This document shows positions 1-59,277 of a stretch of 59,277 nt of DNA, piece after piece. The position numbers were made by a program, and so were the translations under genes. The stretch comes from Thermoprotei archaeon. Lineage in GTDB: Archaea; Thermoproteota; Thermoprotei; Thermofilales; B20-G17. The stretch's first letter is position 1, and every line of letters begins with the position of its first letter. The notes below the pieces were generated by a model. That model saw only the letters and a list, made by a program, of their open reading frames with translations, was not told where the DNA came from and did not search any database. Location: assembly GCA_003650675.1 (NCBI GenBank), contig QMRH01000003.1, forward strand, positions 1 through 59,277, read 5' to 3'.

Positions 1-509
1 CTCACCCCCCTTCCCCTGGCTGTCACACCGTAATGTGAGACGAACACCACGGTCACCGTCGAGTTTACCGGTATCTCCGGGGCCGAAGAAGGCAGATATA
101 CTTGGATGAAGGCTTCTTCACCTGGGTTTATGACATTATGGGTGCTTGGATCGAATTCGACGGCCGCACCGGCAACCCTTATGCTTAAGACAGAATATTC
201 AGCTAGGTAGGATACCCATGTCGAGTTGAAGTAGGCCACTATTATATCGTTCCTTAAGGCCGAATAGTTTGACAGGAATATTGGTTCAGAACCAGTGTTC
301 CTTACAGTTATATTCAGAGACCTCCCTGCCACCGAGTTCACTTCAAGGCTTATCTCGACCCTAAGCTTCCTGGACTCCATGTAAACCAGTTTATAGTATA
401 CTTCCCGGATTACCTGCATCTCCTGCGTGAATGTGTAGAGCATGGCGTAGGTCAAGGATATGAAGGCTATGAGGGCTATGCCGGAGGCGACGGAGGTTGA
501 TAAACCCAT
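1..509 (-). CDS. arlF: ArlF/FlaF-like archaellum stator protein (3' end cut by window)
   Basis: Incomplete gene reading off the left edge; the ATG is at 509. The N-terminus MGLSTSVASGIALIAFISL is one archaellin-like hydrophobic helix with no class III signal-peptide cleavage site. A beta-rich domain follows, with conserved-looking stretches such as LNITVRNTGSEPI and INPGEEAFIQVYLP. In known systems ArlF is a periplasmic, S-layer-binding stator part of the archaellum, paired with ArlG. The gene is 13 bases after the ArlG-like gene in the same direction, as in the arlX-G-F-H-I-J order of Sulfolobales. ArlH, ArlI and ArlJ would be expected beyond the edge. ArlF and ArlG are related, so the two names could be swapped; the 'MGxSxxxASxI' start favours ArlF. 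Confidence 0.72.
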   Translation of the reverse strand, partial: MGLSTSVASGIALIAFISLTYAMLYTFTQEMQVIREVYYKLVYMESRKLRVEISLEVNSVAGRSLNITVRNTGSEPIFLSNYSALRNDIIVAYFNSTWVSYLAEYSVLSIRVAGAAVEFDPSTHNVINPGEEAFIQVYLPSSAPEIPVNSTVTVVFVSHYGVTARGRGV

Positions 510-522
510 TTAAGCCACCTCT

Positions 523-1005
523 CTAAGGCTTAGTGAACAGGGTCGAGTCGCCTACACCCCTAAACAGGACGATTTTGGCCTCGAATACCGGGGCATTTAG
601 GTTTTCATCCTGGTAGGGGTAGACTGTGATTTTGACGGTCTCCCCTGGGGACCATAACCCGTCTCCGTCGCTATCGGTTATGTTGAAGTGTCCTACACCC
701 CCGTTGGCGTTGTAGGTGTAGAGCCTTGCTTTACCGTATTCCCCCACGTATACGTCTAGGTAGGTGTAGTCGGAGATCGTCAGGGAGCCCACATTCTTCA
801 CATACAAGATGAAGTTGCCGGACTCCAGGGTGGCGTAGGCTATTCTAACCCTAATGTTCATGCCTCTACGGGCTTCGTTCATTATCTGAGATAAATCGCT
901 TACAACCAGGCTACCGGTGTAAAGTGCGTAGGAGGAGACTATGCTAGCCAACACTACCGAAGCAACTATCATGATTAGCTCGCTGAACGTGACGGAGAAA
1001 CCCAT
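523..1005 (-). CDS. arlG: ArlG/FlaG-like archaellum protein
   Basis: 160 residues. The N-terminal helix MGFSVTFSELIMIVASVVLA carries the 'SELIM(F/I)' signature usual for ArlG, and is followed by a beta-sandwich domain (about residues 45-160). ArlG forms a filament capped by ArlF and anchors the archaellum motor to the S-layer. The sequence ITDSDGDGLWSPGETVKI looks like an Asp-rich calcium-binding loop, similar to DGDS and NGDD loops in the two archaellins upstream; that reading is inference. The ATG at 1005 lies 3 bases after the stop of the coiled-coil gene upstream, so this is clearly operonic. Confidence 0.75.
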   Translation of the reverse strand: MGFSVTFSELIMIVASVVLASIVSSYALYTGSLVVSDLSQIMNEARRGMNIRVRIAYATLESGNFILYVKNVGSLTISDYTYLDVYVGEYGKARLYTYNANGGVGHFNITDSDGDGLWSPGETVKITVYPYQDENLNAPVFEAKIVLFRGVGDSTLFTKP

Positions 1006-1008
1006 GTA

Positions 1009-1785
1009 TCACTCCTCCCCATGCTTGTAGTTTATCTTCTTCAGTATCCTCCGCAACAGGCTGAAGGCTGTTTCCTCAAGCTCCTCCATTTCAAGCTTTA
1101 TTCCAGCGGCTTTAGCGGCACTGTATATTATGAGGAGGAACTCGTCTAAGGTGAGGCCCCCCGCCCTGGCCTTCATCATCGTGTTGACCAGATAGCTTAC
1201 GTATTCACTCGACTTGGGGGGTAGGAAGCCCATGAACTCACAGAACTTGGAGACATCGATTACGTCTTCATGGTCGAAGCCTGCATCAAGTAGGGTCCAA
1301 ACCCACTTGATCATAGAGACCCCTGCCTCGAAACCCTTTACCCTAGGTGTTAAGGGAGGTTGAGGGACGGAAACGGGCTTCTCCACAGCCCTTTCTTCCA
1401 GAGGCTTTTTCAAAACCCCTTTCTCCGCAACCTCCTTTTCACGGGGTTTCAACTCCCCCCTTAACGTGGGTTTAGCCTCCTCTAAAACCCTTGGCTTAAC
1501 ATCCTCGGTTTTCTTCACCTCAGCCCTACCTGTAGCCCGTGGCTCACCGCCAGATATAAGCCTCCTCCTGGCCTCCACAAGCCTTCCCAGATCCTCTTCG
1601 CTTGAAACTATCCTTAAAAGATTAAACGGGTTTTCTAACTCGCTTATAGTCTCCCTCATCTCCATAGTGGTGTTTTTAAGGGATTCAACTGTTTTCCTTA
1701 GCTCCTCCAAGGCATTTGGGATGGATTTTTTAAGCTCCTCCATCTCCTCTTCAAGCTTCCTTATCCTATCATCAACCCCGCTCAT
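1009..1785 (-). CDS. Archaellum accessory protein with FlaD/E domain (ArlX/ArlC/D/E type)
   Basis: 258 residues in three parts: an N-terminal heptad-repeat coiled coil (about 5-55), a charged Lys/Glu/Pro-rich linker (about 80-148), and a globular C-terminal domain (about 150-250) matching the archaeal FlaD/E domain (FEAGVSMIKWVWTLLDAGF, then FMGFLPPKSSEYVSYLV). In Sulfolobales ArlX forms a ring around the ArlI/J motor. In euryarchaea ArlC/D/E form the switch that links the motor to CheF. No predicted transmembrane segment is visible, unlike ArlX, which has one. No chemotaxis genes are in the window. It lies between the archaellins and arlG in one minus-strand operon. Confidence 0.75.
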   Translation of the reverse strand: MSGVDDRIRKLEEEMEELKKSIPNALEELRKTVESLKNTTMEMRETISELENPFNLLRIVSSEEDLGRLVEARRRLISGGEPRATGRAEVKKTEDVKPRVLEEAKPTLRGELKPREKEVAEKGVLKKPLEERAVEKPVSVPQPPLTPRVKGFEAGVSMIKWVWTLLDAGFDHEDVIDVSKFCEFMGFLPPKSSEYVSYLVNTMMKARAGGLTLDEFLLIIYSAAKAAGIKLEMEELEETAFSLLRRILKKINYKHGEE

Positions 1786-1829
1786 TTACATCACCTTTTG
1801 ATTTATTTAAACAAAAAAGAGAATAGATT

Positions 1830-2513
1830 TTACCCGAGGTCCATGAAACCCTGGTTCGGTAAGCTGGGCATGATCTGCCTGATTATCCTAAGCGTGGCTC
1901 CCTCGCCGCTCTTGAATTCTATTTTGATGCTTTCATAGGATCCGGGGCCTATGGGTTCAAAGCTGGTCCCCACCTGCTCCACGAGCCTGATGATTATGAT
2001 GGCTTTCTCGTTTAACTCAAGTACGCTGTCCCCATCCCCGTTCAAGATAACGGCGTAGGCCCCGCACCCCGATGTTCCCGCGTTCGTGAAGATCTGATCC
2101 AGCGTTGTCCCATCCAACTTGTCCGGGATCGAGCTGAGGGTTCCGTTGTACACGTTGACCAGAACCTTGTCTTTAAGTGTGACCGATATTATGAAGTTGT
2201 TTGCGGAGAAGTCTATGGAGGCTCTGGCCACCGAGGTCTTCACGGGTATAATGATGTACTTTACCTTGGGTACATCGCTACTGTTCTGCTCCACGTAGGC
2301 CAGTATGCTTCCGTCCAGCTCCAGTGCGCTACTGGCCTCCTGTATGCCCGTCTCCATAGTGGACTTGGTTTTCTGGGCAGCGAAGAAGCCCATGTTTATG
2401 ATCACGAAGGCCAGCGCTGAGGCGATGACAGCAAAGGAGATCAATATTATGGCTGCCTCAACGCTAAAGGTACCCTTCCTGTTCCTGGGCATTGGCGTGC
2501 TTCTTCCCGGCAT
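1830..2513 (-). CDS. arlB: Archaellin (short form)
   Basis: 227 residues. A basic class III signal peptide ends in RNRKGTFS; the mature helix would begin VEAAIILISFAVIASALAF, which polymerises in the filament core. The position before the cleavage is Ser rather than the usual Gly. A start at the internal ATG (2492) giving MPRNRKGTFS would make a more typical leader. The beta domain contains NGDGDSVLELNEKAIII, matching NDNGDDSLDFYEKGYLI in the long archaellin, so the two are paralogues. It starts 21 bases after the long archaellin and precedes the accessory gene by 44 bases. Confidence 0.87.
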   Translation of the reverse strand: MPGRSTPMPRNRKGTFSVEAAIILISFAVIASALAFVIINMGFFAAQKTKSTMETGIQEASSALELDGSILAYVEQNSSDVPKVKYIIIPVKTSVARASIDFSANNFIISVTLKDKVLVNVYNGTLSSIPDKLDGTTLDQIFTNAGTSGCGAYAVILNGDGDSVLELNEKAIIIIRLVEQVGTSFEPIGPGSYESIKIEFKSGEGATLRIIRQIMPSLPNQGFMDLG

Positions 2514-2534
2514 CGCGTATCACATCAACTCCCT

Positions 2535-3509
2535 TTAGTCGAGTGTCACATAGGAGTCTGCTGGAATGGCTTCGGGCACCACGAACGATATGGAGAGGGG
2601 AGCGCTTTTCTCAGGCCTGATCTCCACCAAAACATTGTCCCTAGGCTGGGCTCTCTGCGAGGCGTCAAGGATTATTATCAGGTACCCTTTTTCATAGAAG
2701 TCCAGTGAATCGTCGCCGTTATCGTTCTGGATCACCAGCACCGCACCTGTCCTCGTACCAACATAGTACTGGTAGCTGGCCGTTACGGTTGGCGTCGATT
2801 CAAAGGTTAAACCAAATGTTAACGTTACTGCGCCAGTCTCGTAGTCTATGGTTCCACTACTGCCAGTTTGGTTTCCAGTAAGTGTTCCGTTTCCGTTATC
2901 GGTAAAGATAACAGTTTTTTGGCTACCGCCTGAGGTTCCAGTAACAGTTATGGAGACTGTTCCGGGAACTATGGGGACGTGGGCTAATGTGCCGGATCCA
3001 CCGGTGGTGTCGAATGTTCCGCTTACGCTTTCGTCGGACACTGAAGGTGTCTGTAGCATCGTGGTCCACCATTTCATCAGGTGCCCTCCCTTGCCGGTGA
3101 GGTTGGAGATTATAGAGTCGAAGGTCATTAAGGTGGGGTTGATTGTATGGTTTATGCCTGCATATATGTTGGCTACAGCCACCCTCTTGCCGATCTTAAT
3201 GGAGACTGTTGTCTCGTTCTGCCACATTGGAACATACTTTACGCCCATCGTTTTGAGGGGGATTATTATGACCGAAACGTTGTTAGCATAGTTTTCATCG
3301 GTTTTAAGGAGTATGCTCCCATCTACTGTGAGGGGGCAGCTAGCCTCCTTGAGACCCTGCTGGATCGACTCCTGGCTCCTCTGTGTAGAGTAAAGCCCCA
3401 TGTTGACTACCATGAAGGCGAAGGCTGCGGCTATTACCACGAAAGCTATCATCACTATTGCGGCTTCTATACCCACTATAGCCTTCTTATTTAACCGGAG
3501 CCCTTTCAT
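2535..3509 (-). CDS. arlB: Archaellin with an inserted beta-rich domain
   Basis: 324 residues, about 100 more than its neighbour paralogue. The leader MKGLRLNKKAIVG would be cut before IEAAIVMIAFVVIAAAFAF, a textbook preflagellin site. Residues 1-150 and 250-324 align with the short archaellin. Residues about 156-250 (bases 2760-3044) are a Thr/Gly/Val-rich insert with motifs PIVPGTVSITV, DNGNGTLTG and GTIDYETGAVTLTF, which resemble repeats in phage-tail and other surface proteins. The ATG at 3509 has a GAGGTG ribosome site 5-10 bases upstream. It is the first gene of the operon, behind a TATA-like element and palindromes. Several Asn-X-Ser/Thr sequons suggest N-glycosylation. Confidence 0.87.
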   Translation of the reverse strand: MKGLRLNKKAIVGIEAAIVMIAFVVIAAAFAFMVVNMGLYSTQRSQESIQQGLKEASCPLTVDGSILLKTDENYANNVSVIIIPLKTMGVKYVPMWQNETTVSIKIGKRVAVANIYAGINHTINPTLMTFDSIISNLTGKGGHLMKWWTTMLQTPSVSDESVSGTFDTTGGSGTLAHVPIVPGTVSITVTGTSGGSQKTVIFTDNGNGTLTGNQTGSSGTIDYETGAVTLTFGLTFESTPTVTASYQYYVGTRTGAVLVIQNDNGDDSLDFYEKGYLIIILDASQRAQPRDNVLVEIRPEKSAPLSISFVVPEAIPADSYVTLD

Positions 3510-3540
3510 ATTTTCACCTCAACAATAACCTTGTCTCTTC

Positions 3541-3552
3541 CTTTTTAAAAAT
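3541..3552 (-). promoter_or_regulatory. TATA-like element of the archaellin operon
   Basis: On the minus strand the run TTTTTAAAAAG lies 32-43 bases before the archaellin ATG. This spacing would place transcription start near 3520, just before the GAGGTG ribosome site. The palindromic operators begin 12 bases further upstream, where they could affect TFB or TBP loading. Confidence 0.5.
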
Positions 3553-3563
3553 TTTATGAAAAA

Positions 3564-3605
3564 GTGTTCTGAACACTGTTTTGTACAACGTTCAGAACAA
3601 TGTTC
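3564..3605. promoter_or_regulatory. Tandem palindromic operators upstream of the archaellin promoter
   Basis: Two related palindromes sit directly upstream of the TATA element: GTGTTC-T-GAACAC (3564-3576) and GTTC-A-GAAC (3590-3598), with centres 24 bp apart. A third overlapping dyad, GAAC-AAT-GTTC, spans 3595-3605, and TTGTACAA lies between the two main sites. Repetition of the GTTC/GAAC half-site points to a dimeric winged-helix regulator. The obvious candidates are the two regulators encoded immediately upstream. In Sulfolobus, ArnR-type proteins act on paired boxes in the arlB promoter; equivalence here is inference. Confidence 0.62.
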
Positions 3606-3642
3606 TTCTATAAATTATATTTTTTAATTTAAAAACACAAAA

Positions 3643-3960
3643 TTAAGTGCTAACCTCCACACCGTATTTAGCTAATATCTTTAGGAAGGGTTTAACCTCC
3701 CTTAGAAAAGCCCTACCCTTCTCAGTTAGCTTTAAACCATGCTCATTCCATTTAATTAACTCAAGGTATGATAATTCAAGCAACCTGTCTTTCAACCTTC
3801 TAGCAGAAAGATTCGCCCGGTACATGACCCTCGTGAATTTAGCAAAGCCATTGTCGCTTCTCCTACATTCTTCAAGTATGGCTTTCAGAATATCTATATA
3901 TACCGAAAGCCGGTCTCTGCGTCTCAGGAATTTCAGGTTCCTTTCTTGATCCAGCTTCAT
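3643..3960 (-). CDS. Small winged-helix transcriptional regulator
   Basis: 105 residues. The helix-turn-helix spans about residues 45-75 (YRANLSARRLKDRLLELSYL), followed by a wing and LTEKGRAFLREVKPFL, the pattern of archaeal HTH_45/PadR-like single-domain regulators. There is no membrane or ligand domain. It lies between the ArnR-like gene and the archaellin operon, all on the minus strand, and its stop is about 40 bases from the operator cluster. Control of archaellum genes or of itself is inferred from position only. Confidence 0.65.
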   Translation of the reverse strand: MKLDQERNLKFLRRRDRLSVYIDILKAILEECRRSDNGFAKFTRVMYRANLSARRLKDRLLELSYLELIKWNEHGLKLTEKGRAFLREVKPFLKILAKYGVEVST

Positions 3961-4190
3961 ATCTCATCCCAAGCAACCCACCGTACTGGGAGTGTATCAT
4001 GGTTCAACTTGATAAAAGGTTTCACCTGGTTTAGGTCGCCTAGCCGGCGGTTAAAAACCAGCCACCTGCAAATGTGGGACAGAAGATCGGTGGATTTTAA
4101 GCTGGCTGGAAGGACCTTCTAGAGGCTGTATTGATCATATTTAGTCTCTCTTCCAGCCTTAAAAGGCTAGGCTTTCGGTGAACCGTATTT
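3961..4190. other. 230-bp intergenic region with a potential hairpin
   Basis: No convincing reading frame. An imperfect hairpin is possible: CCAGCC with following ACC (4058-4066) against GGTGG and GGCTGG (4089-4109). The 13-mer TCATGGTTCAACT at 3997-4009 recurs with one change (TCATAGTTCAACT) at 5027-5039, upstream of the ATPase gene. No clear TATA box positions a small-RNA start, so I call neither an RNA gene nor a terminator. Confidence 0.3.
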
Positions 4191-4949
4191 TCATAGTCTC
4201 AGGGCAAGTAGGGTAGAAAGGAAAAGCGTGAGAAACAGCGTGCAGGCCGCGATGTGGACGAAGAAGGGCGTGGTTATCAGGATTAGGGAGGCTAATGTTA
4301 AAGCCACGTATACTTTAAAGAGGTTGCTCATAGCCTTGAGTGGATGGCTGTTTAAACCTAGGGTTGTTACAACCTTTGCTGTTAATGGACCTATACCCAT
4401 GCTCCGTGTCAAGTCCTTGAAAAGTTTTTCTCCTTCAGCTGTGAGAAAAACACACCCCTTCTGCATTTTTATCACCGAGTTTCTTCTGAGGGTATATGGT
4501 CTCAGGAGTCGTTTAATGGATGAAATAGGGGTTTTAAAGTACTTGCATAGGGTTTCATAGCTTACCTTATTCCCCCAAGTTGAACCTGCTATTATAACAG
4601 TGTCCCTTAATATTCCCGAAGCCGGCGGCGAGGAACCTCTTAGGGAAGATCGCCCAGTTATCCTTAAAATATCGTTGTAAACCTTGATTCCCAGCTCTGT
4701 GGGAACATAGTCCCCCCTCTTAAAGCTATCCACCAAGCCTTTTTTCCTAAGCTTGTAGATGGTGTCGATGAGCTTTCTACCCGTTATACTGGTCTCCTTT
4801 GAAAGCTCCTTGATTCCAAGCCTACCTCTTTTCACTATTGCCATGAGAACCTTATACTGCTGGACGCCCTTGGCGAAGTCAATTACCGAGTCGAGTACAG
4901 CCAGCCTGAGGATGAGCTGGTAGGCTTCATCTTCTTCCAAGGAAACCAC
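4191..4949 (-). CDS. ArnR-like membrane-anchored double winged-helix regulator
   Basis: 252 residues. A first winged-helix domain (about 30-95, IKELSKETSITGRKLIDTIY) is followed by a second HTH-like region (about 112-185, with LTAEGEKLFKDLTRSMG). The C-terminus (about 213-252) is two closely spaced hydrophobic segments. HTH plus two C-terminal membrane helices is the architecture of ArnR/ArnR1, membrane-bound activators of archaellin expression in Sulfolobus, whose genes also lie beside the archaellum operon. Family assignment rests on architecture and position, not on a sequence search. It starts at GTG 4949 with TATATAATA just upstream on the minus strand, so it is probably near-leaderless. 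Confidence 0.65.
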   Translation of the reverse strand: MVSLEEDEAYQLILRLAVLDSVIDFAKGVQQYKVLMAIVKRGRLGIKELSKETSITGRKLIDTIYKLRKKGLVDSFKRGDYVPTELGIKVYNDILRITGRSSLRGSSPPASGILRDTVIIAGSTWGNKVSYETLCKYFKTPISSIKRLLRPYTLRRNSVIKMQKGCVFLTAEGEKLFKDLTRSMGIGPLTAKVVTTLGLNSHPLKAMSNLFKVYVALTLASLILITTPFFVHIAACTLFLTLFLSTLLALRL

Positions 4950-5092
4950 CTAGTTGTATATAATATTACCCTCCATATTTTTATTAATTCCAGTCGATGA
5001 CCCATAGTGTTAAAAAGGAAAACATGTCATAGTTCAACTGCTAAGCGAAAGAATTTACTATATTACGGATTTATTCTTTTGGGGTTGCATGT

Positions 5093-6100
5093 TTGAGGTG
5101 GGTTGAAGACCTGTTTCAGGGGCATACGGTTATCGTGGGTACCACCGGCTCCGGTAAAAGCAATACACTACGTTTCCTGGCTAGAAAAGCAGTAGAGAAG
5201 GGGAGAAGGGCTACTATCCTCGACTGGTGTGGAGAACATGGATTAGGCTTCCTAACCCCCTTCCTCCCCAGGATACCTTTTAGCGATGTACGGGAGCTTC
5301 TGCCGACCGTGTTGGAGGAGACTCTTAGGCCGTCGAGTGGAGGTATATCCATAGGATATGCTGTCACCGAGGGGTTGGAGGTTGCCGAAAGCTGGGAGGA
5401 GTTGGTGGTTTTTCTTAAAACAAGGGCTTTGAAGAGGGATATGGGCGCGATGGCGGCGCTTAGACGTCTGGTACCCTTGTACCGGCGCGGCGTTCTAGTC
5501 GATGGAAAGCTTGAAGAAGACCTGTTCTCCGACACTGTCCTAGATTTATCGAACCTGCCTCCCTTTGAGAGGAGAATATGTTTGTCCATGCTTTTAGCTT
5601 TAATCTACTCTAGGGCGGTTAGTGGAGTTCTGGGAGGGGATTTGTGCGTCTTCATCGACGAGGCATGGCAGATCCATACGGGTTTTGAGGGGATGCCCGT
5701 AACCTTAACAATGTTGATGGAGTTACGCAAATACGATGTAAACGTGTTTGCAGTATATCAGGAGCCCCTAAAACAGCTTCTCCGCTACAACATGGTTGTA
5801 CACACACTTGGCCACCAGAGTAGGCTCGAGTACTTCTATTCGCTTTTCCCTGCGGGCGTGGACAAGCTGAGGGTTGGAGAAGCCTACGTCTATACCCTTA
5901 ACAGACGAAAATGGGTTAAAGTAAAGGTTCCAATAACCAAGGCAGAACACGTGGTTAATGCTAGGGTGCCGAGAACCACCCTGCTTCAAGAGAAAAAGGA
6001 GGGAAAAGTGCAGTACAGTAAGCCTAGTTTGGAGGAGAGGATTAGAAGGCTTGAAAAAGAGGTTGAAATGCTGAAGAAAAGGCTGAATCTAAAATGCTAA
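5093..6100 (+). CDS. HerA/DUF87-like P-loop ATPase
   Basis: 335 residues. Walker A GTTGSGKSNT is at residues 16-25, and a Walker B-like VFIDEAWQI begins near 185. Residues 310-335 form a short coiled coil. The layout fits the HerA/FtsK superfamily, but it is shorter than HerA (about 500 residues) and lacks the HerA N-terminal barrel. The true partner, for example a nuclease or a membrane complex, is not evident. The start is TTG at 5093, only 10 residues before the ATPase core. It converges with the next gene and their 3' ends overlap by 4 bp. Confidence 0.7.
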   Translation: MRWVEDLFQGHTVIVGTTGSGKSNTLRFLARKAVEKGRRATILDWCGEHGLGFLTPFLPRIPFSDVRELLPTVLEETLRPSSGGISIGYAVTEGLEVAESWEELVVFLKTRALKRDMGAMAALRRLVPLYRRGVLVDGKLEEDLFSDTVLDLSNLPPFERRICLSMLLALIYSRAVSGVLGGDLCVFIDEAWQIHTGFEGMPVTLTMLMELRKYDVNVFAVYQEPLKQLLRYNMVVHTLGHQSRLEYFYSLFPAGVDKLRVGEAYVYTLNRRKWVKVKVPITKAEHVVNARVPRTTLLQEKKEGKVQYSKPSLEERIRRLEKEVEMLKKRLNLKC

Positions 6101-6996
6101 ACCTCTTTTTCACATAGTTTTCCAGTCTCCCCGTCGAATAACACTAGTTTAACTTTAAGCGCCCCGTCTCTAACTTTAACCTCGATTTTAGCGACCCCCT
6201 TGGCTTTAACCTCGGAGTAGACACGGTTTAGATCACACGACCTTACTTTGAGAATTTCTGAGAGAACATTGTTAGCTTTATGGACTAAGGTAAAGGGGTT
6301 TACTGGAACACGTTTTAAACCCTTCCTCAGGTCCCTTAAATCCTCGAAGAGCTTCACAGCCTCCCTTAAACCCTTGTCTTCAAGCATGCTGATTATCTGG
6401 CTGTCGGAGCCGGGGAAAAGAGATTTCTCACGTATGATTAGTGCTGTCGACGCATCCCTTATACATTTGTATAAGTGGTGTGGAACGTCGTCCCAGAAGC
6501 CCCTAAATGTGCATTCCAGTGCCAGGCTAAACCACGTACATGCAAAGGACTCCATGTATCTAGCTGTCCGCTCCCCGGGCTTAAAACCCCGCTGCAACAT
6601 GTTTTTATACGTCCCGTCGTCGAATACTATAACCCCTTCCCTCATTGCCTGGAAAGGCAAGGGATGGCCGTCGTGAACGAGGGAGACGAACTCATCTGGT
6701 GTAAGGAACGTGATGTTTAGGTTTCTCTCCGTAAACTCCTCCAGTAGAACATATTTAAAATACCTGTCTGGCTTACTCCGGGTTATAACGAGTATTTCTA
6801 GGTCACTATAGTCCTCCGAAAAATCCTCTGGTTGAATGGCCTGCCCAAATACTATTATACTGTGGACTATAGACCCTAATTCGCCAACCACCCTATCCCT
6901 AATGTAGTTTAACCGCATGTGAAGTTTTTTCACGTACTCTTCCTCCCTGATCCTTGGCGACCTATTCTCATCAAATTCAAAGCCACTAGACCTCAT
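6097..6996 (-). CDS. MNT-like nucleotidyltransferase with C-terminal HEPN-like region
   Basis: 299 residues. Residues about 46-72 (SIIVFGQAI, then YSDLEILVIT) resemble the pol-beta minimal nucleotidyltransferase motif, but GSxAxG is altered to GQAIQPED, and the acidic pair is DLE rather than DxD. Residues about 140-225 are helical and resemble the substrate-binding or HEPN domain that often accompanies MNT domains. A beta-rich tail follows. The function could be nucleotidyl transfer to a small molecule, or antitoxin-like AMP transfer. No separate HEPN toxin lies next to it. Confidence 0.55.
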   Translation of the reverse strand: MRSSGFEFDENRSPRIREEEYVKKLHMRLNYIRDRVVGELGSIVHSIIVFGQAIQPEDFSEDYSDLEILVITRSKPDRYFKYVLLEEFTERNLNITFLTPDEFVSLVHDGHPLPFQAMREGVIVFDDGTYKNMLQRGFKPGERTARYMESFACTWFSLALECTFRGFWDDVPHHLYKCIRDASTALIIREKSLFPGSDSQIISMLEDKGLREAVKLFEDLRDLRKGLKRVPVNPFTLVHKANNVLSEILKVRSCDLNRVYSEVKAKGVAKIEVKVRDGALKVKLVLFDGETGKLCEKEV

Positions 6997-7283
6997 GCTA
7001 TCAGCTACCTATACTATATAATTGTAACCACCAGTACTAATACTTGTTTCAAACCAGCCGTATTCATCTACAGGTAGCGATAAAACATTTGGAAGTCTCT
7101 GGCGCCAGATAAAAGTTGACAAGAAATATTACACAGCAAGAGGAAACTGAAGATCCTAGTGGAAAGTAAAAGGAAATACAGCCTTCTCTACGTCGCCAGC
7201 ATATGTTGGAAATAAGTTTAAGATCCACGTACAATTAAAAGATGAAGGAAAAACAGCAAAATAAGATAGAATATTTAATATTT

Positions 7284-8333
7284 TCAGGTTTCACTGAATT
7301 CCTGTATTATAGCTGGAATTGCTGCCTCAAGAAGTTTTATCGTGTTTAGGTAGTCGTCTATTCTAGCCATGGATAAGGGGGAGTGGATGTATCGGGCTGG
7401 CACGGAGACCGCTGAGACCGCTACACCCTCCCTAGCAAACTGTATTCTACCGGCATCGGTCCCGCTCTTCGGTGATATTTGAACCTGATATGGTATCTTG
7501 TTTTCTTCAGCCACCTTAATTATACATTTAAATAGCCGTGGGTTTGCTATCACGCTGGCGTCCATTATTCTGACCGCTGGACCCTTACCTGTTCGCGTCA
7601 CTTGGCTTTCAGGAGGTATACCAGGGGTATCCGCTGCTATCGTCCCTTCTATAGCCAATGCCGCTCTAGGAGCTATCCTATAGGATGCTACCACAGCACC
7701 CCGTAACCCCACCTCCTCCTGGACAGTGAAAGCCAGGTAAACCGACCCCTTTTCAACGGATTCAAGCCTCTTAGCCAAGTTGACTAGAACTGCGCATCCA
7801 AGCCTGTCGTCGAAGGCTTTGCCGAACATGAGATTACCGGAGGTGTAGAAAGGCTGGTGAAACGTTATAGGCGTACCCACCTTTATCCCCATTTTTTCAG
7901 CCTCTTCCCTGCTCTCAGCACCCACGTCTACGAAAAGGTCTTCTATGGTTACTGTGGGTTGCTCCCTTTTACCTCTAAGGAGATGTGGCGGTACGGAGCC
8001 AACTATCCCTAACCTGTCACCCTCTTCCGCCAGGACAACCACTTTGGCTCCCAAGGCTACATTGGGGTTGACGCCCCCTAAGTTCACTATCTTTAGGAAA
8101 CCGTTTTCAGTTATATGGGTGACCAGAAACCCTACTTCATCCATGTGCGCCGCTAGCATTACCTTAGGCTCGCCTTCACCTATCCTGGTTATCAAGTTTC
8201 CCATAGAATCCTCTATAACTTCATCTACATATGGTTCAACCATTTCCCTTATTATACCTCTCACCCTCTCCTCGAAACCTGGGGGAGAAGGAGCTTCAGA
8301 GAGCTTCCTCAACACCTCGACTTCAGGGTTCAT
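7284..8333 (-). CDS. M42-family metallo-aminopeptidase
   Basis: About 349 residues from ATG 8333, a start chosen because it follows the upstream stop by one base; a longer frame would run into that gene. M42 peptidases are cytoplasmic dodecameric (TET) aminopeptidases with two metals. Conserved features are AAHMDEVGF (first metal His and the adjacent Asp, near residue 63), FGKAFDDRLG (bridging Asp, near 175), VQEEVGLRGA (catalytic Glu and metal Glu, near 206) and PARYIHSP (metal His, near 317). It is probably co-transcribed with the uncharacterised gene upstream and would complete breakdown of proteasome peptides. Confidence 0.9.
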   Translation of the reverse strand: MNPEVEVLRKLSEAPSPPGFEERVRGIIREMVEPYVDEVIEDSMGNLITRIGEGEPKVMLAAHMDEVGFLVTHITENGFLKIVNLGGVNPNVALGAKVVVLAEEGDRLGIVGSVPPHLLRGKREQPTVTIEDLFVDVGAESREEAEKMGIKVGTPITFHQPFYTSGNLMFGKAFDDRLGCAVLVNLAKRLESVEKGSVYLAFTVQEEVGLRGAVVASYRIAPRAALAIEGTIAADTPGIPPESQVTRTGKGPAVRIMDASVIANPRLFKCIIKVAEENKIPYQVQISPKSGTDAGRIQFAREGVAVSAVSVPARYIHSPLSMARIDDYLNTIKLLEAAIPAIIQEFSET

Positions 8334-8334
8334 G

Positions 8335-9138
8335 CTACTCCACCTGTTTATACGATTTAACAACAGGTGAAATCAATAAAAGTTTTCGCCTACCTTCCAG
8401 TAGGAACAATTCTATATAGGCCTTCCATGCATCTATTTTTATGGACTTATATTCCCTCCCCTGTTCGATAGAAGCGAAGAAGGGTTTCGCCAGTAGATCC
8501 CTCAACCTTGATGCCGCCATTTCCCCGACCCAGTCTCCACCCCTCAACTCTACTATACCCCTTAGGATGAACATTCCATGGCTTCGGTCTATTTCCTCAA
8601 CATCGGCGGTAAATTCGACACTATTCTGCAACATGCTTCTCTTAGCCTTTACCATATAGAGAGAATCTATATCCAGTTCTTTGAGGAACCCTTTAGATTT
8701 AAGTGGTATTCTATTTAGGAGGAAAAATACTACAGCCTCATCCACTGCATTATATGAAGTGGAACCATAGACTACTGCCAGGGCATCCTCGGCATCCGCC
8801 AGAGCCCCAAAGAAGGTTTTAGGCAACGTCTCGGAAAAACAAGCTATCTTTCCCAGTAAGGTTTCCATGTTGAATCCAAAAGCTAGTCTAGCTTCTACAC
8901 CGTCGAAACCGAAGACCGTGAAGAAACAATCTCTAAACCTGTTCTTCCAGCCCTCTAGCCAGTCAGCTAACTCCCCTACCTTTAGCCTCGACGGCGCATC
9001 CCTGTACGCTGAAAAGTATATGCATTCATCGTGGATTCTTAAAGCTGGTCTCTTGAAGAGGGGGAAGGGTGGTGTAAATAATGTTAAGGGGTTGTCTAGA
9101 AGTACGGTCACCGGTACGCTGTACTCGTAGAAAACCAT
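8335..9138 (-). CDS. Uncharacterised protein, operon with M42 peptidase
   Basis: 267 residues; I do not recognise the family. There is no signal peptide, membrane segment or Cys motif. It looks like a soluble mixed alpha/beta protein; residues about 115-145 (LADAEDALAVVYGSTSYNA) may form a helix-strand unit. ATG at 9138. Its stop is one base before the M42 start, so the two are translated together. Confidence 0.6.
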   Translation of the reverse strand: MVFYEYSVPVTVLLDNPLTLFTPPFPLFKRPALRIHDECIYFSAYRDAPSRLKVGELADWLEGWKNRFRDCFFTVFGFDGVEARLAFGFNMETLLGKIACFSETLPKTFFGALADAEDALAVVYGSTSYNAVDEAVVFFLLNRIPLKSKGFLKELDIDSLYMVKAKRSMLQNSVEFTADVEEIDRSHGMFILRGIVELRGGDWVGEMAASRLRDLLAKPFFASIEQGREYKSIKIDAWKAYIELFLLEGRRKLLLISPVVKSYKQVE

Positions 9139-9185
9139 GCTATAAACCTATTCAACTATACCAGTCTAAAATAAAACGTTTACCA

Positions 9186-10334
9186 TCAATGGATCAACAG
9201 CAGAAATAAGGGTATCATGAAGAGTACGATCCGTTTGGCTAGAGACTTTAAGGAGTATTTGAAACGGTTGGAGAGGGTGCCTGAGAACATTGCTATTAGT
9301 ATCCATACGCTTGCAATGAACGTTAGGATAAGGTCTGTCGACGCCGCCCATCTAAGCCTATAGAGGAGTACGTATATAACACCGCCACCATAGATGCTCC
9401 ACGAGATTATGGGAAACATGTTTAATAACCCGATTCCCAGTCCCTCAAGGTCCTTTATAGCCCTCACAACTATCTTCAATCCAGTAAACTCCATCAAAGC
9501 TGTTATCAATGAAATCATGTCGAAGGTTGCTGGAACTATCGTAAAGAATAGCGTTGCCTTGATGAGGATGGCTCCAAGAGTGGTAATTATACCGACCATC
9601 CCTGCACCTATGGAGAGACCGAGAAGTATAATACCCTCCCTCACGTTGAGGAGGAGGTCGCCGTCCTTCACAGCGATTTCGCCCGGAGGATGCCAAGCGA
9701 TACCCACAATTTTCTTGAGGTCTTCGTTTAACTCGTCTACCTTGCTTAAGGCGATGATGGAGGGGAACATTATGAATAGGCAGACGAGAAATATAAACCA
9801 CATTAGAATAGGATTGTACTCGTATGAGGCTACAAGGAATATGGATAAAACTATGCCCAAGGTGAGGCAGGTGACAAGATAATAGTAGTTTAAGTCGACT
9901 TCCCTTGAGGTATCCTGTTTATTCAGTATTACAAAGGTGTAGGTTTCCCTAATGTCGTTGATGAAGGTTATGAACCGTCTTACCAGGATGGTGAAGAAGT
10001 AGAAGAAACGGCTGTGTTTCAGCGGGGGTTGGTCGACCTCCTTTCCCTCGAGTATTTTGCCCGAAACCAGGCGTATGAGGATAAACGTGAAGAAGTAAAC
10101 CTCTATGGAAATCAGTATGCTCGTCCATAGGTACTCGACGTTGTTCCAGTAGATTTCACCGACATTCCTTGCTGTTTCGCTGAAAAACGACAGAACCTCC
10201 GAGACCACCATATTATATGTGGGTTTTATGTAGCTGTTATCCAAGAACATGTAGAGTACTAGAAATATGACTACAGTCAGGAGGAAAACCAATACTATAG
10301 CTATCTTTTTAGATCTCTTCTGAGGCTTAGACAT
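9186..10334 (-). CDS. Polytopic membrane protein of unknown function
   Basis: About 382 residues from ATG 10334. A longer frame from 10463 would add 43 residues upstream of a likely TATA box (TTTTATATCT on the minus strand, about 10368-10377), so the shorter start is preferred. It has about eight to ten hydrophobic segments, with a cytoplasmic-looking segment around KVDELNEDLKKIVGIAW HPPG between them. No transporter signature is recognised. It appears to be a single-gene transcript divergent from the oxidoreductase gene at 10508. Confidence 0.6.
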   Translation of the reverse strand: MSKPQKRSKKIAIVLVFLLTVVIFLVLYMFLDNSYIKPTYNMVVSEVLSFFSETARNVGEIYWNNVEYLWTSILISIEVYFFTFILIRLVSGKILEGKEVDQPPLKHSRFFYFFTILVRRFITFINDIRETYTFVILNKQDTSREVDLNYYYLVTCLTLGIVLSIFLVASYEYNPILMWFIFLVCLFIMFPSIIALSKVDELNEDLKKIVGIAWHPPGEIAVKDGDLLLNVREGIILLGLSIGAGMVGIITTLGAILIKATLFFTIVPATFDMISLITALMEFTGLKIVVRAIKDLEGLGIGLLNMFPIISWSIYGGGVIYVLLYRLRWAASTDLILTFIASVWILIAMFSGTLSNRFKYSLKSLAKRIVLFMIPLFLLLIH

Positions 10335-10507
10335 GTTCTCTTGGTTTATTGAAATATAGCAACATAGATATAAAACCTGCTTCCGAAATAAAGTTTCAAC
10401 GCCGTTTAAAGGACTTTCAGGTAGAAAGAAAACAGGTGTCGACATAACCTCACATAAATACATAGGTTAATTAGAAGGCTTAATGGGAAGTATTGTGGAG
10501 CCTGTAT

Positions 10508-11458
10508 ATGGATAGGATTCGTATAGGGATTATAGGCGTCAAGGGGATAGGATCCGTCTACATGAACGTTGTTAGAGCTATAAGCGATGCAAGGCTCGTA
10601 GCTGTAACCGGGCCACAGGACGCGTATCCTCGTGTATCCGAGCGAGATGTAAGGTTCTTTGACGACGCCTTAGAAATGCTGGAGGAAACGCGGTTGGATG
10701 CCGTTATAATTACATGGCAACACGGCGAAGAGCTTGTAAAAGAGGCTTTAAAAAGGAAGATACCGGTTTTAAAGGAGCCGCCTTTAGCATACCCTGTGGA
10801 GGTTGCTGAAAACCTTGTAGAGGTTGCCAGGGAAAATAAGGTAACGTTGATGGTTAGCACACCTAGAAGATATACAACCATGTTTCAACATGCCAAGAGA
10901 ATAATCGATGAAAACGTTGTAGGCGGGGTTCTAATGGCGAGAGGATGCGGTATAGTGGATTCAACACGGTTTAGGGTTGAGGGGGATTTCGATCCTCTAG
11001 TCAGCACAGTCTACGGCATGCTGGATCTATACTTATGGTTTTTCGGTAAACCACTGAAGATATATTCTAGTTGCATAGGTGAACAAGGTCTACTGTCAGG
11101 ATGCAAGAAGGGTCTATTTAACCTGCATTTCCAAAACGATGTTATAGGCTCCCTTGTTTTCGGATACTCCGCCGGAATGCAGGAGGAGAACATTGTTGTC
11201 TACTTCGAGAAGGGAACGATGCTAGCCTCCTGGAATGAACTCCATGTCCAAAATTCCGCTGGATCTATAATCACCAGGGAACTGAAAATCGGCAGGTACT
11301 TTCAAGACGCCCTACGGTTGCAAGTTGAAAGGTTTATCAGGATCGTTCAAACTAGAAATAGAGGTGAACGGGATTTAAAGGAGGCTTTAAACATGGTTAA
11401 AATACTGGATCTAGCTTTAAAGTCTTGTAGAGAGGGAAGGGAAGTTGCCATCCCATAA
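10508..11458 (+). CDS. Gfo/Idh/MocA-family NAD(P)-dependent oxidoreductase
   Basis: About 316 residues from ATG 10508. The N-terminal Rossmann motif GIIGVKGIGSVY is near residues 6-17. The family's EKP motif appears as KEPPLAYP, keeping the Lys-Glu-Pro order shifted. The second half is the alpha/beta substrate domain. These enzymes oxidise sugar or cyclitol hydroxyls; the substrate is not clear here. The 3' end overlaps the surE start by 14 bp, so the two are coupled. Confidence 0.8.
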   Translation: MDRIRIGIIGVKGIGSVYMNVVRAISDARLVAVTGPQDAYPRVSERDVRFFDDALEMLEETRLDAVIITWQHGEELVKEALKRKIPVLKEPPLAYPVEVAENLVEVARENKVTLMVSTPRRYTTMFQHAKRIIDENVVGGVLMARGCGIVDSTRFRVEGDFDPLVSTVYGMLDLYLWFFGKPLKIYSSCIGEQGLLSGCKKGLFNLHFQNDVIGSLVFGYSAGMQEENIVVYFEKGTMLASWNELHVQNSAGSIITRELKIGRYFQDALRLQVERFIRIVQTRNRGERDLKEALNMVKILDLALKSCREGREVAIP

Positions 11459-12242
11459 AAGGTTTAAAATACTCATCACCAACGATGATGGCCCATTCAG
11501 CCCCGGGTTGAAGCTACTTTACGATGCAGTTAAAGACCTTGGCGAATGTTTTGTGGTCGTACCTGAAACACCTAAATCAGCCAGCGGGTTGGGCATAACC
11601 TTACATAAGCCGTTAAGGATAAAGAGGCTGGTAGTACAGGACGTACCGATGTACCTTGTGAACGGCGCGCCGAGCGACATAATCTACGTTGCAGAAAACT
11701 CCGTGTGCGGTAGACCCAACCTAGTTCTCTCTGGAGTTAACATAGGAGATAATACGAGCGTCCAGGTTGTGCTCTCCTCCGGCACCGTTGGAGCAGCCCT
11801 CCAAGCCGCACTAGAAAACATCCCTGGAATCTCGTTCAGCGTGGCTGCGGACTCCCCGGAAAAACTGGAGGAAAAAGAGCTATGGCAAAGCATATGGAAA
11901 GCCATTAGAATGTTGGTTAAACACGTGGTTGAAGAAGGGTTCCCGGAGGGTGTAGACGTACTTAACGTAAATTTTCCTTCAAAGCCCGCCAAGACCTTCA
12001 AATACGCCCCTCTAGCTAGACTGAGATTCAGCAATCTAGTTGTAAAGCGTAGAGACCCCCGTGGAGTCGACTACTACTGGCTATATGGAGAACCCGTCCA
12101 GCCGGAGCCGGGCACCGATGTCTACACCGTTTTAGTGGAGGAAAAGATCTCCGTAACCCCCATATCTATAAGGGGTCTAACCGGACCCAGTGAACCGGTT
12201 TTAAAGTTGCTTAAAAGACTATCTGTTTATTTGAGTATTTAG
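11445..12242 (+). CDS. surE: SurE 5'/3'-nucleotidase
   Basis: 265 residues from TTG 11445. The metal-binding ILITNDDGPFSPG is near residues 9-21, followed by SASGLGITLHKPLR, NGAPSD and LSGVNIGDN, all SurE signatures. SurE removes phosphate from nucleoside monophosphates and short polyphosphates in the cytoplasm. Full family length. It overlaps the oxidoreductase gene upstream, which is unusual company for surE and suggests only shared transcription. Its stop is about 60 bases before the RNA-A transcript. Confidence 0.93.
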   Translation: MPSHKRFKILITNDDGPFSPGLKLLYDAVKDLGECFVVVPETPKSASGLGITLHKPLRIKRLVVQDVPMYLVNGAPSDIIYVAENSVCGRPNLVLSGVNIGDNTSVQVVLSSGTVGAALQAALENIPGISFSVAADSPEKLEEKELWQSIWKAIRMLVKHVVEEGFPEGVDVLNVNFPSKPAKTFKYAPLARLRFSNLVVKRRDPRGVDYYWLYGEPVQPEPGTDVYTVLVEEKISVTPISIRGLTGPSEPVLKLLKRLSVYLSI

Positions 12243-12271
12243 GGTATTTTGGAAATTATGGAAACTCAAAG

Positions 12272-12282
12272 CTTATATATGG
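12272..12282 (+). promoter_or_regulatory. TATA box of RNA-A
   Basis: CTTATATATGG lies 25-30 bases before the 5' end of the conserved RNA segment, with an A-rich BRE-like stretch (GAAACTCAAA) directly upstream. It lies downstream of the surE stop, so RNA-A has its own promoter. Confidence 0.6.
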
Positions 12283-12300
12283 CGTTTTATCTACTCACCT

Positions 12301-12475
12301 CAGATGCCATCAGGCTTAGCCGATGACGGCACTCCCCGTAACCCGCACCCTGTGGTGTGCGAGAATGTAGCTCCCGATGAACCACCGATAGAGATGAGGT
12401 GACTGAGGGAGAAGCCCGTGCAAGTTCCCATAATATCAAAAATATCCAAAACATCATGCACGGGCAACCACTAAG
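12301..12475 (+). ncRNA. RNA-A: structured small RNA, apparent paralogue of RNA-B
   Basis: About 175 nt with no reading frame, placed about 25 bases after a TATA box. Helices that can be drawn: GCCG/CGGC around ATGA (12319-12330); an imperfect hairpin at 12344-12361; CTCCC (12371-12375) with GGGAG (12407-12411); and a perfect 9-bp pairing of GCCCGTGCA (12414-12422) with TGCACGGGC (12457-12465) around a 34-nt A/T-rich loop. The CTCCC/GGGAG stem encloses GATGA and CTGA, as in a box C/D kink-turn. It shares the 5' motif AGCCGATGA, a GGGA(T)GAA(G)CCC motif and the exact 17-mer at 12455-12471 with RNA-B. It does not look like RNase P, SRP RNA, 5S rRNA or tRNA. Confidence 0.6.
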
Positions 12476-12487
12476 AGAAACAGGTTT

Positions 12488-13636
12488 CTAAGAAAGTTTT
12501 TTCTCGATGAACTCTAGGAGCCTATTGAATGCCAGGATCCTTGATGTACTGGGGCTACTGATCGGTCCGGGCCTTTTCATGTAGAAGGCGTTTACCTCGT
12601 AGATTGTTCCCTTAAAACCGTTTTCTAAAGCTAGTTTGGCTAAGCGGACTAGGTCGACTATATAACCCGCCAAAGCTGGACTATCGTTAACCCTCATATT
12701 GATAAATATCTCGTCTACAGCCCCGTTAAAAGACACATATTCAATGTGCATGGCAACGAACTTTTTGTCCCCCAATGGTTTAAGGTAGCCTGTAGGCTTG
12801 ATGTAGTGTGGGGCTTCGTATTCCAAGATATCTTTAACGATGCTGGATTTCGTTGCCTCCTTCGCTCTATTCCTTTCCTCGTTTAACAAGGCAAGGAAGT
12901 CCATGTTACCTCCTATGTTGAACTGTGTGATGGATCTAACAAACCTGTTTCTCTCCTTTAAATGCTCCAGCAGGTCGGCTGTTAACGGTGTTGCGCCAGT
13001 GGCTCCATCATCTCCTAAAATCAGGCTACTGGACTCTTCGGCCATCTTAACATATCCGGGGCTGTTGGCTAATAACACAGGTATGAGATTTACGTAAGCT
13101 ATTTTCCTTCCCCTTTCCGCGTACTTGAATGCTAGATATGCGTATACCTGGCTCGGCACCAAGCCTACTCCTCCCTTCTCGATCTTCTCTTCAACCTGTC
13201 TTATGTCAGTCACTAGGGAAGATTTCTGGGTGGTGCAAACATCCACGATGACATCTGGTTTAAGCTTCTCGTACAGGCTGTAAAATTCGTCGAGAGCCTC
13301 TTTAAACTCAAGTTCTCTATCTAACGAACTCACCGGAATGTTAAGGTCTTTTAGGGACCGCATTTCAACACCTTTATATACTTTAACTTTCCTCAGGGAT
13401 TCCGGGACATTGCCAAATCCATAGAATTCGGTAGCAACCTGGTAGACGTCTTTACCCGTTTTTCTTGAATCCACCTCAACTGAACCAACCAACTCAATGT
13501 CCTTAAAGCCATATTTCAAAGGCATATCTGCTAAGGGTACTCCATAGGGCTTTAACTCCCCTCTCTTTATCCTCTCCAACCCCACTGCGAAAATCGTTCC
13601 AACAACTCCCTGACCCAACATCAAAACCCTTATCAT
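12488..13636 (-). CDS. ino1: myo-inositol-1-phosphate synthase
   Basis: About 382 residues from ATG 13636. Converts glucose 6-phosphate to inositol 3-phosphate with NAD; in archaea the product feeds archaetidylinositol lipids and, in hyperthermophiles, di-inositol phosphate solutes. The NAD-binding LMLGQGVVGTIFAVG is at the N-terminus. Family motifs LIPVLLANSPGYV, GDDGATGATPLTADLL and QFNIGGNMDF are present. Two palindromes between this gene and the divergent padR gene suggest PadR control. Confidence 0.92.
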   Translation of the reverse strand: MIRVLMLGQGVVGTIFAVGLERIKRGELKPYGVPLADMPLKYGFKDIELVGSVEVDSRKTGKDVYQVATEFYGFGNVPESLRKVKVYKGVEMRSLKDLNIPVSSLDRELEFKEALDEFYSLYEKLKPDVIVDVCTTQKSSLVTDIRQVEEKIEKGGVGLVPSQVYAYLAFKYAERGRKIAYVNLIPVLLANSPGYVKMAEESSSLILGDDGATGATPLTADLLEHLKERNRFVRSITQFNIGGNMDFLALLNEERNRAKEATKSSIVKDILEYEAPHYIKPTGYLKPLGDKKFVAMHIEYVSFNGAVDEIFINMRVNDSPALAGYIVDLVRLAKLALENGFKGTIYEVNAFYMKRPGPISSPSTSRILAFNRLLEFIEKKLS

Positions 13637-13649
13637 TGCAACCGCCAAC

Positions 13650-13694
13650 TATCTAACGGTCATTAGATACAATCTATCTAATAGCCATTAGATA
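13650..13694. promoter_or_regulatory. Two tandem PadR-type operators
   Basis: Two 20-bp near-identical palindromes: TATCTAACGGTCATTAGATA (13650-13669) and TATCTAATAGCCATTAGATA (13675-13694), 25 bp start to start, consensus TATCTAA-N6-TTAGATA. They lie between ino1, whose start is 14 bases away, and the padR gene. The ino1-proximal copy sits between the ino1 start and its likely TATA (TTAAATATC on the minus strand), where a bound protein would block transcription. AT-rich dyads of this kind are typical PadR sites; the match to this PadR is inference from position. Confidence 0.7.
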
Positions 13695-13764
13695 TTTAAG
13701 TCTATCTCCCCACCACCCATCCCCAAGATAGGTAAAGGTTTAATATCCTTAGGCAGGGAGACTA

Positions 13765-14112
13765 TTGAGGAATCTTCTGATGAAAGAGGTTAAACCTATT
13801 CGGAGGCTTAAGCGTAAGCTGGGTATAGAGGTACTCTGGCTTTTTCTTCTCTCCCAGCTGGCTGAAGGAGACTCCTACGCCTACGAGCTAATAAAATTCA
13901 TTGAGGAAAAATATGGTTTTAATCCAGGTAAAGTGTTACCCTACGTTGTTTTGAAAAGACTTGAAAACGAGGGGTATGTGGAATCCTACCTAAAGGATAA
14001 AAGGAAGTACTACAGGCTGACTCCACAGGGAATCGCCCTTCTTAAAGAGGGAATCGCGTACATAAAGTTAGTTTTAAATAATCTCGAGAAAAGTCTGACG
14101 GAAGATATTTGA
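13765..14112 (+). CDS. PadR-family winged-helix regulator
   Basis: 115 residues from TTG 13765; ATG at 13780 is an equally good start. GDSYAYELIKFIEEKYGF, then GKVLPYVVLKRLENEGYV and YYRLTPQGIALLKEG are the classic PadR helix-turn-helix, wing and last helix. A TATA-like TTTAATATCC at 13740 suits near-leaderless transcription. Two palindromes upstream suggest it represses ino1 and possibly itself. Its stop overlaps the start of the carrier gene downstream. Confidence 0.88.
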   Translation: MRNLLMKEVKPIRRLKRKLGIEVLWLFLLSQLAEGDSYAYELIKFIEEKYGFNPGKVLPYVVLKRLENEGYVESYLKDKRKYYRLTPQGIALLKEGIAYIKLVLNNLEKSLTEDI

Positions 14113-15008
14113 GTAGGGTAAGGGACATGGAGAAGCTGATATCTGCTCTTCTAGAATTCTACATACCGTTAATAGTAGCTGTAGTATACAAGCTGTTTTA
14201 TAAGCCACCAGACCGCACCTCAAGGGACCTCTCGAAGCTGGTTTTATACTTTTTTCTACCGATACTCCTCTTCAATTCGGTTTCGGGGAAAAATCTCCTT
14301 GATCTGGCCGGAACCTTCATTATAATGATTGCTGCATCGGCTTTAACCATCACCGTCTCCTTGGTTTCAGCTTTAATTCTGTTTAAAGGGGACCTGGAGA
14401 TCGTTCTCCCCTCCTTCTATGTTAACGCAGCCTATCTGCCCCTCCCTATAGCAATGTCTCTTTGGGGTGAAGCAAGCATCCATCTCATAGGATTCTACGT
14501 GCTATTTAACGCCACTACAGGCAACCTTCTAGCCCCATTCCTCCTAGGTAGAGATATAAAGGAGGGAGTAAAGAGGATTGTACGGTATCCTCCTCTCTAT
14601 GGAATAACACTAGGATTTCTTTGTTCCCTTATGGGCTTCAGGCTACCACCATACCTCGCCGAACCCCTCTACACCACCGGCTCCCTTGCACCTCCACTCG
14701 CCCTCGTGGTGATAGGGTTACAGACCGAGAAGACGGGGAACCTGCTCGACGGGAGTGTAATGAAGCTTAGTGTAATCAGGTTTTTCATCTCCCCGCTGGC
14801 AACCTACCTGGCTCTACCGTTTATAGTATCTCCCGAGTCTTTAGCCTTTAAAGTAGCGTTATTAGAATCCTTTATGCCGCCAGCCGTCACAAACGTAATT
14901 CTTGCAAATGAATTCCTGGAAAAATCCGATCGAATAGTTAGAATAGTGTTGGAAACAACGATAATCTCCACCCTGTTCATACCAGCATTCCTACTCCTAA
15001 TGAAATAA
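14109..15008 (+). CDS. Auxin efflux carrier (AEC) family transporter
   Basis: 299 residues from TTG 14109, overlapping the padR stop by 4 bases. About ten hydrophobic segments in two similar halves, with motifs LSKLVLYFFLPILLFNSVSG and, in the second half, SFMPPAVTNVILANEF, as in AEC/BART-superfamily carriers. The family exports or imports organic acids and amino acids in prokaryotes; the substrate is unknown here. Translational coupling suggests padR controls this carrier together with ino1. Confidence 0.85.
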   Translation: MSRVRDMEKLISALLEFYIPLIVAVVYKLFYKPPDRTSRDLSKLVLYFFLPILLFNSVSGKNLLDLAGTFIIMIAASALTITVSLVSALILFKGDLEIVLPSFYVNAAYLPLPIAMSLWGEASIHLIGFYVLFNATTGNLLAPFLLGRDIKEGVKRIVRYPPLYGITLGFLCSLMGFRLPPYLAEPLYTTGSLAPPLALVVIGLQTEKTGNLLDGSVMKLSVIRFFISPLATYLALPFIVSPESLAFKVALLESFMPPAVTNVILANEFLEKSDRIVRIVLETTIISTLFIPAFLLLMK

Positions 15009-15010
15009 CA

Positions 15011-15451
15011 TTAAGTATGAACATAAAATTGACAACTTTTTGCCTCACTTTCGAACCACTTCACCATCCCTTTTAATATCTGTGCGGAATGTCTAGTGCC
15101 CTCCTTGTATGGAGTTTCACGAATACATAAACGAGGTTCCAATAGCCTCCTAAACCAGAGAGCATTTAATAAAATTATAGGTGAGTATTTTCCATCCAAT
15201 ATACAGCTGAAGTCTGATTTTTCAATATCGTTCATAGCATTTAACGACTCTATTAGCTCATCTTCACTGAAGTGCTGAGTAGATGGTATCATATAGGTGA
15301 CTAGCTTTTGTATTTCCTTTATATATTCATGTATAAAATTAAGATATCTAGGGTATCTCTTCATATAACGTCTTACATATCTAAATATTTTATATATCCT
15401 CTTAGATAATTCATTGCTCTTCTCTTCAAGAACGGTAACTAGATCGTCCAT
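15011..15451 (-). CDS. Hypothetical protein
   Basis: 146 residues, rich in Tyr, Arg and Ile, mostly helical with no membrane segment. An N-terminal coiled-coil-like region (about 5-55) precedes a second helical part. I recognise no family. ATG 15451. It converges with the AEC transporter with only 2 bases between the stops, and next to it is a decayed gene, so the locus may be a recent acquisition. Confidence 0.5.
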   Translation of the reverse strand: MDDLVTVLEEKSNELSKRIYKIFRYVRRYMKRYPRYLNFIHEYIKEIQKLVTYMIPSTQHFSEDELIESLNAMNDIEKSDFSCILDGKYSPIILLNALWFRRLLEPRLCIRETPYKEGTRHSAQILKGMVKWFESEAKSCQFYVHT

Positions 15452-15504
15452 AAATAGATAGATGTAAAGAAAACACGCATAATTTCTAACAGCATCAGGT
15501 GGAT

Positions 15505-15939
15505 GATTCCGCCAAGTAATTTCATTTCCAAGACAATATAAGTACTAGCTCTGCGACTCGATATCTAAGAGGACTTTATCGACTGGGACTTATTAGAAGA
15601 AGGGAAAGAAGAAGTAAGGGAGGTAAAGAAGTCATATATTATCGATAGAACATTGGAGAGGGTCTACGTTATGTCTAATGCTATCAGTGGCGAAATGCGG
15701 GTAATCTCGTTAATTAAGGTTAAAGGTGAATTGGACAGTAATATTCTCAAAGAAAAGTCCTTGATTCGGCGAAGAAATTAGGTATCGAAAACATCGAAAT
15801 AGTTGAGACTTTAGGTAGGGTAGATTATGCGTTAATTTACGGAGCTAAAAGTATCGAGGATGTCAATAAATTTGCTTTAGAGATCCGTAAAATACCCGAT
15901 GTAGTTGACGGTGAAACTTTAATAGGGTTAATAAAATAG
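15505..15939 (+). pseudogene. Frameshifted Lrp/AsnC-like regulator
   Basis: Read across frames, a helix-turn-helix remnant (SSATRYLRGLYRLGLI, about 15545-15592) is followed in another frame by MRVISLIKVKGELDS (from about 15695), and after a second shift near 15750 by LDSAKKLGIENIEIV and then DYALIYGAKSIEDVNKFAL to the stop at 15939. The last part matches the Lrp ligand-binding (RAM) domain. At least two frameshifts and no in-frame start make it a pseudogene unless there are sequencing errors. Confidence 0.65.
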
Positions 15940-15961
15940 TTTTTCTTACATTTAACAATTT

Positions 15962-17437
15962 TTAGCCATAAAGTAGATCGAGTAGGGGTTTAACCCATTC
16001 TGCTGTTTTGTTTAATACGAGCCCCGGCATAAGCGCGTGTGCTATGTCCTTTAAGTCTTCGCGTGTAACTATGTTCAGCTTAGCGTATAAGAAGAGGGAA
16101 AGGAAAAGTATAAGGGATCCACCGATAAGCCAATGGAGATTAAGGAAATAAGCCAATACGCCTGTCAATAAAGGAGGAGCCACTGTCAATGCTAGTTCTT
16201 TGAAGTTGATTTTGAAGCCGCTGATTTCAGCTATAACCGTAGCTGTAATCATTCCTAGGATGGCACCGGTGGTGAAACTTAGGGCCGCTCCAAGCCCCCC
16301 TAGAAAAGGTACCAGAAAGGAGTATAATGCTAATCTAGGTATATTTTGCATAGAGCCTATCACGAAAACTTTAAGGTAGTCTCCATACGCATATACAAGG
16401 CTGTTCACCGCCGACGTGATGGCCAACGGGATTACAGCTACCACCAGAAGCTGAAGCATGGCGGAGGCCTGAATGTAGTTTGGTCCCAAGAGACCTAAGG
16501 GAAGCCATGGATACACCACCGTGAAAGCTACAGCCGGGGAGCAGGCGGCTAGACTTATCTTTAAAACCCTCGCTGTAGCCCTTTTCCTACCATCTCTCAT
16601 TCCACTTAAAACTGGGAAAAGCAAACCAAGCATGCTTGTAGCAAAAACTAAGACAACACTACTTATCGCAGTAGCCACGTAATATAAGCCCGATTCAAGT
16701 GCACCGCTTACACCAAAGACCGTAAGCAAGCCAACCTGTTGTCCCACCAATACTATTACTCCAGGAGCCCATCCAGCTACACCGGCTATGATGGAATCCT
16801 TTAAAGCATCAAATGAGAAGAAGGGTGGTTTACCGACGAACCTGTACACAAAGAATCCGTTTAGAAAAAGGGATGTCCAGCTGGCAACCAGATACCCTAT
16901 TGTGGCCCCCACCCATCCCCACCCTGCAATTACAAGGCTAACGCCCACTATGAACTTCAGGGAGCCTGCTACAAGGCTTACCAGGAAATTGATATCCGTT
17001 CTAAGTATGGCTATCAAAAAGGAGTTAAAGGCGACTCCGGCTCCACCCACTATCATGAGTGCCGCCAGAAAAAGCATGTAAGGATCCAGACCTATGTTAA
17101 AGAAGCTGATGGACGCCAGTGATACAGCTATAAGTGAGTAGACGCATGCATAAAATGTGAATGCAGACCAAAGATATTCAGCAACCTTATCCAGGTCTCT
17201 TCTCCCAAGATAAATGCCTATAAACCTCTGCATCCCCCTAGCTACTCCCAGGCTGAAAACACCTGTAAGCAGGCTAGCTATGCTCGTGGTCGTGGTGGCG
17301 TAGCCTAGTGTTTCGGGCTCGGTAAACTTGGATATGACAAGCCAGTAGAGGAATCCCAGGATGCTACCGGTTAGGCTGGTTGCGTAAAGCCAGAAACCTC
17401 CTCTGACAACTCTTCTTATACTGAACTTTCCTCCCAT
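15962..17437 (-). CDS. Polysaccharide flippase, Wzx/MviN-like
   Basis: About 491 residues from ATG 17437 (a 7-residue extension is possible). Twelve to fourteen hydrophobic segments, with MATE/PST-type features such as VISKFTEPETLGYATTTTS and LGVARGMQRFIG in the first third. Such proteins flip lipid-linked sugars across the membrane for surface glycan or protein glycosylation. Nucleotide-sugar genes follow on the opposite strand. It appears monocistronic. Confidence 0.83.
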   Translation of the reverse strand: MGGKFSIRRVVRGGFWLYATSLTGSILGFLYWLVISKFTEPETLGYATTTTSIASLLTGVFSLGVARGMQRFIGIYLGRRDLDKVAEYLWSAFTFYACVYSLIAVSLASISFFNIGLDPYMLFLAALMIVGGAGVAFNSFLIAILRTDINFLVSLVAGSLKFIVGVSLVIAGWGWVGATIGYLVASWTSLFLNGFFVYRFVGKPPFFSFDALKDSIIAGVAGWAPGVIVLVGQQVGLLTVFGVSGALESGLYYVATAISSVVLVFATSMLGLLFPVLSGMRDGRKRATARVLKISLAACSPAVAFTVVYPWLPLGLLGPNYIQASAMLQLLVVAVIPLAITSAVNSLVYAYGDYLKVFVIGSMQNIPRLALYSFLVPFLGGLGAALSFTTGAILGMITATVIAEISGFKINFKELALTVAPPLLTGVLAYFLNLHWLIGGSLILFLSLFLYAKLNIVTREDLKDIAHALMPGLVLNKTAEWVKPLLDLLYG

Positions 17438-17625
17438 GGATCCCCCGCACTGCCACAAAATATTTTGAAGAATATTTAATTGTTTTACTTAGCATTAAAT
17501 AAACGGAGGAATATCCACAGCCCTTAACATGTACGGTGAATGCCTTAAACTCCAGCTGGCAAATGTTTTAGGGAGGAAAATATATAATGTTTAGAAAATA
17601 TATTTTGAATTGTTAAGGTGATTGA

Positions 17626-18309
17626 TTGAAGGCTCTTATTTTGGCCGGTGGTCTAGGCAAAAGGCTTAGACCCTACACGGAGAATACTCCTAAACCCCTA
17701 GTCATTGTGGCTACGAAGCCTATTATAGTATGGCAGATAGAGTGGCTTAAAAACTATGGTATAACAGACTTTGTGGTGGCATGCGGTTATAAAAGGGAAA
17801 AGGTGATAGAGTATCTGGGTAACGGCAGGAAACTGGGGGTTAAAATTGGATACGTTGTTGAGGACGAACCCTTGGGGACCGGGGGTGCAATAAAGAACGC
17901 GGAACCTTTCCTAAAAAACGAGGGAAAATTCATAGTCATTAACGGGGATATTATAACAAATCTAAACCCTCTACACCTCTTAACTTTAGATAAGCATTTA
18001 GGTTCAATAGCTTTGGTTCCCCTTCCATCACCTTATGGCATAGTGGAGACGGAAGGGGATAAGGTTAAGTCCTTCAAGGAGAAACCTCTACTAGAAGACT
18101 ATTGGATTAACGCCGGCGTATACTGTTTTAGTAGTAAAGTTTTCAGCTACCTGCCTGAGAAAGGTGATATAGAACGGGAAGTGTTTCCCGTGCTTGCGGA
18201 GAAAGGGTTACTGAAAGCCGTCAAATACACGAACGTGTTTTGGAAAAGTATAGATACCGTTAAGGACCTGGAGATCGCCGAGAAAATCCTCTCAAAGAAA
18301 AGCCGATAG
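17626..18309 (+). CDS. Sugar-phosphate nucleotidyltransferase
   Basis: 227 residues from TTG 17626, which suits a leaderless message: AATATATTTTG ends about 20 bases upstream. LILAGGLGKRLRPYTENTPK is the nucleotide-binding loop; VINGDIITNL carries the metal Asp; FKEKP binds the sugar phosphate. It lacks the C-terminal left-handed beta-helix of GlmU and RfbA-type oligomer regions. The substrate is probably mannose or glucose 1-phosphate; the nucleotide cannot be fixed by eye. Confidence 0.87.
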   Translation: MKALILAGGLGKRLRPYTENTPKPLVIVATKPIIVWQIEWLKNYGITDFVVACGYKREKVIEYLGNGRKLGVKIGYVVEDEPLGTGGAIKNAEPFLKNEGKFIVINGDIITNLNPLHLLTLDKHLGSIALVPLPSPYGIVETEGDKVKSFKEKPLLEDYWINAGVYCFSSKVFSYLPEKGDIEREVFPVLAEKGLLKAVKYTNVFWKSIDTVKDLEIAEKILSKKSR

Positions 18310-18417
18310 AAGATACTATTAATGACATATCAGCTTTATAGCATGTTTATCTTTTAAACCCGGTTTTCAGTCTACGCTAATAATTTAAATGGTTGGATGG
18401 ATTAAATACTACAGTAG

Positions 18418-19248
18418 GTGGCGTTAATGAATGATGGTGCCACGGTCATCTTAAATGGATTTAGGGAGTATATTTTATCGTTGCTTCCGAATATATTATT
18501 ATCCATAGTAATACTGATCATAGGATACATTATAGGAAAATTGACTGCTAAAGCCGTTACAGGGGCTGTAAGACTCACCGGCGGCGACGAAAAGTTCAGG
18601 AAATCGGATATCGGTAAAAACCTTACCGACGCCGGATACCCTATTTCAAGGATACTTTCCATAGTAACCCGTCTAGCCATATACACTTTAACAGTCCTTA
18701 CCGCACTTTCGGTTCTAAATATTCCACTTCTACAGGAGGTTGGAACCCTAATAGCAGGATACCTTCCGAGACTTGTGGGAGCCATAATAGTCTTCCTTTT
18801 CGGGGCCATGCTAATAGAGTGGATAGCTGATTTAACGGAAAGCTTGATCAGGGAGAGTGTTCTCCCAGAACGATTCACTACACTTTTCACCTTGGCCTTG
18901 AAGTACATGATGTATGTTGTACTTGTTTTCATGATGTTCGAGATAGCTGAAATAGCCCCCCAGATCGTAGCTATAGTTGCCCAGGCAACTTTTCTGACGC
19001 TTGCTATAGGAGGAGGATTATCGATAGCCCTTTTAATTGGTCTAGGCTTAAGAGAGGAAGCAAAAGTCCTTCTCTTAGGTGAACTAGGCGATTTAAAACC
19101 GGGCGTGGTCGTGGAGATAGAGGGGGGTAAAGGTGTCATTAAGAGAATCACCACACTCTTGGTGGAACTTGAAGACGAAAACGGGAATCTAATCGTATTG
19201 CCTAAAAGAATGTTCATTCAAAAAGGTTATAAGATAATAAGAAGCTGA
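18418..19248 (+). CDS. MscS-related small conductance channel-like protein
   Basis: 276 residues from GTG 18418 (ATG 18427 also possible). Four or five hydrophobic segments contain two 'TM helix' repeats: LPNILLSIVILIIGYIIGKL and LPRLVGAIIVFLFGAMLIEW. The pore-like Gly/Ala helix is LAIGGGLSIALLIGLGL. A short beta domain follows (PGVVVEIEGGKGVIKRI, then NGNLIVLPKRMF), equivalent to the start of the MscS Sm-fold beta domain; the C-terminal alpha/beta part is missing. It may sense membrane tension or act as a scaffold. It lies between two nucleotidyltransferase genes. Confidence 0.75.
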   Translation: MALMNDGATVILNGFREYILSLLPNILLSIVILIIGYIIGKLTAKAVTGAVRLTGGDEKFRKSDIGKNLTDAGYPISRILSIVTRLAIYTLTVLTALSVLNIPLLQEVGTLIAGYLPRLVGAIIVFLFGAMLIEWIADLTESLIRESVLPERFTTLFTLALKYMMYVVLVFMMFEIAEIAPQIVAIVAQATFLTLAIGGGLSIALLIGLGLREEAKVLLLGELGDLKPGVVVEIEGGKGVIKRITTLLVELEDENGNLIVLPKRMFIQKGYKIIRS

Positions 19249-19337
19249 TTTTAAACCAACTTTACATCCATATTTTTGTGACCCAGATAAGAAAGAATTT
19301 TATTTTATAAGTCTAAAGCTAGAAATGTAAGGAGATT

Positions 19338-20087
19338 TTGATGAAGGGAGTTGAAGGAGTAATTCTATGTGGAGGAAAAGGGAAGAGGCTTAGGCCCCTT
19401 ACATACTATTTTCAGAAAACCATGATACCTATAGGGCGTAGACAGAAACCTCTCCTCGAGTACATTGTCAGGTTGATGAAATACCATGGCATAGAAAAGT
19501 TAACCCTACTGGTCAACTACAAGTATGAACAGATTTTAAACTACTTTGAAACCGGCGACCGCTTCGGCGTCAAAATAGAATACTCTGTAGACGACCCGAA
19601 GCTTGCAGGCACAGGTGGAGCACTCCTCAACGCCTATAGAAGAGGATTCCTAGACTCCGCAGAAACGATATTGATATACTACGGCGATATCTTAACGAAC
19701 CTGAGTTTAAGCGACCTGGTTAACAAGCATCTTGAACGCGATGCTACAGCCACGCTGGCTGTGGCTACACGGTACCAGGTGCCCGTAGGCGTAGCGGAAG
19801 TAGAGGGAGATAAGATCGTTAAGCTCATAGAAAAGCCTTGGATGCAACTATATGTTACTATGGGAATTTTAACTATAGACTCTGCTGCCCTTAAAACCTT
19901 AGATAAGATGGTGGGAGAGGAGGGTAAAATAGATATAATGGGAGATTTCATCCCCAGGCTTATAGAAGATGGAGGACGAGTCTACGCCTACAAGTTTGAA
20001 GGCGAATGGTATGATGTAGGCTCGGCGGAGAAGTATGAGAAACTGGATCCCGCTAAAATAGACTCACTTCTAGGCTATCTTTTTTAA
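19338..20087 (+). CDS. Sugar-phosphate nucleotidyltransferase (second copy type)
   Basis: 249 residues; TTG 19338 or ATG 19341, behind AAGGAGA. VILCGGKGKRLRPLTYYFQK is the NTP-binding loop, IYYGDILTNL holds the metal Asp and LIEKP the sugar-binding Lys. It ends EGEWYDVGSAEKYEKL, typical of mannose-1-phosphate guanylyltransferase-like proteins. It is only a distant paralogue of the gene at 17626, so the two likely make different NDP-sugars. Confidence 0.87.
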   Translation: MMKGVEGVILCGGKGKRLRPLTYYFQKTMIPIGRRQKPLLEYIVRLMKYHGIEKLTLLVNYKYEQILNYFETGDRFGVKIEYSVDDPKLAGTGGALLNAYRRGFLDSAETILIYYGDILTNLSLSDLVNKHLERDATATLAVATRYQVPVGVAEVEGDKIVKLIEKPWMQLYVTMGILTIDSAALKTLDKMVGEEGKIDIMGDFIPRLIEDGGRVYAYKFEGEWYDVGSAEKYEKLDPAKIDSLLGYLF

Positions 20088-20200
20088 TACGGATCCCTCA
20101 ACTAATTCCAGGTAACCGTCTGGGATGACCTATAAAGGAGTAGATATCAACACCATGTTAACCCGTCGTCGGGGACAGGATAATAGGCGGGGTTAAGGGC

Positions 20201-21364
20201 TTGAAAAGGAGGTTAAAGAGTTTCCCAATGCTAAACGACATCATAGTGTTATCTCTTATACTTTCCGTCTCCACCCTCGTCAACGTCAATACTGTTATAC
20301 CGTCCTATATGGGGTCGCTGGGTGCCCAAGCGTTTATCGTAGGCCTAGCTTACACTTTAATGGCTTTTTCCAGGGCGGTTGCGAGGCTCATTAGCGGGTT
20401 TTTAAGGGATGTTGCTGGCGAAAGAATAGTATTGACCATATGTCTTCTTCTGAGGATGTGTGCATATATTCTCCTCTTTCTAGCGAAAGATGTACTGAAT
20501 CTCGTGGCTGGACTGGCGTTGCTGGCTACAGCTCAGGGACTGGAAAACCCTGCACTCCTCTCAGCTACAGCTGTCGTTGCCGGAGAAACTGCTTCGACAG
20601 GCGCTGTTTTCGGATTAATTTTAACCCTGAGGATGGGGCCTAACATTGTGTCTCCTGTTTTATCGGGCTGGTTCGCCGATTCCTTTGGTGTAAGGAATAT
20701 CTTTATTCTAGGTCTCGTGTTAACATGTTTTTCACTGTTGTTTTATACCCGCGTTAAAACCGGTTTCAAGCTTAAATACGCTGATCCGCTTGGAGTGAAA
20801 GCTGTTTTCCGTAAAGACCTGCTACTACTGCTTTTAGCTACGTTTTTTCTTTTCATCACAGTATCCTCCTTCATCCCCATTTTATCGTACTGGATCGGCG
20901 AAGAACTTGGCTACAGCTACCTCGCATTGGGCCTAGTTTTTTCTAGCAGGAACCTGATAGCCCTCTTCTCTAGAGTGTATTCTGGCCAGCTTTCTGACAG
21001 ATTTGGGGAACTTAACATGCTCATGTGTGTTGGACTTGTCCGCGCCGTCGCCCTCCTCCTGCTCCCCTTCACGAAAGAAATAGCAGCCATAACTTTACTG
21101 GTGGTTCTACACGGCTCCCTGATGGCCGCCCCTCCCCGCAGTGCTTTTATAGCAAAAATGTTTGGGAAGGAGGATTACGGTAAAGCTTACGGCTCCGTAG
21201 GCTTAGCCCAGGATTTAGGGTCGATGGTTGGACCCGTCCTGATGGGGTTTATCGCCGACCATTACGGGTATACTGTAGCATACATGTCCATGAGCGGCTT
21301 TTTAATCGCATTTATCTTTACAATAGGCGTCTTGAAGCGTTTCTCCTCAACCCTAAACGGTTAG
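20201..21364 (+). CDS. Major facilitator superfamily transporter
   Basis: 387 residues from TTG 20201, twelve hydrophobic segments. The motif between helices 2 and 3 is RLISGFLRDVAGERIVL and in the second half YSGQLSDRFGE, both MFS loop signatures. The substrate is unknown. It is the gene before hypD, with about 50 bases between them, so co-transcription with the hyp genes is possible but not shown. Confidence 0.88.
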   Translation: MKRRLKSFPMLNDIIVLSLILSVSTLVNVNTVIPSYMGSLGAQAFIVGLAYTLMAFSRAVARLISGFLRDVAGERIVLTICLLLRMCAYILLFLAKDVLNLVAGLALLATAQGLENPALLSATAVVAGETASTGAVFGLILTLRMGPNIVSPVLSGWFADSFGVRNIFILGLVLTCFSLLFYTRVKTGFKLKYADPLGVKAVFRKDLLLLLLATFFLFITVSSFIPILSYWIGEELGYSYLALGLVFSSRNLIALFSRVYSGQLSDRFGELNMLMCVGLVRAVALLLLPFTKEIAAITLLVVLHGSLMAAPPRSAFIAKMFGKEDYGKAYGSVGLAQDLGSMVGPVLMGFIADHYGYTVAYMSMSGFLIAFIFTIGVLKRFSSTLNG

Positions 21365-21414
21365 AGGACAGGTAGAGATATTACTTTGTCAAGCATCATA
21401 TTCAAGGGATACCA

Positions 21415-22599
21415 GTGGAGGCCATTAAGAAAATATATCGATTGGACTCGACTCTAGCTGAATCCCTCAAGGAAATCATATGGAGGTATGTAGAAAAGCT
21501 TAGGAAGGAGAAGGGAATCGACTTAGTGAAGATAATGAACTTCTGTGGTACGCATGAATGGACTACCGTACACTATGGATTGAGGAGCTTGATGCCCCAG
21601 GGCCTAGACCTCGTGGCTGGACCGGGGTGTCCAGTCTGTATAACCCCCTCCTACTACATCGAGACCGCAATTAAATTATCCATGGAAGGGGTTAGGGTCT
21701 ACACCTTTGGAGATGCATACAGGTTACCTGCCCTGAAGCCTGTGAAGGGTGCAGGGAGCCTCGTCGAGGCAAAAGCCCTAGGCGGGGACGTGAAAACAGT
21801 CTACAGTTTCCTAGATGCAATCAAGGATGCCCGTAAAAGTGGAAGGACCTCGATTTTCCTTGGAATAGGGTTCGAGACCACAACACCCAGCTACGCAACC
21901 CCCATAGCCGAGGGAAAAGTTCCAGAAAACCTTCTTTTCTTAAGTGTCTTGAGGCTCACTCCGCCAGCAGCTAAATACGCTATCAGAATAGCTATAGAGA
22001 GGAACCTACCCCCCGTCCAGGGGGTCATAGCACCGGGACACGTATCCACCATTACAGGCGCCAAGCCGTGGCATGAATTCAGTCTTGAAACAGGCATACC
22101 GACAGTGATCTCTGGTTTCGAACCCATCGACCTACTGTTATCCGTGGCAAAATTGTTGAAGATGATAATGGAAAAAAGGGTTGGAGTGGAGGTCGAATAC
22201 AGGAGGGTGGTGACCTGGGAGGGTAATAAGAGGGCGAAAAGGCTTATTGGAGAGGTCTTCAATGTGGTTGATGCGGCGTGGCGTGGGATAGGCTTCATCC
22301 CAGATAGCGGGTTAAAACTTAAGGATAAATACTGGAGACTTGATGCAGTGACCCAGCTTGGTTTAAGGGAGCCGAGTAGAGAGGAGTGGAGCTATGATCT
22401 ACCTAAAGACTGCAAGTGTGCTGAAATCACATTAGGGTTGGCTAAGCCGACAGACTGCCCCCTCTATCTGAAGATATGTACCCCAGATAAACCCTGGGGG
22501 CCATGCATGGTGTCCCTCGAAGGGACCTGTGCCGTGTGGGCAAGGTTCGGGGGAGGAGGCTTAGCCTTGGACCTGGGAAAGGAGCTGGGATTAATATAG
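21415..22599 (+). CDS. hypD: Hydrogenase maturation protein HypD
   Basis: 394 residues from GTG 21415. HypD, with HypC, is the iron-sulfur scaffold on which Fe(CN)2CO of [NiFe]-hydrogenase is built. CGTHEWTTVHYGLRSLMP, AGPGCPVCITP and GIGFETTTP are family signatures. Cys residues near the C-terminus (CKCAEITLG, TDCPLY, WGPCMVSLEGTC) bind the 4Fe-4S cluster. First gene of a tight hypD-C-E-F run. Confidence 0.96.
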   Translation: MEAIKKIYRLDSTLAESLKEIIWRYVEKLRKEKGIDLVKIMNFCGTHEWTTVHYGLRSLMPQGLDLVAGPGCPVCITPSYYIETAIKLSMEGVRVYTFGDAYRLPALKPVKGAGSLVEAKALGGDVKTVYSFLDAIKDARKSGRTSIFLGIGFETTTPSYATPIAEGKVPENLLFLSVLRLTPPAAKYAIRIAIERNLPPVQGVIAPGHVSTITGAKPWHEFSLETGIPTVISGFEPIDLLLSVAKLLKMIMEKRVGVEVEYRRVVTWEGNKRAKRLIGEVFNVVDAAWRGIGFIPDSGLKLKDKYWRLDAVTQLGLREPSREEWSYDLPKDCKCAEITLGLAKPTDCPLYLKICTPDKPWGPCMVSLEGTCAVWARFGGGGLALDLGKELGLI

Positions 22600-22612
22600 G
22601 GGGTGGCTTTAC

Positions 22613-22921
22613 ATGTGCTGGGCTATACCAGCAAAGGTTCTGAAAATCCATGGGTTTACAGCTACAGTGGATTTCGGCGGAGGAGTAGTGAAAGAGGTTA
22701 TTGTAGCCATGGAAGACATCAGGGAGGGAGATCTAGTCCTGGTCCATGCAGGTTCAATTATAGGCAAAATAGATGAGAAAGAAGTCCTAGAAACACTTAA
22801 AATATACAGGGAGCTTGCCATAGAATCCGCTGTAGAGAGAGGATTAAAAAGAGATGAGGCTGAAAGGCTCGTCGACGAGAAGATGAGAAAAATAACGGAG
22901 GATTTGGGTGTGGGTTCATGA
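22613..22921 (+). CDS. hypC: Hydrogenase maturation chaperone HypC
   Basis: 102 residues, starting MCWAIPAKVL: the Cys after Met is the one that carries the iron moiety to the hydrogenase large subunit. VDFGGGVVKEV and DLVLVHAGSIIGKID are conserved. A C-terminal helical tail (residues 75-102) is slightly longer than in many HypC. It starts 13 bases after hypD and overlaps hypE by 4. Confidence 0.95.
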   Translation: MCWAIPAKVLKIHGFTATVDFGGGVVKEVIVAMEDIREGDLVLVHAGSIIGKIDEKEVLETLKIYRELAIESAVERGLKRDEAERLVDEKMRKITEDLGVGS

Positions 22922-23958
22922 AAGAAGAGAGGATTACTCTAGCTCATGGGGCTGGGGGAAAGGAGACCACAGAGATCTTGGAGAACCTGCTCTTCAACAG
23001 GTTGGACATAGTGTATAAGCGTGTTAAAGGTGGTGTTGGAATAGATCTACCAGACGATGGAGCGACCATCCCGCTTCCCGACGGAAGCTTCCTAGTGGTG
23101 TCCACGGACTCCTATACGGTGAAGCCTATACGGTTCCCGGGCGGCGACATCGGTAAACTAGCCGCCTGTGGGTCTATAAACGATGTATTGGTGATGGGTG
23201 GCAAGCCCATAGCCTTCCTGGACATGATAGTGGTGGAGGAGGGGGTTCCCATGAGCCTACTGGAGGCCATAGTGGACTCCATGCTCAAGGTTTTAAGGGA
23301 AGAGAGAGTCCCCTTGGTCGGCGGGGACTTTAAAGTTATGCCTAAAGGCGGTGTCGATGGAGTGGTGATAGCTACGGTAGCCTTAGGATTAGCTAGAAAA
23401 CCCATAATAGACGCCGAGCTTAAGCCAGGAGACCGTATTATCGTGACCGGCCCCCTGGGGGAGCACGGTGCCACCATAATGGCGTTACAGCATGGAATAG
23501 ATGCGGAAAGCAAGGGGTTGAAAAGCGATGTAAAAACCTTAACAGGGATCATGATCCCCCTTATGGAAAAATATGGTGAATACATTCACGCTGCAAGGGA
23601 TCCCACTAGGGGAGGGTTAGCAATGACCCTTAACGACTGGGCTAAAGCAAGTGGAACCGTGATAGTTGTAGAGGAGAATAATATACCTGTAAGGAACCCT
23701 GTTAAAGCTTACTCGGAGATGCTTGGAATAGACCCCCTCTACCTTGCATGTGAAGGAGTAGCAGCGTTAGGTGTGGAAGGTAGCCGGGCAGGGGATATCC
23801 TAGAATACCTGAGGAGACTAGGGTGCTGTAAAGCAAGTATAATAGGAGAGGTCAAGAAGAGCGAAAAATACAGTGGCCTTGTACTGTTTCAAAGCGCTGT
23901 AGGCGGTTTAAGAATACTGGAGCCTCCTACAGGTGTACTGGTGCCCCGTATATGCTGA
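22918..23958 (+). CDS. hypE: Hydrogenase maturation protein HypE
   Basis: 346 residues, PurM-like fold. ITLAHGAGGKETTEIL and IDLPDDGATIPL are N-terminal motifs; VSTDSYTVKPIRFPGGDIG the active-site region. The protein ends PRIC, the Cys tail that is carbamoylated by HypF and dehydrated to thiocyanate. It overlaps hypC. Confidence 0.96.
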   Translation: MKEERITLAHGAGGKETTEILENLLFNRLDIVYKRVKGGVGIDLPDDGATIPLPDGSFLVVSTDSYTVKPIRFPGGDIGKLAACGSINDVLVMGGKPIAFLDMIVVEEGVPMSLLEAIVDSMLKVLREERVPLVGGDFKVMPKGGVDGVVIATVALGLARKPIIDAELKPGDRIIVTGPLGEHGATIMALQHGIDAESKGLKSDVKTLTGIMIPLMEKYGEYIHAARDPTRGGLAMTLNDWAKASGTVIVVEENNIPVRNPVKAYSEMLGIDPLYLACEGVAALGVEGSRAGDILEYLRRLGCCKASIIGEVKKSEKYSGLVLFQSAVGGLRILEPPTGVLVPRIC

Positions 23959-23974
23959 ACAGAGGCAGAAGACT

Positions 23975-26278
23975 GTGGAAGCATACAAAATTATTGTAAC
24001 CGGGCTTGTGCAGGGGGTTGGCTTCCGCCCCTACATCTATAGGCTAGCAGAAGAACTTGGACTCAAAGGATACGTCAAAAACCTCGGTGGAAGCGAGGTC
24101 GAAATACACCTTGAAGGAGATAAACAAGACGTTAAGAGGTTTCTTGAGCTACTGGAGAAGAAAAAGCCCCCTCCAGCCTTTATCGAGGAAACCAAGATAA
24201 TTAAGGTGACGCCACAAGGGTTCAAAGAGTTCAAGATACTTTCCAGCGGAACTGTACGCAAAAAACCTTCCATCATACCACCCGACTTCGCGATATGCGA
24301 TGACTGTATGAGAGAGGTTCTAAACCCTAGGGATAGAAGATATAACTTCCCGTTCAACAGCTGTGCATGGTGTGGACCACGTTACTCGATGATGTACAAG
24401 CCACCCTACGACAGGGAAAACACTTCAATGATGTTTTTCCCGCTATGTGGAAGCTGCCTTCAAGAATATAGAGACCCCAAGAATACGAGGAGGTTTCATG
24501 CACAGGGTATAAGTTGTCCCGCTTGTGGCCCGAGACTGTGGCTAGAGGATTCAAGAGGGGAGATTATAGCATCAGATAACCCGCTGAGAGAGGCTGCAAG
24601 ACTTGTGGATGAGGGATACATTTTGGCTATAAAGGGGTTGGGAGGCTTCCATGTGGCAGCATTAGCCTCCGACGATGAAGTCGTATTAAAATTAAGGAGG
24701 AGGAAGAGGCGTAGGGAGAAACCATTCGCCATGATGGTGCTTGACCTGGAAACTGCCTGTAGAATTGTAGAGGTGGATGAAGACTCTGCGAAACTGCTCT
24801 CCTCCCCCCAGAGGCCTATCGTCATTCTTCCTGAAAAAGACTATAGCCCTGTTTCCAGGCTTGTTGCCCCAGGATTAAACATGCAGGGTATAATGCTTCC
24901 CTACACGGCGCTACATTACCTTCTCCTAGCAGACACCAAAGATAAATTCCTTATAATGACAAGCGGGAACCTAACAGGCGAGGCGATGTGCACCGGTAAC
25001 ATGGAGGCCCGTATAAAACTTAAAGGTATAGTCGACTACTATCTAATGCATAACAGAAGGATTGTAAACAGGGTTGATGACAGCGTTTTAAGGGTTACGG
25101 ATAAAGGATACGTGTTCCTCAGAAGAAGCAGAGGATATGCTCCTAAATGGATCCAGCTTCCCTTCCAACTCGATGGACACGTGATTGCTTTGGGAGCAGA
25201 GCTACAGAACACAGGTGCAGTCGCCTTCGAAGATAAGGCGGTGTTAACACAGTTTATCGGTGATTTAGAGGACCTGGAAACACTAAAAGACCTGGAGAAG
25301 TACATTAGGTTTCTAGCTGAAAGCTATAACATCGGTTTTAAGGAGAGCATAGTTGTGGTGGACAAGCATCCCCGATACCTCAACAGGCTACTCGCCAGGA
25401 AACTTGAAGAAGAATACGGGTGTCGTATCGTGGAAGTCCAACACCATCACGCACACATCGCATCGGTTATGGTTGAGGCTGGACTGGAACCCGACGAAAG
25501 TATCGTAGGAATAGCCATCGACGGCACAGGATATGGCGAGGACGGCAATAGCTGGGGTGGGGAGGTGCTTTACGCAAGTTATGGATCATTTAGGAGGATA
25601 GGGCATTTACAATACCTTCCTTTACCCGGGGGAGATAGGGCGGTCAGGTACCCTGTTAGGATGCTGATAGCGGTTTTATCGACGTTTCTCTGCGATGAAG
25701 AAATATTCTCTCTTATTGAAAAAAGGAATCTTGTTAAGGGACTGCCCTACGGCTTCGAGGAAGCCGAACTGGCTTTAAGGCAGTGTAAGGCAGATGGTGT
25801 TTTGACGTCTAGCCTAGGAAGGGTGCTCGACGCTACTTCCTCGTTGCTTGGAGTATGTCTAGAGAGAACCTATGAAGGGGAGCCTGCGATGAAGCTTGAG
25901 GCATCGGCAAAAAACGGAAAACTTATCGAGGGCATCGAAGCCGATATAAGGAGTGTTAACGGCGCATTTATCGTCGACACCTCAACACTTTTTGAGGGAC
26001 TTATAGAGAACCTAGATAAACCAGTGGAAGATCTAGCGTATACCGTGCAATATGTTTTAGGCTCCATGCTTGCAGAGATAGCGGCTAAGACAAATCCCGG
26101 GAACCCGGTAATAGCCGTTTCAGGAGGGGCGGCAGTAAACTCCATAATATTGAAAAGTATTAGGGAAAAGGCTTCAGAACACGGTTTCAAGGTTATAGTA
26201 AACAGGAGGGTTCCTCCAGGCGATGGGGGATTGTCTTTAGGTCAAATAGCGGTGGGATATTTCAAGAATAAAGTGTAG
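23975..26278 (+). CDS. hypF: Carbamoyltransferase HypF
   Basis: About 767 residues. The chosen GTG at 23975 has GAGG eight bases upstream and gives MEAYKIIVTGLVQGVGFRP; a GTG at 23933 would add 14 residues overlapping hypE. Domains: acylphosphatase (about 1-90), four CxxC zinc motifs (CDDC, CAWC, CGSC, CPAC; about 105-190), YrdC-like carbamoyl-AMP domain (about 205-380), and a Kae1/TobZ-like C-terminal domain with QHHHAHIASVM and IDGTGYGEDG. It makes the cyanide precursor and loads it on HypE. HypA and HypB are not in the window. Confidence 0.95.
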   Translation: MEAYKIIVTGLVQGVGFRPYIYRLAEELGLKGYVKNLGGSEVEIHLEGDKQDVKRFLELLEKKKPPPAFIEETKIIKVTPQGFKEFKILSSGTVRKKPSIIPPDFAICDDCMREVLNPRDRRYNFPFNSCAWCGPRYSMMYKPPYDRENTSMMFFPLCGSCLQEYRDPKNTRRFHAQGISCPACGPRLWLEDSRGEIIASDNPLREAARLVDEGYILAIKGLGGFHVAALASDDEVVLKLRRRKRRREKPFAMMVLDLETACRIVEVDEDSAKLLSSPQRPIVILPEKDYSPVSRLVAPGLNMQGIMLPYTALHYLLLADTKDKFLIMTSGNLTGEAMCTGNMEARIKLKGIVDYYLMHNRRIVNRVDDSVLRVTDKGYVFLRRSRGYAPKWIQLPFQLDGHVIALGAELQNTGAVAFEDKAVLTQFIGDLEDLETLKDLEKYIRFLAESYNIGFKESIVVVDKHPRYLNRLLARKLEEEYGCRIVEVQHHHAHIASVMVEAGLEPDESIVGIAIDGTGYGEDGNSWGGEVLYASYGSFRRIGHLQYLPLPGGDRAVRYPVRMLIAVLSTFLCDEEIFSLIEKRNLVKGLPYGFEEAELALRQCKADGVLTSSLGRVLDATSSLLGVCLERTYEGEPAMKLEASAKNGKLIEGIEADIRSVNGAFIVDTSTLFEGLIENLDKPVEDLAYTVQYVLGSMLAEIAAKTNPGNPVIAVSGGAAVNSIILKSIREKASEHGFKVIVNRRVPPGDGGLSLGQIAVGYFKNKV

Positions 26279-26280
26279 TT

Positions 26281-27297
26281 CTAGCCGCTTTTCTCCCTTC
26301 CTTTGATGTAATAGAGTTTCTGTCTTAGATCCCTTATGTTGGGTACTTCGCCTACAAGACCTCGTTTTTCAAGGAGTTGAAGCGCCCTTCTGACAGTTCT
26401 TACTGGTAGAAAAGTTTTGGAGGTGATGTCCTTCTGGGTTAATGGCCCCTCGTATTCCAGAACCTTATAGACAAGCTTGGCGCTTGGGGGGACATCTACC
26501 AGTCTCTCGGAAAGCTTAGCCTTCCTGTAGATTCTCAAACCGAGGCTCGACGTTTTAGCTAACCTCACTAGCTTTAAGCTTTTCCTGTATTTAGCCACCG
26601 AAATATTTCCGGAAACCTTAAGCCTTTTAACGCCGTCCGCTACCACCTCGACGCTGACCCTGCTGGAGATCTCCTCTAAGATTATTTTACGGTTTTCCGG
26701 TACTATGAGGGGGCGGCGGGCCGGGTCGAGGGAGTTTACAGGTGTCACTACAAAGACCCTTGAGCCTGGGAACACTAATGGCCCCCCAGCTGAAAGAGAG
26801 TATGCTGTTGAGCCTAGGGGTGTAGATATTATGATGCCATCACCCCTATCCCTCCACACGAATTCCCCGTCTAGCCAGAGCTCATACTCCATTATGACAG
26901 CACTTTTGGAAGGGAAAACAGCCACTTCGTTAACCGCATGGATTTCCCCTCCACCATCCACCCGACCCCTTATAACGGGGTTTTCCTCGAGGAGGAACTC
27001 GCCTTCTGAAAGTTTTTCAAAAACCGTGTTAAGGTCGTTTAAACTTACCTCCGCTATGAAGCTTTCAGACTCATCTAATCCCACGGGTAAAAAAGGCCTA
27101 GAGAAACCTAGCCTATGAAACCAGTTGAGAAAGAAACAGTCGTCGCCAACAAGAATTATTAAATCATAGTTTTCGGAATCCTCTAGGTTGAAACAAACAT
27201 CTATGGAACGTTCGGTTGCACTCTTCCACAAATCTTTTTCTAGATTCTCAGCCCTCCTCTCCTTATCGAATAAAATTAGCGCCTTCAAGGGCCTCAC
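26281..27297 (-). CDS. NAD kinase fused to a C-terminal winged helix
   Basis: 338 residues from GTG 27297, leaderless behind TATATTTTATT. NADK features are HAVNEVAVFPSK (NE motif), RDRGDGIIISTPLGSTAYSL and SAGGPLVFPGS. The normally invariant GGDGT is VGDDC: the Asp is kept, the flanking Gly and Thr are not. The usual PVLGIN..GF region is PFLPVGLDESESF. Residues about 270-325 are a winged helix (ITSKTFLPVRTVRRALQLLE) not found in ordinary NADK. It could be an NADP-forming enzyme that regulates itself or a sensor with reduced activity. Confidence 0.8.
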   Translation of the reverse strand: MRPLKALILFDKERRAENLEKDLWKSATERSIDVCFNLEDSENYDLIILVGDDCFFLNWFHRLGFSRPFLPVGLDESESFIAEVSLNDLNTVFEKLSEGEFLLEENPVIRGRVDGGGEIHAVNEVAVFPSKSAVIMEYELWLDGEFVWRDRGDGIIISTPLGSTAYSLSAGGPLVFPGSRVFVVTPVNSLDPARRPLIVPENRKIILEEISSRVSVEVVADGVKRLKVSGNISVAKYRKSLKLVRLAKTSSLGLRIYRKAKLSERLVDVPPSAKLVYKVLEYEGPLTQKDITSKTFLPVRTVRRALQLLEKRGLVGEVPNIRDLRQKLYYIKGREKSG

Positions 27298-27357
27298 TTC
27301 GTCACAATAAAATATAGTGGAGGAGGGTTAATAAAATAGTATTGGGTTTGAGGCTGT

Positions 27358-27492
27358 GTCGGAAGCAGGGCGTCGGTGAATGAAGTGCGGCGGATCAATG
27401 GACTGTCAGCAACCCGCCGCTGAAAAATCAATGCACCCGGTAGAATCCAAGCAATTTTAATGAACCTTGAACCCTGGCCCTGCTACCGACGA
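27358..27492 (-). ncRNA. RNA-C: structured small RNA with closed terminal helix
   Basis: About 135 nt without a reading frame. The ends pair: GTCGG-N2-GCAGGGC with GCCCTGC-N2-CCGAC (27358-27371 with 27477-27490), 12 bp with a 2x2 internal loop. Inside are CGGTG (27374-27378) against a CACCCG strand (27434-27439), a perfect 7-bp GCGGCGG/CCGCCGC helix (27387-27393, 27414-27420), and a weaker 8-bp hairpin (about 27445-27475). On the minus strand TATATTTAAATG at 27513-27524 fits a start at about 27492, the 5' edge of the terminal helix. It is upstream of NAD kinase, but that gene has its own TATA box. No match to RNase P, SRP or 5S rRNA motifs. Confidence 0.55.
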
Positions 27493-27512
27493 CAGTTTCC
27501 TCCCAATATTAC

Positions 27513-27524
27513 CATTTAAATATA
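27513..27524 (-). promoter_or_regulatory. TATA box of RNA-C
   Basis: TATATTTAAATG on the minus strand, about 26 bases from the 5' edge of the terminal helix of RNA-C. This spacing is the main support for its strand and for independent transcription. Confidence 0.55.
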
Positions 27525-27639
27525 TTCCAATCCAGATATTTAAATTTTACTAGATACAAAAACTAGCAGAGGTCATATATGATGTTGCTGGAAACAGTAG
27601 CTACAATGGCTTTTAATTAAATATAAAAAATAGGATGTT

Positions 27640-27675
27640 TGACACCCTCCCCGCTAAAGCAGGGAGCTTTCTGGC
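27640..27675. mobile_element. Possible solo end of an IS200/IS605-type element (or OsmC terminator)
   Basis: TTTGACACCCTCCCCGC followed by TAAAGCAGGGAGC forms the hairpin CTCCC-CGC-TAAA-GC-AGGGAG (27647-27666). Very similar 'TTTGACACCCTCCCCGCC...GGGCGGGGCTTTCTGG' blocks mark the right ends of TnpB-carrying IS605-group elements (recalled, not searched). No tnpA or tnpB is near, so this is at most a relic. It also lies just after the OsmC stop, followed on that strand by a T-rich stretch, so it may serve as a terminator. Confidence 0.4.
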
Positions 27676-27688
27676 GTCATTTTTGTAA

Positions 27689-28105
27689 CTACTTGTAGAC
27701 TTCCAGCTGAAAAGATAATTTAGTTCCGGATTTCTCAAACAGGAGCCCTACAGGACAGTTTGCTAATGTATGTTTAAGCACTTTTTCTACTTTTTCTCTA
27801 GGTTCGTCTGTCTTAACCCTTATGGTTACTTTGGCTTCGGCGACTGTAGGCTCTCCTCCAGGCTTCTCCGCATCTACCTCGACTTCAAGGGAATGTACTT
27901 TAACCCGCATTTTTCCTGCAACCAATATGAATATCGTGGAAATACAGCCAGCTAGGCTCATTACCGCTAGTTCAAGCGCGGTTGCACCAGTGTCCCTGCC
28001 TCCAAGGCTTTGTGGGAGATCCACCACTACGCTGTGGCCTCTACCGTTGTCTAAAATGGATCTGTAACCCTCAACCCACTTTGCACGGGCTTTCAAGGCT
28101 TCCAA
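27689..28105 (-). CDS. OsmC/Ohr-family protein
   Basis: About 138 residues if started at TTG 28105; the frame is open further up to 28219 but would then overlap the gene upstream. RDTGATALELAVMSLAGCIS has the Cys of the OsmC active site, and TLANCPVGLLFEKSG the second Cys. OsmC-like proteins reduce organic hydroperoxides with dithiol donors. It follows the isochorismatase gene in the same direction. Confidence 0.82.
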   Translation of the reverse strand: MEALKARAKWVEGYRSILDNGRGHSVVVDLPQSLGGRDTGATALELAVMSLAGCISTIFILVAGKMRVKVHSLEVEVDAEKPGGEPTVAEAKVTIRVKTDEPREKVEKVLKHTLANCPVGLLFEKSGTKLSFQLEVYK

Positions 28106-28137
28106 CCAATTTAATATTAAAGTTTGTAAAAATATAG

Positions 28138-28704
28138 TTAACGTGTAATCCTCCCGAGAACCTCTTTTACATCGGTTACTTCCACTCCATATATTTTCTG
28201 CATGTAGTTTAACGCCCATTCATGGTCGCTTTCCTTGAAGCTTGCAACACAATCCCTTGGTACTATGATTTTATACCCTCGGTAGAAGGCATCGGCAGCT
28301 GTGTGTTTAACACATATATCCGTGGTTACGCCAACTAGGATTAAGTCTGTTACCCCCAGCTCCCTTAAAAGAAGATCCAACCCGGTTTCGAAGAAGCCGC
28401 TATATCTTCTCTTTTCAAGTACAAAGTCCCCGGCTTTAGGTTTAATTTCATCTATTACTTCGGCACCCTCTGTCCCTTTTACCGCGTGAGGCCCCCATAA
28501 CTTAAATTCCTCGTCTATTTGAGGTAAATGCGCATCATTAACGTATATTACTGGTATTTTCTTTTCCCTAGCTTTATCTAAAAGCGTTTTTATGTTAGGT
28601 ACGATTTTACCGGCTTTCTCGCTTCCAAGAACGCCGCTCACGAAATCCTTTAACATATCTATTACCAGAATAGCTGTTTTACCCACTGTCTCACCAAAAT
28701 TCAA
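28138..28704 (-). CDS. Isochorismatase-family hydrolase (nicotinamidase-like)
   Basis: 188 residues. AILVIDMLKDFV has the catalytic Asp, VLEKRRYSGFFET the Lys, and VGVTTDICVKHTAADAFYRG the nucleophile Cys, the complete triad of the cysteine hydrolase family. It may hydrolyse nicotinamide, as archaeal nicotinamidases do; the loop DAHLPQIDEEFKLWGPHAVKGTEG carries the metal-site Asp and His positions. NAD kinase lies about 1 kb away, which may be coincidence. Confidence 0.85.
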   Translation of the reverse strand: MNFGETVGKTAILVIDMLKDFVSGVLGSEKAGKIVPNIKTLLDKAREKKIPVIYVNDAHLPQIDEEFKLWGPHAVKGTEGAEVIDEIKPKAGDFVLEKRRYSGFFETGLDLLLRELGVTDLILVGVTTDICVKHTAADAFYRGYKIIVPRDCVASFKESDHEWALNYMQKIYGVEVTDVKEVLGRITR

Positions 28705-28780
28705 TAACGTCTGTGAAATATATATGGGTGCATTAGGGTAAGTTTTGGACCCCTCTTTTAAGGGGAAAGGTCAAAAAGTC

Positions 28781-29638
28781 CTATATTCTATTTTTCTCAC
28801 GCGCTAAGGAGAATACCATCAGCCCCATTACAGCCACCACTACCACTATAAACATTATTGTGGTCCACCTAGACGTAGTTGTTGTAACGTCTTCTTGGAC
28901 TAGTTTAACGGGTTGAGCCTGTTTAATGTTGCTGGTGGGGTGAACTATAATAAAGGCCTTTACCTTATTGAGGTTTACATGCCCATTGTCTACTCCAGGC
29001 CAGTCGTATACTACCCCTTTACCGTAGTAGTTGAAGTACTTGCCCCTATTTAGGTCTCCTGCAGGGTCGTTGACTATAACGCTTCGGTTGGGCATGTAGC
29101 CTACTGCTACCACAATGTGTCCACTGCTGGTAAGCTGGGTGCTTATGATTACAGGGTGTCCTTTATCCAGCTCCTCCACCAGTTCCTCCCATGTCGGCGT
29201 CGTATCCACGTAGGCTTCGAAACCAAATATCCTGAAAACTTCGGCCATCTTGCTCCAGCTGGCCCCCGAACCTGGAATGTAAACGTAGCCGTGAACCCCG
29301 CGGCCGTATCGTGTTCTCGAGGCATCGAGGGCTTTTTGATCGAAAGTGTAGTCTCCCACCTTAAATATTCCACAAACATATGCACCATAAATGCTTGTAT
29401 GCTGGTAAGGGTTGCTGGAATTTATTGGCCATTCTGGTAGAACCCCATAGTAAGCCAAGACCATGACAACAGAGGTGGCGCCACAGGAATATCTTCCATC
29501 AAACCAATCCGGCATATCGTATACTTGGTGTACATAGGGTACATCTAGTGGTGTAGCCTGCACCATACCTGTATGAATCAATGTCACAACTACGAAAAAC
29601 AGTAGCATAGTCTTCGCGGTAAACGAATATGACTTCAT
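28781..29638 (-). CDS. Secreted, membrane-anchored C39-like cysteine peptidase
   Basis: About 285 residues from ATG 29638. A signal peptide (FTAKTMLLFFVVVTLIHTG, cut near VQA-TPL) leads to a peptidase_C39_2-like domain: YSCGATSVVMVLAYYG (Cys), SSGHIVVAVGYMP (His) and IVNDPAGDLNRG (Asp). A hydrophobic C-terminal segment followed by REKNRI anchors it, with the domain outside the cell. It may process surface or exported proteins. Not part of an ABC transporter, unlike bacteriocin C39 domains. Confidence 0.8.
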   Translation of the reverse strand: MKSYSFTAKTMLLFFVVVTLIHTGMVQATPLDVPYVHQVYDMPDWFDGRYSCGATSVVMVLAYYGVLPEWPINSSNPYQHTSIYGAYVCGIFKVGDYTFDQKALDASRTRYGRGVHGYVYIPGSGASWSKMAEVFRIFGFEAYVDTTPTWEELVEELDKGHPVIISTQLTSSGHIVVAVGYMPNRSVIVNDPAGDLNRGKYFNYYGKGVVYDWPGVDNGHVNLNKVKAFIIVHPTSNIKQAQPVKLVQEDVTTTTSRWTTIMFIVVVVAVMGLMVFSLAREKNRI

Positions 29639-29741
29639 CCGAAATACCATACTAAAATAATTTCTCTCCTTGATAAAAATTATGTACTTACCGGCCAGGA
29701 TTTATAAGCCTAAAGCGAGATACAACTCATGGTGGATTTCG

Positions 29742-30158
29742 ATGGCTGAAAAAAGTTTTGGACTGAACTTCAGGTACATGTATATTCATGCAGAACTGCT
29801 GACGGAACAGATTCCCCCCTCCTTACAGGTGAACCTGCAACTGAACATGCCTACCGGCAAGCCGTCCTTCGAGAACGAGGCTTTAATCCTCCCCTTCACC
29901 CTTAATTTTACCACAATACCTGCTGTAGCCAACATAACTTTAAGAGGCATTGTTAAAGTTTCGGGAAAAAGGAAGTTTCTAGAGGAGATAAAGAATGAAA
30001 CAGAAAGAAAAAAGCCTATAAAAATCCTTCCTGTGATACTTCAACATCTCATGTTTGAGGTGATGCTGATCGGCAGGGAAATAGGCTTACCTCCGATACT
30101 TATGCCTGCCACCATGCCACCTAAATCCCCTAGAGAGCCATCTTCAATGATAGCTTAA
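29742..30158 (+). CDS. Archaeal SecB-like chaperone
   Basis: 138 residues from ATG 29742; TTTATAAGCC at 29701 is a suitable TATA box, and an upstream in-frame start is less likely. The protein has a four-strand pattern, then a C-terminal helix (HLMFEVMLIGREIGLPPIL) very like the SecB helix before its LAPVNFDALY tail; here the tail is LMPATMPPKSP. SecB keeps exported proteins unfolded, but is unusual in archaea (known from Methanocaldococcus). Divergently transcribed from the secreted peptidase gene. Confidence 0.68.
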   Translation: MAEKSFGLNFRYMYIHAELLTEQIPPSLQVNLQLNMPTGKPSFENEALILPFTLNFTTIPAVANITLRGIVKVSGKRKFLEEIKNETERKKPIKILPVILQHLMFEVMLIGREIGLPPILMPATMPPKSPREPSSMIA

Positions 30159-30194
30159 AATGAAGGCATCATCCTGGGCGTAGAACCGAAGAAA

Positions 30195-30270
30195 TGCCCC
30201 CGCCGGGATTTGAACCCGGGATCCCCGGCTCGAGAGGCCGGTATACTTGACCGGGCTATACGACGGGGGC
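30195..30270 (-). tRNA. tRNA-Glu (anticodon CUC)
   Basis: Complete cloverleaf on the minus strand. The 7-bp acceptor stem is GCCCCCG/CGGGGGC; the anticodon stem CCGGC/GCCGG encloses CTCTCGA, anticodon CUC. The T arm CCGGG-TTCAAAT-CCCGG is canonical. The discriminator is A at 30195. No intron. Confidence 0.95.
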
Positions 30271-30321
30271 TATTTTACGATAATTTCCGCTTTTTTATAT
30301 ATTTTTCCGGGAGCACTTCAC

Positions 30322-31617
30322 CTATTGGAGGAGACCTAGGCTGTTGAGTATCATCAGGTAGGTTAAAGCCGTAGATAGCTGGATGAGTACTAGGGGTACT
30401 GCCGTTTTCATGTATTCTCCTATGGATATGTGATATCCTTTTCGTTCAGCCAATCTTATTCCAACGAAAACGGAGGGGGAGCCGAAGTTGGTTAAGCTAC
30501 CGCCTAGGTTTCCGCCTACTATAAGTGCCCAGTAGAGTGGGATTGGATTGAATCCCGTTTCAAGGGCTATGTTTTCAACGATAGGCAACAGCAGTAACGT
30601 TACTGGAATGTTGTCTATGAATGCGGAGAGAACAGCGCAGAAGATGAGGAGGAACGGCATGCCCAAGATAAGGTTGCTTCCTACAATTTTTGTAACGACG
30701 TGGCTTACAACCTCCAGGACCCCGCTTTTCTCTAGTCCCCCTACGAAAAGGAAGAATCCTCCCACAAAGAATGGTATGCTCCAGTCTACTCCGCGGAATA
30801 TTTCGTCCGGGTTTATGCCACTGAGAAGGAACATTGCAACCACGAAGATGAACGAGATAAGTGTAGGTGAGAGGCCCAGCATGTCGCTGAGGGATATTGT
30901 TATGATGAAGCTCACGAAGATGACTAGTGAACGGTAGAAAGCCGACGGGTTCCTTGCACCATTAGAGTACTCGCCTATCCTTATATCTGCCTTCTTTTTT
31001 CCACCGGCTACAAGTTCTTTGTGTAGGAAGAAGCGGATATAGAGAAGGGTGACGACAGTAAGTACGAAGACAAGTGGCAGGGATACTTTTAAGAAATCGA
31101 AGAAGGAGAGCTTTGCCTTAGTGGCAACTATCAACGCCGCTACAGAGCTTATCGGTAAGAGTATTCCGCCAACATCTGTTTGAACAGCCTCCACTATTAT
31201 AAGTTTCCTAGCATCCATCTCAAGCATTTTAGCGATCCTCAAAGTTATCATACCTATCGCTAACATAACTGTTATATTAGATGATACACCTGAGAATATA
31301 GTTACTATCAGGGGGAGGACGTATGCTAGAACCCCTGGTCTAGCGCCTATTCTCTCAATAATGTATTTTTCCACATAGTCGAAGAAACCGGATTTACCCA
31401 TCGTTTCAAAGAGTATGAGTACAGCCGTTATGAACAGGACGGTGTCTATTTCCAGCATCTCGACTATATCCTTGTACTCGAAGAGTCCGTAGGATACCCC
31501 GAAGTACACTGAAAGCACTGCTGCGAGCATAGCTACTATGGCACGGTGTTCTATTTCAGCCATTAAAAGCAATATGACCACAATGAAGATGAGGGAAAAC
31601 GTTGTAAAGGGGTCCAT
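30322..31617 (-). CDS. ArsB/NhaD-superfamily ion permease
   Basis: 431 residues, about eleven hydrophobic segments. IFSGVSSNITVMLAIGMITLR and the mirrored FIDNIPVTLLLLPIVE carry the 'xxNxP/xxNxT' half-loops of the IT superfamily (ArsB, NhaD, citrate/dicarboxylate carriers). NLGGSLTNFGSPSVFVGIRL is also typical. No ArsA is near, so arsenite is only one possible substrate; Na+/H+ exchange is another. Four bases follow the stop of the small membrane gene upstream. Confidence 0.82.
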   Translation of the reverse strand: MDPFTTFSLIFIVVILLLMAEIEHRAIVAMLAAVLSVYFGVSYGLFEYKDIVEMLEIDTVLFITAVLILFETMGKSGFFDYVEKYIIERIGARPGVLAYVLPLIVTIFSGVSSNITVMLAIGMITLRIAKMLEMDARKLIIVEAVQTDVGGILLPISSVAALIVATKAKLSFFDFLKVSLPLVFVLTVVTLLYIRFFLHKELVAGGKKKADIRIGEYSNGARNPSAFYRSLVIFVSFIITISLSDMLGLSPTLISFIFVVAMFLLSGINPDEIFRGVDWSIPFFVGGFFLFVGGLEKSGVLEVVSHVVTKIVGSNLILGMPFLLIFCAVLSAFIDNIPVTLLLLPIVENIALETGFNPIPLYWALIVGGNLGGSLTNFGSPSVFVGIRLAERKGYHISIGEYMKTAVPLVLIQLSTALTYLMILNSLGLLQ

Positions 31618-31621
31618 ACAA

Positions 31622-31960
31622 TCACCTCCTAGTCTTCAGAAACCATACAACGCTTAGAAAAATATCTATGAATATCGCAACCCCCACGGCAGATAAAATT
31701 ATTAAGGCTATGATCTCTAGAACCTGTGCCTCAACAACGTTGGCAGTCCTAACCCTTATAGCCTCCTGTATCAATACGAGGAATATGATATACACCATGC
31801 CGTGGATTATCCTTTTTAGGAACAATTCTCGGGAACCATATAGAGTGTCGAATCTACGTTTAAGTGAAACGTAACTGTAGTATGCTAGCGTAAAGAATAG
31901 TGCGGACAACATGGTGTAAGACCATTCTTCGAGTAATGTATCTCCCTTGATTACGACCAT
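31622..31960 (-). CDS. Small membrane protein, operon with permease
   Basis: 112 residues with three hydrophobic segments. Basic loops (KRRFDTLYGSRELFLKR) suggest an inside-facing loop after the first. I recognise no family. The 4-base gap to the permease gene downstream suggests an accessory subunit; that is inference. Confidence 0.6.
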   Translation of the reverse strand: MVVIKGDTLLEEWSYTMLSALFFTLAYYSYVSLKRRFDTLYGSRELFLKRIIHGMVYIIFLVLIQEAIRVRTANVVEAQVLEIIALIILSAVGVAIFIDIFLSVVWFLKTRR

Positions 31961-32026
31961 AAGCTTCCTTCTAAGTGAGAAAATAGGGAAATAAAATTTT
32001 ATCTGTTATTTTTCAAATAATCCAGT

Positions 32027-32539
32027 TCATTTTTCTGTAGCTACTATACCCGTCTTCTCTATCGCTTTTACAACAGGTATGGCTACTATCACCGAAACTA
32101 AAGTCTGTCCGAAAATATCCCTGGCAAGGGAGCTAATTGCTGGCGCCAGCCCCTTAATGAACACGTTTACACTAAAGTAAGTGAAGGCCATCAATACTCC
32201 TGCAAGGAAGATTACACACGTCTGGACTAAAGTATTCTTTCCCTTAGCCAGGCTAGCCACCACACCCTGTATTCCGTGGGCAACCAGTGACACATACCAC
32301 CTAGGGTAGCCCGTCACTAGGTCGGTTACCAGGGGACCTATGACACCTACCGGTGCCCCCACCTGGATACCGAATATCAGGGCAGCAACGTAGATAGCGG
32401 AGTCTCCGATGTGGGTGTATCCCCCTGTAGGAGATGGAACCCTCGTAAAGTAGGTTAAGACCGCTGTTAGGGCTGAGAACAGTGCTATTAAAGCTATTTT
32501 AACGGATTGAGGTAACTCTTTGCCTTTGCTGGGGGACAT
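32027..32539 (-). CDS. ECF transporter S component
   Basis: 170 residues, about five or six hydrophobic segments. VLTYFTRVPSPTGGYTHIGD and the GYPRWYVSLVAHGIQGVV region are typical of ECF substrate-binding subunits for vitamins. Substrate not evident; no biosynthetic gene adjoins. The ECF ATPases and EcfT are not in the window. Confidence 0.82.
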   Translation of the reverse strand: MSPSKGKELPQSVKIALIALFSALTAVLTYFTRVPSPTGGYTHIGDSAIYVAALIFGIQVGAPVGVIGPLVTDLVTGYPRWYVSLVAHGIQGVVASLAKGKNTLVQTCVIFLAGVLMAFTYFSVNVFIKGLAPAISSLARDIFGQTLVSVIVAIPVVKAIEKTGIVATEK

Positions 32540-32600
32540 TTATACACCCGTTCGAAAAATACGGCCACTAAAATATAAAGTGCTATTGAAACTTTAATAC

Positions 32601-33521
32601 CTAAAGAACACTGGTGTATTTCAGTAATTTTCTTAGCCCCGTCTCCAAACTCACTTCAGGTCTCCATTTAAGCTTCTTTCTCGCTTTTTCTATGGAGGCA
32701 TAGCTGTGTCGAATGTCCCCTGGTCTGGGATCCTGGAACACTGGTTTTAGATCGAGTCCTGCCAGCCGACATATAATCTTCGCTAAACCTAGAATAGTGA
32801 CAGGCTGGCCGGTTGCTATGTTGAAGACCCCGCTAACACGTTTCTTTAACGCTAGCTCCACTGCCGATACAACGTCATCCACATAGATAAAGTCTCTCGT
32901 TTGCTTGCCATCCCCGAATATTATTGGAGGGAGACCCTTCTTGACCCTTTCAATGAAACGTATTATTACACCAGCATATTCCCTGCTCTGGCCAGGGCCA
33001 TAGACATTAAATAGCCTAAGTACTGTGTATTTGAGTCCATATGCTTCATAAACCCTTACATATAATTCTCCTGAAAGCTTGCTGGCCCCGTAGGGGGAAA
33101 GGGGATTTAGGGGGTGACCCTCGTCTATGGGTAGATTAACGGGATTACCGTATACAGCTGCACTACTAAGATAAACGATCTGCGTGCAACCTGCTTTCAC
33201 GCAAGCTCTTAAAACGTTTAGCGTCCCCGTTGAATTGACCTTATGGTATAGTAGGGGCTTTCTCATGGACTCATCGACACTTATAAGTGCAGCCGCATGG
33301 ACAACCGCATCTGGCGATAAATCTGAAAATACTTTAGGCAGGTCCTTGGCTAGAATATCCTTTTTTACCGGTTCAATGCCCTCTTTCCGTAGATTCTCAA
33401 CGTTTTCCGGCTTAGATCTAGAAAGATTGTCTATTACAGTTACTTCATATCCTTTTCGAAGCAGGTGTAGTGCGACGTGGTGCCCTATGAAACCTGCACC
33501 ACCCGTTACTATAACTTTCAT
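32601..33521 (-). CDS. UDP-glucose 4-epimerase-like NAD-dependent epimerase
   Basis: 306 residues. TGGAGFIGHHVALHL is the NAD-binding Rossmann loop; the catalytic Tyr/Lys lie in SPYGASKLSGELY. GDGKQTRDFIYVDD is the sugar-nucleotide binding stretch. GalE-type extended SDR of full length; the substrate may be UDP-glucose or UDP-GlcNAc. GalU, which would supply UDP-glucose, is encoded just upstream in the same direction. Confidence 0.9.
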   Translation of the reverse strand: MKVIVTGGAGFIGHHVALHLLRKGYEVTVIDNLSRSKPENVENLRKEGIEPVKKDILAKDLPKVFSDLSPDAVVHAAALISVDESMRKPLLYHKVNSTGTLNVLRACVKAGCTQIVYLSSAAVYGNPVNLPIDEGHPLNPLSPYGASKLSGELYVRVYEAYGLKYTVLRLFNVYGPGQSREYAGVIIRFIERVKKGLPPIIFGDGKQTRDFIYVDDVVSAVELALKKRVSGVFNIATGQPVTILGLAKIICRLAGLDLKPVFQDPRPGDIRHSYASIEKARKKLKWRPEVSLETGLRKLLKYTSVL

Positions 33522-33546
33522 TGCGGAAACCTTTAAGCAACAGTGT

Positions 33547-34449
33547 TTAGAGTTTTTCGACGAAAAGGTTTTTAAGGGAGGCCTGGAGGTTCCTATCTTT
33601 CAGGACGTTTACTGAAAGGAGGAGTGCTTCAATGTATCCTTTTGCATTTCCCACGTCTACCCAAGGGGTTTCCTTCACATCGAGCACATATACCATATGT
33701 CCTTCTTCGACCAGCATTTCAATGGCATCCGTTAACTCTATTTCCCCCCGAGGACTCTTCTTAACTCTACGTAACATACGAAAGATCTCTTCATCGAATA
33801 TATAGAGTGAAGTGTTGACAAGATTGGAGGGAGGGATCTTGGGTTTCTCGATAATACCTTTCACTTTAAAAACTTCCGGATCAAGTCTCTTGGAATCATC
33901 GTATATTATAACACCGTACCTTTCCGGGTTTTTAACCCGCCTACCGGTCAAGAAGTTACCATTATACTTGGAATATTTTTCCAAAAGCTTCTTAACCATG
34001 TTAACACCGAGGTATATGTTATCCCCCGCACACGTGACGAAGGACTCATCTCCCACGAAGGCTTCAGCCTTTTTAAGGGCATCACCAGTACCTAAGGGTA
34101 GAGGCTGGTTAATCCACGTTATATGGGATTCATCGAGTTTCTTATAGAATTCCAAAAGAAGGTCGGCTAAATCGTTTTTACCTTTATTCTCGAGAAAATT
34201 CACAAAATTCCAGTCCGGTGTAAAGTGGTTTTCGACAAGCCTTTTGTTTCGGCCAACTACAAAACAGAATTCACGTATGCCGGCCTCATAGAGCTGCTCG
34301 AAAACCATTTGTAATATGGGTTTAAGAACTATCCTCCCATCGACATCGACGAGAAGTGGGAGCATTTCTTTAGGCATCTCTTTACTAAAAGGTATAAGAC
34401 GGGTTCCTAACCCCGCCGTCAAGATAACAGCTTTATTTATCCTGCTCAA
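33547..34449 (-). CDS. galU: UTP-glucose-1-phosphate uridylyltransferase
   Basis: 300 residues from TTG 34449. AVILTAGLGTRLIPFSKEMP is the GalU loop, followed by LPLLVDVDGRIVLKPILQMV. Metal and sugar sites are VTCAGDNIY and GIIEKP. Makes UDP-glucose from UTP and glucose 1-phosphate. It lies 25 bases before the epimerase gene; together they would give UDP-galactose. Confidence 0.9.
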   Translation of the reverse strand: MSRINKAVILTAGLGTRLIPFSKEMPKEMLPLLVDVDGRIVLKPILQMVFEQLYEAGIREFCFVVGRNKRLVENHFTPDWNFVNFLENKGKNDLADLLLEFYKKLDESHITWINQPLPLGTGDALKKAEAFVGDESFVTCAGDNIYLGVNMVKKLLEKYSKYNGNFLTGRRVKNPERYGVIIYDDSKRLDPEVFKVKGIIEKPKIPPSNLVNTSLYIFDEEIFRMLRRVKKSPRGEIELTDAIEMLVEEGHMVYVLDVKETPWVDVGNAKGYIEALLLSVNVLKDRNLQASLKNLFVEKL

Positions 34450-34667
34450 TGTTCCACCCTACCATAATTATACTAAGGTATTATACGGAAAATTTAAAAA
34501 TTTTTGCAATAGACGGTTGACAAGATTTTTAGCCCCCTCTTCTCGATTTAAGGTATGTAAACGCTTCTCCAGCAACTTTTTCACCTATGAATACAACCAA
34601 AAAGATTATTGTATAATACATTATTATTAATTTAATAACATTGTTGCTGAAGACAGGGACATTGAAG

Positions 34668-35693
34668 ATGTTTAAAGTCGACTATAAGACCCTAAAAATA
34701 CTAAAACACCTTGCTTTAAGCAGGGCAAGTACCCTCTTTATATCCAGGACAGAAAAAATACCTCAACCAACCGTTTACAGGAGAATAGAAAATCTTAAAC
34801 GTATAGGGGAGGTAAAGGCTATACCGGATTACTTTAAGCTGGGACTCAGACCTATAGTAGTCTTTACGGATATTAAGAGAAGCAAAAGCATGCTGTTCTA
34901 TGATTTAAAGTTTGCTAAAGTTATTAAGTCGGGTTCATGCCGCAACTTTATTTTTCTAGCGTTACCCTACGAAAGCTGCAGGCATTATATTAAAACCCTT
35001 CTTTCACGTCTACCGGAAACACGCATACAATTCTCTTTTACTCCCTTCTCCTGGCGTCCCGACCTGCAGTTTCTGGAGGTGAGAAACAGGATCTTGCAGG
35101 TTTTATGGGGGAAGCTTTATAGACATATTATAGAGACGGAGGAGGAGCCTGCAATATTAGAACCTTCTCCTCCAATGAAATTCGATAAAAAGGACTTGTT
35201 TATACTTAAGGAGTTGGAGGAAGATGGCCTGCAATCGTTGAGAGAGATAGCACGAAAACTAGGCACTTACCCGGAGCTGATATCATATCACTATAAGAGG
35301 CATGTATCTAAGATTATAACGGGGTATAGGTTAAATTTCCCCATAACCCCCAGGGGGACCCCTTGGCGTCTAGTAGAGGTGAAGTCGTCGAACAGGGAGG
35401 GCTTAATTAAGGTAACACTATTTTTCATGAAAACACCGTGGCTTATCTATGGATTCCCGCTCAGGGATGAGTTTTCTGTTTTAGCCATACTTGTGGTCCC
35501 CTTTTATGAGGAAGAAAGCCTCTTTAGAGCTCTTTCTCTTTTAGAAGATGCAGGTGTAGTAGAGGAATGGCATCACGTAGGCTACATTGAGAAGCGAGAA
35601 TACGCCGAAAAGAGTATTCCAGTACATTTATTTAAGAAGAAAAAGTGGATTGACGTTACCGACGAGGTGGTCGTAGAATATGCATCCCGTTAG
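34668..35693 (+). CDS. Regulator with two Lrp/AsnC-like helix-turn-helix domains
   Basis: About 341 residues from ATG 34668 (frame open from 34641). N-terminal HTH about 5-55 (RTEKIPQPTVYRRIENLKRIG) and a second at about 175-225 (LREIARKLGTYPELISYHYK) are each followed by a mixed alpha/beta region. This duplicated layout is known in archaeal Lrp-like proteins. The ligand is unknown. Its 3' end overlaps the THUMP gene by 14 bp. Confidence 0.65.
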   Translation: MFKVDYKTLKILKHLALSRASTLFISRTEKIPQPTVYRRIENLKRIGEVKAIPDYFKLGLRPIVVFTDIKRSKSMLFYDLKFAKVIKSGSCRNFIFLALPYESCRHYIKTLLSRLPETRIQFSFTPFSWRPDLQFLEVRNRILQVLWGKLYRHIIETEEEPAILEPSPPMKFDKKDLFILKELEEDGLQSLREIARKLGTYPELISYHYKRHVSKIITGYRLNFPITPRGTPWRLVEVKSSNREGLIKVTLFFMKTPWLIYGFPLRDEFSVLAILVVPFYEEESLFRALSLLEDAGVVEEWHHVGYIEKREYAEKSIPVHLFKKKKWIDVTDEVVVEYASR

Positions 35694-36210
35694 AATCTTA
35701 GCAACCGTTAAGCCAGGTAAAGAAGAAAAAGTTAAAAGGGATATTCTGGATGCTTTATACCCCTTTGATCCACAGGTCAATGTACAGTTCACAGGGTTTG
35801 GGGGAGTCCTAATAATAGAGACAAAGTTAAAGCCAAAAAGGCTTATAGGATTACTCTCCTGGAGGAGAATAAGACACCTTTATAGACTCATACCATTAAA
35901 GATCATGGTTTCGATCGAAAACGTTGATTCAAAGACCCTTTCAGCCGCTTTAAATGATATAAGTGAAGGCGAGGCAACAGCCGTGATCGTGAAGAAACGC
36001 GGTATACCTTCACCTAAAGCCTATGAAATTGTGGATAAAATAATTGGATTATTGAAGACCCGGAACATCCACTTAACCAACCGTAGGAAGGCGTCGAAGA
36101 TTGTGTTTATAGAGTTCATGGGAGAAATTCTCGGGGTAGGCGTATTGGATGAACGTACATTTAAATTCATTAAAGAACATGTTTCGAACAGCCATAATGT
36201 TGACAGATAA
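35680..36210 (+). CDS. Stand-alone THUMP-domain protein (Tan1-like)
   Basis: 176 residues. The C-terminal half has the THUMP pattern: AVIVKKRGIPSPKAYEIVDK and IVFIEFMGEILGVGVL. The N-terminal part (RILATVKPGKEEKVKRDIL) resembles the ferredoxin-like domain beside THUMP. No catalytic domain is attached. Tan1/THUMPD1 proteins present tRNA to an N-acetyltransferase for ac4C; a similar adaptor role is inferred. Overlaps the regulator gene upstream. Confidence 0.7.
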   Translation: MHPVRILATVKPGKEEKVKRDILDALYPFDPQVNVQFTGFGGVLIIETKLKPKRLIGLLSWRRIRHLYRLIPLKIMVSIENVDSKTLSAALNDISEGEATAVIVKKRGIPSPKAYEIVDKIIGLLKTRNIHLTNRRKASKIVFIEFMGEILGVGVLDERTFKFIKEHVSNSHNVDR

Positions 36211-36221
36211 TTGGATAAGCG

Positions 36222-36250
36222 GTATTACTATACCCCGATAATGGTAATAC
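36222..36250. promoter_or_regulatory. NikR-type operator
   Basis: Perfect inverted repeat GTATTAC-N15-GTAATAC, right before the TATA box ACTTATAAGG (36249-36258). It resembles the known NikR sites GTATGA-N16-TCATAC of E. coli and GTGTTAC-N13/14-GTAACAC of Geobacter. The operon behind it encodes a NikR, so autoregulation by nickel is the natural reading. The position next to the TATA box would fit repression. Confidence 0.72.
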
Positions 36251-36289
36251 TTATAAGGTAGAACCTTTTTCTGAGAATAGTGCATAAAA

Positions 36290-36805
36290 ATGGGATTCAA
36301 TAGCCGTGATATAGCTGTAATGGCTTTAAGTACAGCCTTCTGGTCGGCTTTAAATGTTACTTTGGCGCCTATCTTCTGGCAGATGACCCATCTACCATTT
36401 TTATGTGACCTACTTGCCATGATATCACTTATATTAGGTCTCTGGTGGGTAAGGAAACCTGGAACCGGAACTATAATAGGCTTGGCAACCACTTTCATAA
36501 ACCTGGTGGCTAGACCCGGCGCCTTCTTCTTCCTCGGCTTCACCGCCGCCTCAATAGTATTTGATCTAGCTGTCTACTTGGTAGGATACGATAACTCCTT
36601 TTCGAAGAAAACCAGCCCCTTGATTCTAGTGACCTTAGGGGTGTTTTCAACGTGGATTGCCAGCTTAATAATAGGCTCGTTTTTCATGGATGGCAGAGTA
36701 CCTCTACTATGGTTTTCGTTTCTCCATGCCAGCGGAGGATTTATCGGAAGCATTATAGGCATTATTCTGGTTAAATCGCTGGAAGTAAGAGGTATTAAAC
36801 CTTGA
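36290..36805 (+). CDS. ECF S-component-like membrane protein, candidate nickel importer
   Basis: 171 residues, about six hydrophobic segments. The pattern RDIAVMALSTAFWSALNVTL and GLATTFINLVARPGAFFF resembles ThiW/YkoE-type ECF substrate subunits. The N-terminal metal motif of CbiM/NikM is absent. It is the first gene behind the NikR-type operator and overlaps the FmdE-like gene by 4 bases; transport of nickel or a nickel-linked compound is inferred from this only. No energising module is in the window. Confidence 0.65.
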   Translation: MGFNSRDIAVMALSTAFWSALNVTLAPIFWQMTHLPFLCDLLAMISLILGLWWVRKPGTGTIIGLATTFINLVARPGAFFFLGFTAASIVFDLAVYLVGYDNSFSKKTSPLILVTLGVFSTWIASLIIGSFFMDGRVPLLWFSFLHASGGFIGSIIGIILVKSLEVRGIKP

Positions 36806-37239
36806 GGATGGATCTACTCGAAGTAGCGGAGTTTTTTCACGGACATTTAGGCCCCTTCCTAGTGCTTGGCCTTAAAGCAGGCTTATGTTTGACGAGAAAA
36901 TTTGGGAGAAATCCCCTGAAAAGTAGCGCTACAATAATGTTGCCGTTAAGGAAACCCTATACATGCTTCATCGACGGATTCCAGCTGGCCACCGGATGCA
37001 CCTTAGGAAAAATGAATATAAACGTGGTTGAATGGAAGGATGGAATTAAAGTAAAATATGTTTTAAACGAACACGTTTTCCATCTAACTGTAAGAAAAAG
37101 CATCCTAGATAATGTTATAAGAAAATTGAAGTACGGAGAGGATATGCACTCCATTGCCTCCCTGCTCCTAAACATGAGGGATGATGAACTTTTTATTTTA
37201 GAAAAACATAATAATTTCCGTAGGGTGATTTTGGATTGA
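36802..37239 (+). CDS. FmdE-like protein
   Basis: 145 residues from TTG 36802; ATG 36808 also possible. The FmdE domain motif FFHGHLGPFLVLGLKAG and the later DGFQLATGCTLGKMN are intact, giving His and Cys metal ligands. The C-terminal zinc finger of longer FmdE proteins is missing. FmdE family proteins are associated with formylmethanofuran dehydrogenase and other metal enzymes; the role next to NikR may be metal handling. Overlaps both neighbours by 4 bases. Confidence 0.82.
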   Translation: MRMDLLEVAEFFHGHLGPFLVLGLKAGLCLTRKFGRNPLKSSATIMLPLRKPYTCFIDGFQLATGCTLGKMNINVVEWKDGIKVKYVLNEHVFHLTVRKSILDNVIRKLKYGEDMHSIASLLLNMRDDELFILEKHNNFRRVILD

Positions 37240-37685
37240 ACAACGATACTTCTAAGACTGTTAAGATAAGTGCCAGTATACCCGTCGTCCTTTTAACGCA
37301 CATGAAAAACGCTATGAAAGAGTTAGGGTTGACGAGTCGTTCAAGGTTTATGGCCAACGCTGTGGCAAGCTACTTGGGTAGGGTTAGATGGAGACTTGGA
37401 AGAGGCCGCGTCGCCGGAGCCATACTACTCATCTACGACCATGAGAGAGGAGATCTAACTAAAAAATTAACTCATATTCAACACCACTATCTTGACATTA
37501 TACGTTCTACATTACACCTGCATTTAGATGAACGAAACTGTCTGGAGATAGTCTCCATCGTGGGAGATGTGGGGAAAGTCAAAAACTTTACAATGGAGAT
37601 GGAGGGGTTACGGGGACTGAAATTCATAGATTACTCTTTCTTCCCCCTGGAGGAGGAGGCTCATGGACAATTTGGAGGCCTTTAA
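37236..37685 (+). CDS. nikR: Nickel-responsive regulator NikR
   Basis: 149 residues. N-terminal ribbon-helix-helix (KISASIPVVLLTHMKNAMKE) and a C-terminal ACT-like domain. Nickel ligands line up with E. coli NikR: His83 in IQHHYLD, His94 and His96 in LHLHLD, and Cys102 in NCLEIV. NikR binds palindromic DNA when loaded with nickel, usually repressing uptake. Overlaps the Mrp gene by 23 bp; the likely target is the operator at 36222. Confidence 0.92.
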   Translation: MNNDTSKTVKISASIPVVLLTHMKNAMKELGLTSRSRFMANAVASYLGRVRWRLGRGRVAGAILLIYDHERGDLTKKLTHIQHHYLDIIRSTLHLHLDERNCLEIVSIVGDVGKVKNFTMEMEGLRGLKFIDYSFFPLEEEAHGQFGGL

Positions 37686-38496
37686 AAGCTTCCAAGAGTT
37701 GGTTAAACGCATTAGATCGAAGATGAATGAAATAAATGTAATTATAGCCGTCATGAGCGGTAAAGGCGGGGTGGGGAAAAGTTTTGTCACAGCTAATTTG
37801 GCCGCCGCCTTAGCAATTAAAGGCATGAAGGTTGGTGTGCTTGACGCAGATATACATGGACCCTCAATCCCAAAGATGATGGGCCTTACAGGGAAGACTT
37901 TGTATGCAGATGATAGCGGAAACATACTTCCAATTGAAAGCACATTGGGGATAAAGGTTGTTTCAATGGATTTCCTTCTACCGGGAACCGAAACCCCAGT
38001 CGTATGGAGGGGACCGATTAAAACAAGAGTAATAATGCAGTTTCTTGCGGATGTAAAGTGGGGGCACCTCGACTTCCTCTTAGTAGATCTACCCCCCGGA
38101 ACCGGCGATGAGGCTTTAACTATAGCACAGAACTTGATGGGTGTGGCCCGAGCACTGATAGTTACAATCCCCTCGGAGGTTTCACGCCACGTTGTTGTTA
38201 AAGCAGTAACCTTCGCAAGGAAGTTGAACATGAAGATACTAGGGATTATAGAAAACATGTCAGGTTTCACTTGTCCAAAATGTAATACAACATTTTATCC
38301 GCTGGGGAAAGGTGGAGGAAGGAGGATTGCTGAAGAAATGAAGGTACCTTTCCTAGGGGAAATCCCCCTAGATCCTAGAATCTCCGATTCCTGCGACAAA
38401 GGACGTATCTTCGTCTCGGAACACCCAGAGACCCCCGCCGCAAGAACTTTGATTAAGATAGCGGAAACAATAATAGAGAGCGAAAAACAAGTTTAA
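37663..38496 (+). CDS. Mrp/NBP35-family iron-sulfur carrier ATPase
   Basis: 277 residues. MSGKGGVGKSFVTANLAA is the deviant Walker A, DLPPGTGDEAL the Walker B region. A CPKC pair (near residue 205) can bridge a 4Fe-4S cluster between two subunits. These proteins carry clusters to apo-enzymes. Translation coupled to nikR, and thus possibly under nickel control; this fits delivery to nickel-iron enzymes. Confidence 0.9.
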   Translation: MDNLEAFKSFQELVKRIRSKMNEINVIIAVMSGKGGVGKSFVTANLAAALAIKGMKVGVLDADIHGPSIPKMMGLTGKTLYADDSGNILPIESTLGIKVVSMDFLLPGTETPVVWRGPIKTRVIMQFLADVKWGHLDFLLVDLPPGTGDEALTIAQNLMGVARALIVTIPSEVSRHVVVKAVTFARKLNMKILGIIENMSGFTCPKCNTTFYPLGKGGGRRIAEEMKVPFLGEIPLDPRISDSCDKGRIFVSEHPETPAARTLIKIAETIIESEKQV

Positions 38497-38514
38497 GGTA
38501 ACCGGATCGATAAT

Positions 38515-39429
38515 CTAAGGGGCCGTGTCTGTTTTTAATAAATCCATTATAATATTCTTGAAGTCTGTAATGGACTGGGGCTTTTTCGTAAGAATAATAT
38601 TGGAACTCCAGAAACCGTATCCACTATGCTCATGTTCCATTGGATCATATCCGTGATCGCTTATCACCATCAACGCCGAGTCCCCGATTTTTTCAGATAC
38701 CTTCTCCACGAGCCTATCTATTCTTTTATAGTAGGATGCTAGGTGAACCATTAGCTTAAGTTTTCCTGGCCTATATAACATGTGATTAGCGAAATCTATT
38801 AGGGGACTGTAGTAGAGGAGCAAATCGTATGCATCAAATTCATCGATAGCCTCTTCAAGCAATTTAATGCTGAAGGAATATACTTCCTCAAGGTACTTTA
38901 ATCTTTCATCGAGAGTTTCAAAAAAATGTATACTCATATATGCCCTCATCTCAGCAACCTCTTTGTCATTGTATGATGGAAATTCCTTTATCCATACTCT
39001 GTATCCTAGATTTTTAGCCTCCTTTACAAGCGTTTTTTGTTTAATGTGTTCAGGAAGTCTCTCTATCCTCCAGATCTCCCTTCTAACCCTATCACGCTTG
39101 TAAAGCCCCAGTTTTACCATATATTTCCTTAAACCAAGTTTCCTCTTTCCGAATAAGAAAATCTTAAAGCGGTATAATGGATATAGTATTGGCCCATAAG
39201 CAACTTTCATACGTTCATCAAGAATCTGCTTCCATGTGTACCCAAATCTTACAGCACTATCCCCTAGGAGGAAAGAGGCCCATATGATAGGCGTATAGAT
39301 CTTTTCTTCGGGCCCAACGACAGAGGCAACGTCATGGGTTCCCCATTCCCTTTGCATGATGTTCTTTAGATTCCATCTCTTGACAAGCCTTGCCTCTAGC
39401 CCGTCTATTCCCAGCACAAAGACCTTCAT
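38515..39429 (-). CDS. Type I phosphodiesterase / alkaline phosphatase-fold protein
   Basis: About 304 residues from ATG 39429. VFVLGIDGLEA begins the metal-binding fold; YTPIIWASFLLG holds the nucleophile Thr; LMVISDHGYDPMEHEHSGYG has the Asp-His pair and later His. It resembles the archaeal 'predicted AP superfamily' proteins, which may act on phospho-sugars or lipids. The substrate is not evident. Confidence 0.78.
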   Translation of the reverse strand: MKVFVLGIDGLEARLVKRWNLKNIMQREWGTHDVASVVGPEEKIYTPIIWASFLLGDSAVRFGYTWKQILDERMKVAYGPILYPLYRFKIFLFGKRKLGLRKYMVKLGLYKRDRVRREIWRIERLPEHIKQKTLVKEAKNLGYRVWIKEFPSYNDKEVAEMRAYMSIHFFETLDERLKYLEEVYSFSIKLLEEAIDEFDAYDLLLYYSPLIDFANHMLYRPGKLKLMVHLASYYKRIDRLVEKVSEKIGDSALMVISDHGYDPMEHEHSGYGFWSSNIILTKKPQSITDFKNIIMDLLKTDTAP

Positions 39430-39564
39430 GAATACCTCCACACCACCAGTAGACCTATGACCATAATAGTGATAATAATGTTTCTGTTGCTGGCCTTAAT
39501 TGGCCTAAAATGGTGTGATGCAAGGTTACCTGAAGAGTAAAATGTATTTTTGACTTGAGGTTAA

Positions 39565-39987
39565 ATGAGTCTCATATTGGTGTTTACGATGTTAAGATGC
39601 TGGCGGAGACTACCTCCGGCAGCAAAAAGGTACATCCTATACCATTGTACGGTTACACCGCTACTATTCGTATGGTACATTATTCCATATTTAATGTTCG
39701 AAACAGGCCTTACGAAACTGCTACGGTTTTGTAGGCATTGGTGTGCTTTTGTAGGTTTTCGAGGATCTTGGTGCAGGTAGGCATGCTGTGGTGAACCCGT
39801 TCTTCATGGATCTCTTATTTTCAAAGATGCCGGAAGACAAGAAAGGGACGCTGCTAGGCGGTATAGCAGGTATAAGGCGGATCCTGAATATAACGTCGCC
39901 AGCTATAGCTGGTTTGCTTGCAGAAAAACTTTTCCAGCAGCCCCTTACCTTGCCTCGGCATCCTTAATAGCGGTGAGTGTTCCCTAA
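39565..39987 (+). pseudogene. MFS transporter remnant
   Basis: The 5' part reads MSLILVFTM then FVWYIIPYLMFETGLTKL, an MFS first helix. It then jumps in another frame to NPFFMDLLFSKMPEDKKGTL and GIRRILNITSPAIAGLLAEK, typical of helices 10-11, and after a further shift to APYLASASLIAVS. The middle of the protein is lost and there are at least two frame changes. A dead gene unrelated to the intact MFS at 20201. Confidence 0.65.
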
Positions 39988-40053
39988 TTCTAGAAGCCAT
40001 AAAATGAAACATATAGTGTTTCATAAAGCCTGGAGAGGTGGGAGCCGTGAGTG

Positions 40054-40302
40054 CTAAATCTTCTGCTTCCTCTCTTTAAGTAGTCTGAGATAATCGTCCA
40101 TCCTTACTTCAAGTATTATCGACCCAGTATATCCGCAGTCTAGACATCGGTATATTTTTCCACCGTATCCTCCAACAAAAAGGTCTAAACGTGTGCTGTA
40201 ACAGTATGGACATACAGTTATCCATCGTTTAGAATCGTTTCCAGAGGCTTCCGACGGAAACAGCTTCTCCACAAATTTTTTGACTTTGATAGCTATACGC
40301 AA
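40054..40302 (-). CDS. Small zinc-ribbon protein
   Basis: 82 residues from TTG 40302. Two knuckles, CPYC (about residue 31) and CLDC (about 53), make a zinc ribbon; both ends are basic helices. Such proteins may bind RNA, DNA or transcription factors. No close family recognised. It stands alone, next to a pseudogene. Confidence 0.65.
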   Translation of the reverse strand: MRIAIKVKKFVEKLFPSEASGNDSKRWITVCPYCYSTRLDLFVGGYGGKIYRCLDCGYTGSIILEVRMDDYLRLLKERKQKI

Positions 40303-40389
40303 TTTGATCAGCCTTTATGATATTAAAAACACCTTGATTCATATAAGAAGCTTACCATACCTTCAGTGTATTTGTCCCCTGGACGTTGT

Positions 40390-41379
40390 TTATCCTGAAA
40401 CAACCTCTCCTAGAAACTCCCTCATAAACCCTATGCTATAGCATATTTCCACAATAATGTCTAGAATCGAGTAGACTAGGGCTCTCCTAAAACTTGTTTT
40501 ACGGTGTACAAGGTGAAACAATGTTAGTAGAATGAAGGGTAGTATGAAAACGATGAAAAACACTACGCCTAGGGTGAGAGGATTCACTAAAATGGAAAGA
40601 AGTATAGATGATGCTAGGGACGTGTAGAAAACTATTATTATTAGGGCTGGTATTCTGGCTAGAGGGGCGTTTCTATGTTTATGATAAAACCTATATAAGC
40701 CTCTACCATACCGGTAAACCTGCTTTAAAAGCCCCTTTAATGTACGCCTATGGTAGTGGTAGACCTTTATTTTATCGGAAACGAGGATACTGTATCCTTT
40801 CTCGAGAATCCGCCATAGAAACTCCTGTTCTTCAGCTCCACCTTTAATCCCTTCATCAAAGTATAGTTTTTCCTCTATGAGTATCCTCCTTACGACACCA
40901 AGGTTGTTTGTGTTGGGTAGACGTTGGGAGACCACGTTTTCCTTCGTAATCACCTTCCTCTCCCTGTAAACTGGCATCACAGGGAAGAAGCCGGTGTTAG
41001 CGTACTCTGCTATAATGTTTCCCCTAAGTTTTGGATGTATTATTGCACTGCCGCCGACGCATATATGATCCCCGTTTTCAAGCTCCTTGACCATGTTTTC
41101 AAGCCAGTCGGGTGGCGCTACACAATCTGCGTCTATAAAGGCTACGATATCTCCTTTGGCGTTGAGCAACCCAATGTTACGGGCAGCATTAGTTCCTCTT
41201 CCTTCATCAAAGAGAATTTTCACGGGAAAGTTCCTAGCTACTTCAAGAGTCCCGTCGGTCGACCCCCCGTCAACGACTATTATTTCATAGGGTTTAATCC
41301 TCTGGTTCATTAGGCTCTGTAGAAGTTCACCGATATAGCGTCTACGGTTCTTCACGGGTATCACTACACTAACCTTCAC
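40390..41379 (-). CDS. GT2 glycosyltransferase with C-terminal membrane anchor
   Basis: 329 residues from GTG 41379. VSVVIPVKNRRRYIGELLQS and DGGSTDGTLEVA are GT-A fold motifs; FIDADCVAPPDW is the DxD. KGGAEEQEFLWRIL resembles the catalytic ED region. Two hydrophobic segments end the protein (about 245-295). Likely assembles lipid-linked glycans. The sugar dehydrogenase gene is transcribed divergently. Confidence 0.85.
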   Translation of the reverse strand: MKVSVVIPVKNRRRYIGELLQSLMNQRIKPYEIIVVDGGSTDGTLEVARNFPVKILFDEGRGTNAARNIGLLNAKGDIVAFIDADCVAPPDWLENMVKELENGDHICVGGSAIIHPKLRGNIIAEYANTGFFPVMPVYRERKVITKENVVSQRLPNTNNLGVVRRILIEEKLYFDEGIKGGAEEQEFLWRILEKGYSILVSDKIKVYHYHRRTLKGLLKQVYRYGRGLYRFYHKHRNAPLARIPALIIIVFYTSLASSILLSILVNPLTLGVVFFIVFILPFILLTLFHLVHRKTSFRRALVYSILDIIVEICYSIGFMREFLGEVVSG

Positions 41380-41528
41380 TATGCGGTCACCTGAGCTACG
41401 CCGTCAACCTTCCAATACAAGTACATTGTAGCTTCATATTCAAAATATTATTAAACTTTTGTAGCTTAGAAAATTGGTGGAGGTTTACGGCTCTGGGGAT
41501 ATTCTTCAAGGAACCGGGTAACATTAAA

Positions 41529-42884
41529 ATGTTTTTCAAGAACAATAAGATTACGGCGTCGGTTTACGGGCTAGGTAAAGTAGGTCTCCCGTTGGTTGCT
41601 GCATGGCTGAGGGCTGGTGCAAAAGTTATAGGCGTCGATATACATCCCGACCTCGTGGAGAAGCTTAACAGGGGTGTTGTATCTTACCCGGAGGAGCGTG
41701 AGGTGGAGGACACCATTATAAAGGCCGTGGAAGCCGGTAACTTTACGGCTACAACTGACGGCGTGCAAGCTTCTAGGGACTCGGACGTCAAGATAATTAT
41801 TGTACCGACTAAAGTCGATATGGAGACTAAGCAGGTTGATTTAACGGCGTTACAAGATGCTGCCAAGAAAATTTCCTTGGGTTTAAAGCGGGGCGACATG
41901 GTTATAGTAGAGTCTACTGTACCCCCCTTAACAACAGAAAAAATTGTTAAACCGATCCTAGAAAAGGGGAGTGGCTTGAAAGCCGAAAAGGATTTTGGTT
42001 TAGCGTATAGTCCAGAACGCGTGATGGTCGGCCATGCACTTAAAGATATAGAGGAGAATTACCCTAAGGTTGTGGGAGGAGTCGGCGAAAGAAGCACGCT
42101 AGTGGCCTGTAAGCTCTATGAGAATATAGCTAAAAAGGGTGTTATAGCTGTAAGCAACTCAACCGTCGCAGAGACGGCGAAGGTGTTTGAAGGAATCTAT
42201 AGGGATGTAAATATAGCGTTAGCCAACGAGCTTTCAAGACTCTGTTCTGCACTTGGAATAGACTTTATGGAGGTTCGCAAGGCTGCAAACAGCCAACCCT
42301 ACTGTCACTTACATCTACCAGGTATAGGCGTTGGAGGCCTATGTATACCCGTCTACCCGTATTTCGCACTGAAAGTGGCTTCGGAAAAGGGTGTGGAGCT
42401 ATCCCTGACGCGTACGGGTCGGCTCATAAACGAGAAAGCACCGGTAACTGCCGTTGAAACTGCGTTAAATGCGCTTAAAGAGGTTTCTCCATCTCTAGAA
42501 CCTAAAAAGTGTGCGATACTTGGCTTGGCGTTCCGGGGCAATGTAGCTGACACCAGACTTTCACCGACATATGATATCATTGATGAATTAAAAATGCATG
42601 GTTTTGAGGTGAAGGTGCATGACCCGCTAATCCGGGAGGACCCTGTCTTGGAGTCGAAGAACACACCTCTATTAAACGACCTCAGAGCGGTCGTCAGAGA
42701 TGTTTCTTTGATAATATTATCCACGGATCATTTGACCTACAAGAAGCATGGGCTTAAAACAATAGTTTCCGATGCTCCTCGACCGGTAGTCTTCCTGGAC
42801 GGGAGGAATCTTTTTGTGGAAGAAGATGTTCCGCCAGGCGTCTACTACATATCTATCAGCGGGAGGCGTGTTAAAAATGTCTAG
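41529..42884 (+). CDS. Nucleotide-sugar dehydrogenase (UDP-ManNAc/UDP-glucose type)
   Basis: 451 residues. VYGLGKVGLPLVAAWLRAG binds NAD. The catalytic Cys is in GVGGLCIPVYP. LGLAFRGNVADTRLSP opens the C-terminal UDP-binding domain. The two-step oxidation gives a sugar acid. UDP-ManNAc and UDP-glucose are the likely substrates; UDP-glucose is available from GalU. Overlaps the oxidoreductase gene by 8 bases. Confidence 0.88.
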   Translation: MFFKNNKITASVYGLGKVGLPLVAAWLRAGAKVIGVDIHPDLVEKLNRGVVSYPEEREVEDTIIKAVEAGNFTATTDGVQASRDSDVKIIIVPTKVDMETKQVDLTALQDAAKKISLGLKRGDMVIVESTVPPLTTEKIVKPILEKGSGLKAEKDFGLAYSPERVMVGHALKDIEENYPKVVGGVGERSTLVACKLYENIAKKGVIAVSNSTVAETAKVFEGIYRDVNIALANELSRLCSALGIDFMEVRKAANSQPYCHLHLPGIGVGGLCIPVYPYFALKVASEKGVELSLTRTGRLINEKAPVTAVETALNALKEVSPSLEPKKCAILGLAFRGNVADTRLSPTYDIIDELKMHGFEVKVHDPLIREDPVLESKNTPLLNDLRAVVRDVSLIILSTDHLTYKKHGLKTIVSDAPRPVVFLDGRNLFVEEDVPPGVYYISISGRRVKNV

Positions 42885-43917
42885 AAGGCTTAGGGTTGCG
42901 GTTATAGGAGTTGGAGGATGGGGTATAAACCACGTCAGAGTCTTATCTAGACTCACTAAAACCTATGATATTGAAGTGATAGTGGTGGATACCTTACGTG
43001 AACGTGCTAGACAGGTGGCTGAGAAATATGGTGTAAAAAGCTATTATGCGGACTACCTTGAAGCCTACAGGAAGGAAAAATATGATGCAGCTATAGTAGC
43101 CGTCCCTACAAAACTACACTACCATGTCGCCAGAGACCTTATAGACAAAGCTGATTTACTTATTGAAAAACCTTTAGCCACGACAATTAGGGATGCAGCA
43201 GAGATAGTTAAAATGGCTGAAAGAAATAATAGGATCGTCGCTGTCGGACACATAGAGAGGTTTAATCCTGCCGTCATCGCCGCCAAAAAGGAGATTGAAT
43301 CCAGGGTGAAGGAGGACCCGGTGCTGGCGATTTATGCTGAAAGGATAGGGATTCGGCCTACAAACGTGGAGAAATACCTTGGGGTAGCTTTAGACTTAAT
43401 GGTACACGATATAGATGTAGTATGCTACCTGCTGAACGAGTTGCCTGAAAGCGTTCAGGCCCTAAAATATCCGCCTAAAGGCTTCGAGGACGATGCACTA
43501 GCAGTCTTCTCCTTTGAGAACAAAAATGCAATACTGCATGCTTCACGGAGGGCGAGAATGAAGCGCAGGAGCCTAAGGATCCAGACCCTTTACACTTTAA
43601 TAGAGGTCGATTACATGCTACAGCATATTAAGATAATTGAGGGAATCCATCCCTCTACAACTCCCCCCGACTACTTTAAAATACTTGAAGCGTATCAGTC
43701 GTCAAAAATGGTGGAGAAGAGGCTTCTACGTGGAGCTGAAACAGAGCCCCTCTTCCTAGAGGATAAACACTTCGTTGAAGCGGTTATTGAGGGTAAGAGG
43801 CCGCTTGTAAGTGCTGTTGAAGGCTATATTTCAGTTAAATGCGCCTTAAAGGCTATAGAAGCTGCTGAAAGGGAAATTCGTATTCACTTAAAGTGGGATG
43901 AAGATTTCCTAGGCTAA
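42877..43917 (+). CDS. Gfo/Idh/MocA-family oxidoreductase, sugar-nucleotide context
   Basis: About 346 residues from ATG 42877. VAVIGVGGWGINHVRVLSRL binds NAD(P); LLIEKPLATTIRDA has the catalytic Lys. HIERFNPAV and VHDIDVVCYL (His-Asp) complete the active site. With the dehydrogenase upstream, the pair resembles the WbpA-WbpB order for di-acetamido-mannuronic acid. Substrate inferred from the pair; no WbpE or WbpD is next to it. Confidence 0.85.
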   Translation: MSRRLRVAVIGVGGWGINHVRVLSRLTKTYDIEVIVVDTLRERARQVAEKYGVKSYYADYLEAYRKEKYDAAIVAVPTKLHYHVARDLIDKADLLIEKPLATTIRDAAEIVKMAERNNRIVAVGHIERFNPAVIAAKKEIESRVKEDPVLAIYAERIGIRPTNVEKYLGVALDLMVHDIDVVCYLLNELPESVQALKYPPKGFEDDALAVFSFENKNAILHASRRARMKRRSLRIQTLYTLIEVDYMLQHIKIIEGIHPSTTPPDYFKILEAYQSSKMVEKRLLRGAETEPLFLEDKHFVEAVIEGKRPLVSAVEGYISVKCALKAIEAAEREIRIHLKWDEDFLG

Positions 43918-43966
43918 TTAATGGATAAATCTTTATGATAAAAATGGTATTTACTATGGAGGGGAA

Positions 43967-44926
43967 ATGGACCTCTACTCTACACACGTGGGAAGCTATC
44001 CCTCCAAATTCAGCGTTGAAAACATAAGAAAAATATTTCTCGATACTGTTGAAATAGGCCTTGACTATCCGCCACACCCACAGTTGAGGGACTTCATATA
44101 CATGTACTTGGAACCTTTAATTAAAGAGGGGATTCTGGAAAGGAGGGGAGAGTCTTATAAACTTATAGCCGAGTTCAATGTAGAGGACATTCCTGAACCT
44201 AAGGTGGTTGAGCAGGATATTGTAGTTAAGCTTTCCTCCGAAAGAAAATTACATGTGAAGGGTAAACGGGCGTGTATCACCGGCCCCTTCACCCTTTCAT
44301 CCAGGATAGCGGTTTCCGGCGAAGGGCTCGGTGGAAGTCTACTATACGCCAAAAGTAAAGTACTCGACTATATGGTGGAGTATACTAGATTGTTCACCCT
44401 GAGGGCCTCGAAACTTGGCTATGAAATGATAGTAGTGGATGAACCTATTTTATCTGTGATCGTAGGAAGAAGAATATTGTTTGAGTACACTGTTGAGGAT
44501 ATTTGCTCTGCTCTACAAAGGTTGTTCGAGGGAGTCTCCAGCAAATATAAGGGTGTGCATGTATGTGGAAGACTTTCGCCAAAAGTGAGGGAAATACTTT
44601 TGAACGTGGAGACCATTAATATCCTGGACCACGAACACAAGGACCACCCTGCAAACATCTCTCTATACTCCTACGAGGACCTAGAGTCATATAATAAATA
44701 CATGGCATTAGGGGTGTTGTCTTCGACAAACCCTTCAGTAGAGAAAGTTGACGACATTGTTAATAGGATAAAGGATGGACTAAAAACCTATAGAGAAAGA
44801 CTTTTGTTCGTTAAAAGTGACTGTGGCTTCAAAGGATTATCAGGATATATGAACGCTTACCAGATCTCCTTGAATAAACTAAAAAACCTAGTAGAGGCGC
44901 TTAAAATTGTCAAAAAAGAAGTTTAA
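43967..44926 (+). CDS. Short MetE-family (core-MetE-like) methyltransferase
   Basis: 319 residues, about the length of MetE of Methanothermobacter, lacking the N-terminal domain of bacterial MetE. STHVGSYPSKF and LGYEMIVVDEP are barrel signatures. Zinc ligands can be matched: His and Cys in GVHVCGRL, Glu in DHEH, and Cys in VKSDCGF. Core-MetE proteins take methyl from a corrinoid protein, not from methyl-folate polyglutamate. Its 3' end overlaps the RACo-like gene by 20 bp. Confidence 0.78.
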   Translation: MDLYSTHVGSYPSKFSVENIRKIFLDTVEIGLDYPPHPQLRDFIYMYLEPLIKEGILERRGESYKLIAEFNVEDIPEPKVVEQDIVVKLSSERKLHVKGKRACITGPFTLSSRIAVSGEGLGGSLLYAKSKVLDYMVEYTRLFTLRASKLGYEMIVVDEPILSVIVGRRILFEYTVEDICSALQRLFEGVSSKYKGVHVCGRLSPKVREILLNVETINILDHEHKDHPANISLYSYEDLESYNKYMALGVLSSTNPSVEKVDDIVNRIKDGLKTYRERLLFVKSDCGFKGLSGYMNAYQISLNKLKNLVEALKIVKKEV

Positions 44927-46628
44927 AATACGTATTCTACCATACGACAAGGTAGTGTATGCAGAACATGGAGACCTCTTAGCAGACGTTTTAATCAAAG
45001 CTGTACCCGACTTTATTTTACCCTGTGGTGGAAGAGGCTTCTGTGGACTATGCAGGGTGAAGGTGTTAAAGGGAGTCTGTTCAGAGCCTACAGCCAACGA
45101 AAAGCTTCATGGAGTAGCCTATCCCTACCGGCTGGCATGCCAAGTACATGTGGTATCCGACCTAGAGGTTGTGGTGGAACCTCCTGGCAAACTGCATGCT
45201 CTTACATCGGGTGTAGAACCAACACTAGAGGTTATTGAACCGATTGTAGAGACCCGTGAAATAGACTTCAATAGAGCATCAACACCGTTGGACAGATACC
45301 TAGTTGATAAGATGGGGTTCCGAGGGGTCACTCTCAGAGCACTCCAACAGTTGACTACCATGGAGAATATGCTTCAGGTAAAGGTTTACGGGAACACTGT
45401 CATCGGCTTCTCTAATAAACCTAAGAAACTGGGTCTAGCCGTCGATGTCGGTACAACTAAGATAGCTGTTTACCTAGTAGATTTGGATACAGGGTTGACG
45501 TTGTGGGAATCGTATACAGTTAACCCTCAGTCGCGCTATGGCGATGATGTAATTACGCGTATCGGGGTAGTGATGAAGGACTATAATAAACTTAAGGAAA
45601 TGCATGAGATCACAGTAAACGCTATAGAAAAACTATGTAAAGAAGGGTTGCGTCGAATCGACGTTAAGGATTCAGACATCCTAGCGTTGGTTGCTGTCGG
45701 AAACCCGGTGATGATCAGCATTCTACTTGGAATTGACCCAAGGCCTCTGGGAAGATACCCTTTTGAACCATTGGCATCAACTTTCTTCGAAGGGTATGGT
45801 TCAGAGCTCGGATTTAAGCTTCTACGAGACTGCTGGTTTTACATACCTCCAGCAGTCTCAGGTTTCATAGGATCAGATGCCCTCGCGGATCTCATCACCG
45901 CAGAAGCGCTAAAAACAGGATACAGAAGATATCTTTTGATGGATTTAGGTACAAATACGGAGATAATATTAGTTGAAGACGAAGACTTCCTTGCTTCCTC
46001 CGCTCCAGCTGGCCCTGCCCTTGAGGGGGGTCACATTAGCTCCGGTATAAAGGCTGTTGAAGGTGCAATTTATAGAGTTAGGTTAAGAGACGATGGATCG
46101 GTGGCATATAGTTTTTATGGAAGGGAACCTAGAGGCCTCTCCGGCTCCGGGCTTATTAGCCTTGTGGCAGAACTATTGAGAAAGGGACTTTTAAGCATAG
46201 ATGGTAGATTTAGGGGTCGTTTGGCGTTAGAGAAAAACTTTATCGTGGACAAAGAGAGGGGTATAAGGGTTACGCAAAGAGATATCCGTGAACTACAGAA
46301 AGCCAAGGCCGCTATTTCATCGGTATGGAAAACTCTTTTAGCAACACGTGGACTAAGTGTCCGAGACCTTGAAGCAGTTTATGTATGCGGGTCATTTGGA
46401 TCAAACATCGATCCCGACGACGCCCTTCAAATAGGTCTATTGCCGCCAGTATCTAGGAACAAGGTTTACGTGCTGGGAAATGCGGCCGGAACCGGTGCAC
46501 GGCTTATCCTCAAATCCAGGTATTACAAAGGTAGATTAGAAGACATTAGCAGGAGAATGAAGGTCGTTAAAGTGGCTGAAGGAAAGAAATATATGCGAAT
46601 ATGGGTTGAAAACCTAGCTTTTGGATGA
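44907..46628 (+). CDS. RACo/RamA-type reductive activator of corrinoid proteins
   Basis: 573 residues from TTG 44907. N-terminal 2Fe-2S domain (about 1-85) with CGGRGFCGLCRVKV and LACQVHV. Middle region about 90-170, then an ASKHA ATPase-like domain from about 175: LAVDVGTTKIAVYLVDLDTG, LMDLGTNTEIILV, VYVCGSFGSNIDP. These proteins restore Co(I) in methyltransfer corrinoid proteins using ATP. Coupling to MetE suggests corrinoid-dependent methionine synthesis. No corrinoid protein is in the window. Confidence 0.85.
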   Translation: MSKKKFKIRILPYDKVVYAEHGDLLADVLIKAVPDFILPCGGRGFCGLCRVKVLKGVCSEPTANEKLHGVAYPYRLACQVHVVSDLEVVVEPPGKLHALTSGVEPTLEVIEPIVETREIDFNRASTPLDRYLVDKMGFRGVTLRALQQLTTMENMLQVKVYGNTVIGFSNKPKKLGLAVDVGTTKIAVYLVDLDTGLTLWESYTVNPQSRYGDDVITRIGVVMKDYNKLKEMHEITVNAIEKLCKEGLRRIDVKDSDILALVAVGNPVMISILLGIDPRPLGRYPFEPLASTFFEGYGSELGFKLLRDCWFYIPPAVSGFIGSDALADLITAEALKTGYRRYLLMDLGTNTEIILVEDEDFLASSAPAGPALEGGHISSGIKAVEGAIYRVRLRDDGSVAYSFYGREPRGLSGSGLISLVAELLRKGLLSIDGRFRGRLALEKNFIVDKERGIRVTQRDIRELQKAKAAISSVWKTLLATRGLSVRDLEAVYVCGSFGSNIDPDDALQIGLLPPVSRNKVYVLGNAAGTGARLILKSRYYKGRLEDISRRMKVVKVAEGKKYMRIWVENLAFG

Positions 46629-47252
46629 CCTTTCCCTAATAATAACCTTGTATTGTCGACTCAGCCTGCCGGGTTTCTTTACAATTTCTATATCCTCATA
46701 ATCTATATTGTAGAGTTTAAGGGGGAAGGAAGAGGTTTTAAGGCCAGCCCGCTTAGCCTCCCTCCTTATTTCGGCAAAGAGTTTTTCTACATCCTCCTTA
46801 ATTCTCTTGGATTGCTCCCTGAAAGTCTTTCTATTAACATAGTATAAATATGTAATCTTATCGTGAAGGTAAAGCCTGTAAAGTAGGATTACGTTAACGA
46901 GCGTAAGCGCCACTAAAAGTGTTATAAATACAAATGGGCTGGTTATGCCGAAGAACGGGGGTATGGCTGCAAGAGCAAAGAAAACCAGTGAATATTTGTA
47001 GTATTTCTCCATTTTTTTATCCCTATCAATTAACTGTCTAACTTTAGGTATTTTAAGCCCTCTGAGGGCTATGTCTTCCAGATCCTTTTTCAGGTCCTTC
47101 CATCTTCGTATTCTCCGGGATAATTCAAGCCGCCTATATTCTATAGCTAGTTGATCTATGTTGGCTACAATACCCACCCTGTAGGCGTCTAGTGTTTCTA
47201 TGAAAGCTATAATTTTCCTTATCCTTCTACGGGTTTTAGCCGGAGTGCTCAT
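46614..47252 (-). CDS. Membrane protein with paired transmembrane helices
   Basis: About 212 residues from ATG 47252 (a longer frame from 47294 would overlap the CBS gene). Two hydrophobic segments near residues 90-130 (SLVFFALAAIPPFFG and VFITLLVALTLVNVILLY) are flanked by long basic, helical cytoplasmic tails. No family recognised. Follows the CBS-domain gene and may be co-transcribed with it. Confidence 0.6.
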   Translation of the reverse strand: MSTPAKTRRRIRKIIAFIETLDAYRVGIVANIDQLAIEYRRLELSRRIRRWKDLKKDLEDIALRGLKIPKVRQLIDRDKKMEKYYKYSLVFFALAAIPPFFGITSPFVFITLLVALTLVNVILLYRLYLHDKITYLYYVNRKTFREQSKRIKEDVEKLFAEIRREAKRAGLKTSSFPLKLYNIDYEDIEIVKKPGRLSRQYKVIIRERSSKS

Positions 47253-47268
47253 AACTACCGCCTCAGAT

Positions 47269-48054
47269 TTAAAGTAGACATTTAAGTAGATCACTTTTTG
47301 TGACTATGCCGGTTAAAGTGGAGTTTTCGACTATGCAAAGAACCTTTAACCCCTTTTCGATAAACAGGGAAACTGCTTCTGAAACCGTTAATTCCGAACC
47401 GACTGAAGGCGGCATCCTCTCCATTGCATCGCTTACAAGTAGATGTTGTATTCTTTCCCTCCTGAACCTCCAGTGGACGGATTCATGGAAGCCAACTAGA
47501 GTCTCCATAACCCTGAAATCGGTGATTACCCCCCTAAGCTTATCCTCTTCGAGCACAGGTATAGCAGAGAAGCCCTTTTCCAACATTATTTTACGTGCAT
47601 GAAGGATCTTTTCGGTCACTTGGAGGGTGACAGGGTTAACCGTCATCAACGTACCCAACTGTACTCTGGTTACTTTACCTAGCATTTTAAGGGAATCCTC
47701 CTTCGTGAAGGAGCCTACGAGCTTCCCTTCATCATCGACGACAGGAAGTATACCGATGCCCTTAAAAAGTAACTGTTTAACAGCCTCTACAGCGTCTTCC
47801 TCACTCTTTATGGTTAGGGGGTTTGGCGTCATAAACGAGGAAACATGCAAGCTTGAAACATCGACTCTCCTGAGTCTTTGGGTGGCAAGCTTGGAGATTA
47901 TATCTTTTTCGGAAACAACTCCAATGGGTTTGTCGTCTCTAGTAACTATCAAGTGGCTTACCTCATTCTGAACCATGGTTTTCACGGCTGTTGTGATGGC
48001 ATCATCTTTTCCTATGGTTACTGGCTGATGGGACATCAAGTCACGAACTATCAT
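47269..48054 (-). CDS. Four-CBS-domain protein
   Basis: 261 residues, four CBS units in two pairs. Unit 1 is MIVRDLMSHQPVTIGKDDAI, unit 2 SSFMTPNPLTIKSEED, unit 3 LGTLMTVNPVTLQVTEK and unit 4 VSDAMERMPPSVGSE. Such proteins bind adenine nucleotides as energy sensors. No effector domain is attached. The small membrane gene downstream could be a partner. Confidence 0.87.
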   Translation of the reverse strand: MIVRDLMSHQPVTIGKDDAITTAVKTMVQNEVSHLIVTRDDKPIGVVSEKDIISKLATQRLRRVDVSSLHVSSFMTPNPLTIKSEEDAVEAVKQLLFKGIGILPVVDDEGKLVGSFTKEDSLKMLGKVTRVQLGTLMTVNPVTLQVTEKILHARKIMLEKGFSAIPVLEEDKLRGVITDFRVMETLVGFHESVHWRFRRERIQHLLVSDAMERMPPSVGSELTVSEAVSLFIEKGLKVLCIVENSTLTGIVTKSDLLKCLL

Positions 48055-48214
48055 AAATGCCCCGCTATCTAAAAATAGAATGTCTTTATTAAATTATTAC
48101 AATAGGTAAGGAGGCTCAGACCACTTTGCAACCTACAGTGTTCCGGCTTATTCGACCCCTTCGAAAACACTATATAGTAAAATACGTTTTGCTTTTATTA
48201 GGGTTTGAGCGGGA

Positions 48215-48946
48215 GTGAGGGAAGGGGGAGAGATACTGCGTAAACTTGCACACGTAGCCTTAGCACTACTTTTTCTCGCACCTTATTTGTCTCCTGAGTT
48301 GCTTAGATTTATGGGCGGTATTGATAAAATACATTTTTATATGCTTTTAGCCGCCCTCTCGGCAAGCATAAATTCTATTCAGGTTAAGAAACCCCTTTTC
48401 GGGAGGAGAATCCTCATGGAATTGAAGACTTTACGTAGAATGTTGGTCAACGAGATTTCCGATGAAAGATGGTCTGGTAGAATACCTTTGGTTGAGAGAC
48501 TTAGACAGTTAGCGTCTATGACTGATGAAAGGATGAGCGATTACGAGGATAAGTTACTTAAATACATCGAGTCCATGGAAAGGGATTATGAACGTAGAAG
48601 CGGGTATATCGGCGTAACCTTTGGTGCTATAGGAGTGGCTTTTTCGCAATTATTTTTTGGGGATGTGACATTCTACGGCATCCTCTCGCTAATGATATAC
48701 GATAGCGTATCTGCGTTAACCACCAATCTATTTGACGGCCCAAAAATCCCCTATTCACATACCAGTATTATAGGCGCCTTAGCAGCGTCCAGCCTCCTGG
48801 CGATTGTACTTGTAGTCTTCGGCATTAAACCTTTAGAAGCTTTAATTATAACTCTTGTTTGCGCCCTTACAGAAGCATATTTTATCGAAGATAACCTTGC
48901 CCTCCCCATAATCGTTTCTCTAACAGGTTACTTGCTTGGAGTCTGA
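48215..48946 (+). CDS. Polyprenol/dolichol-kinase-like membrane protein (COG0170)
   Basis: 243 residues from GTG 48215, leaderless with TTTTATTAGG about 20 bases upstream. Starts LRKLAHVALALLFLAPYL; the conserved second half has GVAFSQLFFGDVTFYGIL, PKIPYSHTSIIGALAA and EAYFIEDNLALPI, as in CTP-dependent prenol kinases (SEC59, VTE5/VTE6). A soluble insert (about 60-125) is unusual. Could phosphorylate dolichol or a geranylgeraniol-type lipid. Confidence 0.72.
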   Translation: MREGGEILRKLAHVALALLFLAPYLSPELLRFMGGIDKIHFYMLLAALSASINSIQVKKPLFGRRILMELKTLRRMLVNEISDERWSGRIPLVERLRQLASMTDERMSDYEDKLLKYIESMERDYERRSGYIGVTFGAIGVAFSQLFFGDVTFYGILSLMIYDSVSALTTNLFDGPKIPYSHTSIIGALAASSLLAIVLVVFGIKPLEALIITLVCALTEAYFIEDNLALPIIVSLTGYLLGV

Positions 48947-48947
48947 C

Positions 48948-49490
48948 ATGTACAAGATTGTCGGTGTGGATCTAGCTGGTGTAGAATCCCGCCCCTCAGG
49001 ACTCTCCATAATGAATGCACATAAGGTCTCATTAAAGGTCTTTAAAACTGATAGGGAATTGTTGAAGGTGATCGAGCTAGCGCGTCCCCTACTTGTATCC
49101 ATAGACGCACCCCTCTCCCTCCCATTAAAGGGTTTCTGGCGTGATGTTGATAAATTAATGCTGAAGAGGGGCTTAAGGGTCCTGCCGCCTGGTATCCCCG
49201 GCATGCTTAAACTAACCAGAAGAGCTGTCAAGCTGAAGAGAATGATAGATAGTTTAGGAGTAGATGTGATCGAGGTTCATCCGACATCTAGTTTAAGGGT
49301 TCTCGGAATCCCTCGAGAAAAGTTTTTGGTTTTCCTTAGAAAAAGGGGATTCGTGGTCGAAGGTACAGTAAATAACCATACTATAGATGCAGCTGTCGCA
49401 GCATATACCGGTTTACTGTATTTAACTGGTAGAGTAGAAAGGGTTCAAGGTAAAGAAGGGGAAATTATAATACCTAAAAAACGGCTTTAG
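48948..49490 (+). CDS. DUF429-family predicted nuclease
   Basis: About 180 residues from ATG 48948. IVGVDLAGVESRPSGLSI is the RNase H-like first strand with the Asp, VSIDAPLSLP the second acidic motif; VIEVHPTSSLRVLG and HTIDAAVAAYTGLLYL (Asp) complete it. Proteins of this family (COG2410) are predicted nucleases, substrate unknown. It starts one base after the upstream stop. Confidence 0.82.
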   Translation: MYKIVGVDLAGVESRPSGLSIMNAHKVSLKVFKTDRELLKVIELARPLLVSIDAPLSLPLKGFWRDVDKLMLKRGLRVLPPGIPGMLKLTRRAVKLKRMIDSLGVDVIEVHPTSSLRVLGIPREKFLVFLRKRGFVVEGTVNNHTIDAAVAAYTGLLYLTGRVERVQGKEGEIIIPKKRL

Positions 49491-49511
49491 ATTAGTTGTT
49501 ATTTTAAATGA

Positions 49512-50840
49512 CTAGTCTTTTTCGCTTCTTCTCAGCAGGCTTGAAGGCATGGAGACTACTATTACATTGAAGTGGTGGAGCCGTAACTCCTCTAGCAGGC
49601 TCTCGTCCATGGGTTTATGGTCACCAGTGAATATTAGAAGGTACTTTTCGAGCGTGTGCTCGTCGTTTTGTCCCCCGCTTTTAAAGCCTATTCCCCATAG
49701 TAGCTCGATCTTATATTTCAGCAGTGTACGGAATATTAAACAGGATTCCTTCGATGGATCATAGTGGGAGCAATTTTTACATTTAAGTAGCCTTAATATG
49801 AAAGGTGTGATCGACTTTTCTGCGCGGGGACATGGATACAGATAAAGAAGGGAATCCTTTGGCAACGTTAGGAGCTGGCTATGTTTTTTAAGTAGAATGT
49901 TATAGACTTCCTCCCTTATATTATCCTCAATGAATTCCCTTAAAACCCCTTTATTCCGTATCGTCGTCAAGGGTACCGTTATCTTGCTTATGAACGGGTT
50001 TGGGTCGCCGTCCCTTTCCTCTAGGCAACTCACGAAACTAACGCTTACATTTTGTATATGTGTTGCCGAAACCTGAGGGTATACTATTAACTCGTCCTTC
50101 ATCATACATTCTTTACAGACATCCCAGCTTGGCGGCATTAAAACCTTTTTACCGCATCGTGCACAAACTTTGTAGACGCCGCCTATATAAATATGTTTAA
50201 TACGGGGCGGGGAACCCCTGTCGGCTACAATTAAAGTATAGTTTCCTATACATTTGTTCTCCCGTGTGAAACGGTCGAGACGCGCCACGTTAATGTAGTA
50301 GGTGCCGCCCAGCTTCATGTTTAATCCGCCACTCTTATGTGCATGTCCAAACACATGGATCAAGGGATTGTAGTCTTCCAGCAGGTAGTTTAATTTTATT
50401 ACCCCTGTATGAGACCCCTTACGGTATGGCGTGTACTTGAACCCTCTGTCTAATATACCGTAGGGAGGGTAATGTGAGAGCATTATGGGGAGACTGTTCG
50501 GGGGGAGGTTGTATTCCTCGAACCTCTCCCCGTGACCGACGAGTGTGAACCCCTGTATGTTGACTGGCCCTTGCTTATCTAGATTGTATATTCCATTTGC
50601 TTCCTCGGTCCGGCTATCTATGTCCCAGTTTCCTATAACATAGTATACTTCTAGACCAAAGTTTCTTATCATTTTGAGGATGTTCATGAGCCGGTATGGG
50701 TCCTCGGGGCATCCTATGTCGCCTGCAACAAGTGCATAGTCTACCTCTATTTTCCTGTCCTTTAAGTCCTTTAGGAAAGCTTTCACTGCATCGCGACGGC
50801 CATGTATATCCGATATAGCGACGGCTCTAAGCAACGCCAA
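49512..50840 (-). CDS. Metallophosphoesterase with zinc-ribbon and extra C-terminal domain
   Basis: 442 residues. N-terminal calcineurin-like domain (1-215): AISDIHGRRDAV, VAGDIGCPEDP, VIGNWDID, LSHYPPYG and FGHAHKSGG. A zinc ribbon follows (CARC and CKEC, about 225-245), then a C-terminal domain (about 250-442) with a Cys cluster (CPRAE, CKNCSHYDPSKESC) that I do not recognise. The domain addition suggests nucleic acid binding. It appears monocistronic. Confidence 0.75.
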   Translation of the reverse strand: MALLRAVAISDIHGRRDAVKAFLKDLKDRKIEVDYALVAGDIGCPEDPYRLMNILKMIRNFGLEVYYVIGNWDIDSRTEEANGIYNLDKQGPVNIQGFTLVGHGERFEEYNLPPNSLPIMLSHYPPYGILDRGFKYTPYRKGSHTGVIKLNYLLEDYNPLIHVFGHAHKSGGLNMKLGGTYYINVARLDRFTRENKCIGNYTLIVADRGSPPRIKHIYIGGVYKVCARCGKKVLMPPSWDVCKECMMKDELIVYPQVSATHIQNVSVSFVSCLEERDGDPNPFISKITVPLTTIRNKGVLREFIEDNIREEVYNILLKKHSQLLTLPKDSLLYLYPCPRAEKSITPFILRLLKCKNCSHYDPSKESCLIFRTLLKYKIELLWGIGFKSGGQNDEHTLEKYLLIFTGDHKPMDESLLEELRLHHFNVIVVSMPSSLLRRSEKD

Positions 50841-50890
50841 ACATATCGCCTAAAATATAGTTTCATTACAGATATTAAAAATTGCTATCT

Positions 50891-51601
50891 TTAGTCCTCC
50901 GATCTAGATACCGCGGCACCGCAGAAGGGACAGTAGAAGGCGCCTTCCGGCACCCTCTCTTTACATACTGGACATACCGGCGGCATAGGCTCGAACCCCA
51001 CTTTAAGCGATAACACGATTCGATAGTATTTTTCTAAATCATTTTTTAATGCCCCTAAAACCGGCAAATGATAGAGGGCTAGGATTAGGAAAACGAGGCT
51101 AATTGGCGCCACCAGTAGAAGAGGGTTCTCCTTGAAGAATACGGGAATCTCCAATGAACTCATAATCTCTAGGAATGCTGGGAGCGTTGCAACCATGAGC
51201 ACGATTACTGCCAGGCTGATAAGCGTTAATACCCTCCTAATTGTCTTATACTCGTTTTCGAGGAGAAGCTCGAATTTTCTGGCGTCTTCATCCTCCTTGT
51301 ATTCTTCCTGGATAAGGGAGGAGGGGAGACGCGCAGTAATATAGATTATTTTGAAGGCATCCCAGAAGACAAAGCTGGTTCTGGTAGATACGACATATAT
51401 GATGAAGACTGTTAAAAGAGCTTGTAGGTAAAGTCCATAGCTTTGGCTATACTCGACACCTATTAAAACCATTATTATGTAGGGGGCTAGAACAGTGAAA
51501 ACCGTGGATACAGCGATAATCACGATCGAATCGAAGATATCTGTTACCAATCTTTTACGGAACGTTAATAACACTGAAGCATAGATCCGTTCCTTCGACA
51601 T
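50891..51601 (-). CDS. Membrane protein with C-terminal zinc ribbon
   Basis: 236 residues. Four hydrophobic segments, two near the N-terminus (about 25-70) and two at about 130-185, with a helical soluble region between. The protein ends with a double-Cys ribbon: CPVCKERVP and CPFCGAAV. Unknown function; the ribbon would sit in the cytoplasm. Confidence 0.65.
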   Translation of the reverse strand: MSKERIYASVLLTFRKRLVTDIFDSIVIIAVSTVFTVLAPYIIMVLIGVEYSQSYGLYLQALLTVFIIYVVSTRTSFVFWDAFKIIYITARLPSSLIQEEYKEDEDARKFELLLENEYKTIRRVLTLISLAVIVLMVATLPAFLEIMSSLEIPVFFKENPLLLVAPISLVFLILALYHLPVLGALKNDLEKYYRIVLSLKVGFEPMPPVCPVCKERVPEGAFYCPFCGAAVSRSED

Positions 51602-51666
51602 TTAATATACCTGTGCTAAAAATAATATAGGACTTTAAAATTCTTCCCTTATAGGCTATGGTGGAA

Positions 51667-52683
51667 ATGTCCGAAAGACACACCGTTAGCGTCATAATTC
51701 CAGCAAAGAATGGGGGCCAGCTACTCTACAACCTTGTATACACCTTACTTAAAAAACAGACCCTCACCCCCTCTGAAGTAATAATAGTGTATGACGGAGT
51801 GCTCGACGAATACATTGAAAAAATACTTGAGATGGGAGGAAAGGTTATTTTTAGTGGAGAAAGAAAGGGAGCTAACAGGGCACGTAACATAGGGGTAGAG
51901 GAAGCTAAAGGCCAGATACTCGTGTTTACAGACGAGGACTGTATACCTTCATCAACGTGGATTGAAAAAATCGTTGAAGAGATGAACCAGCTGAATGTGG
52001 AGGCAGTGGCTGGATCCACGTTTATGGCTAACCCCCAGTTCTTTTTCAGCAGATACCTCGACGAAAGCGTCTTAACCTCCTCGCCTAAATACTCTAAAAG
52101 AATAATCTTGAAAAACGACTATCCCCCGGGAGTAGTTATAGCGACCTGTAATTTTGCGGTGAGGAGAGACGCATGGAAAAGAGTCAAAGGCTTCGATGAA
52201 GAATACAAATGGTATGGATCCGACGACATGGACCTGGGATTTAAGCTTTTAAAGGCGGGCTATAGGATAGCCTGCTCCCCTAAGCCAATAGTATATCACT
52301 TCCATAGAACCGCTCTTACGAAGATACTTAAAAGGTATTTTCAATATGGACAAGGATTTGCCATCTACTCCAAGAAACATCCTGAAAGCTCTTTCACGAG
52401 AATATCTAGAGCCGGTCTCTTAGCAACATTTACATGGATAACCTCTGCCATAATAATGGTATTAGGTGGCCTAATATATCCTCCTTTAGCAGTAGCAGGT
52501 GCATTAATGTTCGCTCTACCATACCTGGGATTGCTAGCTTTCTACTTCAAAAAGAAGAAAACAAAATCCCTAAAAGCAACGATAATATACCCCCTCCTAG
52601 ATCAAATACTAGCCTTCTCCTCATCTCTCGGATACCTCCACCAAAACCTGTCAATGAAGCTTAAAACAAACAATAAAACTTAA
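51667..52683 (+). CDS. GT2 glycosyltransferase with C-terminal membrane anchor
   Basis: About 338 residues from ATG 51667 (frame open from 51658). SVIIPAKNGGQLLYNLVYTL and FTDEDCIPSSTW are GT-A motifs; EEYKWYGSDDMDLGFKLL matches the acidic catalytic stretch. Two hydrophobic segments near 250-300. A paralogue of the enzyme at 40390. Likely adds a sugar in surface-glycan synthesis. Confidence 0.85.
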   Translation: MSERHTVSVIIPAKNGGQLLYNLVYTLLKKQTLTPSEVIIVYDGVLDEYIEKILEMGGKVIFSGERKGANRARNIGVEEAKGQILVFTDEDCIPSSTWIEKIVEEMNQLNVEAVAGSTFMANPQFFFSRYLDESVLTSSPKYSKRIILKNDYPPGVVIATCNFAVRRDAWKRVKGFDEEYKWYGSDDMDLGFKLLKAGYRIACSPKPIVYHFHRTALTKILKRYFQYGQGFAIYSKKHPESSFTRISRAGLLATFTWITSAIIMVLGGLIYPPLAVAGALMFALPYLGLLAFYFKKKKTKSLKATIIYPLLDQILAFSSSLGYLHQNLSMKLKTNNKT

Positions 52684-52710
52684 AATCCCCTGAAAGAAAA
52701 AAGTATAGGA

Positions 52711-52802
52711 GCCCCGGTAGCTCAGCCTGGTGGAGCACCGGCCTCGTAAGCATTAGAAGTCGAGCTAGCCGGGGGTCGCGGGTTCAAATCCCGCCCGGGG
52801 CT
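52711..52802 (+). tRNA. tRNA-Thr (anticodon CGU) with intron
   Basis: Acceptor GCCCCGG/CCGGGGC, D-stem GCTC/GAGC, anticodon stem CCGGC/GCCGG, T arm GCGGG-TTCAAAT-CCCGC. Mature loop CTCGTAA, anticodon CGU, with discriminator U73 as in archaeal tRNA-Thr. An 18-nt intron (52749-52766) lies after position 37. A bulge-helix-bulge is visible: CTCG (52743-52746) pairs with CGAG (52761-52764), each followed by a three-base bulge, TAA and CTA. Confidence 0.94.
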
Positions 52803-52921
52803 CTCACAAAAACCTTTGGAATGAGATATTTGTTTAACGAAGTTTATTGACATCTAAGGCTACTACTTTCAAAACATTATCTAAATTATAAATCACTTAA
52901 TTTACGGTAAAATAATCTGCT

Positions 52922-53584
52922 TCAGCTGAAAAATCTCAAGAACACTAGATAAACCATTTTTATTAACACCCTGACTGTCGCTAAAAGGACTCTTATCTCC
53001 CCTTTCAGAGATCTTCCAACCCTAGAATCAGGTCTCCTAGGTTCAGGGGTAACGGTCACGTTTATTATTTTAGCCCCCTTTATCCATGAACGGAGCAGGA
53101 TTTCGGCGCCGAAAGTTTCCCCTGGAGACACATTAATCTCCTCCACCAGTTTCTTCTTAACCCCTCGGTAGTTGGAGAATAAATCTGTGACGCCTAGGAT
53201 GCGTCCAATGGTGGATGAAGAAAGCTTCTCGCCTACTCTCGGTAACTGTTTCCTAGATACATGCACGTAGTCGAATTTATTTAAGAGAGCTATAATAACT
53301 GGTATATACTTTGGGTTGTTTTCAAGATCCGCGTCCAAGGTAATTATTTTGTCATATTTTGCTAGCTTCATACCCAGCCATAGACAGAAGGTCTGGCCTA
53401 GCCTGTTAGTAACCACAACTTTATCTGCTATTCTTTTAGCCACCTGATAGGTGCCGTCTGTAGACCCATCATCCACCACTATGATCTCATGAGGTACTCT
53501 ATCCAAGATCCTTCTTATCCGTTTTACGAGCAAGGGTAAACGTTCAACCTCGTTGAAAGTGGTGGTTACCACCGATACTTCCAT
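52922..53584 (-). CDS. DPM1-like polyprenyl-phosphate glycosyltransferase
   Basis: 220 residues. VSVVTTTFNEVERLPLLVKR and VDDGSTDGTYQVAKRIAD are family motifs; LDADLENNPKYI supplies the metal site. TPEPRRPDSRVG near the C-terminus is the basic stretch of dolichol-phosphate mannose synthases. Ends with one hydrophobic helix. It would load a sugar on a polyprenyl phosphate for protein glycosylation. Confidence 0.85.
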   Translation of the reverse strand: MEVSVVTTTFNEVERLPLLVKRIRRILDRVPHEIIVVDDGSTDGTYQVAKRIADKVVVTNRLGQTFCLWLGMKLAKYDKIITLDADLENNPKYIPVIIALLNKFDYVHVSRKQLPRVGEKLSSSTIGRILGVTDLFSNYRGVKKKLVEEINVSPGETFGAEILLRSWIKGAKIINVTVTPEPRRPDSRVGRSLKGEIRVLLATVRVLIKMVYLVFLRFFS

Positions 53585-53657
53585 GTAAATCCTCTTTTAA
53601 TCATCCTCTATAAAGAAATTTTCCTTTTTGAACCTGTTGAAATATTGTGGAAAAGAA

Positions 53658-55547
53658 CTAGGGTTCCATTTCAAAAATCTTGTAGATGAAGGCCATTATG
53701 TCTGCATATTCTTTTATTTTAGTTCTAGGTGATGCTCCAGAGTGTCCACTCTCATTCTCTACCCTAAGGAATACAGGTGCATTCACGTCTTTAAGTTTAG
53801 CAACGAATTTGAATGCATGTGCTGGATGTACACGGTCATCATTTAAGCCTGTGTATACCAGTGTGGGAGGATACTTTGTCTCACGTATATTATGGTAGGG
53901 AGAATATTTAGCCAAGTAGCTGGCTTCACGCGGGTCCTCAGGGTTTCCGTATTCCGGTACCCAAGCCTTTCCAATGTATAATTTATGAAACCTCAACATA
54001 TCTAGAACGGGGTAACCTATTACAGCGCCATCAAGTATTTCCGGGTTCTGCGTTAACACCGCTCCAACAAGTAGTCCTCCATTGCTCTGTCCCATAGCTA
54101 TAACGCGCGCCCCTCGATCCTTGAAGAACTTTATGGCAGCTTTAAAGTCGTCGAACACATTTTGTTTCTTTTCTCTCATTCCCTCACGATGCCACCTTTC
54201 CCCATATTCTATTCCTCCCCGGATGTTCGCGATGACGAATGTTCCACCATCAAGTATGTATGGTATAATGTAGGACCTGAAGGAGGGTGTTATGGCGTGC
54301 CTGAAACCGCCGTAGCCGTAAATGAGCACGTTCTTTGGATCAACGTTTCTTTTCTTGACCACGAACATGTGTATTTTTGTACCATCCTTAGACGTTGTCC
54401 ACTCCTCTTCTATCGAAAAATCACCTGTAATTTCCCTGTAATCCATTATTTTTAAGCTACCATCGAATCTATACACTTTATATGGTACAAGAAACGACTC
54501 GTAGAAGAATACAGCTTCATGTCCGTTAGAGTCCAATGAACGTACTGTTCCAGGGGCATTAAACTTAATTTCATGTAGAAGATTGCCCTTAAGTGTAAAT
54601 GTTTTTAAGACAGACGATGCGTCAACCAGATAGTGGGCTAATATTTTTCCTTTAACTATAACGGCTTCCTGGAGGATGTGAGGCTGCTCGTCTATGACGA
54701 TTCTAGACTTGGAATCTGGTTCGGATAACGCGATTATTCTTCCTAAACCGTTTTTCTCATATGTCGTTAATAGATATTCTCCATTCACGTAGTCCACTGG
54801 ATGGACTATGAAATCTCCTCCATAGAGACGCCGCCAGGTTTCCGGATATTCTAGTTTACCGCCGTAAACTGTGCTCTTCTTCCATCCATAGCTAACTGTA
54901 ATAAGGGCCTTCGAATTATCAGTTGAGGGGATTATACCTATAAAATGAGAGGTTGGTACACCTTCACCGAAAACCATTATATCCTTGCCGTCCTCCCTTA
55001 GGTAAATTCTGGAGGTGGGTGGTTGAACGCCATCGGGTGCGGGTTTCGTACGGAAGAACCGGACATAATAGTATCTGTTATCGTCAATCCACACTATGTT
55101 GTAGATGCTTCCTTTAAGTTCATCCAGCAACTCTAGCGAATCTACATCGACTATCCTTACCACGCCTTCATCCAATCCGCCATGGGAGTAGTAATAGGCT
55201 AGCCTATTACCCTCTTCCGAAGCCTGGATGGTCTGAAAGACTATCTCATCGCCAACCTCCTTCGAGTTGACTAACTCGATTATTTCTCCATCTCGTGTAA
55301 GTAGCTCGACTTTATAGCAGTCTTTTTCGCGTACAAGAATAAAGTACCCTTTCCTCGTTACAGTTACAACCGTTATCCGTGGCATAAGGAAATACTCCGC
55401 TATCCTGGACTCTATCTTCTTGGCTAAGGTGGATAGCATTTCCCTTGTTTTACGGTCTTCATTTAACGCCCATTCTATAACTTTAGGGTTGTTTAAATCC
55501 TCCATCCAGATATAGGGATCCTCTATAGCGACCACCGTCGTGTACAC
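53658..55547 (-). CDS. Prolyl oligopeptidase (S9A family)
   Basis: 629 residues from GTG 55547. Short N-terminal segment with DPYIWMEDLNNPKV, beta-propeller (about 55-370), then alpha/beta-hydrolase. The triad is Ser in GQSNGGLLVG, Asp in LNDDRVHPAHA, and His in ESGHSG. IRGGIEYGERWHREGMREKK is typical of the family. Cytoplasmic peptidase cutting peptides after proline. Confidence 0.92.
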   Translation of the reverse strand: MYTTVVAIEDPYIWMEDLNNPKVIEWALNEDRKTREMLSTLAKKIESRIAEYFLMPRITVVTVTRKGYFILVREKDCYKVELLTRDGEIIELVNSKEVGDEIVFQTIQASEEGNRLAYYYSHGGLDEGVVRIVDVDSLELLDELKGSIYNIVWIDDNRYYYVRFFRTKPAPDGVQPPTSRIYLREDGKDIMVFGEGVPTSHFIGIIPSTDNSKALITVSYGWKKSTVYGGKLEYPETWRRLYGGDFIVHPVDYVNGEYLLTTYEKNGLGRIIALSEPDSKSRIVIDEQPHILQEAVIVKGKILAHYLVDASSVLKTFTLKGNLLHEIKFNAPGTVRSLDSNGHEAVFFYESFLVPYKVYRFDGSLKIMDYREITGDFSIEEEWTTSKDGTKIHMFVVKKRNVDPKNVLIYGYGGFRHAITPSFRSYIIPYILDGGTFVIANIRGGIEYGERWHREGMREKKQNVFDDFKAAIKFFKDRGARVIAMGQSNGGLLVGAVLTQNPEILDGAVIGYPVLDMLRFHKLYIGKAWVPEYGNPEDPREASYLAKYSPYHNIRETKYPPTLVYTGLNDDRVHPAHAFKFVAKLKDVNAPVFLRVENESGHSGASPRTKIKEYADIMAFIYKIFEMEP

Positions 55548-55695
55548 CCCATTTTAAGTTATCATAAAAATAGGTAATTCCAAATAAAGTTTTAGGTAAA
55601 GCTAACGTGTCCAACCGCCCTTGGAATATCCGACTGAAGATTAAAGAAAGATAACAATATATAAAAAATATGCCTATGTTTTTTGAGGAACCTGT

Positions 55696-55932
55696 ATGGA
55701 GGTAAGAAAAATCATACCTTTGATCAACATAGTTTTATTTGCAATATTCGTCTACTATCTTTTATACAGGATTTATCCAATGTTCCAGGGTACCGCTTAC
55801 AGTCAGGGAGCATTTCTACTCTTGTTAGCATCGATCATAGGCCTTGGTATAGCAGTAATCATATCTATACTTTTATTCTGGTTTAATGTTGGAGAAGAAG
55901 AGTCAATCGAGACCTTGAACTTCAGACCCTAA
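55696..55932 (+). CDS. Small two-helix membrane protein
   Basis: 78 residues from ATG 55696. Two hydrophobic segments (about 8-25 and 40-62) and an acidic tail EEESIETL. No family recognised. Its stop overlaps by 4 bases the 3' end of the IorA-like gene on the other strand. Confidence 0.5.
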   Translation: MEVRKIIPLINIVLFAIFVYYLLYRIYPMFQGTAYSQGAFLLLLASIIGLGIAVIISILLFWFNVGEEESIETLNFRP

Positions 55933-57554
55933 ATATTAGTTATTTCTATTGCTCCGCGTTTACATGTAACATAGCAGGCTCCGCATCCCCTACAAAAATC
56001 TTGTATAACTGTTGGATAACCGTTTTCCTTTAAAATGATACCTTTACAGTTGAGGTTAACGCATTCCAGACAGGTGTCGCACTCCCTGTTAATTATCACA
56101 GCCTTTCTTGTAGATGAAGATTTAAAGGAGAGGGATGGTTTTAGGAATATTACTTTACCTCCATCTGTCTCCATCAGATGAAAAAGTAACCTGCATGTTT
56201 TAGCGTAGTCTTTGTAGTCGAGGTTAATTACCTTCCCCCATTTATCGACCTTTACTTTAGAGTTATCCCATATGACGATGATCTTTCCTCCGCGCCTAAC
56301 TATTTTATTTACCTTTTTACTGTCGAAGAATTGTTTGTCCAGTATAAGTATTATAGGCCCTTCCCGGTATCCCGAGTCAACCAGCCCCCAATAGACCCCA
56401 TACACCATTGAAGGAGGAGTGACGATATCAAATAAATCGCCTATGTTAGCAATTTTGTAAACTGTAGGCGTTACTAGATGGGTGGCAACGTGAATACCGC
56501 TTTCAGGATAAGCATACAATGATGTTACTCCCACTGTTATTGGAGTAAAACTTTCCTGGAGAATTTCTACAAAGTTTCTTAAAACTGCCAACGAAAGGAG
56601 AGAAAAACTACCATTTATTTTAAATGCCCGTTTACCCCCTTGGGTATGTAAAATTTTTCTGAAGACCCGGTTGGAGAAAAATTCTGTATTAATTTTCCAG
56701 GTCTTATGTACCCGTATTTTATGGTTAGTGTTATTTATGGAGTCGGTGTAAATAGGAGGATCATAGTCGAGAAGGTTTAGACGTAAACCTTGTGCCACTA
56801 GTTTAGAGAAAAAGTTTAGTGGTGGCGGATTCATGGGATAAACCGGATAAAAATCTTTCTCTGTTTCCAAGCAAGGAGGGGCAAGTGTAACCAACTGCTT
56901 TTTCTTTGAAGCATTTATGGGAAACTTTCCAAGAATTTTTTCCTGGAGGAGGGAGAAATAGTAAACCAGTACCTTGAAATTATCCCTTTTCCTGCGTATG
57001 AAACCCTCTTTTTCTCCGAAAACCATGTTGAGGTAGTTCCACCTGTACGGGATAAACCAATGCTTGTTAAATGTGGGACTTCTCTCAGGATAATCGGGTA
57101 AAATTATTCCATTATAATGCATATCGCTGGAGAAAAGGGATAACTTTTCTCCAACATAAAGTATGAAGATTGGTTCTTCCGCAGCTTCACTAACATTAGA
57201 TAAGTAGTCTAAATAAATGGAAAGAATTTTATCGTCGTCAAATACTATACAGGACAGTTTCAGGTTTTTTAAGAGATAAATTATCTCCGCGGCCTCCTCC
57301 CTCCTCAAAACTAATATTGCTAGTACTCCTCCACGTACACCGCCATAAGTATAGAAATAGAGTATATCTAGAAGCTTGCGAAAAGCCGTTTTTTCGACTT
57401 TGGCTATGGCTAAAGCTTTTAGCCCCGTGATAGATAAGCCCAGAGACCTTTCTAAAGCCTCTCTAACGCTACTAACCACCAGTACATTCTCAAAAGTATG
57501 TCCCTCTATTAGCTCTGATATCGCTTTATCGACGTACATTTTACTGAAGTTCAT
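55929..57554 (-). CDS. Degenerate IorA-like ferredoxin oxidoreductase subunit
   Basis: 541 residues. Residues 1-150 match the 2-oxoacid oxidoreductase domain of indolepyruvate ferredoxin oxidoreductase (REALERSLGLSITGLKALAI, and TYGGVRGGVLAILV for the usual TGVNGG stretch). The first 30-40 residues of IorA, with GYPGTP, are missing. The TPP-site region is altered: where IorA has GDGTF/GDSTFFHSG, this has ILDKQFFDS, and the 3' half reads LDKQFFDSKKVNKIVRR. The C-terminus is intact: two 4Fe-4S motifs, CDTCLECVNLNC and CRGCGACYVTC. Probably lacks TPP chemistry; no IorB near. Confidence 0.65.
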   Translation of the reverse strand: MNFSKMYVDKAISELIEGHTFENVLVVSSVREALERSLGLSITGLKALAIAKVEKTAFRKLLDILYFYTYGGVRGGVLAILVLRREEAAEIIYLLKNLKLSCIVFDDDKILSIYLDYLSNVSEAAEEPIFILYVGEKLSLFSSDMHYNGIILPDYPERSPTFNKHWFIPYRWNYLNMVFGEKEGFIRRKRDNFKVLVYYFSLLQEKILGKFPINASKKKQLVTLAPPCLETEKDFYPVYPMNPPPLNFFSKLVAQGLRLNLLDYDPPIYTDSINNTNHKIRVHKTWKINTEFFSNRVFRKILHTQGGKRAFKINGSFSLLSLAVLRNFVEILQESFTPITVGVTSLYAYPESGIHVATHLVTPTVYKIANIGDLFDIVTPPSMVYGVYWGLVDSGYREGPIILILDKQFFDSKKVNKIVRRGGKIIVIWDNSKVKVDKWGKVINLDYKDYAKTCRLLFHLMETDGGKVIFLKPSLSFKSSSTRKAVIINRECDTCLECVNLNCKGIILKENGYPTVIQDFCRGCGACYVTCKRGAIEITNI

Positions 57555-57559
57555 GGTCT

Positions 57560-58870
57560 CTACGGGTATATTCTTCTAATGGTTCTTGGAAAAGGTATAG
57601 CGTCAACTATATGGTCTAAGCCACATATCCACATGGTTAACCGATCTAATCCAAGACCGAACCCAGAATGGGGAACGCTTCCATACCTTCGTAGATCTAT
57701 GTACCATTCATATTGACTTTGTTCAAGGCCAAATTTCTTTATCTTTTCGAGAAGTTCATGAATGTTCTCTATCCTTTCTCCGCCACCGATTATTTCGCCG
57801 TAGCCTTCAGGAGCCAAAAGATCCGCTGACAGTGTAACTTCCGGCCGTTTTGGATCATTTTTATGGTAAAAGGCTTTAGCCTTTTCCGGGTAACCGTAAA
57901 CAAAAACGGGTTTGTCGAATTCAAGTGTTAAGGCTCTCTCCTCATCTGCGCCGAAATCCTCGCCCCATTTCAACTGGAAACCTTTTTTAGAAAGTATCTC
58001 TAGTGCCTCGTCATACGATATCCTGTAAAAGGGAGGCTTTACGTTTTCAAGTAACGTTACGTTACGTTTCAACAGTTCTAATTCCTTTCTCTTGTTTTCA
58101 AGAACCTGGTCGACGATATAGCTTATAAGTTCCTCCTCAAGCTCCAAGAGTTCCTTGAAAGTATACCATGCCATTTCCGCCTCTGCGTGCCAGAATTCTG
58201 TCAGGTGTCTTCTAGTACGGGATTTCTCTGCCCTAAAGGATGGAGCAACAGTGTAGACTTTCTCCAGAGAGAAGATTAAAGCCTCTAAGTAAAACTGCGA
58301 AGACTGGGTCAGGTAAACTCCCTTTCGATCGAAGTAGTCGACTTCGAAAAGGGATGCCCCGCCTTCTACGGCAGCCGTTATGAACATAGGGGCCTGGACT
58401 TCCAAGAACCCCTTTTTCCTAAAGAATTCGTGTAGGCTTCTAAACACTTCGTCGCGGACTTTTAGAACTGCATTCATTCGCCGGCTTCTAATCCAGAGAT
58501 GCCTTACATCAAGCAAAAACTCCCTTGAAGCGCCTTTGGTTATGGGAAAGGGTTCCGCCAAGCTTATAGTCTTGAAATCAGTTGCTCTCAACTCTAGACC
58601 TCCAGGCGCCCTAGGATCCTTCTTAACAATCCCTTTAACATGTATGGATGACTCTATAGTAACGTTTTCTGCTTCACTAAAGAAAGGGGAGCTGGAGTCG
58701 ACAACTACCTGTATTATGCCTGTAGCATCTCGTAAAATTATGAAAACATGCTCCTTCTGTGTTCGAACCCTATAGACCCATCCCCTTAAAGCCACCTCGG
58801 ATCCTAAAGGTTGTTTTTCAAATACCTCCATAACGCTGGTGAATTCAATAGTAGATCCCCTCTTCCACAC
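57560..58870 (-). CDS. asnS: Asparaginyl-tRNA synthetase
   Basis: 436 residues from GTG 58870; TTTATATGT about 20-28 bases upstream indicates a leaderless message. OB-fold N-terminal domain (VALRGWVYRVRTQKEHVFI) then class II core: motif 2 SFRAEKSRTRRHLTEFWH, motif 3 GFGLGLDRLTMWICG, and IPFPRTIRRIYP. GGASLFEVDYF and YLTQSSQFYLE favour Asn over Asp recognition; a non-discriminating AspRS is less likely. Confidence 0.88.
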   Translation of the reverse strand: MWKRGSTIEFTSVMEVFEKQPLGSEVALRGWVYRVRTQKEHVFIILRDATGIIQVVVDSSSPFFSEAENVTIESSIHVKGIVKKDPRAPGGLELRATDFKTISLAEPFPITKGASREFLLDVRHLWIRSRRMNAVLKVRDEVFRSLHEFFRKKGFLEVQAPMFITAAVEGGASLFEVDYFDRKGVYLTQSSQFYLEALIFSLEKVYTVAPSFRAEKSRTRRHLTEFWHAEAEMAWYTFKELLELEEELISYIVDQVLENKRKELELLKRNVTLLENVKPPFYRISYDEALEILSKKGFQLKWGEDFGADEERALTLEFDKPVFVYGYPEKAKAFYHKNDPKRPEVTLSADLLAPEGYGEIIGGGERIENIHELLEKIKKFGLEQSQYEWYIDLRRYGSVPHSGFGLGLDRLTMWICGLDHIVDAIPFPRTIRRIYP

Positions 58871-58994
58871 AAAGAATACATTTACATATAAATTCTATTC
58901 TATCCAATAAAAGTATCTAGTCGTGAGCAGGAAAAAAGAAACCTTTAACAATAACAATCTTAACATCTACCTGCCCTGGCTTTGGAATCGTTTA

Positions 58995-59195
58995 TCCGGT
59001 TTGGTGGTTGCCCGTGCATGGTTGCCAAAGTGACGAGAATATCCGAAATACTATGCATGGGTTCATCCCGCCTTTTGGGCGCCCCTTTGACCTACCTACG
59101 GGGGCGCCTACACACTTATTCGGCACCCCCTCGGCGAATCTAGGGTTTGCCTCATCCCCCGGCCTACGGCTCATCAGCTCATCGGCTTACCGAAA
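58995..59195 (-). ncRNA. RNA-B: structured small RNA, apparent paralogue of RNA-A
   Basis: About 200 nt on the minus strand, no convincing reading frame. The 5' motif AAGCCGATGA lies at 59179-59188, close behind the predicted start. A perfect 9-bp helix pairs GGGGGTGCC with GGCGCCCCC (59100-59108 with 59122-59130). GGGATGAACCCATGCA (about 59055-59070) matches RNA-A's GGGAGAAGCCCGTGCA. The 17-mer CATGCACGGGCAACCAC at 59004-59020 is identical to RNA-A. The 35-nt loop between these motifs is unrelated to RNA-A's 34-nt loop. It lies upstream of asnS but that gene has its own TATA box. Confidence 0.6.
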
Positions 59196-59212
59196 TACAT
59201 GTACCTAGATAT

Positions 59213-59224
59213 CCAGATATAAAT
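59213..59224 (-). promoter_or_regulatory. TATA box of RNA-B
   Basis: ATTTATATCTGG on the minus strand, about 25 bases from the 5' edge of the conserved RNA-B segment. Same arrangement as for RNA-A; it sets the strand of RNA-B. Confidence 0.55.
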
Positions 59225-59277
59225 TTCATGGCGAAAAACTATAGGTAAAATACTTGCAAATCACCATAATCACGAAA

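What the first reader, a model, noticed from the sequence alone, without database searches (positions are those of the whole stretch)
12301..12475. RNA-A: a TATA-driven small RNA whose ends are repeated 46 kb away in RNA-B
Two non-coding loci in opposite orientations, each about 25 bases after a TATA box, share in order AGCCGATGA, GGGA(T)GAA(G)CCC(G/A)TGCA, then an exact 17-mer. The last two motifs pair perfectly in RNA-A (9 bp). Between them lies a variable 34-nt (A) or 35-nt (B) segment that is unrelated between copies. A constant scaffold holding a variable loop of fixed size looks like a guide-RNA design, and may be an undescribed archaeal RNA family. The CTCCC/GGGAG stem around GATGA...CTGA may be a kink-turn for L7Ae. 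An IS605 omega-RNA relic is an alternative.
Basis: partly seen in the sequence, partly recalled or inferred. Interest (0 to 1): 0.85.

Follow-up and report, generated by a model that had tools for sequence, protein, structure and literature searches.

The report
Mini-transposons carrying TnpB guide RNAs
The small RNA is the guide-RNA scaffold of a gene-less miniature IS607 transposon, present in about twenty copies in this archaeal genome, each with its own promoter and a different neighbouring sequence as its likely guide; the second locus (RNA-B) is the same kind of transposon carrying the guide-like RNA of a different, unusual TnpB protein.

Summary
RNA-A lies in a 254-bp gene-less element (12218-12471), one of 17 BLAST matches and 21 covariance-model places in this genome. 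Its ends match the single autonomous IS607 copy (serine recombinase plus 444-aa TnpB, contig C27); its RNA stretch matches the end of that tnpB, where TnpB guide RNA (omega/reRNA) lies. In the mini-element a TATA-like box sits 28-34 nt before the scaffold in 21 of 23 minis. The '34-nt variable loop' is conserved among A copies and mirrors the left end, so it is not a guide. The guide should be the host flank after ...GGGCAACC-AC. The kink-turn is not conserved.

RNA-B sits between the same IS607 ends but carries another scaffold. Relatives of it occur divergent from a compact (~360 aa) TnpB-like gene, mostly without zinc ribbon and behind a small DNA-binding-type ORF. I found no description of this layout in the open-access papers searched.

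The IS607 TnpB has Gln at the third RuvC site, so cutting is uncertain. No expression data exist.

The parts
12218..12471 (+). complete mini-IS607 element A (AC dinucleotide at each end)
   Evidence: ends fixed by 28 distinct elements; LE and RE shared with the autonomous copy on C27
12218..12271 (+). left end (LE) of element A
   Evidence: same LE in front of tnpA of the autonomous IS607; 12232-12266 is the inverse of the RE loop
12272..12279 (+). TATA-like box CTTATATA
   Evidence: 28-34 nt before the scaffold in 21 of 23 minis
12306..12471 (+). RNA-A scaffold (omega/reRNA type)
   Evidence: homologous to the tnpB 3' end and RE of C27; covariation; model R1
12306..12311 (+). closing helix, 5' side (partner 12398-12403)
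   Evidence: 4 of 6 pairs with compensatory change
12342..12363 (+). hairpin P1 (12342-12348 with 12357-12363)
   Evidence: 6 of 7 pairs with compensatory change
12352..12385 (+). pseudoknot: P1 loop 12352-12356 with 12381-12385
   Evidence: 94% paired but little varying
12414..12465 (+). right-end 9-bp stem and its 34-nt loop (loop 12423-12456)
   Evidence: no compensatory pair in type A; loop mirrors the LE
12472..12491 (+). putative guide: host flank, 3' end of surE
   Evidence: right flank differs in every distinct element; use as guide is inferred
11445..12242 (+). surE ORF, whose 3' end carries the insertion
   Evidence: stop codon lies inside the LE
59004..59277 (-). mini-IS607 element B (LE cut by the contig end)
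   Evidence: complete LE seen in L045 (C47) and in contigs C59 and C84
59004..59191 (-). RNA-B scaffold, ending in the same RE
   Evidence: related to RNAs divergent from compact TnpB-like genes
59100..59130 (-). RNA-B hairpin GGGGGTGCC...GGCGCCCCC
   Evidence: same stem, different sequence in L045; covaries over 9 members
59216..59223 (-). TATA-like box of RNA-B (TTTATATC)
   Evidence: position

Best explanation
RNA-A is the guide-RNA (omega/reRNA) gene of a non-autonomous mini-IS607 transposon. Shown: it has the left and right ends of an IS607 element, AC at both ends, a covarying scaffold that in the autonomous copy forms the end of tnpB and the right end, and a TATA-like box just upstream of that scaffold. 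Inferred: the box starts a transcript near 12303 that runs through the scaffold into host DNA; the RNA is loaded in trans by TnpB from the single autonomous copy (C27), whose TnpA moves the mini-elements; the first ~16-20 nt of host flank serve as guide, so each copy marks its own empty insertion site next to an RG-AC motif and favours retention of the element. RNA-B is an IS607-ended element carrying the scaffold of a second TnpB family, in which the RNA gene is divergent from the protein gene.
For: 17 BLAST matches and 21 CM places in the own genome. Partner on C27: IS607 TnpA (NF033518, 3.5e-59) and guided TnpB (NF040570, 5.3e-30); predicted fold matches Cas12f/TnpB, with ISFba1 IS607 TnpB and ISDra2 TnpB among the hits. 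RNA-A homology spans the tnpB 3' end and stops at the same RE; same LE. 28 elements: GAC at the left junction in 26, a purine before it in 27, AC at the RE, variable right flank. IS607 crossover between matching dinucleotides, with the right-flank nucleotide part of the scaffold, is published for ISXfa1 (PMC10711439). Covariation exceeds all controls: 73 double-changed cells against 32 in shuffles and 8-21 when slid; also in the 23 minis alone. Box-to-scaffold spacing kept across genera. Found in 11 of 81 class genomes and in named Desulfurococcales, Thermoprotei, Archaeoglobaceae and Njordarchaeota MAGs.
Against: No transcription or protein-binding data. Some own copies have a broken P1 (L006, L027, L029, L036) or a broken right-end stem, so not every copy needs a working RNA. 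TnpB has D203-E294-Q378, the usual third Asp being Gln in all members of this clade. Part of the covariation may have arisen in full-length elements. Helices were chosen on the alignment they were counted on. The TATA score itself is weak evidence (36% of shuffles reach the lower cut).
Confidence: 0.68

Rival explanations
1. Inert passenger: an ordinary mini-IS607 spread by TnpA alone. The RNA scaffold persists because it overlaps the right end needed by the recombinase and is not used as a guide.
For: Broken helices in several own copies; the RE is the most conserved part and would also be needed as DNA; the RE loop mirrors the LE, as a recombinase site would.
Against: Compensatory changes in P1 and the closing helix among minis alone; TATA-like box at a fixed distance from the scaffold; conserved internal sequence far from the ends.
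Confidence: 0.22
2. RNA-guided binder, not cutter: the RNA is loaded by TnpB, but the D-E-Q protein binds targets without cutting and silences or blocks them, as Cas12m does.
For: Gln at the third RuvC site in every member of the clade with an otherwise intact ORF; precedent in Cas12m with an altered RuvC site (PMC10442227).
Against: The element still carries a full IS607 TnpA and moves, unlike exapted dead TnpBs; a third-site substitution need not abolish cutting, since wider relatives carry His there. This rival overlaps with the main model except for the cutting step.
Confidence: 0.3
3. A host regulatory or box C/D-like RNA unrelated to transposition, as the reader first proposed.
For: TATA-like box, GATGA/CTGA boxes in some copies.
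Against: Transposon ends, dispersed copies with unrelated flanks, homology to the tnpB 3' end; boxes not conserved; best Rfam score is far below its cut-off.
Confidence: 0.02

Closest known systems
IS607-family TnpB reRNA (ISXfa1, PMC10711439; ISFba1 with RAGATH-18, PMC11061315)
   Same: IS607 TnpA with TnpB; scaffold at the right end; guide in the host flank; matching dinucleotide ends; G-containing motif on the left
   Different: archaeal; scaffold overlaps the end of tnpB (ISFba1's does not); no RAGATH-18 hit; D-E-Q TnpB; most copies lack both genes and have a TATA-like box just before the RNA
PATEs and other mini-elements of the IS200/IS605 family
   Same: gene-less elements with the ends of a TnpB-bearing family
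   Different: IS607 ends and serine recombinase instead of IS605 ends and Y1 transposase; the RNA scaffold is kept and has a promoter-like box
Cas12m (type V-M, PMC10442227) and dead TnpBs such as TldR
   Same: TnpB-fold protein with an altered RuvC site
   Different: here the gene lies in an intact IS607 element; function untested

Membership tests
IS607 family (non-autonomous member) | autonomous partner with serine-recombinase TnpA | tested here: met
   NF033518 3.5e-59, above cut-off
IS607 family (non-autonomous member) | same LE and RE as the autonomous copy | tested here: met
IS607 family (non-autonomous member) | matching dinucleotide at the two ends | tested here: met
   AC at both ends in nearly all of 28 elements
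IS607 family (non-autonomous member) | mobilised by TnpA | not testable with these tools
   needs an excision assay
TnpB omega/reRNA | scaffold at the 3' end of tnpB reaching the RE | tested here: met
TnpB omega/reRNA | conserved structure with covariation | tested here: met
TnpB omega/reRNA | guide taken from the flank, next to a TAM at the left junction | tested here: inconclusive
   variable right flank and RG-AC on the left; no transcript or cleavage data
TnpB omega/reRNA | bound by TnpB | not testable with these tools
   needs pull-down
TnpB RNA-guided nuclease (partner protein) | RuvC D-E-D triad | tested here: not met
   D203-E294-Q378, Gln invariant in the clade
IS200/IS605 | Y1 transposase partner | tested here: not met
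   Y1 hits only on C22 and C98, not with this element
RAGATH-18 reRNA | Rfam match | tested here: not met
Box C/D kink-turn RNA | conserved C and D boxes | tested here: not met
   CTGA lost in 8 of 30

The most novel reading that the evidence does not exclude
IS607 mini-elements in these archaea are vehicles for trans-acting guide RNAs of two different TnpB families. The second family (RNA-B type) would be a distinct RNA-guided system: a compact TnpB-like protein, mostly without zinc ribbon and with a D-E-H site, co-encoded with a small DNA-binding-type protein, and a guide RNA gene divergent from it, outside the known layout in which the RNA lies at or behind the 3' end of tnpB.
Probability: 0.4. 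Interest if true: 0.82.

Novelty: new variant of a known kind. Interest (0 to 1): 0.63.

Why it matters
TnpB guide RNAs are usually seen as cis products of the tnpB locus. Here gene-less elements seem able to express the RNA alone, from the transposon's own left-end promoter, so one TnpB could guard some twenty insertion sites. That makes the question of whether TnpB maintains non-autonomous copies in trans directly testable. The D-E-Q site asks whether cutting is even needed. RNA-B points to a TnpB-like group with a divergent guide-like RNA that I could not find described.

Tried and rejected
Rfam at gathering and relaxed thresholds: nothing for RNA-A. RNAalifold alone gave partial structures, so helices were named by hand and counted on the same alignment, which favours them. 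Variable-loop guide: rejected. Kink-turn: rejected. IS605 origin: rejected, no Y1 partner with the element and no OrfB_IS605 hit. Viral collection: one match (L063) that does not align with the family outside the ends, taken as chance. One origin of all minis: the full alignment puts minis on one side of a branch (97/98), but without the mini-specific 5' columns minis and full copies interleave, so a single origin is not claimed. LE/RE inverted repeat: clear in A, borderline in the autonomous copy, absent in B. surE C-termini of relatives are too variable to prove the empty site. RNA-A guide elsewhere in the own genome: only hits at 3 mismatches, no more than the control.

Full report
1. The observation. 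A search of the window's own genome with 12301-12475 gave 17 matches, itself included, at 77-100% identity, so this is a dispersed repeat family. Rfam has no such family.

2. The unit is a transposon. Aligned copies agree from (G)ACTATTTG... to ...GCACGGGCAACCAC and differ outside. One copy of the RNA (C27) overlaps the 3' end of a 444-aa tnpB, with an IS607 serine recombinase gene just upstream; NCBIfam names them guided_TnpB and transpos_IS607 above cut-off. The LE in front of that tnpA is the LE of the mini-elements. Over 28 distinct elements from several genomes, the left junction reads GAC in 26, the base before it is a purine in 27, AC ends the RE, and the right flank is free. Published IS607 transposition uses matching dinucleotides, and in ISXfa1 the fixed right-flank nucleotide belongs to the scaffold (PMC10711439), so AC is the likely core and RG-AC the likely target/TAM motif (inference). 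In the window the element sits in the 3' end of surE; the ORF now stops inside the LE, and reading across the empty joint would give a 264-aa protein.

3. The RNA. On 30 members (23 minis; 7 linked to tnpB or remnants of it) a closing helix and hairpin P1 carry many compensatory changes; a P1-loop pseudoknot and the CTCCC/GGGAG stem are well paired but vary little. Total covariation exceeds shuffled and slid controls and persists in minis alone. The right-end stem has no compensatory change in type A and is broken in one own sub-clade. In minis the scaffold follows the LE directly, behind a TATA-like 8-mer 28-34 nt upstream in 21 of 23. The score of that 8-mer is not striking in itself; its constant position is the argument.

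4. The loop. 12423-12456 is conserved among A copies, partly deleted in some, and is the inverse of LE 12232-12266. It looks like a recombinase site or a structural part of the DNA ends, not a guide. The copy-specific sequence is the host flank from 12472 on.

5. Not all copies look competent. L006, L027 and L029 join the left arm of one P1 type to the right arm of the other, as recombination between copies would give, and the P1 of L036 is also broken; nine members have the changed left arm of the right-end stem. So minis with a damaged RNA exist, and the passenger rival stays open. Trees show minis as one side of a branch when the mini-specific 5' part is included and interleaved with full copies when it is not, again pointing to exchange.

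6. The partner protein. TnpB has invariant D203 and E294, zinc-ribbon cysteines, and Gln378 where TnpB/Cas12f have Asp. Gln is shared by the whole clade; more distant archaeal relatives have His or Asp. The predicted fold matches Cas12f and TnpB structures. Cas12m shows that an altered RuvC site can leave binding without cutting (PMC10442227). Whether this TnpB cuts cannot be told here.

7. Spread. The model finds the RNA in 11 of 81 genomes of the class; exact pattern matches lie in MAGs named Desulfurococcales, Thermoprotei, Staphylothermus, Archaeoglobaceae, Njordarchaeota and Woesearchaeota (the last may be mis-binned).

8. RNA-B. Copies on C3 (window), C11, C47 and, in part, C59 and C84 belong to IS607-ended elements (the LE is seen on C47, C59 and C84) but carry another scaffold. 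A relative in G386 (L152, 76% over 135 nt) lies beside, and divergent from, a 359-aa TnpB-like gene (TIGR01766 1.9e-8). Homologues of that gene in G025, G030, G036, G045, G049 and G059 have an RNA of similar layout in the same divergent position, behind a TATA-like box; the own genome has a similar case on C38. Nine aligned RNAs covary, including the terminal hairpin before ...GGGC(A/G)A. Two G049 copies are 98% identical over 1.4 kb with different flanks, so the cassette has been copied to new sites. A short ORF, about 48 aa, overlaps the start of the gene in most: MazE/AbrB-like by Pfam in two, RHH-like in L152 (below cut-off), unassigned in others. I read RNA-B as the guide RNA of this second family carried by IS607 ends; guide function is inferred from layout only. 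Searches of the open-access library found no description of a divergent TnpB guide RNA; subscription papers were not searched.

9. Verdict. Identity as a mini-IS607 element with a TnpB RNA scaffold is close to certain; that the RNA is made and used in trans is likely but unproved; cutting is uncertain. New variant of a known kind, with RNA-B the more novel lead.

Noticed in passing
L152, L172-L179, L186, L187; own genome L181 (C38) and L182 (C17): Compact TnpB-like genes (~360 aa, D-E-H site, nearly all without zinc-ribbon cysteines) with a structured RNA divergent from them and, in most, a short MazE/AbrB- or RHH-like ORF overlapping the gene start.
   Followed up: partly
L033:2292-3626 (-) and relatives L049, L051, L055, L056, L060, L061, L123, L124: IS607 TnpB clade with Gln in place of the third RuvC Asp; more distant relatives carry His or Asp.
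   Followed up: partly
L006 and L007: Two own minis share about 55 extra nt left of the LE but differ beyond it and in the right flank, as if a longer unit had moved.
   Followed up: partly
window end 59277; starts of contigs C48, C59, C84; end of C70: Contig ends lie inside copies of these elements, so copy number is probably underestimated.
   Followed up: partly
L052 (contig labelled Woesearchaeota): Carries a mini-element nearly identical to own copy L002; transfer between phyla or mis-binning.
   Followed up: no
L034 (C98) 2926-3833: A separate IS605-type remnant: Y1 transposase fragment followed by a broken tnpB.
   Followed up: no
L054 and L109 (G030): A different TnpB group keeping the third-site Asp; the L054 element ends in the same RE sequence, so different TnpBs appear to share these ends.
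   Followed up: no
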